Shown piece by piece: positions 1-64,000 of a stretch of DNA of 64,000 nucleotides (positions within the stretch are counted from its first letter, which is position 1; every line of letters begins with the position of its first letter). Origin of the DNA: Phascolomyces articulosus (lineage: Eukaryota > Mucoromycota > Mucoromycetes > Mucorales > Lichtheimiaceae); NCBI GenBank assembly GCA_025677815.1, contig JAIXMP010000029.1, positions 496,001-560,000 on the forward strand, written 5' to 3'. The notes beneath the pieces are model-generated. The model searched no databases, was not told where the DNA came from, and saw nothing but the letters and a program-made list of their open reading frames with translations. The position numbers and the translations under genes were made by a program.

Positions 1-1054
1 TCATCCAATAAACTGGCAGGTAATGATAATTGACTTCCATTCTTTGTTGTTGTATAACGAACATTTTCACCAGGAATGAGCAACATTTTGTTTGACATTG
101 TATTGTTATCACCATTTGTACCACCATCATCTTTGATCACTCGTTTACTTTTACTTGCTTGTTTTTTTAATAATCGATTGATTGTATCAGCCTATCCAAT
201 AATATGAAATATAGAAGAACACATGAATAGATGAGAGAGATGAATGGGCGTATAGTATAGAGATGGGTATCTAATTTTCTCTACCTTGTCTTTTTCAGCT
301 CGTTGAACACTTTGGTGTTTTCGTCTACGAGCCACTTCAGATCTTTTCAAAGCTTGTTCTTCTTCAGTAAGTGTCTTTTTCTTATTACTCTCTATAATAA
401 AGTAGGTTGTTAAATACACACAATTGCTTAGTGATATTTATGCAAAAAAAAGAATCATATAATAACATACCCATCGGTAATTCAAGGAACTTTCCATCAT
501 CATCATCTTGATCTTGATTATATTTTGCTCTTTGACGTTTTGTCATGGCTCGATTGGAGATAACTTCAGAAGGTCGACTAAAATCTTCCTCTTCATCATC
601 ATCTTCATCATCTTCGCTTTTGTTGCTACTGTTGTCGTCATCATCATCCTCTTCGTCACTATCACTACTGCTACTACTGACAACTATTATTATTATATAA
701 ATTACTTGATTTAGTATTTTTCTAGTGTATATTTATGTGATCTGTGCTCATATAAACCCTTTTCATTAACAGTAGCAATCCTATCTATAAATATACACCT
801 GGTCTTTTACGCTTATTGTTACTAGTATTCACACTACTACGTCTTGTAGGGGGACTTTTCTTGTTGTTTTTCTTTTTTGGTTTTATTATTTCTTCTTCCA
901 CCAGTGGAGGTGAATCTTCTATCATAGAAGAAGATTCATCTTCCTCATCTTGATCCATGTCATCACTATTGGTGACAATGTCATGATCAGAATCTTGTTC
1001 TTCAGGTAAGGGTGACAACTTTTTTCGTGTGGACCGTTTATGTATCAGCTTCAT
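1..1054 (-). CDS. IES2: INO80 complex subunit IES2 (INO80B-like), 3' end outside window
   Basis: Subunit of the nuclear INO80 chromatin-remodelling complex. I assemble four minus-strand exons: 1054-799, 683-471, 391-285 and 191 to the window edge. All junctions keep frame and use GT..AG. The N-terminal half is highly acidic and serine-rich with basic patches (KRSTRKK, KPKKKNNKK), as expected of a disordered nuclear protein. The diagnostic part follows: 'MTKRQRAKY', then the PAPA-1/IES2 block 'LTEEEQALKRSEVARRRKHQ' and 'ADTINRLLKKQ' with a basic 'ASKSKR'. That order is characteristic of IES2/INO80B. The visible protein is about 250 residues and the stop codon lies before base 1. The start is the first ATG of the open frame. 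Confidence 0.85.
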
Positions 1055-4000
1055 GGCTTATTGTTCTTTAAATAAGTTATGAAGGTATAAATAAGTATAA
1101 TAGATAGAGAGAAAAAAAAAGTGAGAATAAAGTATATTGAATGGATGAACAAGACGATAGGTGTTTGCGTGTGAAGTGTGAAGAGAAGGGAGGTTATTTT
1201 TTTTCGGGAACAGAAAAAAAAAGAGAGATCCTAAAGGAAAACTTATCATGATATATAATTATCCTTTATATTATTGCCCTGCCCTCTCCCCTCCATATCC
1301 TTATTATTAATATTGGTGCTGTGAACGAGGCGAGAAAAAGTTAAAATTTGTTGCATTTTCGTCTCTGCTTGGTCGTGCACCTTGTGATACATCCAAACTC
1401 AGGTACGTCCATATATGGAAATTGTTACAATAATGGTGTATTTTATTGTTAAACACTTGGATATGATATTTAACATTGTAAGTTGTATTGAGTAAAATCG
1501 TATACATTTTTTGGTCTATAGGTTCAAAGTTTTGTTTATGAGGATAAGATTTATATTCTAAATGCCGTTTGAACAACTATCATAAGCACTACCAGAAAAA
1601 ATACAACATTCTAGAAGACTTGTCAAATTTTCTAGCCTAGATCTAAAAGTATACAAGCGATCCACTTATTTATCTATCAGTTGATTATTCTGGATCACTA
1701 TTTAACATGATATAGAATTCTCTGCTTACAGTTTCATGCGGATTAAAATATTCTAAACCATTCTATATGAACAAAGTCATAGTTTGACCATACTGGAAAA
1801 TGCTCTTCTATGTGTATGCCTTTTCGTGTAATCGTTAAGTCTACTTATCTTTTTTTTCTATCCAACTAATCTTTATAATGAAATAGCAGATGAAAAGACC
1901 AACATCCCATTTTGATGGTAGTTTACATTATAAAATTAATATCTTTCAGTAAAAACAACTGATAGTGAAGTAAAGTCAATACATTTTGAAACATCAAATA
2001 GATATGTTGATATAACAGAAAAATTGATACTTATTAAAAAAAAAAGTATGTATGAGTTTTTTGTTGATGGTTTCGGATAAAAAAAAAACCTGTTACGGGT
2101 AATTTATATATTAGGCATGATCTCAGGTAACTATAGATATTGATACCCAATATAAAGAGAAATTAATATTATACAGAATTATACCGTGGCCGCAATAAAA
2201 AATGACGAGGGGATATTTCCACCAATCCATATATACATCATATGTGATCCATTTTACTTGGTTACAATAGCCCCCTTTTTTTTGGTTGGATATAAATGTA
2301 CTAATTTTTATCTAATACATCTGTATAATATTAAAGTCGAATTAATTAATTACTTACTACTAACAATAATGCCAATTCATTCATCATATTATATATATCT
2401 ATATTATTATTGATTCGTAAAATGAGCATAGATGCCTGTACATTATATTACGCACCAAAAATAGGATTGGTGTTTTTGTAAGCCCAGATTTTAAATGGAA
2501 CATGGATAATAAAAGTCTTACTTGATTATTCGAGTCTGGTTAAGACCTTCTTCATTATTGTTTGAATATTTTATTCATATTTCCGGGAGGAGAAAAAAAA
2601 ACTTGAATTTTAGTTTTTTGGGTTATATTTGAACAATAAAAAACTTGAATTATGGTGGTTTTTTTTTTTTACTTTGCGGTCCCTTCAGACTGAAGTTCCA
2701 TTTTCTTTTTTTAGAGAAATTCATGCTCTCTCTTAATAGATATTTATCATATAAACTTTATGTGTTTTTATTCCCTTATAGTTGTCAGTAAGTACAATAA
2801 AAGGAAATTATAAATCTCAATCGATGCTATCAACATATACATGTAATTCATATATCAACTATTTCACTTTTTAACAGATATAACTGAACAAACATTGTCA
2901 TGAATTGGTCTTTCCATACACATGAGCATAAGCTTTTAACTATATTCCTAGGGTAATACTACAAAAAACGCCCACTAATATCGGATGCCTTATCCGACCA
3001 CGATAGTGTAACATTTACAAAAATATCTTTTACCTGAATTCAAGTAATTTTTGGTACATTTTAAACCAGAAAAACCCAAATTCCAGTTTTTTGGGTCTTT
3101 CACCTGAATTCTGGTTTTTTCCGAGAAAATTCCCGGAAATCTTTTTTTACAGTGGTTGGTAACCTCGTAAAGGTGAAGCAAAGGTCAGGTTCTGTGATAA
3201 ATCAAATCATGAGCGCAAAAGCTAGCTAATATACAAATTATCACGAATGATGATGAATGATTGATCAATCTTGGCGTTATGCAAAGAAGTATATGAAGTT
3301 TAAAACATTATTAAAGACCTTTAAATAAATATACTAAATGTTTCATACAGTACTTTGTTTATTGTTATGTAAAAGTTGCTTATTTATCTAGTATCATAGT
3401 AGAGAAATGTATTTCCTAAATAGAATGATCATGCAAACAACAAACAACAAAGGTGTAGGTCATCTATTTTTAATTATGCATCGCCCATTCCACTTCCTTT
3501 ATTTAAAATAAGAGGTGCCATTCAAAAGAATAATGACACTCATACTACATATAACTGCTTATTATGATGTTCTCAATTAAAATAATCTTGCCATTGGTTT
3601 TTAACAATAATCAGTAAGTTATTATTCCTGAAATCGGGCAACATTGAATCTTGTTGGATAAAGAATTGGAAAGAAAAAGTATAAAAAAGCCCAGAATGGG
3701 GTACCACAAAAATCAATATTTTTTTAATTTATATATGCCATACAACGTGTTTACCATTTTGTTTTATTCACTCTTCTCTTTTTATCTACTCAAGTTAAGG
3801 ATGTCAAACTATACTACAAAAATCACGCTGATACCATTACCGTTCAATAAAAAAAACCATTTTACTAACAAAAAGGTATCGAAACATACAGGTCGTTTTC
3901 TTCTGGGTTGTTTTAGAGTTTGAGATTGGAGCCTCAAAGAATTAGTGATATGATGATAAACTTTCAAGTGTTTTAATGTTAAGGGTTAGTAAGTTGTGGT

Positions 4001-4263
4001 ATGCTACACGACATAAGGTATATTTTCGTTAAGTTTTTTTTTTGTTTTGTTTTTCTTCCTTCTCTTTCTTTTTCTTTTTCTTTTTTTTTTTTTTTTGCAA
4101 AAAGCATAACCTTTTTATTTTCCAATATCATATAATTCCGCTGCTATCACTGCAGGTTCCTGTCTTTATCACATATACTGATTACCACGATATATTGTAT
4201 ACTCTTTGTAGTCTTACCAGTAATATCATTTGTCTCTTTATTAACAAAATCGAATTTCTACCG
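1055..4263. other. 3.2 kb stretch without a supported gene
   Basis: AT-rich DNA with long A and T runs and no convincing exon on either strand. Short open frames here have the composition of random AT-rich sequence. The one structure I see is at about 2581-2690 and 2990-3180: two stretches share the motifs TTCCGGGA, AAAAAACTTGAATT and (inverted) ACCTGAATTC, like diverged copies of one short dispersed repeat in opposite orientation. No clear terminal repeats or target-site duplication could be placed around them. Confidence 0.5.
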
Positions 4264-6006
4264 ATGATGACTGTTTCAACTAACTTGAGAAAATTGTATA
4301 ATACAATTACAGAGCCAATGTATATTACCTACGAGGCTGTACAGTTTACGAAGGAATTCACCAATTTCCCTCTCAAGATTCCTGAACTTCCCATCAAATA
4401 TTCCCCACCCCAAAAAATTAATCCCAATAGGCTGCCTAAACCAGAATTTATTCCCCAAACTTGTTCGTATCTCTGACATGAAAGTGGTTGATGGATCGAC
4501 AGTGAACGAAGGATATTGTGCGTTATCATATTCTTGGAGCCAATCTGGAGACATTGTAATCGACAAAGTCACTGGAAAACACAAAAGGATCGATGATGGA
4601 AAGCATGAAATCATTTCTAATACCGATATTTTCCCTGATATGATTATTCCTTTTAAAAAAATAATTGGTAATGACAAGTTGTTGAAAATATATCGTGTTT
4701 TGGAGATCATGGAAGAAAATAATTATTATTTTCACAAAACAATCAAATACGTCAAATTCGAAGGTATCATTCAACGAATATGCCAACAATTCAATATTAA
4801 ATATATATGGGTCGATCAATTGTGCATCAACCAAGACGATTAAGAAGAAAAACACCGTGAAATACGCAAAATGCATCAGATATACGACAATGCTTACTGC
4901 ACCGTCGCACTTATACCTGATATTACTCTTTCTACAAATATTTTTCTTTGTTTAACAACAAATTTTGTATATTTCGAACGTTTATGGACTTTAGAAGAAG
5001 CAATAAAATCAAAAAGATTGCTAATTGTCGGCAAAGACGTTCACATGTGGGGAGATGATATTAGTACAAGAGAAAAAATATATCAATTAATCAGACCGTT
5101 ATCAGCACTGAATGTTTCCCAAATCCTATACCATGCACATCAACGAACAAGCACCAAAGAGCACGACCGTGTTTTTGCACTCATTCATCTTTTTCCAGAA
5201 TTCATGGACAAAATCAACATTGATTACGATCAACCACACGAGGAATTGATGATTCAATTTTACGTTCTTTTAGCAAAAAAAAAGATATCAAGGTTTTACT
5301 TTTTGAAAACAAAAGGTCTCATTATAATTCAACAATCCAACAATCCAATTTTTTACCATCATGGACTGGTGTTAACGGAAAACACGTAATCGATGTCTAT
5401 AAACCAACACCCTTTCAAAATTATGATGTAATCGGAAAAACCATGCATGTTACAAGTATTTATATTACGCGCGACGTATTTATCGACAATGATTTTTCAA
5501 CCCTACGAAAAGAAGACCTTCCCCCTCTTCCTGACAATATCGATGATGGTGATGAAAGACTTTATCATTTGTATCTAATTGCGCAACTGCCTGGAACTGA
5601 CGAAAAAAGAAGAATTGTGCTCTTTCGGGAAGCAGATTACGATAATGTTTTTGTAAAAGGAAGATATTTGGACGAAATCTCTAAAATGCTTCAACAAATA
5701 TCAAGGTTTATGGAGATAAAAAAGGAAGACCTGTGCTGGTTATTTCGTTATAGTAATGACCCAAAAACGGTGGCAACTATTGAATTCGATTGTTTAACTG
5801 AAGATGTGGATGATCCTTCTGCACAATATGTGATACTTTCTGATGTTATGTTTAAAACTACGTTCGAATTTTATTATCCTGTAATTAAAAAAAAGCAAGA
5901 AGAATATTATAAAGCTATAGGATGTTGTACTATATATTGCGAGAGAGAAATTGATGCTATCTTTGATTGTAATTTATTATCCAAACAGACATTTTTAATT
6001 CAATAA
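4264..6006 (+). pseudogene. HET (heterokaryon incompatibility) domain protein, broken
   Basis: HET-domain proteins act in non-self recognition and cell death in filamentous fungi. The recognisable parts are 'GYCALSYSW', 'KYIWVDQLCINQDD', 'MHQIYDNAYCTVALIPD' and 'RLWTLEEAIKSKRLLIVG', which are the successive blocks of the HET domain (PF06985). The coding line is interrupted three times. The frame changes at a CCCC run near 4453-4456, an in-frame TAA stands at 4841-4843 directly after the 'CINQDD' motif, and the frame changes again in the nine-A run at 5275-5283. Coding character then resumes to a stop at 6004-6006. The first ATG at 4264 opens the N-terminal frame. I see no introns that would remove the breaks. 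Two breaks lie in homopolymers and could be assembly errors; the stop codon is less easily explained that way. Confidence 0.75.
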
Positions 6007-7249
6007 TAAAATATTTTTTAAACCCTGTTAATGGTTGATGGAAAATAATGCGTGTAGAGAAATTATGTATTTTAACATCTTATATTTTGTTTTGTAATCA
6101 CATGTTTTCATTGGTTTATATACCCAAGAACCAAAAGAAAAAAAATACTATATATATATATATACTCAACTCATTCATTTACTTAATTTCAGCTTGAGCA
6201 GTAATGTTATCCGCTGCACTTTTTAAGCATATTTCTTGGTTTACATACATGTATTACTTCATTGAAGAGCTTTTCGCTTTGCACTTTTATTTTTTGCCAT
6301 ACCATCCATCGCCTTGCTGTTGGCATTATCTACGCTTGGTACATTCGCAAAATCTACTATATTGGATCTTGACACGTACGTTATTTGCTATGTTACGTGC
6401 AGCCTGGTTAGTACGTTTCCATGGCGAGTAATTTGGATTATACAATTATCATATATTGTATTATTGTACTCAAACATGAATAATTTACATATTTGTTATT
6501 TTCAGTAATGAGGAGCATTTAATTTTTATTTCAATACTCATTGATGGCAAACCATGGCCGTAAACAATGACATCCAATCATTTCCATAATAGTATTTATA
6601 TACAGGTAAAATGTAATCAAATCGATGGGTGGATATAATACCATTTTCAGCCCCATTATAATCCATAAAGGAACTATCGCTTTCATAGAATCTCGATAAA
6701 TAAAAATGTCATAAAAATATTTTGATATAACATAGAATGGTTACTTTCAATAAATATCTGTTTACTAGATTAAATTAATATTATATATACAAAATTTGTC
6801 GATAAAGCCGGTTAGGAACATTGCTATATGATTTCACCAAATGAAGAGAGTCCATTGTGCATTATCCATATTTTTTCTTATTATTTTTCATTTTTGCTGC
6901 GGCAGTTGACATCCAAGAAGTCACTTTAAAATCATGTCGTGCCGTTGGTCTCTTTTTGCTATATCGTATCATGCCCTTTATCAGTTTTGTCGCTCCCTTA
7001 GTAACTCTATTGATATATATCTATACCTTTATGTATAGTCTTATACCAGATGCATTCATACTTGAAACAAAAAATCTTTATAAAGTTCATATATTTATAG
7101 ATTGGATTAGTATCATTGATTCAAGAATTCTAACACATTTCCATTAACAAACAATTTATTCATTAATATTATCGCCATCCCATTCATAATAATAAAATAC
7201 TGTAGATTAAAAAAGAATTTAATACTATTCTTTTTATTATCCTCATTTA
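6007..7249. other. intergenic, possible decayed membrane-protein relics
   Basis: No intact gene. At about 6265-6375 (+) one frame encodes a strongly hydrophobic run (ALLFFAIPSIALLLALSTLG) ending near a GTACGT donor-like site, and at about 6890-7035 (+) another hydrophobic stretch occurs. Neither has a start codon with consistent splice sites. They may be remnants of a membrane protein gene or chance products of T-rich DNA. Confidence 0.3.
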
Positions 7250-8374
7250 TTATTTCTTAAATAAACCCTTTTGTAGCCATTTTGGCATAGTTCCTGATTT
7301 CTTTGTTGTTGATGCGGATCCTGAAGTAGATGATGATCCTCCAAGTGTATTGGCACCAGGACTACTACTAGCCGTTTGCGTAGGTGGTGTTGGAAGATTA
7401 GGTGTTGGCATGGCTTCCATCATGCTAAGATATTCTTGTGTAACAACAGGCACATCTTTTTTTATTAAAAAAAAACAATAAAAGAGAAACCCGCAGCATT
7501 AATATTCCAGCGCTCCACTCCAACTCCAAAAATATCCTTTTCAGACCTAAGACCGAGCCCAATTGAGAATCATTATTTACCTTGTTGTCCAGGTAAAGCC
7601 TTATCAATCCACACAAAGGTTAAATTTGAGGCAGGAGCAAGTCCAGCCTTATATAAAGTTTGCATTGGTTCAACGAGTTTGGATCGAGGTGGAAGACAGA
7701 GTAAGAATTTTCGTTCAGGTGTTTTTAATGTGGATCTAACAAAATCATACACATCACCCACTATTTTTTTCATTTCAACCATTATTCATATTAATAAATG
7801 AGATAACCATAACATCAATCAAGTGCTTTTCTTTCTTTCAGATAGACATACCTTTTTCTTGGGATTTAAATACGGCTTGTAAGACAGTACTATCAGGGAA
7901 TCGAATACGAATGGTAGTTCGTGGATATTTCTTCATACGATCCAATTCTTCGGCTTGGCGAATCTTTTGTGTTTTTAATGGTCTTTTTTTTATGGTATTA
8001 GCTTTTCACTCTTACTCTCGAAATATCCATAAAACTGATAATACATACTTGTTTTCCAATTTTTCACGAGTTTCAACATGAGACTTGTACAAACTTTTGA
8101 TTTCATTGGCTGTCAACTTGAAAAATGATTCTGGAAGCTCAACTATTTAATTATTGAAAAAAAAAGAAAAAAAGTTAACCGATCGTTATTTTCGATTAGG
8201 TATAGGAAAGCATGTCATCGTTGTAGTAATAATGAAATAATTACTTCTTGCTGGTGCATTGGATGGTGGTTGAAGCATTTTGATTTGACGATCAAATGTA
8301 GGTTCCGGCTCAGGAGCTGATTGAGTAGTGACATTGGATTCAGGTGTGGATACTGTTGGCGTAGTAGTCGACAT
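7250..8374 (-). CDS. UBX domain protein, TUG/ASPSCR1/Ubx4-like (short form)
   Basis: Probable cofactor of the AAA ATPase p97/Cdc48. Five minus-strand exons join in frame: 8374-8245, 8142-8049, 7982-7852, 7760-7581 and 7455-7250, giving 246 residues. The region 'ELPESFFKLTANEIKSLYKS', followed by 'LENKPLKTQKIR', matches the segment just before the UBX domain of TUG/ASPSCR1. The UBX fold follows: 'TTIRIRFPDSTVLQAVFKSQ', 'VYDFVRSTL', 'RKFLLCLPPRSKL' and 'TLYKAGLAPASNLTFVWID'. The usual FPR-type p97 loop is here PPR, as in TUG-type proteins. It lacks the N-terminal ubiquitin-like domain of full-length TUG proteins (commonly 400-550 residues) and ends in a Ser/Thr-rich tail with a lysine-rich end (WLQKGLFKK). 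Two introns end in A-rich AAAG acceptors, so those boundaries are less certain. Confidence 0.82.
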
Positions 8375-10279
8375 AATCGATTGTTGGAAAAAAAAGGAAA
8401 AAAGGAAACGGTCGTGCGTAATTCGTTGATTGATGGGCACCTAGGAATATGCTGGAAATTGAAAGTCGTGGATTGATTGGTTACCGCGTTAAGACATAAC
8501 CAACCCACAGACAACGACGAACAATTTGACCCCTCATATGGAAGCATATTCAGGAACCAAAATAATAGCGTATTAAGTAATGATAAATTAGTTTTTGGGA
8601 TTTATACATAAATGTTATATATCAAAGATAAATGGAAGAGAGTGTGTCTGAATTACTTATAAGAAGATCAAATAACATTTATTATATTACCCAAAATAAC
8701 ATTACAGAAATAAAAGAAACGCTCTTTCATTTCCAAAGGGAAACAAATAAATCATTTCTGGTTATATTTTTTTTGGCGTTTATCGTTGATATCCCTGCGT
8801 CATTCTCTATCATTCTATTAAAATTAATAAAAGCTTATTTTTTTTATATAATAATGTACGTAGAAGTCTAGAAGATGAGGCATTTATTGAAAAAGAAGTC
8901 CGTGATTCAATGAAAAATAAAACACATCTGCATAATAATAAAAAGAAGCATCAGGCAGCGGCTGTATAAAAAGAGAGAGAGAGGAATGATGCAGTAAGTC
9001 TACTTATAACAGATATTCCGGTTTATTATCATCGTTACTGCTGCTGTGAAACAATAAACAAAAAAAAAACGAAACTTTTTCTTGAAAATTACTATTAACT
9101 TTGTAACAAGAAGAAAAGACGAAAAAGAATGTTTTGATAGATAAACAAAAACGGTTCATTTTTTTCAATCCAAGAATTGATGAAGATTTAAACTAATAAA
9201 AAAAGATCGACTCCTTTTTTAAAGAAAAGACTTTTTTATTCATCGTCATTCTATAAACAAAAAAAAACGAGGGTTCTTTTTTCTGCAACTCACATGGTGT
9301 CTTGTGGCATAACACTAGAAGAAAAGAAATGAAGGTCAGATTTCTCACATGGTTATATTGTATGTTGTTGTTTTGTTGATGGTTTGCGTTTCTTGTTATG
9401 ATTTTTTGTTGATGGCTAATTCAATAACAATACATAATATTATTCTTATTCTATACACTATACCGTTTTGAAACAATATAAAGGGAGGGAGTTACCCTGT
9501 CCAACTGATTATTTTACGATTCATCGTATATATATATATATATATATATACGATGTACATGATATAGCAATAATAAAAACTCATAGTAATATGAGTAAAA
9601 CGCTCGATAAAAGATTGAATTTATCAAGTAGTAAACTTGTCATATCATAAATCCTCTCAATAAAACCGTTGCTAAATTGCACATAGCAACATCATCTTTG
9701 ATGGAGTTATTAAAAGTTTTAATGACTTAGTAACGGACTTGATAATGTAGTGGCAATTATATATCAAGAGAATCATAAGAATAGTTTGATTATGATTTAA
9801 AATAACGTATATCAAGAATGATTCACATTTTCAACATCTGGTATTGAACGTGGAACCATGTGTTGATGTTGTATTTTAGGTTTTGATTATGCGAGTTCCC
9901 AGCAACAAAGTCCTATGATAGTACTATTTACTTTTTCTTTTTTTCTTGTTGCATTTCTTCTAAAACAAGAGGGAGATTGAATAGAGAAAGATCAATAAAC
10001 AAAACAGTGAAGTTTGACAACAAACAATTTTGAAATTGTCAAACACTTTATATCAGTCATATGGCCGCATCTGCCATTCTTCAATAGGATGATACATTTT
10101 TTTTTTTTTTTTTTACAAAAAAAGGATATATAAATCATTCAAACGCAATTATAAAAACAATAACAGTAACTCTAAAAAAATCCCTCACTTTCCCTTTTCT
10201 TTTTTTTTTTATATTTTTTTCATTTTATATCAGATTTGTACTTGTATCTTTTTAAAGAAAAAAAAGAAGAAAGGGAATC
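8375..10279. other. 1.9 kb intergenic region between divergent genes
   Basis: Promoter-side DNA of the UBX gene (minus) and the M28 peptidase (plus). It holds many A/T homopolymers and one perfect palindromic AT microsatellite at about 9523-9554, where a (TA)n run is bordered by TCG and CGA. A T-run followed by an A-run at about 10100-10123 and CT-rich DNA at 10185-10210 precede the peptidase start. No gene or RNA was recognised. Confidence 0.5.
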
Positions 10280-13062
10280 ATGCGTAAAGGGTATACATCA
10301 ATACCACAGTACGATAGTATTGATAATACGAGTACTTCTGATCAAAGACAGCAACAAGAGAATGCTGCCATGATGGAACGATTCAAAATTTGGTTTACTC
10401 AATTTACAAGTCATGATCAAACCAATGATCCACTGTTGCAAGAAAAAAGTTTTTATCCTCAACAAGTACGTCGTTCTTCGGGTGGTATGTCTCGAGTACT
10501 CAAGATTGGTGTCATTATGGCATTCCTTGTATCCATGGGTCTATTTATTAGTCGATTCTTTATGTTTTTCAACTTTTCAAAGAGCAGTAAGTAATTTTTC
10601 CATGATACTTAATTCTTTTATCATGATTATGAATGAATGAATGATACTGACTCAATATATATTATTAGACATGCCCATGGAAGATGTCAAGCTATTATTA
10701 AAAGGCCTTCCTTCTAGCGAATATATTCGTGAATATTTCCATCATTATGCCTCGGTGACACATCTTGCAGGATCACCCAACGATAAAGCACAAGCCGAAT
10801 GGACCCGTGACAAATTTATTGAATTTGGTATTGAAGATGCTCAAATTGAAACCTATTATCCACTTTTAAATTATCCTGTCAAACGCCGCATGGCTATTGT
10901 CGAAGGTCCCCAAGATTTGTTGTTTGAAGCTAAACTGCAAGAAACATCCGTTATTGATGATGCCAGTCAAGAACGTGTTCCTACCTTCCATGGTATGATC
11001 GAATTCTCTTTGATATTATTTTGATAATGTATTCACAAATTTCTATCATCATAAATATAGGTTACTCTGCAAATGGTAATGTCACTGGTTCTGTTGTTTA
11101 CGTCAACTATGGTCGCTTGGAAGATTTCCAATTGTTATCTTCTCAAGGTTTGAACTTTACTCATACAATCGCCTTGATCCGCAATGGTTATATTTCGCGT
11201 GGTCTCAAGATTAAAGCCGCCGAAATGTTTGGTTGTGTTGGTGTCTTATTATACTCTGATCCTTCTGATGATGGTCCCATCAACAAGGAAAATGAAAATG
11301 GTATTCCTGCTCAAGCTTATCCTAACGGTCCATGGTATGTTTTTTATATTTTATTTTCGCTATATTAAATAATCTAACCTTACACTCTCCTCCCCCCCAT
11401 TTTTTGTTTATTTGTTTATATAAACACATTTTTTAGGCGCTCTTCCTCCTCTGTGGAACGAGGCACTGTCCATTATCTTTCAATCCATCCAGGTGATCCA
11501 CTGACACCTGGTTATGCTGCTACTGAAAATGCTACGCGTTTAGAATTGGAAGATTCCCCTGCAGTGCCCCATATTCCTTCCCTCCCCATTTCCTGGTCTG
11601 ATGCTAAACCTCTTTTGAAAGCAACTGAAAGCTTTGGTTTACGATCAGAACAAAACGGATGGCAAGGTGGTCTTGTTGGTGTCAACTATTTCAGTGGTCC
11701 AAGCCAAGCCAAAGTCAACTTGGTCAATATCAATGAATATAAGATTTCTCCCATCTGGAACGTCATTGGACGTATCAAGGGTACAGAAGAACCTAACCGG
11801 GCCATCATTATTGGTAACCATCGTGATGCTTGGGGTTATGGTGCTGCTGATCCTTCATCTGGTTCTGCAGTTATGGTAAATAACTTTTTTTTTCCTTTTA
11901 TAAAAAAAAGTAATAGATCTATCATTGTATAGTTCTAAAAAATGTACAAATGTTATTTTTTGTTTATTAGCTTGAATTAGTCCGTGTTCTTGGTATTATG
12001 CTCGAACAAGGCTGGCGTCCACGTCGTACTATCATTGTTGCCTCCTTTGATGCCGAAGAATTTGGCACTGTGGGTAGTACTGAATGGGTAGAAGACCACA
12101 AGGATTGGCTCTCTGAAGAAGCTGTTGCCTATATTAATGTTGACACTGCCGTCACTGGTCCTAACTTTGAAGCTCAAGCTTCTCCCTTGTTGAGTCAACT
12201 TTTGTATGATGTCACTAATGATGTGATTGACCCACGTACCAGCAAGACTGTGTACGAAGCCTGGAAGGCTCGTCATCAAAAAGAAACTTCTGGTGGTAAT
12301 GATGGTGATGAAGAAACCGAAGGTATGGACCCCGATGATTTGGCTTTCCCTATGGCCCGACCCTTGGGTGCCGGATCTGACTATGTTGCCTTCCAAGATC
12401 ATGTGGGTATCAGCAGTCTCAACATGAAATTCAAGGGCGACTATGGTGTCTCTCACAGTAACTACGACAGTATCTATTGGATGGAACACTTTGGTGATCC
12501 TACCTTTGAATACCATCGCACCATGGTCCGCATCTGGGGTCTTTTGACCATGCGTTTATCTACTGATTGGTTGTTACCTATGCACCCCTTGGATTATGCC
12601 AACGAAATTACTCGCTATGCTTCTCATATCAGTAACTTGCAAGGATGTCTTGCTTTACCTGAGTTGTCCTCTGCTGTATCTGCCTTACAAGACCGTTCCA
12701 TTCGATTGGAAAAGAAATTGCGCAAGTATCAACACAAGATCGATAAAGGAAAGCATGGCAAGAAGCTCAGAAAACATGTTCGAAAGTCCAATGAACATTT
12801 GACTCAAATGGAACGTGCTTTTATTGATCCACAAGGTTTACCTGATCGTCCATGGTATAAGCATCTTGTCTATGCACCTGCCATGTGGAGTGGCTATGAA
12901 GTACAAGTGTTCCCTGCTATCCATGAAGCAATGCAATCCAAGAACCCAGCCAAGATTCGTGAAATGGAAGAACGTGCTGCTGTTGTCGTCAACAATGCAT
13001 TAAATGTTCTCAATGGTCAATATGATGATTTTATTGATGAAGACGATACTGATCTTGATTAA
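10280..13062 (+). CDS. M28 family zinc peptidase, glutamate carboxypeptidase II / transferrin-receptor-like
   Basis: Type II membrane metallopeptidase related to human GCPII (PSMA) and yeast Vps70/Tre1. Five exons (10280-10586, 10669-10992, 11061-11334, 11437-11875, 11971-13062) encode 811 residues in consistent phase. Order: cytosolic N-terminus, one membrane helix (about 73-100), a protease-associated domain, the M28 catalytic domain, and a C-terminal TfR-like helical dimerisation domain. Expected ligands are present: His430 and Asp440 in 'GNHRDAWGYGAADPSSGSA', the base and ligand pair Glu477/Glu478 in 'FDAEEFG', Asp506 in 'NVDTAVTG', and a C-terminal His around 630 in 'FEYHR'. The spacing 430/440/477/506 equals GCPII 377/387/424/453, so an active enzyme is likely. 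An acidic insert (GGNDGDEETEG) lies before the last ligand. Location is probably vacuolar or endosomal, by analogy. Confidence 0.93.
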
Positions 13063-14065
13063 ATCTTGTTTTATATTTTCATATATTATTATAAATATAA
13101 ATATATATATATATATCTTTTTCTTCCTTCCCCATGGATTCAATCTTATCATAACACTTTATCTATCCCTTTAAGTTGTAAGTTTTTTTTCTGTGTATTA
13201 TCAAATAAAACAAAAGTATTTCCTTTGTTACCCAACTGCATGAATCCAAAAAAATTTTGTAGAGATTGATCTCCGTATTTGGTAGATAATGTATCACTAA
13301 ACACTAGAGTCGTACAAAACCCATTTTCATACGAGCCTTGATAATAAAAGATTGGTGTAATCATTATTACTGCCAGACCTGGACTACTTTTTTAAAATTA
13401 AAAACTTTTCTTGTTACTAGTCAAGTTTTTATATTATCATGACAACAACATTAATTTGTTAGATTAATATATAATTGATGGTACCATAATAACATTTCCT
13501 TTATCACTATTATAAATAAAGTAAATTCATTGTTCATTTCTATTGTTCATGCCATACTAAATACAACAACAGTTTGAAAAGGAGCGTATCTTTGCCCCTC
13601 CTTTCGAATAATGATAGTAAGATGATTGGCATTCAGTCAAGAATCAAATATTAAATCGTATTAGTTTTTCTATACCTTTTGCCTTTTTTTTTCTCAAAAA
13701 AGATGAACTGAAACATTACTACGTACTAGTAAAGTTAGTCTTAACACGTCCAAAAAATCAAAACCCACACAGCGCGTCGCATTTTTTTTTAAGTCCCAGC
13801 AGGGTGAAATAGGATTGTACTCTATTGTATACCCTGAACGCCCTTCTTTTTCTTCAACATCTTTTTTCACCATTCATTTACATGACTCAATATTAATCTT
13901 GAGTAATCAGAGAAAAATATACATTTCAAAAAAAAGGATATATAATATACTTATTGATTTATTATTTACCTATACTTTGCATCCCCTTTCTTTATCCCAT
14001 TTTCTCCTCCGCTAAATTCCTCATACACACCCCCTTTTTTCTTCTAATAACGATTCTCAATTAAA
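13063..14065. other. 1.0 kb intergenic region
   Basis: Terminator side of the M28 peptidase and promoter side of the BRCT gene. AT-rich with short homopolymers; C/T-rich DNA (13830-14040) leads into the ATG at 14066. No gene, RNA or repeat recognised. Confidence 0.5.
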
Positions 14066-16783
14066 ATGCCAAATCCACCGAGTAAACGACGAAGTATTCG
14101 TTTCGGGAAAGAATCGGTACCTCGATCTAGTATGAAACCGAGTGGATCTACTCCCGATCTACAACAATTATCCTTGAATTCTTTTTTTAAGAATCGGCAT
14201 GGTTCCTCTACTCGTGAAGTTTCTTCATCCTCGCACAAGAGCAATGCTAATGATACATCAACAACGACAACTGCAATGACAGAATCAAAACGCGTCAATG
14301 GTCATGATCCAATGGCCATTTCTCCTTCTTCCTCTGATACAATGAATAAAAATTCATCCATCACAAAAAAAGTGGATCCAAGTCAAATTCTAAAAGGTGT
14401 GATTGCATGTTTGGATATTAGGTAAGTAGTAAATGTTTATGATCGAGAAAAAAGCATTCTTCTTGTATATATAAATATATATATATATTGACTTTTCTTG
14501 TATATATTAGAACTGAAGATGGAGATGATGTATCACAAAGCTTTGAACGATCACTTCAATCGATGGGTGCAAAGGTAATTTAACTTTTGGGATGTCTGGA
14601 ATTATGTTTAGTATAATTGGTATAATAAATGTTATTCAACCGCTGATTTTTTTTTCATTATACATGTACGTTTTGTTGGTTACATATGCATATCTAACAT
14701 TGATGTAAATAGACACGAAGGACATTTTCAGGTAAGTTTTTTTTTTCTTTTTATACTTGTCATCAACGAGTTCATACAACTGATAACTCCTTTTTTTTGT
14801 ATTATCTAGATTCTATTACACATCTCATTTACAAGAATGGATCTACTGCTACTTTACGAAAAGCACTTGGAAAAAAAGTGGTGATTGTAAATCTTTTATG
14901 GATTACTCGGTATGTTTTTTTTTCTTCTGTTTATGTGACTAACCATTATATAAATGTCGAACCAGTTCCTGTTGCTTATGTCTATACATCAATAACAATT
15001 CATATAATCATAGCTGTAAGAGTGAAGGAAAACGATTATCCGAGAAAGAATTTTTAATCGACCGACCACAAGGCATTATCATGTCTGCTAAAAAACGACG
15101 TAAATCAATGGAACCAGGAAAAGTAAAAGCTTTGGAAATGGAATCCGCTACATCCTCCCCTTTCATGTCTAAACAAGATTTAGATGGATCGAATGAACCA
15201 AAACGGAAACGACATCGATCCGATAGTGTAAGCGAACCTCGAGCACGACGATTATCAGAAAAAGATCCCACAGGACGACGACAAAGACTTCATCATCATT
15301 CCAGTTCAATGATGGATAGTTCAGCGTGGAAAGCAGAAGATATTCCAAGCCATAGTAATAGTGACAATGAAGAGGAGGACGAGGTCAATGTAGATGAAGA
15401 TGAGGATTCAGATGAACGTCCAAAAAAGAAACCATCAAAAGTGTCAATAGAGATGGACGGAAATACCAGTAGTAATAGTAGTGACGATGCGACGACCGAG
15501 AAAAATAACAATGGTCATAAACAATTATGGCCTGTGTCCTCGACTTCTAGCAGCATAAAACCTGAAAAGAGACGAGAATCAGCCTTATTCACACCAGAAA
15601 TGCGCGAACGTAGTAACCAAATCAAAGCACAAATTAAAGCGGATTTTTTTATACAAGATGCCGAACCTTCCAACAAACCAGCTTCACCCAAACCTTCGTC
15701 ACGATTATCATTGGGATCATCCAATACACTACCCTTGCGGAGAAAACGTCGTTCCATGGGACCTAATACAACGGGTAGACCAAGTTTACCTGTCTTACCT
15801 GTACCATCATCATTAGCATCATCATCATCATCATCTACACCTACACCTGCACCTACACCTTTCAAGTCACCTGTTACACGATTCAAACAAACGATTGTCA
15901 TGACGGGTATGACACAACAATTACGAGAAAAATGTATTAATATTGTTCGTCGACTTGGTAGTTACGAAATTGGCACATTGTAAGTTGTTTTTTTTCCTCC
16001 CTAATGAATCCAAATTGAAGACATCCTATTCTTACTCTTCATGACCATCTGTTTAAATATAGTGTGGATAGCCGAACAACGCATGTGATAGGTATGCTTC
16101 TAAATTGTTGTTTGTATGGAATAACGTGTATAAATGAAAGGAAGAGATATGGAGAAAGTAACAATTTTTATTATATGATTTAGTGGGATCAAAGCGTCGA
16201 ACGGAAAGTGTATTATCTGGGATGACCTTGAAACTATGGCTTGTTACACCAGATTGGTAAGTTATCATCCCTCTTCCCTTCTAAAAAAAAAAAGAGAAAA
16301 TTTTAATGGTTAACGTGAATGACTGTATGTATCTAGGCTTTTGAAATGTGGAGAAGCAGGAAAATATGTGGATGAAACAAAGTTTGAAGCAACCAATTAC
16401 TTTGAACGCGCATCTATTGCACGGACAAGTACCAAGCAATTATTACCGTCCAATCTCCATATTTGTGTCCATTCTGTCCATGCACTTACAAAAGAATCCA
16501 TGGAACAGCTGGTAACTCGAGCTAATGGAAAGATTGTTCATGCTTTACGTGACGCTGATATTGTTGTGAGCAAAACCCCATTGGATACAGATAAGGTAGT
16601 CGTGAATGAAAATTGGCTATTTTACTGCATTGAGCAATGGAAATGTAAGTGCTTTTTTTTAGATCTATTTGTATCTGTAAACACGATATATTATTTCCAT
16701 TGAAAGCATCTCAACTGATAAATTATTATTGTTATTATTATTTAGATTTACCATTTGATAAATTTACTTTGGAAAAATCATAA
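14066..16783 (+). CDS. triple-BRCT protein, microcephalin (MCPH1)-like
   Basis: Likely a nuclear DNA-damage or chromosome-condensation adaptor that binds phosphoproteins. Nine exons join in phase (14066-14421, 14511-14574, 14713-14731, 14810-14909, 15014-15979, 16063-16091, 16184-16256, 16337-16644, 16746-16783) to 650 residues. BRCT1 (about 105-205) reads 'ILKGVIACLDIR', 'SMGAKTRRTFSDSITHLIYK' and 'VVIVNLLWITRC', close in layout to the first BRCT of microcephalin. A long Ser/Arg/acidic linker follows. BRCT2 (about 468-560, 'TIVMTGM', 'TTHVIVGSKRRT', 'LWLVTPDWLLKC') and BRCT3 (about 575-648, 'HICVHSVHAL', 'VVNENWLFYCIEQWKYLPF') form the C-terminal tandem pair. Exon 3 is only 19 bases. The assignment rests on BRCT order and the 'F..+.THLIYK.G' motif; another BRCT adaptor cannot be excluded. 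Confidence 0.85.
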
Positions 16784-16967
16784 AATATATCACACAATTT
16801 ATACTTTTTACACCCATACAAAAAAACACTATTATCCCTTTTCTATCTCATCTATATGTTACTATTATATATATAATAATTTGGAAGGTACAAAATGTTC
16901 CTCCCTCGCTCTCTTTCGAAAAAGAAAAAAACACCAGCATTCTTTTATTCATTTTTATATATTCTTA

Positions 16968-19900
16968 TCAATCGTCGTCATCATCATCGATTGTAATTGG
17001 TTCATCATGGTTATTACCAGGTCCATCTTGACGTTGATGATAATCGACCCCATAATCGTTCATTTCATCATCTTCTTCTTCATCATAATATCCTTCTTCT
17101 TCCGAGTATTGCCCTTGATCATAATACATTCCCTCTTGTTGCTTATCTTCTTCAACCAACTCCCCTTCTTCTTCTTCATCACCCAATTCATCTTCATATG
17201 CATTATTATAATAAACACGAGAATCATCCCTCTTACTAATATGTAATTAGTAATTAAAAAAAATATAATTAATACATAATGCGTCATATTTTTTTTATTC
17301 TCCCCGAAGTATTTCCATTCAAAAAAAAGGTCAATTTGATTAAATTACCTATCCATTAATTCCAAAGTGACACTACTTAAAAATGCTGGTATATTGCTTT
17401 GTCGACCAATAAATGTTTCATAAGTGCCTTGTAGGATTCGCATATAATCACTCTTGGCTGTACCAATCACACGTAATCTGGGCTGATCATCTTCATCCAG
17501 AGAATAAATGAATGCAAACTCTCGGCCATCGACTGAGGCAGAACTGATACGGACAGATTGATCGGGTTGAAAACTTAGGGAATAACCCAGTAAAAGTCGG
17601 ACACCATCCAATACTTCATCCAAACGTCTCTTGAATACCTAACATTCACCAAACCAAGAATTGTGAGTATTAATTTACTCCCCATCCTATGGAAATCAAA
17701 ACATATCACAACTCCCTTTCTTATTTCATACTTATATCTCCAATTACCTGAGTTAAACGAAGAATTCGTTTGTCACGTTGCGCCACATCACTTTTCACTT
17801 TATCAATTTGAGCTTGTAAATTATCCAATGTAATGGATGGCACCTTGATCGTTGTTATCTGAACTTGTTGATCTGTAGAAGAATGTTCTATGGCTCCTAA
17901 TTCTCGTTTTCTCTTTTCACCCAGGCCCACAGTGTCATCATAGCTATCTTCTTGGTAGGATCTTAATGTATTTAATAATTCTCTGTTTTCGGTCAAGAGT
18001 CGATTCAATTCCTCTGCACGACATTGTTGTTCCAAATTGGCAGGACTGGATTTTAATTCCAAAATACGTCCACTACCATCACTACTGAAGGACGAGGAAG
18101 ATGCCAATGTTCGTTGTGCTCGTTCTCGAATCAATGTACTTTTTGTTTGGGCAAGTTGTTCCTGATATTCTTTCAAGAGAGTTTCCAATTGTTCAATTCG
18201 TTGTGTCAATGGGAATGTTTCTTCGTGTGGAGTCGCTGTTGCTTCTTCTACCTTTGACATGCTCTAATGGTCGTTTATGAAAGGATATGGATGTATAAAC
18301 CAGTATAAATATAAGCAAATATATATTTTTATAAAAAACACACGCTAATGATGGTAAAAACTTACAGTCATTTGTGCGGATAACATATCACGATGAAGTG
18401 CTATAATTTGCTTTTCTTGTACAGCAGATTCTTTTTCAACTTCATTCTTCTTTAATAATTCTTCCATTTCGACAAGCTTAGAATTTGCCTCATTGACCTA
18501 ATGTATTATACAGAAGTCTATCAATTCATGCTCCTTTTTTTTATAACTCCCAATAAGATATAGATAAGGTTTTTTTTTACCTGATTATATAACTCGCCAG
18601 CTCTTCCTTCTGCTTGCTCAAGTCGTTCCTCCAACTCCTTTGCATGTAATTGGGTTTGTTGCATAGCTCGTTTTTCTTGTGTTAATCGATAAATGATATC
18701 ACGAGGTGTATGTAATTGATCTTCTGCACCAGTGGATTCAATGTATTGAGACCTGGTGAAATGAAAGGATCAGTATAAAGATCATGTAATATGAAAACAT
18801 ACTCTAATTTTCTATAGAAAAATTTACCATTCTTTTTGCTCATCCCGTAATCGTTCATTTTCTTCTTGTAATTTTCGGTATGCAATTTTCAGTTGTTGAG
18901 CTTGTGCATTTTCTCGTTGTAAACTCAATTTTTCTTCCAAGACTTTTTCAAAGTCTGGGTAATTATTTCGATAATAGGTTAATTCCTCCTTTAATATATG
19001 ATTGGAAACTTCACGTTCCTTTGTAAGTTCACATTGGCCTATCATATTACACAAAAAAGGAAGAAATAGATTTTAGTTGAACAGTAAATACAACTCCAAC
19101 AACTGGACTTCTGTTTTCGTGTTTCACTTCCTCTCTCCTTCCTCTTAGTATATTACGTTTAAATTGTTCTGTAATACCAGCAAGTAATCGAGATTCGGAG
19201 CCAACCGTTATTTCACTTTGTTTTACTTGACATTCACTCAATTCATTTGTCAAATTCAAGATTTGTTGATGGGCATCATTTAAACGTAGTTCATATCCTT
19301 CTCGCTAAAATATAATACACATCCATAGAGTATAGTTAGATCAATCATTGCCTCTATTCATTTCATTTGAATAAAAGTATAAAGTCAAATAAGTTACCAT
19401 TGTTTTAAGGATATCCAGTTCATCTTTTAGTTCTGTCACTTGATTTGTTAATTGATCTTCTGTTTCTTCCTTTCCAATGCGTAAATTTTGATGATCCACT
19501 TGTGTTTCTTTCAATTCTCGTGATAATTCATCATTTTGTTGTTGTAAACGTTCCACATTATTCCTTAACTTTTCCTGTTGTTTTTTTTTATCAAGAAAAT
19601 GAGAAAGAGATCCTCCTCATTATCGTCATCCTACTGAACAACAACAATCTTGATCTTGTTATTCTAAACAATTCTATTTTCTTACCACGATAATCGTATG
19701 TTCTGATTTAATGAGTTTTAACGTATCTGCTGCCTCTATTGTATTATTATGGTGGTGCATGGCTCGTTTTTGTGCTTCCATTTTATCCTGAATAACATTT
19801 TCAAGTTCATGTTGTAATTGTTTTCGTTCGATAGCAAAGGTTTGATTTAACGTTTCGCGTTCAAGATTGGAAGCATGCAATTCTCGTCGTAAATCATCGA

Positions 19901-20209
19901 TTTGCGCTTGGACAGCTTTCATTCGTGCTAAATAAAAATAAACCATTAAAGTCTGTTTGCTGTTTTTTTTTTCCAAAAAAAAAAAATAAAAGAAATTAAA
20001 AACTACCTTCGTCAAGGAATGATTCCACTGCTTTATCAATAGGTTGATATCCATCACGAAATACAGATTCACGGGTAATGCGAGGACGATCGTCATTTTC
20101 ACTCTATAATAAAAAAAATACATATGATTTATTTAATATCTATTTGAGATATAAAAAATACAAATTTCCATCGTGTTCATACCGCAGTATCTTCCAATGT
20201 GATCATCAT
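16968..20209 (-). CDS. MAD1: spindle assembly checkpoint protein Mad1, with acidic C-terminal tail
   Basis: Mad1 recruits Mad2 to unattached kinetochores. Eleven minus-strand exons keep phase: 20209-20183, 20103-20007, 19927-19686, 19574-19398, 19304-19157, 19038-18828, 18752-18581, 18497-18366, 18263-17748, 17638-17349 and 17235-16968, encoding 759 residues. About 570 residues are heptad-rich coiled coil (KLRNNVERLQQQNDELSREL and similar). A 'KVPSITLDNL' segment could be the Mad2-binding site (consensus K/R-hydrophobic-x4-P), but this is weak. The C-terminal RWD-like domain, 'QVFKRRLDEVLDGVRLLLGY' to 'IPAFLSSVTLELMD', is typical Mad1. Families usually end here. This gene continues through a normal intron into ~88 acidic residues ending in six Asp. 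The start is a double ATG; either could serve. It lies tail-to-tail with the BRCT gene (184 bases) and head-to-head with RPC82. Confidence 0.9.
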
Positions 20210-20394
20210 TTTTGAAAAAAAAAAAAAGGTGGTGGGGTATTTGACACAGAAAAGAAGTAGCAGAAGAATGAAAAGCGAAAGTAAAATGCAAAATTCGTTG
20301 TCGGAAATTCTATTCTTATCCCTTTTGAAAGGCAAAAAATTATTTTTTTTTACAGTTTTTCTTTTGCTTGCCGTGTTCCGTTACTTCAAAAAAC
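20210..20394. promoter_or_regulatory. shared 185-base promoter of MAD1 and RPC82
   Basis: Only 185 bases separate the start codons of MAD1 (minus) and RPC82 (plus), so both promoters must lie here. The interval contains two A/T homopolymer tracts (about 20213-20226 and 20342-20351), which often exclude nucleosomes, but no clear TATA box. Inference from gene layout. Confidence 0.6.
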
Positions 20395-22845
20395 ATGTCA
20401 TTTCGCGCAAGACTGTGTCGCGAGCTCGTACAAGAAGACTTTGGTGACTTTCCAGCTGTAAGTTTTATTCTTCATTTGTTTTTAATGATGGCTAGTTTCT
20501 TATTTTTAGGGAGAAATGATGGTTGCTTTTTTTGATCGCTTTTTTTTTGGATATATATACAGTTATTTTATTATTCAACTGACTCATATTTGCTCTTTAT
20601 AGAAAGTGACCCATCAGCTTTTATTGAAAGGTCGATTAAGTCTTCATGACATTGTTCGATTCACTAAATTGACACAACGTCAAGTACGAGAAAGTTTAGT
20701 GACATTGATTCACCATGGCATTGTCTATTTTACGGAACCCTTGGAAGGTCAACGCGAACCTACTTATTATCAAGTCGAACCTGTTCCCGTAATGATGCGA
20801 CTGCGGATCGGATCGATTATGCGTGTGTCTGAAGAACAATTTGGCAAAGAGGTAATATATATATACATATATATAGGAGTACCTGGTAGTGTACTTTATA
20901 CAAAATAAGTGGTCAGCGGATGTTATTCTTATTAACTTGAAACTGACTGGAACAACAATAATATACTATTGTTATAGGCATCCACGATTTGTAAACTACT
21001 CTATGTGAACGGACGATTACGTTTGCAAGATCTACGAGAATGGGTTGCTGAAAATGATGGAAAACCAAAAACAAGTATGGGAAAAATACTTCCTTCATTT
21101 CAAAATGGATACAATCAATAATAGTAGGAATAAGAAGGATCATTTAGAAAGATAGAAACTAAACAAAATTGGCTGTATTTTATTTTTCTAGAGTTGCAAC
21201 ACTATACCAGAGTGTTTACAAAAATGGCTGCAGCTGGTTGCATTACTGCAGTATTACCTGAACATTCACGTTCTAGTACCGATCGATACCTAGCAGCCGA
21301 AGAAAAGGAAGCCGAGAAATATATGATTGCAACAGCAAAGGATTTACAAGCGATTAAAGCAGCAGCCCATGCACAGATTGAAGCTGAAACGTCCATGCAA
21401 GAAGGAATTGGCATGGTAATATATTAAAAAAAATGAGAGAAAAAGAATCATTTGTTGTTGGACAATGTATCTGATCAAAACTTTGTGGATGAATTATTTT
21501 AGAAACGTAAAGCGGAAGATCTCTTGGGTCCTGCTACCAAGGTACTATATTGTTGGTAACATTGGGATAAGGGAAATGTATATATGTATTTATAGTATTG
21601 CTGTATTTCTAACGGGAGTATCTTTTTTCTTAAAAAAAAAAAAAGAAACATGCAAGAAAAGATGGTGATGAACCTGATATTGAAGTGGATCCAGATGTAT
21701 TCTTTGCTATTAATTATGAAAAATACACAATGATGTTCAGAAATAATGTAAGTGAATCTATGGATATTGACGCACAAATGGATCCTTTTTCTCTTAAAAA
21801 CACGATAGATACTAATGATGAATCTATCTAGGCTATTGTGGATTATGCAACTGAACGTATCAATCATACTGCTGGCCAAGTCGTCAAAGCATTTTTAGAT
21901 CATGGCAAGGCCAAGATGAAGAATCTTCGTGAAGAAGATTCACGTATGTATCCTAAAAAAAATACCCGTCATCCCCATAAAAAGTATATTTTTGTTCACC
22001 TATCAAATGTTTTTTTTTATTATTTTAGCTTCCGCATCCCCCATTCATATTGTCAACATGATACCCTCAGAAATGCTTACGCAAGATGATATTGTATTAC
22101 AGCCTGATCCATTGGATCCCAACAAAAAGCCAGGTTTACAAGAAGTTGTTCGAGCGTATATCATGTTGTTAAAGACGGATCAAGCAGGATTTGTCAAATC
22201 AAAGGATGAAATGGGCGCGAATCAATTTGCCATTAACTTTGCCAAATTGAGAGATAGTATGAAGCGACGGGTGTTTGAAGGTATTATTCGGGAAAAATAT
22301 GGTGTAGCTACATGTCGTATTGCTCGTATCTTGATTGAAAAGGGTAAATTGGATGAATCTCAAGTACAAAAGTTAGCCATGCTGCCACCTAAAGAAGCAA
22401 GAGAAAAGCTTGCATTACTTCATACCAAGGGCATTGTAGAAATTCAGGTAAGAGTCTTTTACTTACCATTCAAATCAATGGAGAGAGAAAAACCCCATCA
22501 TTGACGCTTTGAACAACCATGATGGTATAGGAAGTACCACGTTCTGCCGATCGAGCTCCAGCACGTACATTTTTCCTTTGGTATGTACCATTGGAAAAAT
22601 GTTATCAAGAATTATTAGTGGATGCCTATCGTGTGATTCTTAATCTCCAACAACGAAAGAAAGAAGAACTCAAGATTCGTAGTCGTTTGTTGGATAAATT
22701 GAGTCGTGAAGATGTTATTCAAAATATGGATTTGTTAGGTGAAGCGGATAAGGCAGAGTTGAGCCAAATGCAAAAAGTAATTCAAAGACTAGAAACCTCC
22801 AAGAAACGTATGGATGATATCGTAATGATCTTTCGAGATTTTTAA
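20395..22845 (+). CDS. RPC82: RNA polymerase III subunit RPC3 / RPC82
   Basis: Subunit of the Pol III RPC82-RPC34-RPC31 initiation subcomplex. Nine exons (20395-20457, 20603-20851, 20978-21074, 21192-21415, 21503-21541, 21646-21747, 21832-21943, 22029-22447, 22531-22845) give 539 residues in phase. The N-terminal winged helix shows 'LLLKGRLSLHDIVRFT' and 'QVRESLVTLIHHGIVYF'. Later winged helices include 'ICKLLYVNGRLRLQDLREW', 'GATCRIARILIEKGKLDESQ' (with V before the A) and 'REKLALLHTKGIVEIQEVP', then 'RTFFLWYVPLEKCYQELL'. It ends in a coiled segment (LQQRKKEELKIRSRLLDKL). Length and domain order fit RPC82/POLR3C. One intron ends in an A-rich acceptor (AAAAAG at 21640-21645). The ATG at 20395 is the first in frame, and the exon ends in a good GTAAGT donor. 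Confidence 0.93.
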
Positions 22846-23357
22846 ACAGAGAAATCGAAAACCCTACAAAAAAAAGTACTGATACATTATCACAACAACG
22901 ACTGTACACACACACCACACACACGTATATTTATATAAATATATATATACTAAGATCACAGTAACAACCCTCCAAAAAACCCACCCTCATATACTACATT
23001 TGTTATATATATAAAATATATTGTTCGTCATTTTTATTCATACACAAAAGAAAAATTAGCTACTGCTTTCTAAAATTAATGGTCATTATCTCTTCTATGC
23101 TAGTTCTCTTTTTATAGGACAATAAAGTCCATTCTTTAATACACACTTATAGGTGTAGGACTATATTATATTTGCTGTCAATATATTTTATTATGATGCT
23201 CAAGATTTCTATTGATATACTGAAGCTGAAATATATAAAATGGGATATAAAAAGATAAATTGTATTCATTATTCTAATTGTTATGTCTGACTACTACTAC
23301 AAAACCATGTAGGATGCATACAAATACAAATAGAGATCGTGAATTATAAAATGCCTT
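22846..23357. other. 512-base tail-to-tail spacer
   Basis: 3' flanks of RPC82 (plus) and the acetyltransferase (minus). It contains an (AC)n-like run at about 22907-22925 and TATATA runs at about 22928-23020. Nothing else seen. Confidence 0.5.
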
Positions 23358-24329
23358 TTATCCAACTTCAGGTGAAGCAATAGCAAAAAATCCATTGGAT
23401 AATCCAAGAGGTGGTTGAGTATCTTGTTCAGTAGAAGCGCCCTTGCGCCACATTCTGTACATGGTAGATATAGATTTCCAACCAAACTTGTCTTCAAAAA
23501 GTACTTTAGGTGCATCGGTCGCCAACCAAGCATCGACAGCAAATTGAGCATCTTCTTCTTTTACCATGGCTGTTAATCTTATTGCCAAATCAAATGCATG
23601 GTCAGGCGTATCAGCATAAAGTGGAGCAATACGGTAAGTACCACTAGCACAACGACGCATACAACCAAATCCTGTAACTTGTTCGGGATTCTTTGGATCG
23701 ACCAAGGCAAGGCCATAAGCATGCTTTATATGGTATTCTACCCAATGGGACACAAACGTCGGGCGATGCATGTCTGTGTAACGATGATCTTGTTGAATTA
23801 ACTTGTCAATAGCAACACTTGTCAAATCCACAACAGTATCCCCACTGGTCGTCTCTGGTGAAGCAGCCATGGTCTTTATATGATATTGGATACCTCCCAC
23901 ATATCGTTTGGAAGGTGTTTGAACGACAAACCCGGATTTTTTATAGGTTTCCATTTGAGCTTCTACAGCATCCAATCCAATCCAGGGACAAGTAGATAAA
24001 TGTTGAAGGGCATGGTTGAATGTTTTTAATCCATAACCGTTCTTGCGATGGGAAGGTTCAACCACATAAAACGCGATATAACCAGTATTATCATCATGTT
24101 GGATAGCACAAATAGAGGAAACGACTCGATCCTTCTTCTTATCATCCTTGTTGTCTTGTTGTTCTTGTGGAAGTGTACCAAAAAAAAAACTCTTTGGATC
24201 GGATGGATAATAGGCGCATTGGATATCTTTTCCATCGAAACCTGGATCCCAGTTTTCTTTTTCAACCCATGGATAAAGAATACTGGATACTTCTTCAGAA
24301 TTGACTGAGGAACGAATGGTAAAAGCCAT
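23358..24329 (-). CDS. GNAT-type N-acetyltransferase, two-domain
   Basis: Single-exon gene of 323 residues. The N-terminal half has a GNAT (Gcn5-related) acetyl-CoA fold: 'TGYIAFYVVEPSHRKNGYGL' contains the motif A signature, with 'HRKNGYGLKTFNHALQHL' forming the cofactor loop and helix, then 'LDAVEAQMETYKKSGFVVQ' as the motif B-like strand and helix. The C-terminal half ('YGLALVDPKNPEQVTGFGCM', 'RIAPLYADTPDHAFDLAIRL', 'DAWLATDAPKVLFEDKFGWK') resembles the second GNAT-like domain (Acetyltransf_18 type) of YitH-like proteins. The substrate is unknown. The ATG at 24329 is directly preceded by an A-rich leader on the coding strand. It faces RPC82 tail-to-tail. Confidence 0.8.
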   Translation of the reverse strand: MAFTIRSSVNSEEVSSILYPWVEKENWDPGFDGKDIQCAYYPSDPKSFFFGTLPQEQQDNKDDKKKDRVVSSICAIQHDDNTGYIAFYVVEPSHRKNGYGLKTFNHALQHLSTCPWIGLDAVEAQMETYKKSGFVVQTPSKRYVGGIQYHIKTMAASPETTSGDTVVDLTSVAIDKLIQQDHRYTDMHRPTFVSHWVEYHIKHAYGLALVDPKNPEQVTGFGCMRRCASGTYRIAPLYADTPDHAFDLAIRLTAMVKEEDAQFAVDAWLATDAPKVLFEDKFGWKSISTMYRMWRKGASTEQDTQPPLGLSNGFFAIASPEVG

Positions 24330-25639
24330 TGTTTTTTTTCTGTTATAAAAAAATGAGAGAGAGAGAAAGATAAAAGGAATAGTTGGATGATGATGAAGTT
24401 GCCAAGTTTTCTTTAAAGCGCATATTTATACAAATATTGATTTTCCCCTTTCTTTTACCCCAATTAGGGTATTGACAAGGCTTTGAATTTTTTTGGAGTG
24501 CAATAGATTTTTTTTTTGTAGGCTGACTCGGAACCCAATGCATATTTTGTTTTTCCATGTGTGCTTTGTTGTACAATACGTAATGATTATTCGCTTTTGT
24601 ATATTTAATTACCAAAAAAAAATGATAAGGAATATGTATTATCATATTAAATATGGTTTACTATTAAAGCTTCGATGAAAACAATGGCTTTTTTTCTACA
24701 TCAATTTTATTTTGTTAGATGGACACCATCGGGCAATGAGTTGGGTCGTTTGATAACACATTGTATTTGTTTATAATACGTATATGTATACTCCATTTAT
24801 TTTCACCGTGAGAAAATGATATGAACCAGGGACAATACCGGGGATTTATGATTCATTCTAATGTATTTTGCTATAAATGTGTCACTACCTCCAGTGTTAC
24901 AAAGAAGCTAATAGTGGGATAAATATCCATTGAAAAAAAAAACGATTCATGGCTGTGCTGTAAATAATTTACCTTTATCCGTGGTTACGGGTGATTTTAT
25001 TATGGCGCAAAATAATACACTACTTCATCAGGTAGTCAAGAAGAGTATTTTGATTTTTTTTAAACGGTTAGTATATTACTGGATCCTGTCATCTACAACT
25101 TTTTATTATATCTGACGATAAAAAAAAATACTCTTAGTGGCACGTTCATTGTAACAAAATATTACGAAATTGTGGCTACTTGGTATTGTTATCCACTTTA
25201 TTATGTCCATATTGAAATATGAACTTTTTTCAGCGTTTGTCCCTACCTAACATTAAATGGATGTATTACTCATACACTATTTTGGTTTTATTTTAGCGCT
25301 GGTGATTCACGATGACAATAATACCCAGAACCATTTACCATCTGTTCTCTCGCCTGTTACTCTTTTTTGAATATGCAACTCATTCTATCTAACTATATAA
25401 TAAAAATTGCATATGTGGATAGCAATTCAATGGAACTTATTTTTATAAAATGACTTTTTTGAGGAAGAAAGGAAAGAGCAATCAAGGTTTATCACCGAAT
25501 AATTCATATATTTATGCCAGCGGGATATGTAACTTTTATTTGTTGCATTGAATCCATTCGTCGTTCGTCTGTCCTTACTTTTTGAGCAGATTTTATATCT
25601 AAAAAATATTAATAACAATAATACACTTGTCCATGCGCG
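24330..25639. other. 1.3 kb intergenic region
   Basis: Between the divergent acetyltransferase and F-box genes. AT-rich, GA-repeat leader at about 24353-24375, scattered homopolymers. No gene, RNA or structured repeat recognised. Confidence 0.5.
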
Positions 25640-28074
25640 ATGCCCAACGGCAACGCTTCTGAATATATTCATCTTTTAACATCTCATGATGCATGGACTC
25701 AATTTATGGGTGAAAACGATAAAGCCATTCAACAAGGTCTTTTTCATCAAGTAATAGAAACATCGTGTCTTGCGATTGATACTTTTGTTCATTCCAGACT
25801 TTTGATCGTGTATCAATCCCGCGCCATGGCGTATGGTAAAATAGGTCAGTTTGAAAAAGCCATGGCCGATGCTACCATCATGATGGCCTTGTCACCCCGC
25901 CAACCTCAAGGCTATCTTTGTGCCAGCGAACTTTATACCATGCAAGGGAAAACAGCACAAGCAGTCAGTATATTAGAAAAGGGTCTTTTGAACGTATCAG
26001 GAACAACACTATCCATTCCAACAGAGAATACGATAGTAACAGCAACAACGCCAGCAGAAACAATAACAGCAAGAGAATTAATAAAAACACAATTAAGAAT
26101 AACTCAGGAACAAGTGGAACGACGCATTGATTTTATAAAATCGGTCCCTACAGAAATTATGATGCAGATACTTGGCTGTTTTGAAGACCATACCAGTGAT
26201 TTATTAGAATTTCTTCATGTTTCCAAACCATGGCGCGAAAGAATCTTGGGATGTTCCAAAGTGTGGACTAAAATCATGACAAAAGGTCTCAAAATACAGC
26301 AACTCGATCAACTCTGCAACATCATACCCTTTATCCATCCATTTATCAAGTCCATCTTATTGGAAAACAATGTTGTCTACTCCAAAGTATTCCCCATTTT
26401 TGTCGAACAAGCGAATAAACGACGTTTAAGCAACTTGAATAAGCTCACCATTACCTGTATGTTCAATTTTTTTTTAACATGGTTGATGAGCCATAGGATA
26501 GGAGGGTGACATGACTTACTTCTTTATAAACCCCTTCTCAATTTTAAAACAAGATGATTGTTGCTTCTAATTTTATTGAAAAAAAATTGAATCATCCGTT
26601 TTTTTATATTTCTACCTATCTATCTATACATATAGCACATAATACCGGTTTCGATCCACCTTTATTCAATGCACTCCAAAACATGGGTACACATCTTGTA
26701 AAACTGAGTCTCATCTTATTTGATGATGAAGACAAGAACATGATGCCTTATCTATTTATCATCCTTGAACTGTGTCCTCATATCCAGGATTTGACGTATG
26801 GTGGGAATGGAATGCTTACAGAGGATGAAGATGACTTGAAACGATCGAGACCCTGTCATGGGCTTGGAATGGCTTTTCTTCGATGTTCTTATCTATCACA
26901 TGGGGCACTAGAGCTTGTTTTACGGAAATGTTGGAAATTGAGGACCTTGTATTTGGATGCAGAAGTAGTGGAAGGAGGGACGGATATTTGTAAAGCAATT
27001 CAAGAACATGGGACTGAATTGGAAGATTTTCGTTTTAATGCGGATGAAGATACATACCATCGATTACCTCTGGTAGAAGAAGGACAAGAAAATAATGATG
27101 TTCATCATCCCCCCTCTGATTCTATTCCTACTACTACTCAAGGCTGTTTATATCATTTACAAATAACGGACGAAATTTATTGGCTACCTACCTTAGTCCC
27201 ACTACTTTCTGCATATTGTGAAACTTTGGTAGAATTGGATATGCCATTAAGGGTACTTCCTGGAGCTGAATTTAGTCATCAAATACGTGCCTTGGGTCAA
27301 ACTGTTTTTCCATCAATGCGCAAGCTATCCATCCGTGATATACAAAGGACCCATCGTACAGTGACAGATATTATCCATCAATGTCGCATGCTCAGAAACC
27401 TAAGTCTTTCTTTTGCCAATGAAGAATCTGCCCGCTATGTGCTTGAATGGATGGCCAATGACATGGTGACACTTGGACACATACCTACCCCCACACTGGA
27501 AGGATTGGAAATCACAGTATGTGAAAGGATTTATGATGGAGGAGGAAGTCTTCATCTCTTGATGGATCATGCCTTTGTAGCCTTATTCCATGCATTTCAT
27601 ACCTTGGGTGGCCAATCGGCTTTGCAAACGGTTGTTTTTGCAGGATTGGATCTATCGGATGTTTCTTTTTTTACAGAAAGACCCACTTTATACTTTGATG
27701 CTTTATCCCACTTGGCGAGTCTTTCTACTATTCGTTGTATCAAAATTATAGAAGTAGTCCTATCCAAAAAATTACTGAACCATTTTCTTTGTATGTTGGG
27801 GAAGCAAGGGACATTGACTTCGCTTCATTTTGCCCATCTGGGTCGGAATGCTATTGATGATACATCCATGGCGTGGGTTGGATCGATTACCTCGTTAAAG
27901 GATTTGACATTAAAGGGCTTAATCGGTATTACTGATAATTGCTTGGATTCTCTCGGAAATTATCCTAATACAAATAGATCTCTAGATACACTTTCTATTG
28001 TAGCATGTCCATTTATTACAGAATTTGGAGTACGTTATATACGTCATCATATACCACATGTTGTGAATTTATAG
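25640..28074 (+). CDS. TPR / F-box / leucine-rich repeat protein, Dia2/Pof3-like (copy A)
   Basis: Probable substrate adaptor of an SCF ubiquitin ligase. Two exons (25640-26456, 26636-28074) join in phase to 751 residues. The N-terminus carries TPR-like helices ('LLIVYQSRAMAYGKIGQFEK', 'PQGYLCASELYTMQGKTAQA'). An F-box core follows at about 170-215 ('IKSVPTEIMMQILGCF', 'LHVSKPWRERILGCSKVWTK'). The rest is a run of irregular LRRs ('LSLSFANEESARYVLEW', 'LTLKGLIGITDNCLDSLG', 'LDTLSIVACPFITEFGVRYI'). This order (TPR, F-box, LRR) is that of yeast Dia2 and S. pombe Pof3, which act in replication and genome stability. Copy B at 37047 has the same order and the same intron position. The substrate cannot be told from sequence. 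Confidence 0.85.
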
Positions 28075-28347
28075 TTTTAAATAAGAAAAACCTCCCTTCC
28101 ATTTTTATAATATTATGTAAATATTTATACCATGTATTATTACTATTTATTATATTAATATATAGTCGTTCATTCTAAATTTTATTGATAATAATGGTTC
28201 ATTCAATGACCTGAGTTAGAATACACAACATTTGGATCTAGCTGCTTTCTTTCATTTTCGTATCAAAAAAATACAGGTGCTTCTAAATTAATAAAAACTG
28301 TTTTTAATCCAACTTCGCGAAGATGACAGTAAGAACCAGAATTGGTG

Positions 28348-31300
28348 TCACGTCATGTATTTCTCCAAGGAGGGAGATACAGAATATGTTTGCATCATTG
28401 ATCGACAAAAGGGTGGGATAGGTTGGTTGTTGGATGATAGTGCTTTAGAAAAACCTATAACACTGATGTTGAAGGCTCCAACATCATCTCGATTATATGT
28501 ATTTCGATGGAAATCAGGACAGCTTTTGTTGGTGGAACGTAAGGATCCGTTTGCTGATACTAAGTTATTCCCACGTCGGTACTTTTGTTGCTTTGCTGGA
28601 GAATGACACGTCGGGCAAGTTTTGCTTGATCTAAATTCGTTGGTAGGTATCACTTTATCGTTTTCAGGCGCATTTAATTCACAAGCAAGACGAGAGTTGG
28701 CGCCACGACGATGCTTCTTGATACGACTGTTGAAGCTTTTGAAAGTACCAAAAAATTGAATATTGCTTTTGCCGCCTGGTCTTCTCCATGACGAGGATAA
28801 TTTTTGATGATAAATTTTATGACGAAGTTTCCTGGTCCTTGCTTCCTTATTTCTTCTGTCAGTATCACTTTGACCTTTACCAGCATTTTCCCTTATAAAC
28901 CTTTGGCGTCTTATTTCGTGTACTGATTCAAATGTTGCTGCACTCTTACGATTAGCTGTGTAGAGTTTGGAACGCGAGAGATGTCTATCTTTTTTGATTT
29001 GTTCAGTTGTTGCTGTGTGCGATGGTGGTGACGATGACAACGACTGTGATGGGAACGTTGGAGCCAACATTGTTGTTGCTGTTTCTAGTGAAGGGACTTG
29101 ACCAATTTTTTTGGGTGGTAATTTGGTGTCACGGTGGGATGGAACGCGTGGAGGAAGAGTTACTGGAGAGTAATTGGTATATGAAGAGAGTGAGTTGAAT
29201 AATTCACTAGCAGTTGAAGTAATAGCTGTTGCTGATACAACGATGCCTGGGTCAATTCCTGTCACAACAATTTCTTCTTTGTTTTTCAAATAATTCAAAA
29301 GCTTTCCTTGTACCCATGTCTATGTATAGAAAATGAATGAACCAAATGTTAGATATCCTTTACTATTGAACGCTGTCGTGGATAGATATAAAAAAAAAAG
29401 ATATTATACCTGGTTAGGATCTTCATATTTATCTGTGTGTCAAGCTCTTTGCCTTTGAATGACATCTCAATCTTGTATATTTCACTTTTGGTGTTATTCA
29501 AGTTTCTTTGCGTCATCCCAATTTCTTCTTCAATACTTGTCACCTTCTGACGGACCATTTGAAGCTCGTTGTACATCACAGAATCCCGCTGTTTTGCTTT
29601 GGTGATCTTTCTAAACTCTCTACTAATATCAGCACGATTTCGCTCTAATGGAAGGAGTTTTCGACGTAACACGGCCAAGGCATTTGTGAGATTTGTCACA
29701 CTCGCATTTAAATTCTGCAAATGAAGTTTCATCCCTTCATCCTTGACTGTTTTTTGTTTCTTTTGGGAAATCTGTTGACCCTTTGATGCCGCCTTCCGTT
29801 TCTTATTCTTGTTCTTTTTATTGCTAATGTTATGGGCCTTCTTGACTTTCCTGTTCCTGTCCTTCCTTTTCCTTGAGCACCTTTCCCTTTCAAGAGATCT
29901 TTGGATTCTGCTTTTAGTTCCACACCCTTTTTCGCAACATTCGAAGTGCTACTACTTGCTTCTCCCGTATCCATATTAACATCCTCTTTGTCAGAACTTG
30001 TAGTATGTGCAATAGATTTTGATTTATCCTGTTTGTATCTAAACCCGAGTACATGGATAATATGACGGTTTGAATATGTAAAGCGATATTTGACCGAAAG
30101 CTTTCTTGAAGCCAAAGCCTGACGAATTTTGTTCATATTGAAAAATGCTCCAAAGACTTCGTGACGTTTTTTAGGGTCAAGCGCCTCTCGTTTACTTGTA
30201 ATTGCTGCCTTGAGTGAATTCGATGGAATGACATAATTACTTGGAAACAAAGTGTAAATAACATCAGAAGATAAATGAATCGGGTGATCATTCGGATCAA
30301 ATTGCGGAGCCATAGACCACACATTTTGTTGTGGTACTACAAGTTGTACCATAGCATTCGTAATTGCTGCCAGAGGTGCGCATTGATGAATCGTAATGAC
30401 ATCCTCTTCTTCGCTATCATCATCATTTTTGTCGTTGGCTGATTTGGGAAAGTAATATGCTCGCAAGACATTAACTATTCTTGCTGCTGTCTCGCATTCT
30501 TCTTCATTAAGTTTCGTCCCTTTAAATGCTTCGTTCTTGATATCGTCCGCAGACAACTTTCCACCTTGCTTTTCCAGTGATGATTCGGTGATAGCCACCA
30601 ATGCACGGATGGTTTTGTTTGGTGTTTCCTTGGTCTTTTCTTCTTCCTCTTCCTCTTCTTTTTCCTCTTCAGTTTCCTCATTGGAGACAATTATATCAAA
30701 CGGGTTGTTCTATGCTAGTTCTTTTTCCGTTTTGTTGATAATAGAATTTTGGCTGATTGGTTCGCTTTCCTTTTCTCCCAAAGATCATTTTGCATTTTCC
30801 AACTTTAACATAAACAAAAGCAAATATAATAAGTTAATATTCAATGGAATTGCAATCATAGAATGATAGAAAAGAGAAATGAAGTTGTACCTTGTTGAAC
30901 CATAAAGTCACCTTTTCATATAAGCATATCAGTAACTCCTTCTTCCCTTTCACGAGCTATGGACCACATCAGATCAAGTAAAAAAAGATTGAGACGCCTC
31001 TTGATATATGGAATTGAGGAAAGACTAGTATCACCACTTTCTGTTGTTTCTTTTTCCATCCCAACAGCTTGCTTTTCCTTGGCAAAATTAGCAAGTCGTT
31101 GCATATATCTTTTGGTACGATCAGGAGCCAAATTAATCCTGAATAAAGCGGTAGTAAGTACACGTAAGTCCCGATCATGTCTTTTGCGAGTCCACAAATT
31201 CTTGCATGCAGTGTTAAACTCACGAAGGGCGTTATTGATACCCCCAGTGAAACTCATATCCTCTTGAGCAGAGACGGTATTGCTTCGATTAATCATGTTA

Positions 31301-32963
31301 CGAATATCCTTATATGCTGGTCGATCAGATTTTTCTCTTACGCTATTCCCGATACACCCTATTTAAAATAACAAATGTAAGTATTAGCGATAATATAAAC
31401 ATGGGTACCAACGAGCAACACATATAAAGATAAGATAAAGCTTACATACCAGATAAAATATTGGAAAAGTGACCAAATGTATAAATACCATCGTAGATCA
31501 TCTTTTGTTGGGTTGTATTGGATGGAATAGGTGACACGGCTACTGTTGTTTTCGTATTAGATCCAAAATCAAATTCTGGAGCGAGGCCTTGAAGATCAAC
31601 TTGAGAACTGGTAATAGTTTCTCCAAACAGCGTTGCGATGTCACCAGTGATTATTTTGTTTGTTAGTAAGTCAACACCTTTCCCCAGTTCGGAAAGACAC
31701 TTCCCGACTCGCTCTTGTTCTTTTTGGAAACTGAACAGAATTTCATCATAATCAAGTTCGGATCGCAGAATGGAACGCAAGGAAAAGGTAATGGTTTCTT
31801 GGATCTTTTTGGGACGATTACTATCGTCGTCATCGTCATCGTCGTCATCACTAACGTCATCATCATCATCAATATCCTCTTCATCCACATATTTATTGGC
31901 ATCCTTGCTTGAATCTTTGCTTCCAGAAGCAACATTATCTAAGTGGGATAGAACAACATTCTCCCAAGAACAACTTTCAAGGAATCCACGTACTTCTTCG
32001 ATCAACTGATTTCCAAGATCCTTGAATTCATTTGGCTGATTGTAGTTTGGACAATTCTTCACTTGATCCCCAAACCAGCTCCGATTCACACCTTCCAAGT
32101 TTGGATTTTCTTTGATAAGAGTGTTTTGTATGTCAGTATATATACGTGGAACAGCACGACGATTGCTGTGTTTGGTGTGATATTTTTGTAACGCTGTCAG
32201 AGCCTGTTCTAGTGACGTTGACGCTTTTAATGCGTTTTCCATATCGCGCTGAAGAAATTTTTTGGTTCCTTTTTCAAATGCCTTAATGATTTCCTCACGG
32301 CTTAAAAGGTTTCTTCTAAGCGTACGTTGGGAAATTTGAATATTGTCTTTTAGTTTAGCAGCTGTTTTTGATGACGGTGCTGGATGTTTTCGTTCTTTAT
32401 GTGGCTAAAAAGTATATAGTATTTAAATGTCCATGAGTATATAGTACTCTTCATATTTCATAAGGAATGGTATAAATATATATAATAGTGCTTATTTTAT
32501 ACTGAATCATATCTTCAAGTTCAAACCAGATAGGATCTTGGTTTAGAAAAGAGTCAATATGGTGTAATATCGCAACAGTTCTTTTTCCATTTGTATTGAA
32601 GACTTGAGCACATCGACGGGTTGAAAAATAGAATACTTTTATGTCATGGGTATATGCAAGAGCGACAAGTAATTTAAATCCTTTAAGGATCAGTTGCTGT
32701 TGTTGTTGCTCATTAACCACAAGTTTCATATCCATTTTCGCGTCATTGTTGGAACTGAGAATGTCAACAAGATTTGAACGTTCTTTTAACACTAAACCGT
32801 TACGTTTGATGATATTTGTTACGCGGAGTAGATTTTCACAACCTGGAACGTGTTCATGTAATAGATCGTAAGCATCTTCCAGTCGTTTATGTGTCAAAGT
32901 GGTAGGTTCCAAATTTAGTGAGTTGTCAGATTCAAAACGCGTCTTTCCGTAATTTGCATGCAT
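28348..32963 (-). pseudogene. Fanzor-type (eukaryotic TnpB-like) RNA-guided nuclease, decayed
   Basis: Minus-strand coding segments read in order: 32963 to about 32503, 32404-31450, 31358 to about 30916, about 30709-29900, about 29890-29410 and 29319-28348, in total over 1,000 residues. The C-terminal part carries the split RuvC and zinc finger of TnpB/Fanzor: RuvC-I 'GIDPG' (Asp codon 29253-29251), a glutamate in 'NEFRSSKTCPTC' (codon 28638-28636) that also opens the zinc finger, and RuvC-III 'NRDDVGAFNI' (Asp near 28488-28483). Upstream, 'EVFGAFFNMNKIRQAL' and 'KYRFTYSNRHIIHVLGF' resemble the conserved core before RuvC-I in Fanzor1. The large size, acidic insert and coiled-coil insert fit Fanzor1 rather than bacterial TnpB. 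Signs of decay: exon phases do not match at 32503/32404 and 29410/29319, the frame ends in TGA near 30916, the frame shifts near 30700 and 29880, and one zinc ligand is Phe (CPDF). Confidence 0.72.
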
Positions 32964-34122
32964 TATTTTTTTAAAAAAAGTTATTTATTTAGAGGGGTGC
33001 CTTGTGAGTGCGATGGAAAGAGAATGTAATAGAAGTCATAGTATATAATGAAAATTGTGTAATCAATGTGCAAAGAATAAATTTAAGAAAAATAGGAGTT
33101 TGACAGGGTGAAGAAAGAAGACCCTGAAAAAAGAAAATGCATCTTTTCGGGCTTTTTAATATATGAATACAATAGGGGGTTTGATTTCTTTTTGCTGCTG
33201 ATCTGAGCCCATCTTTATTACAATCTGATTATTTAAACTAACAATGATCTATCATTACTTCGCAAATTGCAAATCTATCAAATTTCACTTTACTGTCAAA
33301 ATTCAAAAAAAATTATCCAAATAGACTGGATGATGTACGTACCGATATAAAAGATATATATTTAGAACTAGAGGGCTGTTTGAGAGATATCAATGATGCT
33401 TTAAATGCATATATTGAAGAGAAACTCAGTACTCTGCTCTGTAAGTGTTGAATTGATGATTGTTATGTAATAACATAGAAAATAATTTGCATATACTTTT
33501 TTATAATGATTCTGCAGAGGTTGTTAAATAATCACTATTATTGAAATGTTGTGCGATGAAGTAGTGATCATATGTCTAACTTCATTTTTAGGTAGCTATA
33601 AAAACAATACCGAGACACATGGGAAATCATATAAGCGAAAAAGCTGCGTGACATATCCTAAAGGCTTTTTCATACTCCTTACATTAATAATAATAAAAAA
33701 GGTGAAGTAGAAGGATTCTTTTACTGTTTGTGAATAAAATAACTCAACATTACAATCTGTCACATATGATGCGAATCGCGTTCCTGCACAACTGTCAACA
33801 TGTAACTGAAGTAATAAAAAATATATTTGAAAAGATTCTTTATCGCGACTCGACTAAAAAAAACATGATGCTATTTCTAAATGTTCACTCTTCCACATAT
33901 GTTTTTTCATTTCATTCAGAGAATTTTGAAACTTATAAAAACAGACATTATTTGAGTGAATCAAACCTTTATTATTCATCTACATTAACTATATTATATG
34001 TGTGTCTTTATATTTATGTTTATATTTATATTTATTCTTTTCAACATTATGGTAGGACTCAAAATGGACAATACAAAATGGTAATGGGGATTTTCCATAA
34101 ATGGAAGGCGTTATGTTACAGA
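32964..34122. other. 1.2 kb between the Fanzor and LINE relics
   Basis: Upstream flank of the Fanzor gene. At about 33256-33450 (+) one frame stays open with protein-like composition ('NYPNRLDDVRTDIKDIYLEL', 'LRDINDALNAYIEEKLSTLL') and ends beside a GTAAGT donor-like site, but there is no start codon and no continuing exon; it may be an orphan exon or relic. A 25-base block at about 33656-33680 recurs with two differences at about 35759-35783. The stretch 33730-34122 is T/A-rich and shows no clear gene. Confidence 0.4.
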
Positions 34123-35757
34123 CAGACAGCCAAATCCTGAACTCATGCCAACACTATTAGCAGCCTGTGAACAACATAGTCTTCAACTTGGCTACAAGTG
34201 GAACCCAATAAAAAGTTTTGTTCTCAACACTAGAGCTCCTACCTCGTCAACAACAAATAATCCCTCATCAATTACATCTTTTCAACTTTATAATACGCCA
34301 CTACAGACCGCCAATTCGATTCGCTATCTCGGAATTCATTTCAATCAGAAGGCTGAGATGGATACTCAATTATTGATTGAACATAATACCAGAAAAGCTA
34401 CTTCCACACTTAATTGCCTTAATGCCTTAGGCCTTAGCCCAACTGGATTTACAAGGCTTTTAGCAACACGTATCTATGCTCAATTCATTCGACCTCAAAT
34501 GGAATATGGACTAGCCATTCAAAAAACTCAACAAAAACACACCAAACTACTAGAAAATACGCAATCATCCTGTCTCCGTCGTATATATGGCAGCAATAAT
34601 CAAAGAGCATCCACCAAAGTAATGCAGCATCTTATCAATATACCATCAATGAAGATTCGTGTCTCTATACTACAAGCAAAATTTCTCAATCGTACCAGAT
34701 GGCTCCCTGAGGATACTCTTTTGTCTAGCTTATTACCAATAATTGATACGATCAGTACTAGTAGATTCCGGCAACTTAAAAAAACAGCACTATGGAAATC
34801 ACTTCCTTCCCAGACGGCTCCATATGACAACAAACAAGTAAAAGCAATCACCAAACAACTACTAAACTTAGAATTCCAAGAGACACGTAACGGACCAAAA
34901 TCAAAACTAGTAGCAGCATGCCGACCTTATCTTCTAATAGACCCAATTGTCTGGCTCCCGATGAAATATAGCCAACGTAGTCGTCTAATACGCTGGCGCT
35001 TAGGATGGATGCCAAATGGAGGCACTTCCGCAATTTGTCGCAACTGTAATGATAATCAACGCCTATCTCGCAATCATGTTATATCTTGCTTCAATGTCCA
35101 TACACTTCTTAATATACCATATGTTGCCCCTGATCCGATATCATTCGTGCTCAACTCACTACCAACCAAACGACCAACATCCGATTCAAAAAAACGATAC
35201 TGGAAATATATTTGGCCTCGACTTACTAGACTTATGAAAGAAATTGACCGCCTATGCCATGACGATGACTTGCGAGAAAACCATTCAGATCAACCACTCA
35301 GCATCAAAAATGATTTCATAATGTGGATCTATCAACCAAATGCAGATTTAGCTCACAGATCACCTTCTACTTCTCAATATACTCTTACACAACATTCTTC
35401 TGAATAATCTTTCCCCTTTCTTTTCCTATATCTCAACTATATTAGTATCTACATCACTCAAAAAAAAAGCAAAACATACATATACGTTAAGCAAGTTCAT
35501 TCTTTAAATATATAAAAATACCCATATTCTCTTCCTTATTTTAGCACTTTATTTCCCTTCAGCTAGCAATTTACCCTTACAATAGTTCACTTTTTCTTCT
35601 TTATTCATTTCCCCCATCTACTTATGGGTGTTTTTTTAACCAGTCCTTGAGATCCGGCTTTAGCGGGTATGCGATTTGCGAAGTGCTTTTTTGAAGCTTT
35701 TATTATCTTTGTAAATGATAAATAAAATATATTAAGTTTGATCCAGACAGCCAAATC
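34123..35757 (+). mobile_element. 5'-truncated LINE (non-LTR retrotransposon)
   Basis: Starts inside the reverse transcriptase domain and ends in an A-rich 3' tail (GATAAATAAAATATATTAA at about 35718-35736). A 14-base motif, CAGACAGCCAAATC, stands at 34123-34136 and again at 35744-35757, bordering the element; it is a candidate target-site duplication. The left copy may overlap element sequence by microhomology. A CA-poor, T-rich 3' UTR of about 330 bases follows the ORF. 5' truncation is the usual result of incomplete target-primed reverse transcription. Confidence 0.7.
34145..35407 (+). pseudogene. C-terminal part of a LINE reverse transcriptase
   Basis: Open for 420 codons without internal stops but lacking the endonuclease and the RT catalytic (YxDD) region. 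It starts in the late palm region: 'LLAACEQHSLQLGYKWNPIK' is the segment that follows the YADD box in LINE RTs, and 'SIRYLGIHFNQKAEMDTQLL' is the typical 'YLGi.f' motif. A thumb-like helical region follows ('RLLATRIYAQFIRPQMEYGL'). Near the end, 'CRNCNDNQRLSRNHVISC' matches the zinc-binding zf-RVT motif (CxxC..H....C) found at LINE C-termini. The listed ATG is simply the first Met in the fragment, not a true start. No function is expected from this copy. Confidence 0.82.
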
Positions 35758-35854
35758 AAATCCTAAAGGCCCTTTTCATACTCCGTATAGAAGGCCTAAA
35801 AAGGAAATTCCTAAAAACACCCACAATTTACAAAAAATTCGAAAATGACTAGGA

Positions 35855-35860
35855 TATAAA
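35855..35860 (+). promoter_or_regulatory. TATA box of the U6 gene
   Basis: TATAAA about 33 bases before the predicted U6 5' end. This is the position used by Pol III TATA-dependent U6 promoters in fungi, and it supports a transcribed gene rather than a dispersed U6 pseudogene. Confidence 0.6.
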
Positions 35861-35887
35861 CGTTTCGAACAACATACCAAAATTGAC

Positions 35888-35914
35888 ATGTACTTCGGTA
35901 CCTCTGTCACATTA

Positions 35915-35946
<32 letters not shown>

Positions 35947-36007
35947 GGCCCCTGCACAAGGATGACACTAACGCTCAGAGTTGGATCGCACTTCGGTGCC
36001 ACTTTTT
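35888..36007 (+). ncRNA. U6: U6 spliceosomal snRNA
   Basis: Catalytic RNA of the spliceosome. The 5' stem-loop (GTACTTCGGTAC, 35890-35901) is followed by the nearly invariant U6 core: AAAATTGGAACGATACAGAG with the ACAGAGA box that pairs with the 5' splice site, then AGATTAGC, the ATGGCCCCTGCACAAGGATG internal stem-loop and GACAC. Bases after about 35968 differ from the vertebrate and yeast 3' ends. They can form a second UUCG-capped hairpin (GCACTTCGGTGC). U6 3' ends vary between fungi, so this may simply be the lineage form. A T-run follows directly and a TATA box precedes. The ends are approximate. Confidence 0.85.
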
Positions 36008-36011
36008 TTTT
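36003..36011 (+). terminator. Pol III T-run terminator of U6
   Basis: Nine consecutive T residues immediately after the UUCG-capped hairpin of the U6 gene, the expected Pol III stop signal. Confidence 0.7.
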
Positions 36012-37046
36012 ATACATTTTCATTCGATTAATTTTCTTTTTCGACGATGATCGCGATCGCGAATTTTGGATTCGATCATATGCTCGACCATAAGATCGAT
36101 CTCTATCATGGTTTTTTTTTGAAAAAAAGATCGACAAAAGATGATGGTAGTATTATAAAGATCTTTTGATATAACCACACTACGCTAATTCAATGCCAAG
36201 GTATATATGTAAAAGTTGAATAGAGTCCTGAATTAGACATGATCTTACAATGAAAAACATATGCCATGGGTGTTTTTATGGTAATGAATTTTATTATTGT
36301 TCATCTGATTGTTCCTTTTTGTAACCATCTTTTTTTTTGGTCACTTTTTTTCACACCACTGTTTAACTCTCATAATAATAATATTAATATAGACAGCTCT
36401 ATCTGTATTATTTTATATAAACTCGGGTTCATCTATTTTTAATATAGGGGTATGAGTAGAAATGATAAAGAAGTATCCTTAGCTATGAGTGATATAGCAG
36501 GCCTAAAGAAATAATAAATGATTTTTTTTTATTTGTTGTCTCATGATAATGTACAAAAAAAGAATAACTTCTTTTTGTTTCTTTCAATGCAAGGAGTGTT
36601 AAACTTTAAATTTTTGTGTACGATGCTAAAAAAAATAATAATTAATCAATAGTTGATGGAATATATATATATAAGACGGGCCTTTGAAATGGGATAAAGA
36701 AGTATGAGAGGCAAGAAGCCTTGGATTCTTTTTTACAGGTGGACGAATCGCAGACGAAATTAGGGTTCATATACGTAAACTGACCATATGAAACCAGAAG
36801 GTCGGTGATGTTTTTTCCTTTTATTTACATTTTGAAAAACTTCCATGGCACCCAAAGTCCGATATGGAAGAAAATCCTGAGAAAGAATCGTCGGCTGTTT
36901 GTGCCACCCAAGTGTATATCGCTTTCCAGGAGAAAACACATGTATATTTTTCACTATGTAGGATAACGCCACCACACTATTTCATATATATATAGATAGA
37001 TAGACAAAAGACACACATAATTCACATTCAAAAAAAAAGTATATCC
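36012..37046. other. 1.0 kb intergenic region
   Basis: Between U6 and F-box copy B. Bases 36041-36110 are rich in GATC/CGATCG palindromes and in the minus direction encode a short Arg/Ser/Asp-rich string, probably by chance. The rest is AT-rich, with TATATA runs at about 36660-36672 and 36985-36999 near the next gene. No supported gene. Confidence 0.45.
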
Positions 37047-38424
37047 ATGGCTCAATCACAATCACAGTTTACTCCTCCATTAAATATAACCAATATTGAA
37101 CTTTTACGAGACATTGAACGAGCTAGTGAACAAGGCAATCATGACGTGGTGATTGATAGAACGACTTCGGCATTAGCCATGAGTGCTGCTCATGTGGATC
37201 GTAATCGACCTACCACTCGACGATTATATCAATTGCGAGCCATGGCGTATGGCAACAAGCGACAATTTACAGACGCATTTCGTGATGTTCATATTATTAT
37301 CGAACAAGCCCCTCATTTACCGGAAGGCTATTTATGTGCAAGCAACCTTTATTTGATGCAACAAGAATATGATGGATCAACGGGGATCGTGGAAGCCATG
37401 AAAGTGATTAACAAAGGGTTGGACCAAACCACCCATCATCCCGAGTTACAAAAAGTGGCAGATACTCTATTATTACGGGAGTCCACACAGATGGTCGAAC
37501 GTCATCAACGCCGTTTTGATATCATGACGCATTTACCTGTGGAAATTACGGATCATATATTTGCTTATTTGTTGGATCTACTCTTACTTCATAATGAGGA
37601 TGATAATAACATGTTGCTTTCTTCAATTCTCAATGTCTCCAGGGCATGGCGTGCCAGAGTTTTGGGATGTTCGATTATTTGGACCAATATTAATACCAAA
37701 AGTTTCAATAATAGCAACACCATCAATAATAGAAGACTTTCTCGTGATATTTCGGCCGACCTTCCTCCAGTGCCTCCCAATCGAAACTTGTATCTCTTTT
37801 GTAATATCATGCCCATGATTGGTTCTTTTATCAAGGTGTTGGAATTGCATGTCAATCCAGACAACAAATTATATACTACGTTTGTCAAGCATGCAAAGAA
37901 AGGTGTATTTAGTAATTTGCAAGCACTCAACATCCAATGTAAAGTATCATTTTAGGTAAAAAGGAAAAGAGAAAAAATGTTGGGGAAGGGAAAAATGACT
38001 GGATCTTATCTCATCTTATTTCTCCATGTTTATTTGGTTATAGCACCACGGCTGGATGTTTGGAATTTACAACGATCGAATGCGAATTCCATGTTGGGTG
38101 TATTACAACGGATTGGACCCCAATTGACAGATCTCAAGTTCAACAGTGATAATAATGGGAATAATATTTTACCTTGTATTTTTACAGTCTTATCACTTTG
38201 TCCAAATTTGAAAAAATTGGCGATCCAAACGGTGAGAATGATTTCCAATACTGTCTCTACTAGTAATACACTTTCCTCTATCCCACCCAACACATTACAT
38301 CAATTAAACAGTCAATGTTCGACATGTCCTCCACCTTCAAGTACATTGCATCCTTCGGATGCTACTACGGTTCCTAATGCAGCATCAAACGCAAGAAGAC
38401 TTTCAGCTAGCATGAACTCGATGC

Positions 38425-38489
<65 letters not shown>

Positions 38490-39797
38490 ACGGGAGTAGG
38501 ATTGGAAAGGTTATGTTTACGAAGTGATCATATTGAAAATAATGCCTTGGAACGTGTGCTTCGTCATTGTACGGAATTGCAACACCTTCATGTTCATGGA
38601 CAACTTCAAAACCAAGAAGATGTTGCTCGGATGCTTCAACAGTATTGTCCAAGACTACGTCTTTTCAATTTCAATAGTCCAATTGGTATTGATGATAATA
38701 ATGATATTGATTATGATTATGAACAACAACAGCAGCAACAGCAACAGCAGATGTATGGTCATCAGCATCATCACCAGCAACATGTGAATGGGAATGGGAA
38801 TGAATCAACCATGGATGTTGATGAATTTGGAATACGCCATTTATATTTGTCCCACGAATCAGTTTCCATTGGAACCAAATTATTGTTATTGACTAATTAC
38901 TGTAATACATTGGTTACATTGGATTTGTTAATTATGACGGTTCCATCTTTCCGAGGAGAAGAACAACAAGAGGCCATGGAGGCTATGAAGCAACTCGTAT
39001 TTCCATCTTTACGTAAATTATCCATCGAAGTACAACGAAGTACGGGGGATACAGCAGCGCATATGATTGTACGATGTCCCATGCTTCAAGAAATCACCGT
39101 GAATATCCGTAATGCAGAATTGGCCCATCCTACCCTGACAGCCATTTCATCCACTTATTTACCTCATTTACAACAATTGGATATCCGATCACGTACCAAT
39201 ATGGAAGATATGAGTGAACGATTGACGGCTTTATTGGAATCTTATCATCATCACGCATTCAGCAATACCATGGATCTATCACCTTCCTCACCCTCGTCTT
39301 CTTCATCCACTTCATCTTCCTCCTCATACCAACTCCGAAAAATATCCCTTACCGAATTTATGGTTCCCAATGAATCCAATGTATTAACCACACTCGCCAG
39401 TCTACCTGGTTTACACAGCATTGAATTATCGGGTATGATTATTTCCAAAGAATCGATGGATGCCTTTGTCAACACATTAAAATATAACAATAACAACGGA
39501 CCCTCCTCCCTGGAAGAAGTATGCATCAATAGTTTACCCAAAGATTCTGTGACGGATGGTATGATTGATGTGCTTTGTTCACTTCCATCCTTGAAAACAT
39601 TAAAATTATTACGCGTATTGAAGATTACGGATCAATGTTTGACATATTTTGTCAAGGCAGCACCACGATTACAACTTTTAGTGATTCAACAATGCCATTT
39701 AATTACACAAGAAACAATTGATCAAGTCAAGAAAAAAGGAATTCAACATGTGGAATATATTCCAATGAAAGGTCCAGCAGGATTAAGAATGCGTTAA
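37047..39797 (+). CDS. TPR / F-box / leucine-rich repeat protein, Dia2/Pof3-like (copy B)
   Basis: Paralogue of the gene at 25640. Two exons (37047-37938, 38044-39797) give 881 residues, with the single intron at the equivalent position and the same phase. TPR-like repeats ('RRLYQLRAMAYGNKRQFTDA', 'PEGYLCASNLYLMQQEYDGS') precede an F-box ('ILNVSRAWRARVLGCSIIWT', preceded by 'HLPVEITDHIFAYL') and LRRs ('LERVLRHCTELQHLHVHG', 'LDLLIMTVPSF', 'LKTLKLLRVLKITDQCLTYF'). It is longer than copy A because of low-complexity inserts: about 22 consecutive His (38422-38489), a Gln run near 38723-38750, and a Ser run near 39285-39328. Presumed SCF ubiquitin-ligase adaptor; substrate unknown. Confidence 0.85.
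38422..38489 (+). repeat. in-frame (CAT)n repeat coding polyhistidine
   Basis: Trinucleotide run of CAT/CAC encoding about 22 histidines in the LRR region of F-box copy B. Copy A has no such run, so it expanded after the duplication or was lost in A. Length may vary between strains. Confidence 0.85.
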
Positions 39798-41697
39798 TTA
39801 GGACTTTATCATTTTTATCATTTATCAATATCATACATACTTAATCTCTCTATTTTTCATCATCCATTTCTCATAATGCTCTTTTTCCATTTTCTTAAAA
39901 AAAAAGTACACCCTATATTATGCCTATTTATACCTTATTTTTATATTCTTCTTCCTATGATTCGATCCAATAAAAACACACACACGCACACACACAGCAC
40001 ATATTTTTTTTATGATATTCTCTTGATCCACTTTGTTGAATGATGGGTTTGACATGATCATTGTCACTTTATGATGACAGTTATATATATATATAATCAA
40101 TTATTCTGTTCCTGGAATAGTGGGGATCACGCTCGTATAATATAAAATAGGAGGGATAGAAAACTCATATTTTTCGTTGTGGCTTCATAAAGAACGATTG
40201 ATGAATAAAAGAGTTTATTAAATCGTGATGGTAACACGTAAACTATGTTAACGTATATCATTCTTTTTGGTAGTACCGAATTTTAAACATGTGAAAATCT
40301 TTCATAAAGTGATCGATTCTTCATTGTTGATTTTCATTTTTTTTTTTTGATTCTGTCAAGAATCAAAGACGCATAGATTTCGGTCACTCAATGTGGATTT
40401 AGCAACTTTTAGACTCATTTTTTTAGGGGATCTATTGTCATTATTATTGTTATTATTATCAGAAAAATAAAAGGAAAGATCGATTCACAACACTATTTAT
40501 TAATATTATTAATATTATTATTATTATTATCACATAGAAAGATAGATGGAAATGATGGATACTATGATAAGATATGAATATGAAAAAAAGGACCCCTACT
40601 CATGATATAAAAATTAGGGAGAAGGATGGTAAGTGTTATAGGAGCATAAAAAGAATTAGATATACATATGAATGGGGGTTATATATAAATATATAAGCTT
40701 CAACAAACCCAATGCTGTTATACATATCTTTTCCCCTTTCTCTTTCTCATATTTATGATGGGTAACGAACGACCCTGAGAGAATTTGCCATCCAACAATC
40801 ATGGACTATTTTGTTGTTGCTTATGAATATAGCCCCTTTTTTTTCTTTTTCTGCTATTGGTTACTAGGTAGAATAACAAATTAGTTGCCATGGTAACAAA
40901 TATTGGTTGCTATGTTAAAACAGTTTGTTGCCATGGTGATTAAAACTTTGGTTGCCATGGTAGCACTTACTCGATACAAAGGGATATATGTACAAAATAA
41001 AGGTTTCAGGAGCTTAAAAAGACGATGCATGTTTTTGACGAGTTCATATTATCATGAACGTGTTTTATGTGTCTGTATCCGAGGTTTTTTTTAGAGTGTG
41101 GCTTACTGCCTTAATATAGTGAAAGGGAGGCACGGACCAAAAAAACATATTCATGTTGTTTTGGGGGCGTATTATTATCTATAACTCATAGTTTGACATG
41201 AAACCTTTTTTTTGTTTTATTTTTTCATTCATTGTCATGGTTTCTATCGTTCATTCCAATTTTCTTGACATTTGTTTATAATATTTTGACATTGGACTTA
41301 ATTTCTTTCGCCTATTTATTAAATATATAAAAGTAAAAGGGGTGGTGTGATGATAATTAGAAAGGAGATAGACTGACTTTATTCTTTTTTCACCCCCTCT
41401 TTTGGACTATTTAAATTTTCCCCTTGCAGCAGATAAATGTATAGTCTCTTATGGCTGTAAGTCTTTATCATAGTAAGTACTAGTACTAGAAATAGTAGTA
41501 GTAAAAATATATAAGTAAACTCTTCTATATAAAAAAGCTGTCGATCTCAAAAAAAAATTACCCCTATTTTATTTTATTTTATTTTCTTTCTCCCTCTTTT
41601 TTTTGTTCCTATTTTTTCATCCATCATCATCTTTTTCTTTCTTTCTTTCCTTTCAATTCTTCTTTCTTGTAATATAATTATCATTATTGTTTAGTAC
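39798..41697. other. 1.9 kb intergenic region with an X-box cluster
   Basis: 3' flank of F-box copy B and long upstream region of the Pumilio gene. It contains an (AC)n run (39977-39999), TTA/ATT microsatellites (40440-40460, 40497-40530), many A/T runs, the four-site X-box array at 40884-40964 and a CT-rich leader (41580-41660). No gene seen. Confidence 0.5.
40884..40964 (+). promoter_or_regulatory. array of four X-box (RFX-type) motifs
   Basis: Four 14-base sites: GTTGCCATGGTAAC (40884-40897, a perfect match to the palindromic RFX X-box), GTTGCTATGTTAAA (40906-40919, degenerate), GTTGCCATGGTGAT (40927-40940) and GTTGCCATGGTAGC (40951-40964). Start-to-start distances of 22, 21 and 24 bases put them at roughly two-turn spacing, broadly on one DNA face. 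RFX-family factors (Crt1/Rfx1, Sak1) bind such sites in fungi, often as repressors. The nearest gene downstream is the Pumilio gene, about 770 bases away. The function is inferred. Confidence 0.65.

Positions 41698-41733
<36 letters not shown>
41698..41733 (+). repeat. (TAT)n microsatellite in the 5' leader
   Basis: Twelve TAT/ATT units end directly at the Pumilio start codon, so the whole run lies in the 5' UTR. Short, AU-only leaders are weakly structured. Length polymorphism is likely. Confidence 0.8.
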
Positions 41734-41735
<2 letters not shown>

Positions 41736-44700
41736 GGATTCAACTGAAAAGCAAAGAACTTTGTTTGATTCAACCAATAATTTGTACAACCAAAGTGGAT
41801 CCTCCACCACTTCATCATCAGCTGTTCATCCACTTCATGAAATACGTCGTCCATCACCTTCTGATACCATGTCACAAACTTCCAATACCAATGACGAAGA
41901 AGAATCAGGCCTTTGTTCCGTCTTTGAAAAATTAAAAACAGAAGAACAAAGAAGGTAAAATAAATCTACCTATTTTTTGACGCTACTTTTTTTCATGTGT
42001 CAAAAAATACTTATATACATTATAGAAATTCTTCACCAGGTGTAAAACATACAGTCGTAGACGAAAATAGGGTCAAGACGCCAGTACATCGATCCATGAG
42101 TGTCGATGTGGGATCAGTTCATCACCCAAAATTACCTTCTTCTGCTTCTTCTTCCACTACCACAAGAGCAAGTACAAATAGTAATAATAATAATGGAAAT
42201 AATAGTAATACACCTACTTCAGCAACTATTCATAATCTCCTTTCCAAGAATCTCCTCTTTGATGGCGATCCTCATAAATCAAATGGTAAAATGGTCTATC
42301 CTTTTCTCTTTTCTTTTTCTCACTCCTCCTTTTTTTTCTTTCCTTTTTCTGTTTATCAAATGTGTATCCCATATGACAAAAATAATATGTTCGAAAAAAA
42401 AAAATCTTAAAAAAAATTCCCAACCATTTATTTTTGCATAAAATTAATAGATATGTTTCCAACAGCTCCTCGAAACGATCCTTATTTTCGTAGATATGCC
42501 TCTTCCACCGAAAAATTGCCATCACCTCTTGTGAATAAGGATAATTCAAGTGCGGCTGCTGCTGCAGCTGCTGCAAGTTATAATGGATTGGTAAATATTA
42601 ATCAATTGACAAAAAGTCATTAGTTTGGGGTATTGGATTATACATGTATCTAAATGATTTGAATGGGATTTGGATCGGGGTTTATTTATTAATAATTATT
42701 TTTTTTTAGTTTCCATCCTCATCAGCACTTGATTTAGCATCCTCCCTTCGTCGTAACTCTGCTCGGCAAAATAGAAGTGTGGAATCCCTGAGGAGCAAGT
42801 CCTGGGCACAGTATTTGGAGAATGCGGATGTTGCGCCCTTTGAGGATTCTTCACTCCCTAATGCACGTGCTCAAGCTGCTTTTTATGGTCAACCGAGAAG
42901 ATTCTCTTATGGTTGTTGGCCACCTACAACAGCAGGAGCAACAGGGGATTCATCATCAGCAACAAAACAACCTTATTTACACAATATGAAATTTAAAAAT
43001 CATCATAATCATCCTAATAATAATCGATTAACTGCTTCTCAATCTTATTCGGATTTACATGGTGCTGCATTACGTTCTTATTATCAACAAAGTCATCATC
43101 CTCATCAAGTACCCTCATCCTCTTCGCATCCAACTACACCTAATACAACATCAACTAATTCTATGCATGACGCGTTTGCTGCTGCAGCAGCAGCCGCTGC
43201 TAGTACAAATGAAGATATATCAGGTGTTCCATGTCCACATTATCATCAATTTGGTTTTTGCATGTTGGAAGATCAATGTCCTTATGCACATGCATTGGAT
43301 CACGAACAATTACAACCACCTTCTTCTCCTCAATTATCCGGTATGCCTGCTTTACCCTTTTATCATCCATCCTCCATTTATCATCAATATTCCATGCTTC
43401 ATAATTTAGCATCTCCTTCTCCCCACCATTTCAAATCCAACAATAACAACAACAATAATAATAATTTGATTCCTCCTCAACATCCTTATTCTCCTCATCC
43501 ACTTCATCCATCTTCTACTTCTCCTTCCTCTTCCACTTCTACACAACCACAAAGATTGGATGCTACTTCAGCTGCTGCCGCTGCTGCTGTAGCTGCCGCT
43601 GCTGTCAATGGTACTAATACAACAACAACGGGCAATAGTACAACAGGATCCACTTCAACCACCACCACTTCTACTCGACCATTGAGTCGTCGTGGCAGCC
43701 CAGCCACTTCTTCCAGTAGTGTTCCTTCTGAGGAACAAAATCGATTTGCAGGGGCTAAATTGGAAGATTTTCGAGGCAAAATTTATGAACTTTGCAAGGA
43801 TCAAAATGGATGTCGATTTTTACAAAAGAAATTGGAAGAACCGGATCGACATCAATTACATCTTATTTTTGATGAAGTTCAACCTCATTTTGTGGAATTA
43901 ATGACAGGTAAAAAGAACAATTGGAGGACAGAAAAAAGAGGGAAGCAGGAGCTCTTTTTGCATTTTGCCAAAAAAGGAATATCTTTATTCACAATTTTTT
44001 CATGATAGAACCCTTTGGTAATTATTTATGCCAAAAGCTCATTGAACATTGTGATGATAGTCAACGAGATATTTTGGTGGATACGGTGGCACCTGATTTG
44101 TTAAAGATTTCATTGAATATGCATGGAACAAGAGCAGTTCAGCGATTTATTGAGTTTTTATCTACACCTCAGCAGGTAAAATATATATTTATATCTTTTA
44201 TATATCTATCCCATCTATCACATGGAGATTAAAGAGGAAAGAGAGATATTCATTGTTATTTTTTATTTATTTATTTTAGATTCATGCAGTGACTGTCGCA
44301 TTAAATCCAAATGTAGTCACCTTAATCAAAGATTTGAATGGAAATCATGTGATCCAAAAATGTCTTCATCGCTTATCCGCTGAACATAAACAATTCATTT
44401 ATGATGCTGTGAGTGAACATTGTATTCAAGTCGCTACGCATCGTCATGGTTGTTGTGTCCTTCAACGATGTATTGATTATGCCTCGGAAGCTCAGAAGGT
44501 ATAATATAACAACTTTTTATAATGATGGGGATATCCATTTCATTTCATTTCATTGATTTACCTTCTATATATTATATTAGAATCAACTTGTCAAAGTGAT
44601 CACATGGCATGCTTTACCATTGGTACAAGATCCATTTGGTAATTATGTGGTTCAATATGTCTTGGATTTAGGTGATATTACTTATACCGATACGTTGGTG

Positions 44701-45337
44701 CGTTGTTTCCTTGAACATGTGTGTGATTTGAGTGTACAAAAGTTTAGTTCCAATGTCATCGAAAAGGTACATTTACAATTATTATCTGAAACACGATTTG
44801 AAATCAAAATAAATGATATTCTAAGTACCGAAATTCAATATTATTTTAGTGTATTCGAGTCGCAGAACCAGAAACCCGTCGAATGTTAGTAGCTGAGCTA
44901 CTCAATGAATCCAATATTGAAAAATTACTTCGTGATTCATTTGCCAATTATGTTGTACAAACATGTCTAGAATACGCCGATCAAGATCAACGTGTGCAGG
45001 TTTGTTTTTTTTTATTGATGTATATTACTAGGTGATAATGATAATGATTATGATAGCTAATAAGAATTTCACATCATTCTAATAGTTAGTAGAATATATT
45101 CGTCCCTTGTTACCTTCAATTCGAAGTACACCTTATGGTAAAAGAATCCATAGTAAAATTCAACGAGAACAACAACCACAACAAGGTCGTCAACGAGGTG
45201 TTCGGCAACATCAAAGCCTTGGTTCATTACGTTATGGTAATAATAATTCTTTTGGATACCAAAACGGAGAGGGATCACTTGCTTTTGGACTTCCATTGAT
45301 TGGGAATAGCAGTGATCCACTCTATCCATACCCATAA
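41734..45337 (+). CDS. Pumilio (PUF) RNA-binding protein with CCCH zinc finger
   Basis: Post-transcriptional regulator expected to bind mRNA 3' UTRs. Nine exons (41734-41954, 42026-42285, 42451-42590, 42710-43907, 44009-44175, 44280-44498, 44581-44766, 44850-44999, 45086-45337) keep phase and give 930 residues. The N-terminal 550 residues are low complexity (Ser, Asn, Thr, Ala, His runs) and contain one CCCH finger, C382-x8-C391-x5-C397-x3-H401 ('CPHYHQFGFCMLEDQCPYAH'). PUF repeats fill about 555-885, recognisable by 'QNGCRFLQKKL', 'PFGNYLCQKLIEHC', 'HGTRAVQRFIEF', 'LNGNHVIQKCLHRL', 'HGCCVLQRCIDY', 'PFGNYVVQYVLDL', 'FSSNVIEKCI' and 'FANYVVQTCLEYA', i.e. eight repeats as in classical Puf proteins. 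The base-contacting NxxQ and SxxE residues are present. X-boxes lie upstream. Confidence 0.92.
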
Positions 45338-45850
45338 AACAATATTACATTACAAATTATATATTTTACTATTATTTGGTTTCTTTTTATATTCCCATTT
45401 TCTTCTTTTCCCCACTTCTTCTTTTGTTGTAAAAAGGGCGTCTTTTTCCTCCTTGACTTGTTTTTTATTCCTCCTTGCATTCCATTTCAAAAAGGTGTGT
45501 AATTTTATATATCTTTAGAAGATATAAAACACAGAAGAGGTGTCATGAGGAGGTATATTGTTACTTTTAATTATTCATTTTTCATTTTTTGTTGTTGTTT
45601 TCTTTTGATTAATTTATTTTGCCTTTTTTCTTTTTTGTTTTTTTTGATGCCATATTTTTCTCCAAACAATGTACTTAAAAATACATGAAGTTTATAATAT
45701 AATTTGCGTTTTTTATTTATTTATTTATTCCAAAAAAAAAATAACAGTATAACTGTGTGATATATATAGAAAAGATATCCATAGGAATAAGAGGGTCAAC
45801 TAATTAGAATAATACATCATGATGATAAAGTACTTCAGGTCCTACTTGAT
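45338..45850. other. 513-base tail-to-tail spacer
   Basis: 3' flanks of the Pumilio gene and the fatty alcohol oxidase. T-rich on the plus strand, with runs at 45570-45645. Nothing else recognised. Confidence 0.5.
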
Positions 45851-48529
45851 TTATAGATGAGCAGAAGCTCTTCTGGAGGATTTGATAATATTGGAGGAAA
45901 CATGTAATGCACATGCTTCAATAGTCACCATTGGATTCACACCACTGGCCGTTGGGAATAAAGAAGCATCAGCAACATATAAATCCTTCACATCCCATGT
46001 TTCACCTGTGGGTTTAGTAGCTGAAATCTTGGGAGAAATACCAAGACGACTATTATGTATAGATTAGTATAGAAATATAACAACCGTTCGAAAGTGTATA
46101 AAAGGGAGAAATACATTACCATGACCCCATTTGATGTGCACTACCAAACAAATTCATTCCATTATCAGGTAATCCATATTTAATTGATTTCGCTCTCCAT
46201 TCAGTAAATCGAGGATTATCTGAACGAATTTCTTCATTCTTTTCAAATACAAATGGATCAATACCCAATTGCATTGTATGAATTTCACGCGCTCCAGCAG
46301 CAGCCAAAATCATAGTGGCTCGATCCACACCTATTTCCAAAGCACGACGATCTCCCTTGGATAGTTGATAATCAAAAACAATATCACCGTTTTCATTGTA
46401 TTGCACAGTACCTTCTGAGTCCTTTTCTCGAGCAAGAATGACCAAGGGAGTAAAATGACGATAATTCAAGATATTTCGTTTATGTTGTACCGAGCCACGC
46501 CATGGCATGATAGCTGAAAATAATCCAAGATGAGCTGTAGGAACTTCGATTTTGGCACCGTATCCATCACCCGCTGCATTTTCGGCTACATTGCTTACCT
46601 AATTATGTACCTACTTTTATTAGTATACTACTATTTCTACTTGTACCATTGATCCACCCAATGAAAAAACAATAATAATAACCGTTGTAAGAATAGAACC
46701 ATGATACATTTCAATTGGTTGATCAAAGACACCATAAACAAATGTACAAGGATGAATACGTAAATGTCGTCCAATATTCTTGTTGGTTAATCCACTATCC
46801 AATAAAAGACCTGGGGTATTCATGGATCCAGCTGAAACCACCACACAATCACTATAAATCTTGACTCGTTTCGTACCATGGACAATACATTCTACACCTA
46901 TAGCTTTCTTATCTTTGACAAGCACACGAAGAACTCGTGTACGATCCAAAAATTTAGCTCCCTTTTGATGAGCATCGCGTAACCAAGTATTCATGGTACC
47001 ATTCTTGATACCATCTCGACAACCATAAAAACAAAAGTTACATTCATGAGATTGACCACCTGTATTTTGTGGCACATCAGCAACATGATAACCTAGTTTT
47101 CTTTTTTTTTTTTGGTTTGTATATAGAACGTGGTGTGTAAGAGAGAAAGTGTGGGGTAAAAAATAAAGGTGAGAAAATGACATGAAATCACTTTATTTCC
47201 GAGGGGGAAAAATCATTTATATACAAAAATAGAAATGTAACTTACTGGCATCCTTCGATTAATAGTTGGTTTGGTTTATTATGTTGAATACCAGATGCAG
47301 TAGCTCCAATACGTTCGTACACACGATCAAGGTCTTTGGAAAACTAGAATAATGATGATAAATTTTCTTTATATATATATATATATATCATGAAATGAAA
47401 AAATGGTATATTTTTTTTTACCTGTGGGGAATTGAAATGGGAAAGGCCAAATTTTTTACACCATTCTTCACGCACAAAGTGTTGAGGCTATATAGTAATA
47501 TAAAAAATGATGACTGATATGAGAAATCTTACACTTGCTATGTTATACTCCAATACAAGGTCATGGGGGGATTTTCGGACACTCTATTATGGACTGATAA
47601 AATTGTATAGTTTTTACCTTTAATGACGCAGACCAGTTTACAGTGGTACCACCACCAAAAGTAGATCCACAAAAAACTTGTGCTACACCATTTTCACTCA
47701 TCAAGAACGATTGATTTTCGATTAAATTTTGAATGCCTGTATCTTCGGTCCATTGGAATTCACTTTCATGATAATAAGTGCCTTTTTCAATCACCAGGAC
47801 AGATTGTCCAGCCGCTGTGAGTTCTGCAGCAGTAACCCCTGTTTTTATTTGTTAATATGATCAGCATTCACAATACCCGAAATTTATCTCTCCTTTTTTT
47901 TTTTTTTTTTTACCTCCACCAGCACCGCTGCCTACAATAATAGTATCAAATCGAGGCAACCTCTCAGTCTCTTCCAACGTCACCATAGGCAATCGTTCAG
48001 TGACATTGACAGGCTGATGATCATGGTGTGAACGTACAGGATCTCGACCGAGATACCCATTTGGAATAGTAGCATAAGCTGGACAAGATGGATCACGATA
48101 AATGGCATTCATACATAAAGTTGTAAATGTCGAATACAATGTCTTTAATGGGGACAAAATAGTCGCATTTTTCCAACGTAACAAGACCAGTTCTCGTTCT
48201 TTTCGTGTCAAATCAGTGAATTTTTTATAATGCCCGGTCAATAAAAATGTGCCCGCGGCTGTGTCCAATAAATTCAACATGGTTTGGACTTGTTCTTGTT
48301 GATCTGGACGAAATTGCTCAAAGAGTCGAGCAATATGTTCCACATAGGATGATCCGGAGCATTGGAGATAGTGGGTGGTGGTGTGGGAGGGTATAGAAGT
48401 GGTATCCATGATGGGTTTATAATGTTTGTTGTTTCCAAATAGTTGAGCTTGTTCTTGTTCATTTAATGGAGCGACAACTGCGTCGGCAATGGAAGCAAGT
48501 ACTCGTTTTTGTTCATTCGTGAATACCAT
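45851..48529 (-). CDS. long-chain fatty alcohol oxidase (GMC oxidoreductase)
   Basis: FAD enzyme expected to oxidise long-chain alcohols to aldehydes with O2 (omega-oxidation), probably membrane- or peroxisome-associated. Seven minus-strand exons (48529-47914, 47838-47618, 47487-47422, 47343-47246, 47100-46683, 46598-46120, 46049-45851) join in phase to 698 residues, the usual length of FAO proteins. The N-terminal ~190 residues ('LASIADAVVAPL' onward) are the FAO-specific extension. The FAD site is 'TIIVGSGAGGGVTAAELTAA'; 'GSTFGGGTTVNWSASLK' and 'CFYGCRDGIKNGTMNTWL' are GMC motifs; 'GSAHQMGSCRLG' and 'YVADASLFPTASGVNPMVTI' are the C-terminal catalytic block. The intron after 46683 uses GTTATT as donor and the exon at 47100 an A-rich acceptor, both chosen because they keep frame and family motifs. 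Confidence 0.92.
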
Positions 48530-49365
48530 ATTCTTTTTTGTTATTGGATAATATTGTATACAAAGAAAAAGAAGAAGAAAAGAAAATAATTACAAAATTC
48601 GACATATTCCTTTATTTATATACGTGTGTTCCTTTTGGGGGAGTCTTGATCTTATTTGTCTACATTAAGTTACTCTGTGTTACTACTATGGATTGATATA
48701 TGCTGAAATCATCCTCACACTCTTTTTTGATGTGGGAGTTTTTTTTTATTGGAATACGTATTTACCATTTTATCCCTGTTCGTCAGGAAGACAAAATTTT
48801 ATGGTATTGTTTTCCTTGGTGTTACATCTTTAACTAAATGAAAAGGCGGGATAATATACTTCTTGGGATACAGGAACGATGATGAAAAAGTATGAAATGG
48901 GTAAGTGGGAAAAAATATCACTCTTGGTTCGTTCTTTCTCATTTCAAGGTATAGTTTTTTTAATCACTGTATAGCTTATTGGCATAATACATATATGTTA
49001 TGAACATATATATTTGTTATAAGTATTCATTTAAACACCAAATCGAGTGAATATAATGTTACAACATATCGCACAAGAAAATTATGTACTACATCATTAT
49101 ATAATCCCATATATTCCATTTTTATGTCGCTCATTTTTCACATCATGCATAATGCATGGTATAATATATATATATATATATGTTGTTTATTAGATACATC
49201 ATCATTGAATAAGTATAAACTGTAGTAAGCGAAATTTTCACAATACAAGGTTAGTTCTCCCAGCCTCCTTCTCTCCTTTTTTTTCACTGACTTATGACTC
49301 GTTCCTTTTTTATTCTTTGTTCGTTACAAAATAGGGATTATTAGTACTATTCATAATAATAACAA
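48530..49365. other. 836-base intergenic region
   Basis: Promoter side of the fatty alcohol oxidase up to the MITE-like element. (TA)n at about 49163-49181. No gene or structured RNA recognised. Confidence 0.45.
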
Positions 49366-49780
49366 GATGAGCCTTTTAACTTTTAAAGTATAATAAACTG
49401 TAATAATATACATGGCAAAGAGAACAATTACAAAACTTTTTACCTGGACAAGCATTATAATTCTTTCAGAACAGTACTGCAGCACAACATCTACTCCAAT
49501 TAGTATAGTATGACGTATCCTCAATATAAGGTATCAATAGCCGTTCCTTCTTTTCAAGTAAATAAAATTATATATATAAGAACACATGCTTTTCGAGGAA
49601 TTTATATCATTATAGACAGCGCTGAGTGTTATTAAAAATTTAAAGATTCTCCATCCACCCAAATGAAAATTTCAGACATCACTCCTACTTGTTGTTAAAA
49701 CTATGGTTCAAAATAAACAATTCTCTTTGCCATGTATATTGTTACACTTTATTATACATCAAAAAGTTAGAAGGTTCGTC
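49366..49780. mobile_element. MITE-like element with ~60-base terminal inverted repeats
   Basis: Bases 49366-49424 and the reverse complement of 49721-49780 align along their whole length with few differences; the inner core AATATACATGGCAAAGAGAA is identical. The 296-base interior has no coding potential. Size (415 bases), inverted ends and lack of ORFs fit a miniature inverted-repeat element. I could not see a clear target-site duplication. The element ends 80 bases from the stop codon of the first monooxygenase, so it may lie within that gene's 3' UTR. Confidence 0.7.
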
Positions 49781-49859
49781 TTTTATAATTGTTACAAAAC
49801 TGCTTCATATGTTTCTACATATAAATAAGGAAGATAATACGAAAAAATAAGTAATACTG

Positions 49860-52353
49860 TTACATGTTTACATAACTTGCAAGGAATTTGAATGCATCAT
49901 CCATATCGCTTGGTGAATTAACCAAACCACTGTAAGCTACATAAAGATCAGGTCGCACAATCACAATAGCAGCTGGTGGTTCTGTTTTACTATCCCACAT
50001 ATGCTGATCCAATCCAACTCGTTTCGAAATTGAATTTTGTACATCCCATCGCTCTTCTAACCAGAATATACTTTCTTGTTGTTGTTGCTTATTGTTCATA
50101 GGAATATTATAGTACACGGGGAGTTTATTTTGATGCGCATGGTATGTAGCCTCAATCATGATGGGACGAATGGATGTGGTGTTCTTTACAAATTTAGCAT
50201 ATTTTGACCAGAAATCTTGATTCATCTTGCATGGATTGATTCGAGAAGGACGTGTGGAAATCCAAATGATTGTATGTTGCGTATTATCAGTACTTTGTAG
50301 TATATCATGTACTGATTTTCTTTCAATTACTTGTGAACTGGTGACAACTCGTTTACGAAGTGGCACAGTTTCGCGCAAATATTGACCTGGTTTGATGAGT
50401 TTAGCTGTCGAATTCTTTTTGTTCTTGAACAGTATTGCGGATTCGTCAGGAATGCAGGTATCGATCTATATTCACATCGACGATTAATATATGTTGGTTA
50501 TACCTGTTTTTTGTTTCAATAACAGCGAGATTACTTTTTTCCATGAAGTATAAAAAATTATTATTACCTGCATGACTTTTTGAGCAATAGGTGTTGTGAT
50601 AGAGTCAAAGGACATGATAATTGGAGCAATATAGGTAGCAATAAGCGCTGGTTTTTTATATATAAGCAATTCATTAGTATTAAATCACCCAATATCAATA
50701 TAATCAAATAATAACAACTAATTGTAATTGTTACTTACAAATGATTGTACTTTTCAGGAGACCAAGGCGAGTGGCACTACCTGTATTTCGCATGGTAGAT
50801 TCAACAATTGGGCTACGCTATTTATATATTTTTGACACAGATTATGTTAAAGAAAAACTCGATGAAATACAACATCCATATCTTTAATTTTATTACCTCG
50901 ACACTATATGATTCCAATAATTTTTCTGGATCAGAAGATAGGCCCTTCAAAACAAGTGATATTTTCCATGCAAGATTATCGGCTGAATTATAAAATATTT
51001 GGTTAGGTCTTCATTTTTTAAAGGCACATTTAAACTTGTTCTTTTTACTTACCATCTTGTAACCCAAGATTAAGACCCTGACCACCCACTGGTGAATGGC
51101 AATGAGCAGCGTCTGAATATATATAAAAGTATATCCGAGTCAGCAAACAGATCAATTTATTTATTTATTACAACAAAATGTACCTCCAATCAAGAATGCT
51201 CGTTCGTGACGAAAACCATCAGCTTTACGTTCATTAATACGGAAAATATCGATATGACTAGCTTGCTGAAGTGTAACATTCATTGGTTCGATTCTCTGCT
51301 TAACAATTTCTTGGACATCTCGAAAAGTTACTGTATCACCATGATAGATACCATGTGTCACCTCTTTGCTGTTTGTTACTTCATACAGATCAAGGTTAAT
51401 GAACGATCGATGGATAAATTGGCCTTTTTCATCTATTCCCACTGGAATAAGTCCAACAATACCTAATGGATGATAGAAGGTGAAGAAAAAAAATCGATCA
51501 GGACGACTGCAGCCATATTTGTTATAATATGATAACTAAAGTTCTTACCATCAGAATGGATACAAATGTTACCACGCGCCTGAGCCACTTGCTCAGCATC
51601 CTTTCCGGTCACTATCACATCCCCTACTGCAAAGCGTGTTTCCATTGCATGTCCATCATACGACCAATCCTTTGCTAATTTACGCACTGCTGAGTGTGTT
51701 CCATCTGCACCCACAATATATTGAGCATGAATTCTTTTTTCTTTACCAGTGTTTAAATCCTTCACAATAGCCTCAATTCCATCCTCCTGTTGTTGATACG
51801 AAATAAGTTCCGTTTCCCAGGCAATTTTATCGTTACCAAGCACCTTGGCAAAAATTCGTTCTGTTTTTCGTTGAGGGAGACATGTGAGATGTGGAAAGCT
51901 GGTATCACCATTTGCGTCTACTTGGGCACGCTGTTATAATAGGAATTATTGTTAATTGAGGATAGAAACCACTCAGCGCAAATTATGCTTATTTAGTCAT
52001 CTGTATAAGTGTACCTTTCTTCCATTAATAATAAATTGAGCACCATGAAACGTGATTGATTCCTGTAAAATATGTTGTGCAATTTTTCGATGTTGTAAAG
52101 TTTCGACTGTTCTGGATGTCAAAGAGATAGCTCTACTTTCATTTGTAGGTCCATTTCTCTTTTCCGCGATATAAAATGAATGGCCATTGGCGTGGAGCTA
52201 TTATATGTTTTAGTTGCATATATGGATGGATCAGTGACGTCGTCTCGGATCAATGAATATAAAATTAAAAGATGGTACCTGCAAAGCAAAATATAGCCCA
52301 ACTGGTCCAGCACCTGAAATGAAAACGTCCACTTTTTCGATGATAGGATCCAT
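49860..52353 (-). CDS. FAD-dependent aromatic-ring-hydroxylase-type monooxygenase (copy 1, intact)
   Basis: Flavoprotein monooxygenase of the phenol hydroxylase / PHBH class (NAD(P)H- and O2-dependent hydroxylation); substrate unknown. Ten minus-strand exons (52353-52279, 52197-52015, 51930-51549, 51462-51184, 51112-51053, 50982-50897, 50817-50739, 50647-50568, 50465-49860) join in phase to 609 residues; I count nine junction-consistent exons here. Motifs: N-terminal FAD site 'DVFISGAGPVGLYFAL', the DG motif 'YIVGADGTHSAVRKLA', and the second FAD motif 'GDAAHCHSPVGGQGLNLGLQD'. The C-terminal third has the thioredoxin-like fold of phenol hydroxylases ('PPAAIVIVRPDLYVAYSGLV'). No lesion seen. 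Lies in tandem with copy 2. Confidence 0.9.
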
Positions 52354-53155
52354 GATACTTTTTTTACGATAAAATATGATTTATCTTGCAATGAATTGAT
52401 GATGAACGAGAAAGAAAAGGATTAAAAATCATGATTTATGTTAAAATCAGATTGATCTACGTGTTAGTTTATTTCCTAAAAAGGAGAAATTTTGAGTCAA
52501 CCCGGAAGGAAAAACTATGTTGCCGTGTTTAGTTGTTTTTCGTCATTGGACCACTATCTCCTTTTTTCCTATAAACCTTGTGGTACACAAATAAATGATG
52601 TTTTCCGAACTTGGATTAATTCGTCACCTTCTTCCTTGATCTTCAATTACTATTTCCATAAAACCATTGCTATTATAATTGTATAATTCAATTTATTAGG
52701 TACAAGTGATGAAAGCTGCTATATTCAGTAGAGTTTCGAACTAGTAGGAATTCATCATCATGCAGAATGCAAAGGGGCTTTATTCATTCCTTTTTCATCG
52801 GAAATCGGTGGGCGGGTTTTTAGATACTCCGAGTTGCTATGTACCTGACATGCCCGTGGATCATATCGGTGCTGCGCAAGATACATAGATGATTCCACTA
52901 TGAAACAACATAAGTTTCTATTTTTAAAAAAAAATGGAATTAGCCCCATAGACAGTCGACCATTTTGGTCTTGTTATGGAAACAGGTATATAATTAGTAA
53001 CTTTAACGAATAATTTTGTAGGCAAAGAGATGTATTGTAGAAAGTTAAGTTGAATAAATGATTTATGGATCTTTATATAAATTTGTAGGATGTAATGTGA
53101 ACAGAGTATAATAAAATGTAATCAAATATTTGTAAGAAGAGTTTCTATTATCAAT
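52354..53155. other. 802-base spacer between the tandem monooxygenases
   Basis: Promoter region of copy 1 and 3' flank of copy 2. Bases 52745-52930 are somewhat more GC-rich than the surroundings and lack coding sense. No gene recognised. Confidence 0.45.
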
Positions 53156-55676
53156 CTATTTTGCTTCTAAATAATTGCCAAGAAAATCGAATGCGGTATT
53201 TATATCACTTGTTGAATTCACCAATCCACTGTATGCCACATAACGATCCGGTCTTAAAATAATAATAGCAGCAGGAGGTGATTCCAGTTTGTTGTTGTGA
53301 AGATACTTGTCCAATCCGATACGGTTTGAAATAGAATGTTCTGCATCCCAATGTTCTTCTAACCAGAACGCTTCCTCATAACCTTTGGTCGTCACATAGG
53401 TGGGTAATTTGTTTTGCAAGGAATGATGTGCTGATTCGACAATGATGGGTTTAACTGTTGCGGCTGGATTGGCATATGTATCATTAAATTTGCTCCAAAA
53501 TGCACGTGTCAATGGGTTTCCAGAATAACAAGAAGATCGACTCGATACCCATAAGATAGTATATTGTGGAATTGTATTTTGTAATAAATGATGTAGCGTC
53601 GTACGTTCAAAATCATCCTTGTTAATAAGTCGTTTACGGAGAGGGACCGTTCCTCGAATATATTGGCCCGGTGCAATAAGATCTGTAATGGGTGTAGTTT
53701 GGGGCAATAAAGGTGATTCTTTTGGAAGTTCCACAGCAATCTATATAAATTAGAAAAGTATTATATTATGGTTAGACATCTTGCAATATAAAAAGCCTAT
53801 CACAACTGGTAGTCATTCAATAGTAGTGTCTTTTTACCTGTAGCATGTTGGCCATAAAAGGTTTCATTACTCGATCCATTGAAAATAAAACAGGTAAGGC
53901 ATATTTTGCAAAGGTAGCTATATATATAATGTCGTGGAATGTTAATTATAAAATCATCATACTGGATAATATCAAACGCCTTAAACAGCAGTAAAGCTTA
54001 CAGAATAAAGTGGGGTTTCCGAGTACAGTTCGAGTAGCACTACCTGTAGCTTCCATTGTAGCAGCATCAATAGGTTCTCGCTATAAAGTAATTATTATTT
54101 TGTTAGATACAGTGTATTTTTTTACGGATAAATAAATTTCAAGTTAAATTACCTCAGCACTATAAGAATCTAGCAATTGTTCAGGATCAGTGGACAACCC
54201 ATCAAGTACCATTGATAACTTCCATGAGAGATTGTCAGCTATATATAATTATAACAAGAAGAATGTTGTTTAGTTTCACTAACCAAATAGTATCCACTTA
54301 TGCTCACTCGATATCTTACCATCTTGAATACCAAGATTAAGTCCTTGACCACCAAACGGAGAATGACAATGGGCAGCATCTGTATTATGGAATGGATAAA
54401 AATATTAGTTTCATCTTGGTTTCCAATACATTCTTTTATAAAGATGCCCATATCCTTACTCACCTCCAACTACGAATGCACGGTTTCGACGGAATCCATT
54501 CGCCTTTCGTTCATTAATATGGAAAATAGAAAGTTGACGAGTCTCTTTAAGATTGATATCGAGTGGAGCAAGTATTGATTTAAGAAGTTCTTGTAGCTCA
54601 TCTTTCGTAATAGTTTCATGTTGATTCTTTCCGTGTGTTATGTGCTTTCCATCTGTAACTTCTTAGGGACCGAGATTACTAAATACACGATAATAACATT
54701 CACCATCCTCCGAGATTTCTACAGGTATCATACCAACTACGCCTATAACAAACAAAAAAGCGCCCCAGCCATGGATTTAGTTATATATACAAGAAACGCT
54801 TACACACAGAAGAATAAATAATATGTATATAAATGTATAAAAAGCTTTTTACCTTCAGGGTGAAAGAACCCATTTTCACGGGATTCGCATAATTGCCCAG
54901 AGTCTTTTCCTTCGAGTATCGCATCGCCTACCACAAATTTAGTTCCCACAGTATAACATTCATAAGACCAATCATCTGCTAATTTACGAACTGCAGAATG
55001 TGTACCATCCGCTCCCACAATATAACGGGCATGAATCGTTTCTTCTTCCCCAGTAAGCACATTTTGAACCAAAGCTTCAACACCTTCACTGTCTTGTTTG
55101 TATCCAATCAATTTAGAATTCCACGAAATATGATCCTTGCCAAGGAGATCAGCAAATGTTTCTTCAGTATCATGCTGAGGTAACGAAGAAATGTGTGGGA
55201 AAATGGTATAAGCGCTCATGTTGATTTGTGCTATCTAGAGACATGCATCATCAGAGAATGAGTTAATATATATATTCAATAACCGAAAATGTGCCGATAA
55301 AACAGGACAGAGTTTTGTACCTTTTTTCCATTGGAAAACATTTGTGTGCCTTGAAGTGTCATTGCTTTCTTTAGAATGCAATTCGCAAGTTTACGATTAT
55401 GAAGGACTTCTAAAGTACGAGCGGTAATGGCGACAGCTCTGGTTTCATGGCAGGCACCTTGTCTTTTTTCAATAATCTTGAAGGTATGGTTCATGAAAAC
55501 CATCTATAGATTGATTCAAGGTATAAATGTTAGATTTTGTGGCATAAGACGAATCTTGATTTAGTTCAAGTATACTTTATTAAAAATATACTTACGCGTA
55601 AGGCAAAGAATAAGCCAACTGGACCAGCACCAGACATTAAAACGTCAACCTTTTTATCAGCGGTAGTACTGACCAT
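53156..55676 (-). pseudogene. FAD-dependent monooxygenase (copy 2), premature stop
   Basis: Tandem duplicate of copy 1. Exons: 55676-55596, 55503-55321, 55234-54853, 54742-54464, 54379-54320, 54238-54153, 54080-54002, 53917-53838 and 53740-53156. Seven internal exons have exactly the same lengths as in copy 1 (183, 382, 279, 60, 86, 79, 80 bases). All motifs remain: 'GAGPVGLFFAL', 'VGADGTHSAVRKLA', 'DAAHCHSPFGGQGLNLG' and 'PPAAIIILRPDRYVAYSGLV'. One in-frame TAA at 54665-54663 (codon 242 of 605) interrupts exon 4 where copy 1 has Tyr (LDLYEV against LGP-stop-EV). The rest is otherwise open and splice sites look good, so the break is recent, strain-specific, a sequencing error, or read through. 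A Tc1-type transposon lies about 280 bases upstream. Confidence 0.85.
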
Positions 55677-55848
55677 AGTTGTTTGATGTAAATTTTTCGA
55701 TTTGTTTGTAATACTTGTATGATTTGATAAAGTGTGTATAAATGAAATAATGATGATCAAGAAAAAAGTGTCTTTATATATATTTTGATTTTTCCGATGC
55801 ATGCATGATAACAAAAACTCCTTTGTTACAGGAACAAATCAATTCGCT

Positions 55849-55917
55849 GGTGCCCATTCGGTGAATTGGATACCGAAGTGGTTTTTACAGAAATTTTTAA
55901 TTTGTGCGCTAAATACG
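55849..55917 (+). repeat. copy 1 of a ~100-base repeat with hairpin core
   Basis: Contains the motif CGGTGAATTGGATACCGA followed by a TTTTTAATTTGTGCGCTAAATACG block. The same order occurs twice more in the same direction beyond the transposon (58159-58320). CGGT and ACCG can pair as a short stem. Confidence 0.6.
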
Positions 55918-55981
55918 GAGAAACACAAACACGGATTTTCCCTATGATTTGGCGCTTGTTCTTTTTCAACTTTGCCGTTGG

Positions 55982-56097
55982 AAATTTTTATGATTCTGTG
56001 TAGAATTATTATCAATTTAGCGCATGATGAATTATAACTTAGCGTATTGATACGATAATGACGCACAGTAAATTATACTTTGGTGGTTTACGATCCA
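55982..56097 (+). repeat. left terminal inverted repeat of the Tc1-type element
   Basis: About 115 bases; inverted counterpart at 57987-58103. Includes ATCAATTTAGCGCATGATG and the AGCGTATTGATACGATAATG block. Confidence 0.8.
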
Positions 56098-56234
56098 CCA
56101 TCTAGCTTTTATATAATATTTTATTTCTATGGTGATAAGCATAAGTTGCTCAAAAATGATTATGAAAAAATATGATAAGTATAAAAGAATATATAAATAA
56201 AAGCTACAACATTCTTTCTTCAAGTACACATGGT

Positions 56235-57774
56235 GAAAAAAAAACGATCGTGAATGATTAATCCATCCTCTACAATCGCTTACTGTAACTTGATTAGCAG
56301 ATGTGACAATACGTGAAGTTAAAGAATCTGCTTTGGTCAAAAGCTCGCATTTTACACCAGCCTTTAGTTTTGACGAAAACTCCTCAATGGGATTAAAAAT
56401 GGTGAACATGGGGGAATATACAATACTTGGAAGCCACGTTTAGCAACAGTCTCTTGAACCAAATTAGTGTGATGAATTCTTACGTTATCCATAACTAAAA
56501 ATCTACCATGTATATTGTTTTTTCTAGAACGTCCTTCACAGTCTCCAAGAATTCACAGAAATGTTCAGTCTTTGTACCGACTTTTGCTACTATATATTGC
56601 TCATCATCTCCAGCATTCCGTTTTTTTTGACCCACCAGTTACTGCTTGAGGTTTTCGTAATGAAAGGTATACCACGCCTTCAGCAGCAATAGCACCCAGA
56701 ATAGACATGTTGACAACTCGATTGTTTGAAACTACCGCTTTGGCAGGAGTACCTCTTCTTGAACGTCCAAAAGTTCGTTTTAAGTGTAAATTAAATCCTG
56801 ATTCATCAATATAAATACATCGCTCGAAATCAATGTTTTGTCTCCTAAGCTCCAACATCCATTCTTTTTTCTTCTTGATAGTCTCACTTGTAACCCGATA
56901 CTCTGTGAATTTTTGTAACTTTTTCATGGTTAGTCCACAATGCTTCACAATATGTTTTTGTAAGCCACTTTGTGTAATATACACTTGAAACTTCTAATTT
57001 TTTCTTGTGCTTGTTTGATCGTAAGGACGGGTCTTCATCATACAATTTTTGCAGAAATTCAGTATGATAAATTGTTAAAGTTTGTAGTGGACCGCCTTTC
57101 TTTTTACGTTGACTTGGAAGATATGGTTCTCCATCCCTGAAACGAGCATAGTAAGTTTGGGTCGAACGCTCTAGCATTCAAAGTAAACGAGCAGCTCCTG
57201 CTGTACTTAGAGTAAAGTTTTGAATAGTATCAATGAGTTTGACTATGAACTCATCCGTATACTTTCTATAAGAACCTAAATCAATTACTTATGTAAGTAA
57301 GTTGGATTATTTAATAAACATTAAATAATAAAAGTAGAAACTGACATACTCCTTGGATCCATAACTACTTTTTTACGCTTTGTCCGTGGTCTACCCTTTT
57401 TGCTTGTTTCATTTTTTATAATTTTTTGTTTGGAATCAATCCGTACTTTCGAAGTTAACTCTACTCTTTCCATGGCAAAGTTTTGAAGTGTATGCTCAGG
57501 TTCTTCTAATTCTACTTCATGCTAATCCTTATGTTAGTAATCGTTGGCATCAATTTTCCGTAAGTGTTTATTACTATCTTTTCCGAGTTATTTACTGCCC
57601 TTGTCAATGACACAAGAGAAAATATACCGTTTTTACCTCCATCAAAATCAGTGTCCATAATATGATATGGTTCTTGAGCTTCTACGATTCCTTCGTCATC
57701 CATGATCATTTCTCTTCAGCATCAAAATCATCCCCATTTGGGAAGAGAAGCTCATCGTACACCACGTCTTCCAT
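56235..57774 (-). pseudogene. Tc1/mariner transposase (DDE), frameshifted
   Basis: Read on the minus strand from an ATG at 57774. An acidic N-terminal extension ('MEDVVYDELLFPNGDDF') leads through possible introns to a basic region ('KKGRPRTKRKKVV') and helix-turn-helix DNA-binding segments ('KYTDEFIVKLIDTIQNFTLS'). The catalytic domain shows 'CIYIDESGFN' (first Asp), 'FLVMDNVRIHHTNL' (second Asp) and 'NPIEEFSSKLK' (Glu). Counting across a frameshift, 34 residues separate the last two, the DD34E spacing of Tc1. Breaks: a frame change near 57690, TGA at about 57178, and frame changes near 56990, 56625 and 56395. The 'EEF[W]SKLK' tryptophan is Ser here. Not functional. Confidence 0.78.
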
Positions 57775-57986
57775 TACAGCCTTATTGGATTCCAATTGTG
57801 GAGTATACACAGATTACATAATTAAAGGAAGCTTTATTGATGAAGTAAAAGCTGAAGTAACTGAACGACTTCTATTTTTATATATATTTTTCCTTCGCTT
57901 GGACGTAGAAGATGAATTCCTTGGCGAGCTTGGTACTGCTCGACTATATATACTTATTCTCAAAATATTATACAAAAGCTTGATGT

Positions 57987-58103
57987 TGGATTGTAAACCA
58001 CTAAATTATAATTTACTGTGCGTCACTATCGTATCAATACGCAAAGTTATAATTTATCATGCGCTAAATTGATCATAATTCTACGCGAAATCATAAAAAT
58101 TTC
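57987..58103 (-). repeat. right terminal inverted repeat of the Tc1-type element
   Basis: Reverse complement matches 55982-56097 with about ten differences, including GATACGATAGTGACGCACAG and the TGGTTTAC end. Confidence 0.8.
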
Positions 58104-58158
58104 AAATGTCAAAATTAAAAAAAACGTCGGGCCAGGTAAAAATCATCTTTCCGCCACG

Positions 58159-58330
58159 CCGGTGCTACTTGGTGAATTGGATACCGAGACGATTTTTAAT
58201 TTGTGTGCTAAATAAGGCGAAAACAACTAACCACAGCATGTATAAATGAAATAATGATCACCGGTGTCACTCGGTGAATTGGATACCGAGATGATTTTTA
58301 ATTTGTGTGCTAAATACGAAAACAACTAAC
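58159..58330 (+). repeat. tandem pair of the ~100-base repeat
   Basis: Two consecutive copies about 98-100 bases apart, each with (C/T)GGTGAATTGGATACCGAGA, TTTTTAATTTGTGTGCTAAATA and AAAACAACTAACCACA. The first copy ends in GTATAAATGAAATAATGAT, a motif also present at about 55738. A third copy stands on the far side of the transposon. The remaining bases to the MutY stop (58443) are plain AT-rich DNA. Confidence 0.65.
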
Positions 58331-58442
58331 CACATCTTAAAGTTTCAAACTCTTTATTATAAAGGTATATACTGTATATATGCCCTTACTGAATTTAGGA
58401 AAATAGAAACATTAATGTGTATTTAGGTTTAAAAGGGATCAA

Positions 58443-60599
58443 TTAAGACTTGTTGGTAGATACAAAGAATGATTTAATATCTGCTGTATTCTTTATCACC
58501 TTTTGCTTTTTATTAGCACTTGGGTTACTTTTTGTTGTCGATTTCTATAGTGTAAATTTGAATATATATGGTGAATATTTATGTAATGTAATATAAATAA
58601 AAATATGATACATATATAGATATATTTACCTTTTGGTTTTGAGATTTTTCTAATAATGCCAGTGCTTTCTTCAACCCAGTAGGAATAGGTGATTTTTTAA
58701 GTTCGTCCATGGTGACCCATTTGACTTGATCTTCATCCTCCACCACACTTTCTTCAGATACTTGAACCCATTCAACATGATATACTTTACGAATGTGTGA
58801 AAATAAGTGGACAACGTTACCAAGATCTTGTCGTTTTGTCACTTTATTTTTAGTAATATCAAGATCATAGCGTTCGTGTAGAAAATCACTTGCTTTAGCA
58901 GATCGTCCCTCATACGTTGTTTCCAAGCTTTCAAGTTCCAGACTTGGAAATTCCCATAATCCAGCCAATAAACCTGTGTCTGGTCGTTTTGAAATCAAAA
59001 ACTTCGAGTTTGATTGGACAATATATACTGCGCATTCTAAACATTTGTTTTCCAAACAAAAAAGATTAAATTATTTTTTCTTTTTTCCGATCATAAGTGA
59101 TTGATAACTACCTTCATCTCGAGGTTTTTTCTTTTCTGGTTTGGCCGGATATCTATAAGTCAATAGACATGATGAATTTTAGTATCAGTCTTGTTCATAT
59201 CACAAATAACCCTTATATAAATGTATGGTACCTTGTAACAACATAATCTTCATCTTGATCCAAATTTGATTTTATTTCAGGACAATATGTACATTCTATA
59301 TACAAAAAAGTTAGAATCTGAAAAGAAAAATAGATCGTATATAGTTAACATCTTACCATGATCAATAGGTCGTTTACGTTTCTTTTGTTCCCAAAACTTT
59401 TCAGTTTTTAATCGTGCGTGAATCTGTTTCTGTGCGTAAGCATGGCAATTCTTTTGTACAGGGCAAGTATCACATTCAGGATTCTGAGGAGTGCATACTC
59501 TTGCACCTAATTCCATCATTGCTTGATTAAAATCACCAGGACGTTCCTTTGATGTTAGCTGTGCTGCAATATCCCTATAGAAATGTCATGAAATACTTTT
59601 AAATATACATGTGCTGCGGACATGGGTCATCCATCAGATTTTCTGTCTCGCTTGTACTACCATTTACCAGAATAATTCAACAGTGTTTGATTTCTTTGTA
59701 TCAGCGCTAATGGCACGTAATCGAGCAATGACACGGATCACATTACCGTCTACAACCGGCGTGACCTGATTAAAGACGATCGATGCTACGGCACCTGCTG
59801 TATAACGTCCAACACCTGGGATATGCTTCTGTAAATCATCGGCATTGTTGGGAAGTAATCCATTAAATTCGTTACATACTTTTTGTGCACCTTCCCACAA
59901 TCGTCGTGCTCGAGAATAATAACCCAATCCCGCCCATAATTCATTTACTTTCTATATATACGATAAATGAGTAATTCTGTGTAAATTATAACTTCACCAC
60001 AGCTATTTTTTATAAAACTATATAAATATATTACTTCGATGTCAGCAATGGCCAAATCTTGGATGGTTGGGAAAGCTTCCATCCATCGATCGTAATATCC
60101 AATAACTGTTGCAACTTGGGTCTATCATTATTTGTATCATTAGCAAACCATGACATATACTTCATTCAAGTAGATATTATTTGTTTTTATTACCTGTTGA
60201 AGCATAATTTCGCTCACCCATACTATCCCAATAATCAGATGTCAAATAGAATAAAAAGTGTCAATAGATAATATCCCCCTTATCATAAGCTAACACGCCC
60301 TTTGGTATACCTTCGTATGCTCTTTGACCAAGCGCCTAATAGGTGTAAAATAAATATACGTATCAATAAATACTCCTTTATAATATAGATCAAGAATGAG
60401 TTATTATTACCTTTGAATCGAGATCTGTACGCGTTGGTTTACGCCATGGCATGTTGGTTCGTTTTTCGCGATCATAATAATCGAGCAATCGATCTTGAAT
60501 CAATTGTTGATCATGGGAAGAAATCTTGTGATAAATATTACCATGAGCAAGACAACCTGACTGAACACAGTCTTCAATATCAATTTCATTAATTGTCAT
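58443..60599 (-). CDS. MUTYH: adenine DNA glycosylase MutY/MUTYH
   Basis: Removes adenine opposite 8-oxoguanine (base excision repair; nucleus and mitochondria). Ten minus-strand exons (60599-60411, 60335-60311, 60222-60194, 60121-60035, 59951-59668, 59574-59357, 59295-59232, 59152-59112, 59036-58630, 58544-58443) join in phase to 481 residues. Catalytic Glu76 in '[20 protein letters not shown]', the helix-hairpin-helix '[16 protein letters not shown]' and catalytic Asp178 in 'VVDGNVIRV' are separated as in E. coli MutY (37/138). The [4Fe-4S] ligands are C232, C239, C242 and C248. The C-terminal NUDIX-like 8-oxoG recognition domain ('[20 protein letters not shown]') follows. The end, 'ADIKSFF', resembles a PCNA-interacting motif. 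An upstream in-frame ATG at 60722 exists; I prefer 60599 because the sequence between is T-rich and unlike the family. Confidence 0.93.
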
Positions 60600-60831
60600 T
60601 TTCAAGTAAATTATTATTTTTTCAGGAACAACGTGAAGAAAAAAAAACACACAATTACAAAAGAAGAAAAAAAACGATGTTTTATACCGCCAATTCCAAG
60701 GATCTGTGTAACGTTTCAACATGGTATTAAAAATATTTATACAAAGTGATAACTCATGAAGGATTTTGTAGCTTTTTTTATTTTTTTTTTAAAAAAAACA
60801 AGGTATAAATATATATAAATATATTATTAGT

Positions 60832-61674
60832 CTATGATTCAAAACTCTTTTCCCAGAAGCTAGTTTCTTTTTGTGAAGTATGGCTTGTTTGTTGTTGTTG
60901 CTGGTGTTGTTTTGATTGAGTAAGCCATCGAATCGCTGCTTTCATTCCAGGATAAAGCATGCTCATATTCAATTTCCACCATTCTCGATTATATGCCATT
61001 TGTCGTTCATACGATTGATCCAAAAAATCTTTATAAAATACAGATAATGCTTCTGGTGTCACTTCTTGTCCATCCTGTCTCACTATCATCCAAAAAAAAA
61101 ACACAAAAATCCTATGAGTACAATCATTTCGGCCAATACATGTTCCTTGTAAAAAAAAAAAAAACGTTGATCTTTACATTTATCTTCATAATTAGCTTTG
61201 GCGTTCATAAACATAGTATTATTATTTGTCCAAAAAGTTTGATTGAATTCATCTACTCGTTCACGTAATTCTCGCCACTCTTTTTCCTAAAAATAAACAA
61301 ATCCATTCTTTGGTGAGTATACCGTCCATGTTGGTCGCTTGTTACGTGTGTGTATGTCCCAGTGTGTGAAAAAAAAGTAACATACAGCACTGGATTCATT
61401 GGGAGAAACATAGTATCGTACAGGTCGTAAATTGGAAACTGGATCAGGTGTACCAATCATATCTGCTGCAATAGGTTTTAATAAAGATTCAGTTGAATAG
61501 TGTCGTGCATTGGTTGCATATTGTCGTTTAGCAATGGTACGGGTGCATTGACACACTTCTTGCTATTTGTTATATTTTTTTCCAATTCAACAATAGAGTT
61601 AAAATTTAATACAAGTCGTTGGAATATAAATAGAGTAACGTTTTTATATAGCTTACACGAACAAGTATTGGCAT
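60832..61674 (-). CDS. COA8: cytochrome c oxidase assembly factor 8 (COA8/APOPT1-like)
   Basis: Mitochondrial protein supporting complex IV assembly. Four minus-strand exons (61674-61657, 61562-61386, 61286-61178, 61082-60832) join in phase to 184 residues, close to the family length. The Arg-rich, acid-poor N-terminus (MPILVRQE, RTIAKRQYATNARHYS) looks like a matrix presequence. The conserved block begins 'DMIGTPDPVSNLRPVRYYVS' (human: PPD..SNLRPV.FY), followed by 'EKEWRELRERVDEFNQTFW', 'FYKDFLDQSYERQMAYNREW' and 'MLYPGMKAAIRWL'. A Gln-rich tail ends the protein. Exon 1 is only 18 bases; it was chosen because it supplies the ATG in phase with a GTAAGC donor. Its promoter abuts the inverted repeat at 61796. 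Confidence 0.88.
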
Positions 61675-61795
61675 TTGAAATGAGTGAGGTGTTTTGTGTT
61701 GAAAAAGTGTGGTCAGCGACTTTTCATGTTTATTCTTTTTCTTTTTGTTGCTGAGTCTAAATAGCGAATTTTATGGGATGCCTGATTCCAGGCTC

Positions 61796-62958
61796 GTATG
61801 TATCAATACCACATCCTCCACAACAGCTTAGCTTTTCTTCTCGAAAGAGGTTTTTTTCAGCTGATGCCATATAACTTTTATTTATGCATAGTTTTTACCA
61901 CAAAGTACCGCAAGAAAACGACCATATGCCTATAGGCGCAGGTCAATTCAGTCTTCCACAATAATAAATATAAATTTTAACCTAATAAGCAATAGCGTGA
62001 TATGCATTACAATTATAAAATTATGCTGTCAAAGATAACGTTAGAAAGCAACAATAGGAATGCCCGTCAATCAAAGTTTCAATCGTTTTGCTTCCATTGA
62101 TCCAATCCAAGCAGTAACACGTACAAGAACAAAATAAAACATTGCTATATATACGGCTCCATTTATTCACAAAAAAAACAACAACCCATGTTGGATCTAA
62201 CGCAACTGATTGCATGCTCCCTCTTTTTTTTTTTTTTTTTTCATTGACTCCAACAAGTTCACACGTTAGCCAAGATTCATTAACTTTAAAATAAAAGTTT
62301 TGTTTTTTGTTACAGACAATTGTCAAGTAAAGAAGTTTTAAAGAAGAGTTAAAAGGGTGTAACTCTTTATATTTATTTATTGGGAAGATTAAGAAGAATA
62401 AAGAAAAAAAGCCAACAACTAGTCTTGTTGTTGCTATAAAACATGTTTTTGGTTCTTGAATCGTGCCGTTTCTCGTTCCTGGCCACCCTTGATTTAAATC
62501 GTTTTCCTATAGAATTAAAAAAAAAAAAAAAGAGGGAGCATGCAATCAGTTGCGTTAGATCCAACATGGGTTGTTGTTTTTTTTGTGAATAAATGGAGCC
62601 GTATATATAGCAATGTTTTATTTTGTTCTTGTACGTGTTACTGCTTGGATTGGATCAATGGAAGCAAAACGATTGAAACTTTGATTGACGGGCATTCCTA
62701 TTGTTGCTTTCTAACGTTATCTTTGACAGCATAATTTTATAATTGTAATGCATATCAGCTATTGCTTATTAGGTTAAAATTTATATTTATTATTGTGGAA
62801 GACTGAATTGACCTGCGCCTATAGGCATATGGTCGTTTTCTTGCGGTACTTTGTGGTAAAAACTATGCATAAATAAAAGTTATATGGCATCAGCTGAAAA
62901 AAACCTCTTTCGAGAAGAAAAGCTAAGCTGTTGTGGAGGATGTGGTATTGATACATAC
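61796..62958. repeat. near-perfect inverted repeat, arms ~443 bases, spacer ~278 bases
   Basis: Left arm 61796-62238 equals the reverse complement of 62517-62958 except for a single-base indel (GCAATAGCGTGATAT against GCAATAGCTGATAT) and length variation in the inner T/A run. The 278-base spacer is not repeated. Any open frames in the arms occur identically on opposite strands and have no recognisable protein. It could be a fold-back element, a recent inverted duplication or an assembly artefact. If transcribed, it would fold into a long hairpin. Confidence 0.9.
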
Positions 62959-63741
62959 ATCATTTCTGGATCCATCATTGTTATGTGTATCACAACACGG
63001 GTTAAATTCAATATCTTCAGGAACACTAGGTAGTAGATTCAATATTATACTTTCAAGTACTTTACGATACACCTGAGTACATGTCTCCACTCATGATAAA
63101 CGAATTTTACGTGATTACAGAGAAGCAAGGATACCCCTAGCTCTATTTTGATAAGAGTTTCCATACGATTCGAATAATATACATCAAGTTAGTATACATA
63201 GAACTGTGTTTTTAGATTAAGACACCAGATGAGTTGGGAATGGCTAACAAGTTCCATAATGAACAAGAAGCTGGTAGATCCATTTTAATACTTGATATTA
63301 CGTTATGATCATTATATAAAGTAATAAGAATTTGGTTAGATGTACCTCAAAATTTACGTTATCCAATTCATTACCTATCAACATTTTGAATATACATAAT
63401 ATTAGTAATGTTCATCAGATGCATAATACTCTTTACATATCGCAAATCCAACATCTAGGTTTAACTGCTTTAAAAGCATTCACAATGATTACTGGTAATA
63501 TTCTTAAGATTCAAAAGAAACAAGAAAAAAGTATATTTTATATATATGTAGCTAGTATGGGATGAATGGAATAAAAATAATCAACGGAAATAGAGGAAAA
63601 GCTTTTTTTTTACATGATGAGAGAGAGAGAGAGAAAATGATGATTTTGAATGGGTTATTGATTTGTTGATAATAAAGAGAAAAAAAAAGATGAAATATAA
63701 GATATATAAAAATATTTTTTTTGTTAAGGGATTAAATAAAC
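62959..63741. other. 783-base stretch with coding-like scraps
   Basis: No complete gene. On the minus strand about 63098-62958 reads 'LESIILNLLPSVPEDIEFNP' and runs into the inverted-repeat arm. On the plus strand about 63215-63310 reads 'TPDELGMANKFHNEQEAGRS' after an AG acceptor-like site, and 63328-63395 'IWLDVPQNLRYPIHYLSTF'. These have protein-like composition but no starts or consistent splicing; probably remnants of one or more lost genes. A (GA)n run sits at 63620-63634. Confidence 0.35.
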
Positions 63742-64000
63742 TTATTTATGGTAGTTGGCTTCAACGAAAGGCATCTTGGTAATAACGGCATCTTGAACCT
63801 TGTTACGGACCTTGACGCTCAATTCAGTACCCTTCTTGTGGAAACCGCTCTTAACATAACCCATAGCAATGTTCTTCTTCAAGATGGGGGATGGACAACC
63901 AGAGGTAATCTTACCAATGACTTGACCTTCCTTATCCAAGATTTCAGCACCATCACGGGCAGGGGCACCTTGGACGAACAAACCAACACGACGACGTTGG
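63742..64000 (-). CDS. GCV1: glycine cleavage system T protein (aminomethyltransferase), C-terminal part
   Basis: Mitochondrial enzyme that passes the methylene group of the glycine-derived aminomethyl moiety to tetrahydrofolate. Only the last ~85 residues are in the window; the gene continues past base 64000. The visible C-terminal domain reads '[20 protein letters not shown]', '[20 protein letters not shown]' and '[20 protein letters not shown]', ending 'FVEANYHK', which is the standard GcvT end (R.R.G., G.vTSG..SP.l...iamGyv, PFv...Y). One open exon with no break. Confidence 0.93.

Follow-up and report, generated by a model that had tools for sequence, protein, structure and literature searches.

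Fanzors are RNA-guided DNA-cutting enzymes of mobile elements, and in eukaryotes they correspond to the CRISPR-like guided nucleases. To our knowledge, those studied so far are few, and only compact ones. A 64 000-nucleotide stretch of the Phascolomyces articulosus genome (the window) raised the question of whether a much larger, intron-containing gene belongs among them, whether it is intact and what moved it. The locus is best explained, the mechanism proposed below included, as very probably a decayed mobile-element copy that carries, as cargo, the gene for a large, divergent Fanzor-type (OMEGA) nuclease. We regard the family of the window gene as a large variant of this nuclease type. Coordinates are window positions, and C-labels (C31, C1, C89, C84, C23 etc.) denote loci or contigs of the same genome.

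Gene structure and the catalytic exon

The gene was resolved into five exons on the minus strand, from the ATG at 32963 to the end of the stop codon at 28348 (Table 1). Both ends had been placed correctly by the original prediction; the strand is added here. In the C31 sister, five clean GT-AG exons give 1417 codons, one of which is an in-frame TAG, in agreement with the predicted length of more than 1000 residues.

Table 1. Features of the gene and of its mobile unit in the window
Feature	Position	Strand	Remarks
Noncoding 3′ end, candidate guide-RNA region	28267..28347	-	Ends ..CACCTGTATTTTT; small hairpin just after the stop
Exon 5	28348..29319	-	323-aa open frame plus stop; RuvC-I, RuvC-II Glu, zinc ribbon, RuvC-III
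Exon 4	29410..30802	-	Acidic tract, probable WED strands (by eye), basic linker, coiled-coil stretch
Exon 3	30891..31358	-	One frame-shifting 1-nt insertion relative to C31
Exon 2	31450..32404	-	Poly-Asp/Glu tract; GT-AG borders common to C31 and C1
Exon 1	32496..32963	-	156 codons from the ATG; 95% identity to C31 residues 1–156
5′ noncoding part	32964..34133	-	Common to C31 (to 34070) and C1; partly C89
Nested insert, presumably LINE-like	34134..35770	+	Apparently 5′-truncated; CAGACAGCCAAATC at both sides
5′ end region of the mobile unit	35757..35809	-	..TTTTTAGGCCTTCTATACGGAGTATG..; common to the C1 copy

Apart from one zinc Cys that reads Ser, the last exon bears the signature published for Fanzors, namely DPG, a Glu placed six residues ahead of CxxC, then C..C and NRD. 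GIDPG, NEFRSSKTCPTC and NRDDVGAFNI follow each other in the order originally claimed, all in one 323-aa open frame, and provide RuvC-I (GIDPG), the alternative RuvC-II Glu, a zinc ribbon with one Cys replaced by Ser, and RuvC-III (NRDD). Written as the pattern DPG.{120,280}E.{6}C..C.{8,45}C.{2,5}C.{3,25}RD, the fingerprint was matched in the C31 sister and missed by window exon 5, because of the Cys to Ser change (SLRSTNKSC vs SLRCTNKSC). The Fanzor motif D-X(125,275)-[TS][TS]-X-X-C4 zinc finger-X(5,50)-RD was also present in C31, where D, Glu and the RD Asp are at exon-5 positions 23, 223 and 273; for this motif the window is without one Cys, and in C1 the final Asp is replaced by Asn. The RuvC-II Glu of C31 (E-FRSSKT-CPTC) has a spacing of 6 to the first CxxC, and its column is conserved in all four close copies (window, C31, C1 and C89). 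RuvC-I reads GIDPG in the window, C31 and C1, and the three catalytic columns (D, E, D) are all retained in C31, the window and C89. Counted against the Fanzor reading were the Asn at the RuvC-III Asp of C1, DSE for DPG in C89 and the absence of the TDG motif (Fanzor1 WED domain) from the C31 translation, where, by eye, TYSN at 877 may occupy its place.

PF07282 was the sole Pfam family with E < 0.001 for the last exon (E 8.6e-5 and 23.1 bits in the window, 9.5e-5 and 22.9 bits in C31). These matches lay under the curated cut-off of 26.3 bits (25.2 bits in the genome search), which is a database criterion and not a published family definition, and no NCBIfam model matched these exons at E ≤ 0.1. 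By comparison, a gene of canonical type in this genome (C23) did match TnpB models. The last exon was aligned with this gene by hhalign at E 6.4e-4 (probability 28%); in both hhalign and BLASTP, VIPTNEFRSSKTC was aligned with VVPTSEIRTSKEC, and the NRD..A.NI region was aligned too. Solved structures (PDB), searched both by sequence and by profile, yielded no Fanzor or TnpB and chance matches only, e.g. designed PPR repeats; the best matches of the C23 gene in the PDB were two weak TranC chains. The predicted structure of the window RuvC exon (AlphaFold, single sequence) was poor, with a pLDDT of 47. The predicted Fanzor-type nuclease is supported by the fingerprint in C31, the PF07282 match and the alignment to the C23 gene.

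Low profile scores and the lack of a solved-structure match would also be expected if the motifs had come together by chance in some unrelated gene of repetitive sequence. The pattern was, however, matched in none of 30 random 264-kb order-1 Markov sequences and in none of 20 000 residue shuffles for each of two exons, and the conserved C-terminal core was found again in diverged loci. Chance is therefore considered extremely improbable, and the Fanzor-type reading is retained. In viral contigs, 42 stretches fitted the family-alignment pattern and none was confirmed; the C23 gene had no match in viral contigs and none in plasmids.

Relatives, decay and selection

The last exon gave 29 matches at E ≤ 1e-3 in its own genome. 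These were merged into 21 loci, a count that excludes the exon-2 matches C45:1541085 and C2:1304846 and three further PF07282 places. Close copies of the element are ~85–94% identical. The expectation of intact sisters held nearly for C31, with its single in-frame TAG, but no fully intact copy was present among the loci read, which exclude C22, C21, C45:1611061 and C13:711223, whose last-exon matches have no stops.

The window copy is a pseudogene, as its apparent decay had indicated: a splice donor has been lost and two in-frame stops and three frame-shifting indels have been gained. Splice comparison gave AT at the exon-1 donor, vs GT in C31 and C1. Relative to C31, the indels are +1 in exon 3 and –1 and +2 in exon 4, and the in-frame TGA and TAG of exon 4 are at C31 codons 641 and 666.

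The acidic tracts and the coiled-coil-like stretch that had been described are present. An acidic tract occupies C31 residues 321–367 (exon 2). The coiled coil, a stretch of 91 residues, lies between the probable WED strands (identified by eye) and RuvC; its heptad score was equalled by none of 2000 shuffles, and long helices were predicted. In the helix model, the outer helix parts are not native because the two ends of the window frame are out of frame relative to C31. The additional N-terminal regions and the coiled coil also occur in several diverged loci of the genome, and we would guess that they serve self-association or partner binding. No convincing Pfam match was obtained from any upstream exon, and the ‘Fanzor-like core’ placed there by the original prediction was not recovered.

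The gene has been under purifying selection in the past. dN/dS was calculated for selected pairs, with stop codons skipped. Values of 0.11–0.42 were obtained for the last exon among the compared pairs, which suggests that the gene functioned until recently. Between C31 and the window, dN/dS was 0.35 for exon 5 as a whole but 0.11 in the final 150 codons of that exon; the exon 4 value (0.54, the second highest of all) is the least reliable because the cuts start at different codons. Exons 1 and 2 gave 0.14–0.33 in five of six pairs and 0.62, the highest value, in the sixth (exon 1, window–C1). Selection on these exons too would suit a Fanzor descendant that no longer performs RNA-guided cutting and that the element retains as a DNA-binding or regulatory protein, on account of the long N-terminal and coiled-coil regions. 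Such a protein would also account for the lack of a known domain in most of the sequence (Pfam), for Asn at the third catalytic position of C1 and for the loss of PG from the DPG of C89, both of which are decayed copies. However, D, E and D are retained in C31 and the window, and the strongest constraint (0.11) is on the catalytic C-terminal part. A protein that has lost cutting is considered unlikely, and a nuclease is preferred.

Element ends and mobility

The 3′ terminus ending CCTGTATTTTT is common to nine Fanzor loci. The exact terminus, with unrelated DNA beyond it, was found at 10 places in the 22 sequences scanned; 12 of the 22 were without it, and L034 has a one-base variant. Judged from these comparisons, this terminus is the element end. 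Folding of the 3′ end gave z values of –1.45 in the window and –2.15 in C31, and one pair of the small hairpin was changed on both sides in two of nine sequences. For a two-helix structure, the observed values of five measures were reached by 16, 16, 51, 237 and 500 of 500 shuffles. Counting against the nuclease reading, the consensus structure of this region was weak, with four pairs without covariation, within the end of the coding part. Only a hint of a guide RNA was obtained at the 3′ end. A long-range closing stem is not claimed: 73% of cells were paired, no pair was changed on both sides, and the 5′ partner is located elsewhere in C26 and C84.

At the other end, the exact terminus of the mobile unit is uncertain (~35797–35809), and further occurrences of the 5′ motif lie within the unit, near 33687, and at several sites that have no Fanzor. 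This uncertainty weakens the tests for target duplications and inverted repeats: there was no convincing duplication and none of 9 bp (longest shared flank words 5–6 nt), and inverted repeats in the terminal 40 bases were as good in 508, 1414 and 1917 of 2000 shuffles in the window, C1 and C89, respectively. When both window flanks were searched for an empty site, no place with both was found; a weak match at C23:1514379 (76%) extended over no more than the final 21 bases of the left flank and was rejected. The nested insert, which by eye looks LINE-like, contains a 440-aa frame with no Pfam match, and the CAGACAGCCAAATC flanking it is a probable target-site duplication.

What moves the gene is a separate matter from the nuclease reading and does not compete with it. 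Fanzor may have been captured by a MULE (MuDR-type) transposon, of which the C84 copy would be the autonomous form. A MULE domain at C84:44161–44469 (43.1 bits vs a cut-off of 27.6) lies on the same strand as the Fanzor exons and upstream of them, between these and the 5′-end motif at C84:42768, and three Mucorales Fanzor1 elements were assigned to MuDR by Bao and Jurka (PMC3627910). However, the second part of the C84 transposase occurs at 10 places (14 matches), with the 5′ motif within 10 kb on the same contig, besides C84, only in C45 (6.8 kb away). The lack of a 9-bp duplication and of inverted repeats better than those of shuffles also counts against this vehicle, and the C84 MULE could itself be a nested insert. 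Capture by a MULE is regarded as a possible origin, somewhat less probable than even.

Proposed action and comparison with known systems

From the known Fanzor family, we infer RNA binding, guided cutting and a role in element retention. The protein of a functional copy would bind RNA transcribed from the 3′ end of the gene through the right end of the element, with the sequence that follows the terminal ..CCTGTATTTTT serving as guide. Matching DNA, e.g. the empty donor site, would then be cut by the RuvC/zinc-ribbon domain, and repair after cutting may restore or keep the element.

The Fanzor1 proteins SpuFz1, GtFz1 and PpFz1 share with the present family the DPG of RuvC-I, the alternative Glu six residues before CxxC, the C4 zinc ribbon, the RD of RuvC-III and carriage in fungal mobile elements. 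Introns occur here and in some known Fanzor1s (CRe-1 to CRe-3, PMC3627910). In contrast, the second zinc pair is C-x4-C here, there is no TDG motif, a 91-residue stretch of coiled coil precedes RuvC, and no sequence match to solved chains was obtained. Most Fz1 proteins have 600–700 aa (PMC11423790), about half the 1417 codons of C31. Fanzor1s are carried by eukaryotic transposons other than IS607; a candidate for such a carrier here is the repeated unit with a fixed 3′ end, which has a MULE gene in one relative. Introns, host and size favoured the predicted Fanzor1 type over Fanzor2, but the TDG motif is absent; the gene is therefore filed as Fanzor-type, with Fanzor1 as the likely type.

Mucor circinelloides has a Fanzor1 element, MCi-2 (Bao and Jurka, 2013; PMC3627910), that by its description resembles the present one: the Fanzor gene lies in a constant 3′ part of ~6 kb, the 5′ part is variable, there are no clear inverted repeats, and the class is unresolved. 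MCi-2 copies have 99% identity in the 3′ part and 11–12-bp duplications (PMC3627910), whereas identity here is lower (~85–94%) and no duplications were seen. The MuDR-type Fanzor1 elements ROr-4, PBl-3 and MCi-4 also have Mucorales hosts, and a MULE gene stands beside Fanzor here in C84. These three are without transposase but have inverted repeats and 9-bp duplications (PMC3627910); here neither repeats nor duplications were found.

TnpB of IS200/605 and IS607 shares RuvC plus the PF07282 zinc ribbon. TnpB has about 400 residues and is not known to contain introns. Typically, the x of D-x-G is hydrophobic in TnpB and the Glu precedes the zinc finger by ~50 residues (PMC10711439), whereas DPG and a Glu six residues before CxxC are found here.

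A distinct large-Fanzor class of early-diverging fungi can be proposed only tentatively and is rather doubtful. Its members would have ~1400 residues and, inserted between WED and RuvC, a conserved hairpin of helices for self-association or partner recruitment, and would be selected in several lineages of one genome with a common 3′ terminus and a matching right-end RNA. With a Fanzor of twice the usual size, marks of selection, several diverged lineages and a base-exact common 3′ end, this one genome provides a natural series in which to study the role of the added parts, the way in which the boundary of the guide RNA follows the end of the transposon, and the transposase responsible for moving elements of this kind.

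Structure and decay of the Fanzor-type gene

The Fanzor-type gene ends in a last exon of 323 aa bearing GIDPG, NEFRSSKTCPTC and NRDDVGAFNI. The zinc-ribbon family PF07282 (E 8.6e-5, 23.1 bits against a cut-off of 26.3) was the only Pfam family matched by this exon up to E 0.1; for the upstream exons, all matches were weak and unrelated. Relatives were searched for in the genome (47.4 Mb, 110 contigs), which is marked as eukaryotic by its introns and a U6 snRNA gene and is probably that of a Mucoromycota-like fungus. The best-preserved sister, on contig C31, has five GT-AG exons with a single internal stop (TAG at codon 354, within an Asp-rich tract). Its 1417 codons bear out the size of more than 1,000 residues originally predicted and exceed that of most Fanzor1 proteins, given as 600-700 aa in PMC11423790. 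The decay, also predicted, was confirmed by comparison with C31: in the window copy the exon-1 splice donor is lost, exon 3 has gained 1 nt, two indels shift the frame of exon 4, and in-frame stops stand at codons 641 (TGA) and 666 (TAG) in C31 numbering. The whole protein cannot be encoded by the window copy as it stands. Exon 5 is still open despite these upstream lesions; in its zinc ribbon, a serine replaces one cysteine.

Features of the window and of related loci, with their coordinates
Feature	Coordinates	Strand	Basis
Five-exon Fanzor-type gene	window 32963 to 28348	minus	exon reading
LINE-like 440-aa open frame	window 34085-35407	plus	by eye
U6 snRNA gene	window 35885-35997	plus	77 bits
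TATA-like stretch	window near 35855		by eye
Repeated stretch upstream of U6	window 35803-35920	plus
Left flanking open frames	window 25622-28074
Right flanking open frame	window 36996-37955
Second U6-like place	C13:289109
Solo 3' end	C16:373280 (L048 1501)
MULE transposase domain	C84:44161-44469		43.1 bits
MULE transposase gene	L032 2-688 and 747-1550 (C84:44002-45550)
Canonical-type Fanzor-like gene	L040 2913-5408 (C23)
Second Fanzor-like gene	L042 4879-6624 (C27)

Two published Fanzor signatures both fit C31: DPG together with a glutamate that precedes the zinc finger by six residues (text of PMC10711439), and D-X(125,275)-[TS][TS]-X-X-C4-X(5,50)-RD (text of PMC3627910). The combined pattern gave one match in 21 sequences scanned (259 kb) and is missed by the window exon because of its single changed cysteine. 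It was absent from 30 random 264-kb sequences and from 20,000 shuffles for each exon; the random DNA was held to the identical stop-free requirement and keeps neighbouring-base frequencies only, so it is a simple control. A looser G-x-DPG pattern was present in 8 of the 21 sequences, a count without control, all save the extracted sequence L026 having been chosen as Fanzor loci.

Acidic tracts were located at residues 321-367 and 660-700 of the C31 protein. The heptad pattern of a 91-residue stretch starting at 994 was equalled by 0 of 2,000 shuffles. This coiled-coil stretch precedes the DPG at 1122 and follows what are probably WED strands (by eye, with TYSN at 877); parts of it align in the C84 and both C100 loci with 26-35% identity. 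In a single-sequence model of window 29352-29948, a translation out of frame at both ends relative to C31, long helices were predicted at 14-117 and 123-170 (mean pLDDT 77), which is weak evidence for a helical hairpin. The RuvC exon modelled alone (pLDDT 47) was too poor to use.

Relatives in the genome and selection

The last-exon search of the genome yielded 29 matches, which were merged manually into 21 loci. Three are close relatives by last exon: C31 (91% identity), C1 (80-84%) and C89 (68%). The C1 and C89 copies have large deletions; the RuvC-III Asp column holds Asn in C1 (L028), and RuvC-I of C89 reads DSE in place of DPG. A second tier (C26:768492, two loci on C100, C84, C15, C13:288433 and C48) showed 35-60% identity in pieces. 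Further exon-2 matches were obtained on C26, C84, C100, C45:1541085 and C2, and C26 and C84 also align over N-terminal stretches. In a third tier of partly decayed loci, D-E-Y-[LV]-T-S is common to C29, C27 and C26:143347, and an [NS]-x-[DY]-S-L block occupies the RuvC-III place in these three and in C42. The canonical-type gene of C23 matched PF07282 at 33.6 bits; hhalign (E 6.4e-4, probability 28%) and BLASTP (E 0.004) both aligned its Glu, zinc ribbon and RD with those of the window family. This C23 gene, with TDG and DPG, is stop-split over three frames, and a second gene bearing DPG was seen on C27.

The dN/dS of exon 5 was 0.35 (C31-window), 0.36 (C31-C89) and 0.42 (window-C89), and that of its C-terminal part 0.11, 0.17 and 0.22, respectively. 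Exons 1 and 2 gave 0.14 to 0.33, with one value of 0.62, and exon 4 gave 0.54. The divergence therefore seems to have built up mostly while the copies were constrained, and the lesions appear recent.

Fanzor1 families have already been published for Mucorales, with 10 in Mucor, 4 in Rhizopus and 3 in Phycomyces (Table 1 of PMC3627910). The general plan of the MCi-2 element, as described in that article, is like that of the window family. On this evidence, the family stands apart within the known Fanzor type by its large size, a coiled-coil insertion and multiple lineages with one shared end; it may already have been described.

Folding of the 3' end

The last 98 bases of C31 folded slightly better than shuffles, with a z of -2.15 (6 of 200 shuffles as good), and the window 3' end less clearly so, with a z of -1.45 (19 of 200). 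The remaining six loci tested, C1 being left out, were not better than shuffles (z -0.77 to +0.76). A four-pair hairpin directly 3' of the stop is paired in 93.8% of cells and has one pair with both sides changed, in two sequences. For this hairpin with its closing stem, the observed values of five measures were matched by 51, 237, 16, 500 and 16 of 500 shuffles. RNAalifold returned four pairs only, within the coding end, with 0 changed on both sides. These folding data are a hint, not a demonstration, of a right-end guide RNA. By analogy with Fanzor and TnpB, such an RNA would guide a RuvC cut in working copies, and this cut would favour retention of the element.

Ends and neighbourhood of the mobile element

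The DNA common to the close copies extends from 28267 to about 34070 (C31) or 35809 (C1, gapped). In 22 scanned sequences, 10 places carry the terminus GCCTGTATTTTT or CACCTGTATTTTT followed by unrelated DNA; nine of them are Fanzor loci, and the tenth is a solo end on C16. This solo end has about 30 matching bases, and no adjoining nuclease gene was seen. At the opposite (5') end, TTTTTAGGCCTTCTATACGG is common to the window and C1, and a related motif is present at the C89 start and at several Fanzor-free places. No target duplication longer than 5-6 bases was found at the element flanks, no inverted repeats at the ends exceeded shuffles and no empty site was recovered in a search with the flanks.

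A 1.6-kb LINE-like piece bordered by CAGACAGCCAAATC lies within the element in the window and, in a shortened form, in C1; from this shared arrangement, the unit was therefore probably copied after the insertion. By eye, the nested 440-aa open frame resembles a LINE reverse transcriptase over the C-terminal half of that enzyme; it had no Pfam match. On C84, the MULE transposase domain lies between a 5' motif and the Fanzor exons, on the same strand, and this transposase may be the mover of the family. The MULE gene is inside or beside the C84 element. Neither Pfam nor NCBIfam gave a match for its second part, which was found at nine additional places (14 matches altogether).

The U6 gene, accompanied by the TATA-like stretch, is about 76 bp from the element 5' end. 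At least 12 U6-like places above the cut-off were counted in the genome, and the one on C13 has another Fanzor remnant at a distance of about 360 bp; this closeness was noticed post hoc and may be due to chance. Roughly 50-115 bp of the sequence upstream of U6 is repeated at more than 10 places outside the U6 list and is perhaps a promoter common to small-RNA genes of the fungus. Long open frames flank the element. The right one gave a weak F-box-like match, and the left ones are similar to it by eye.
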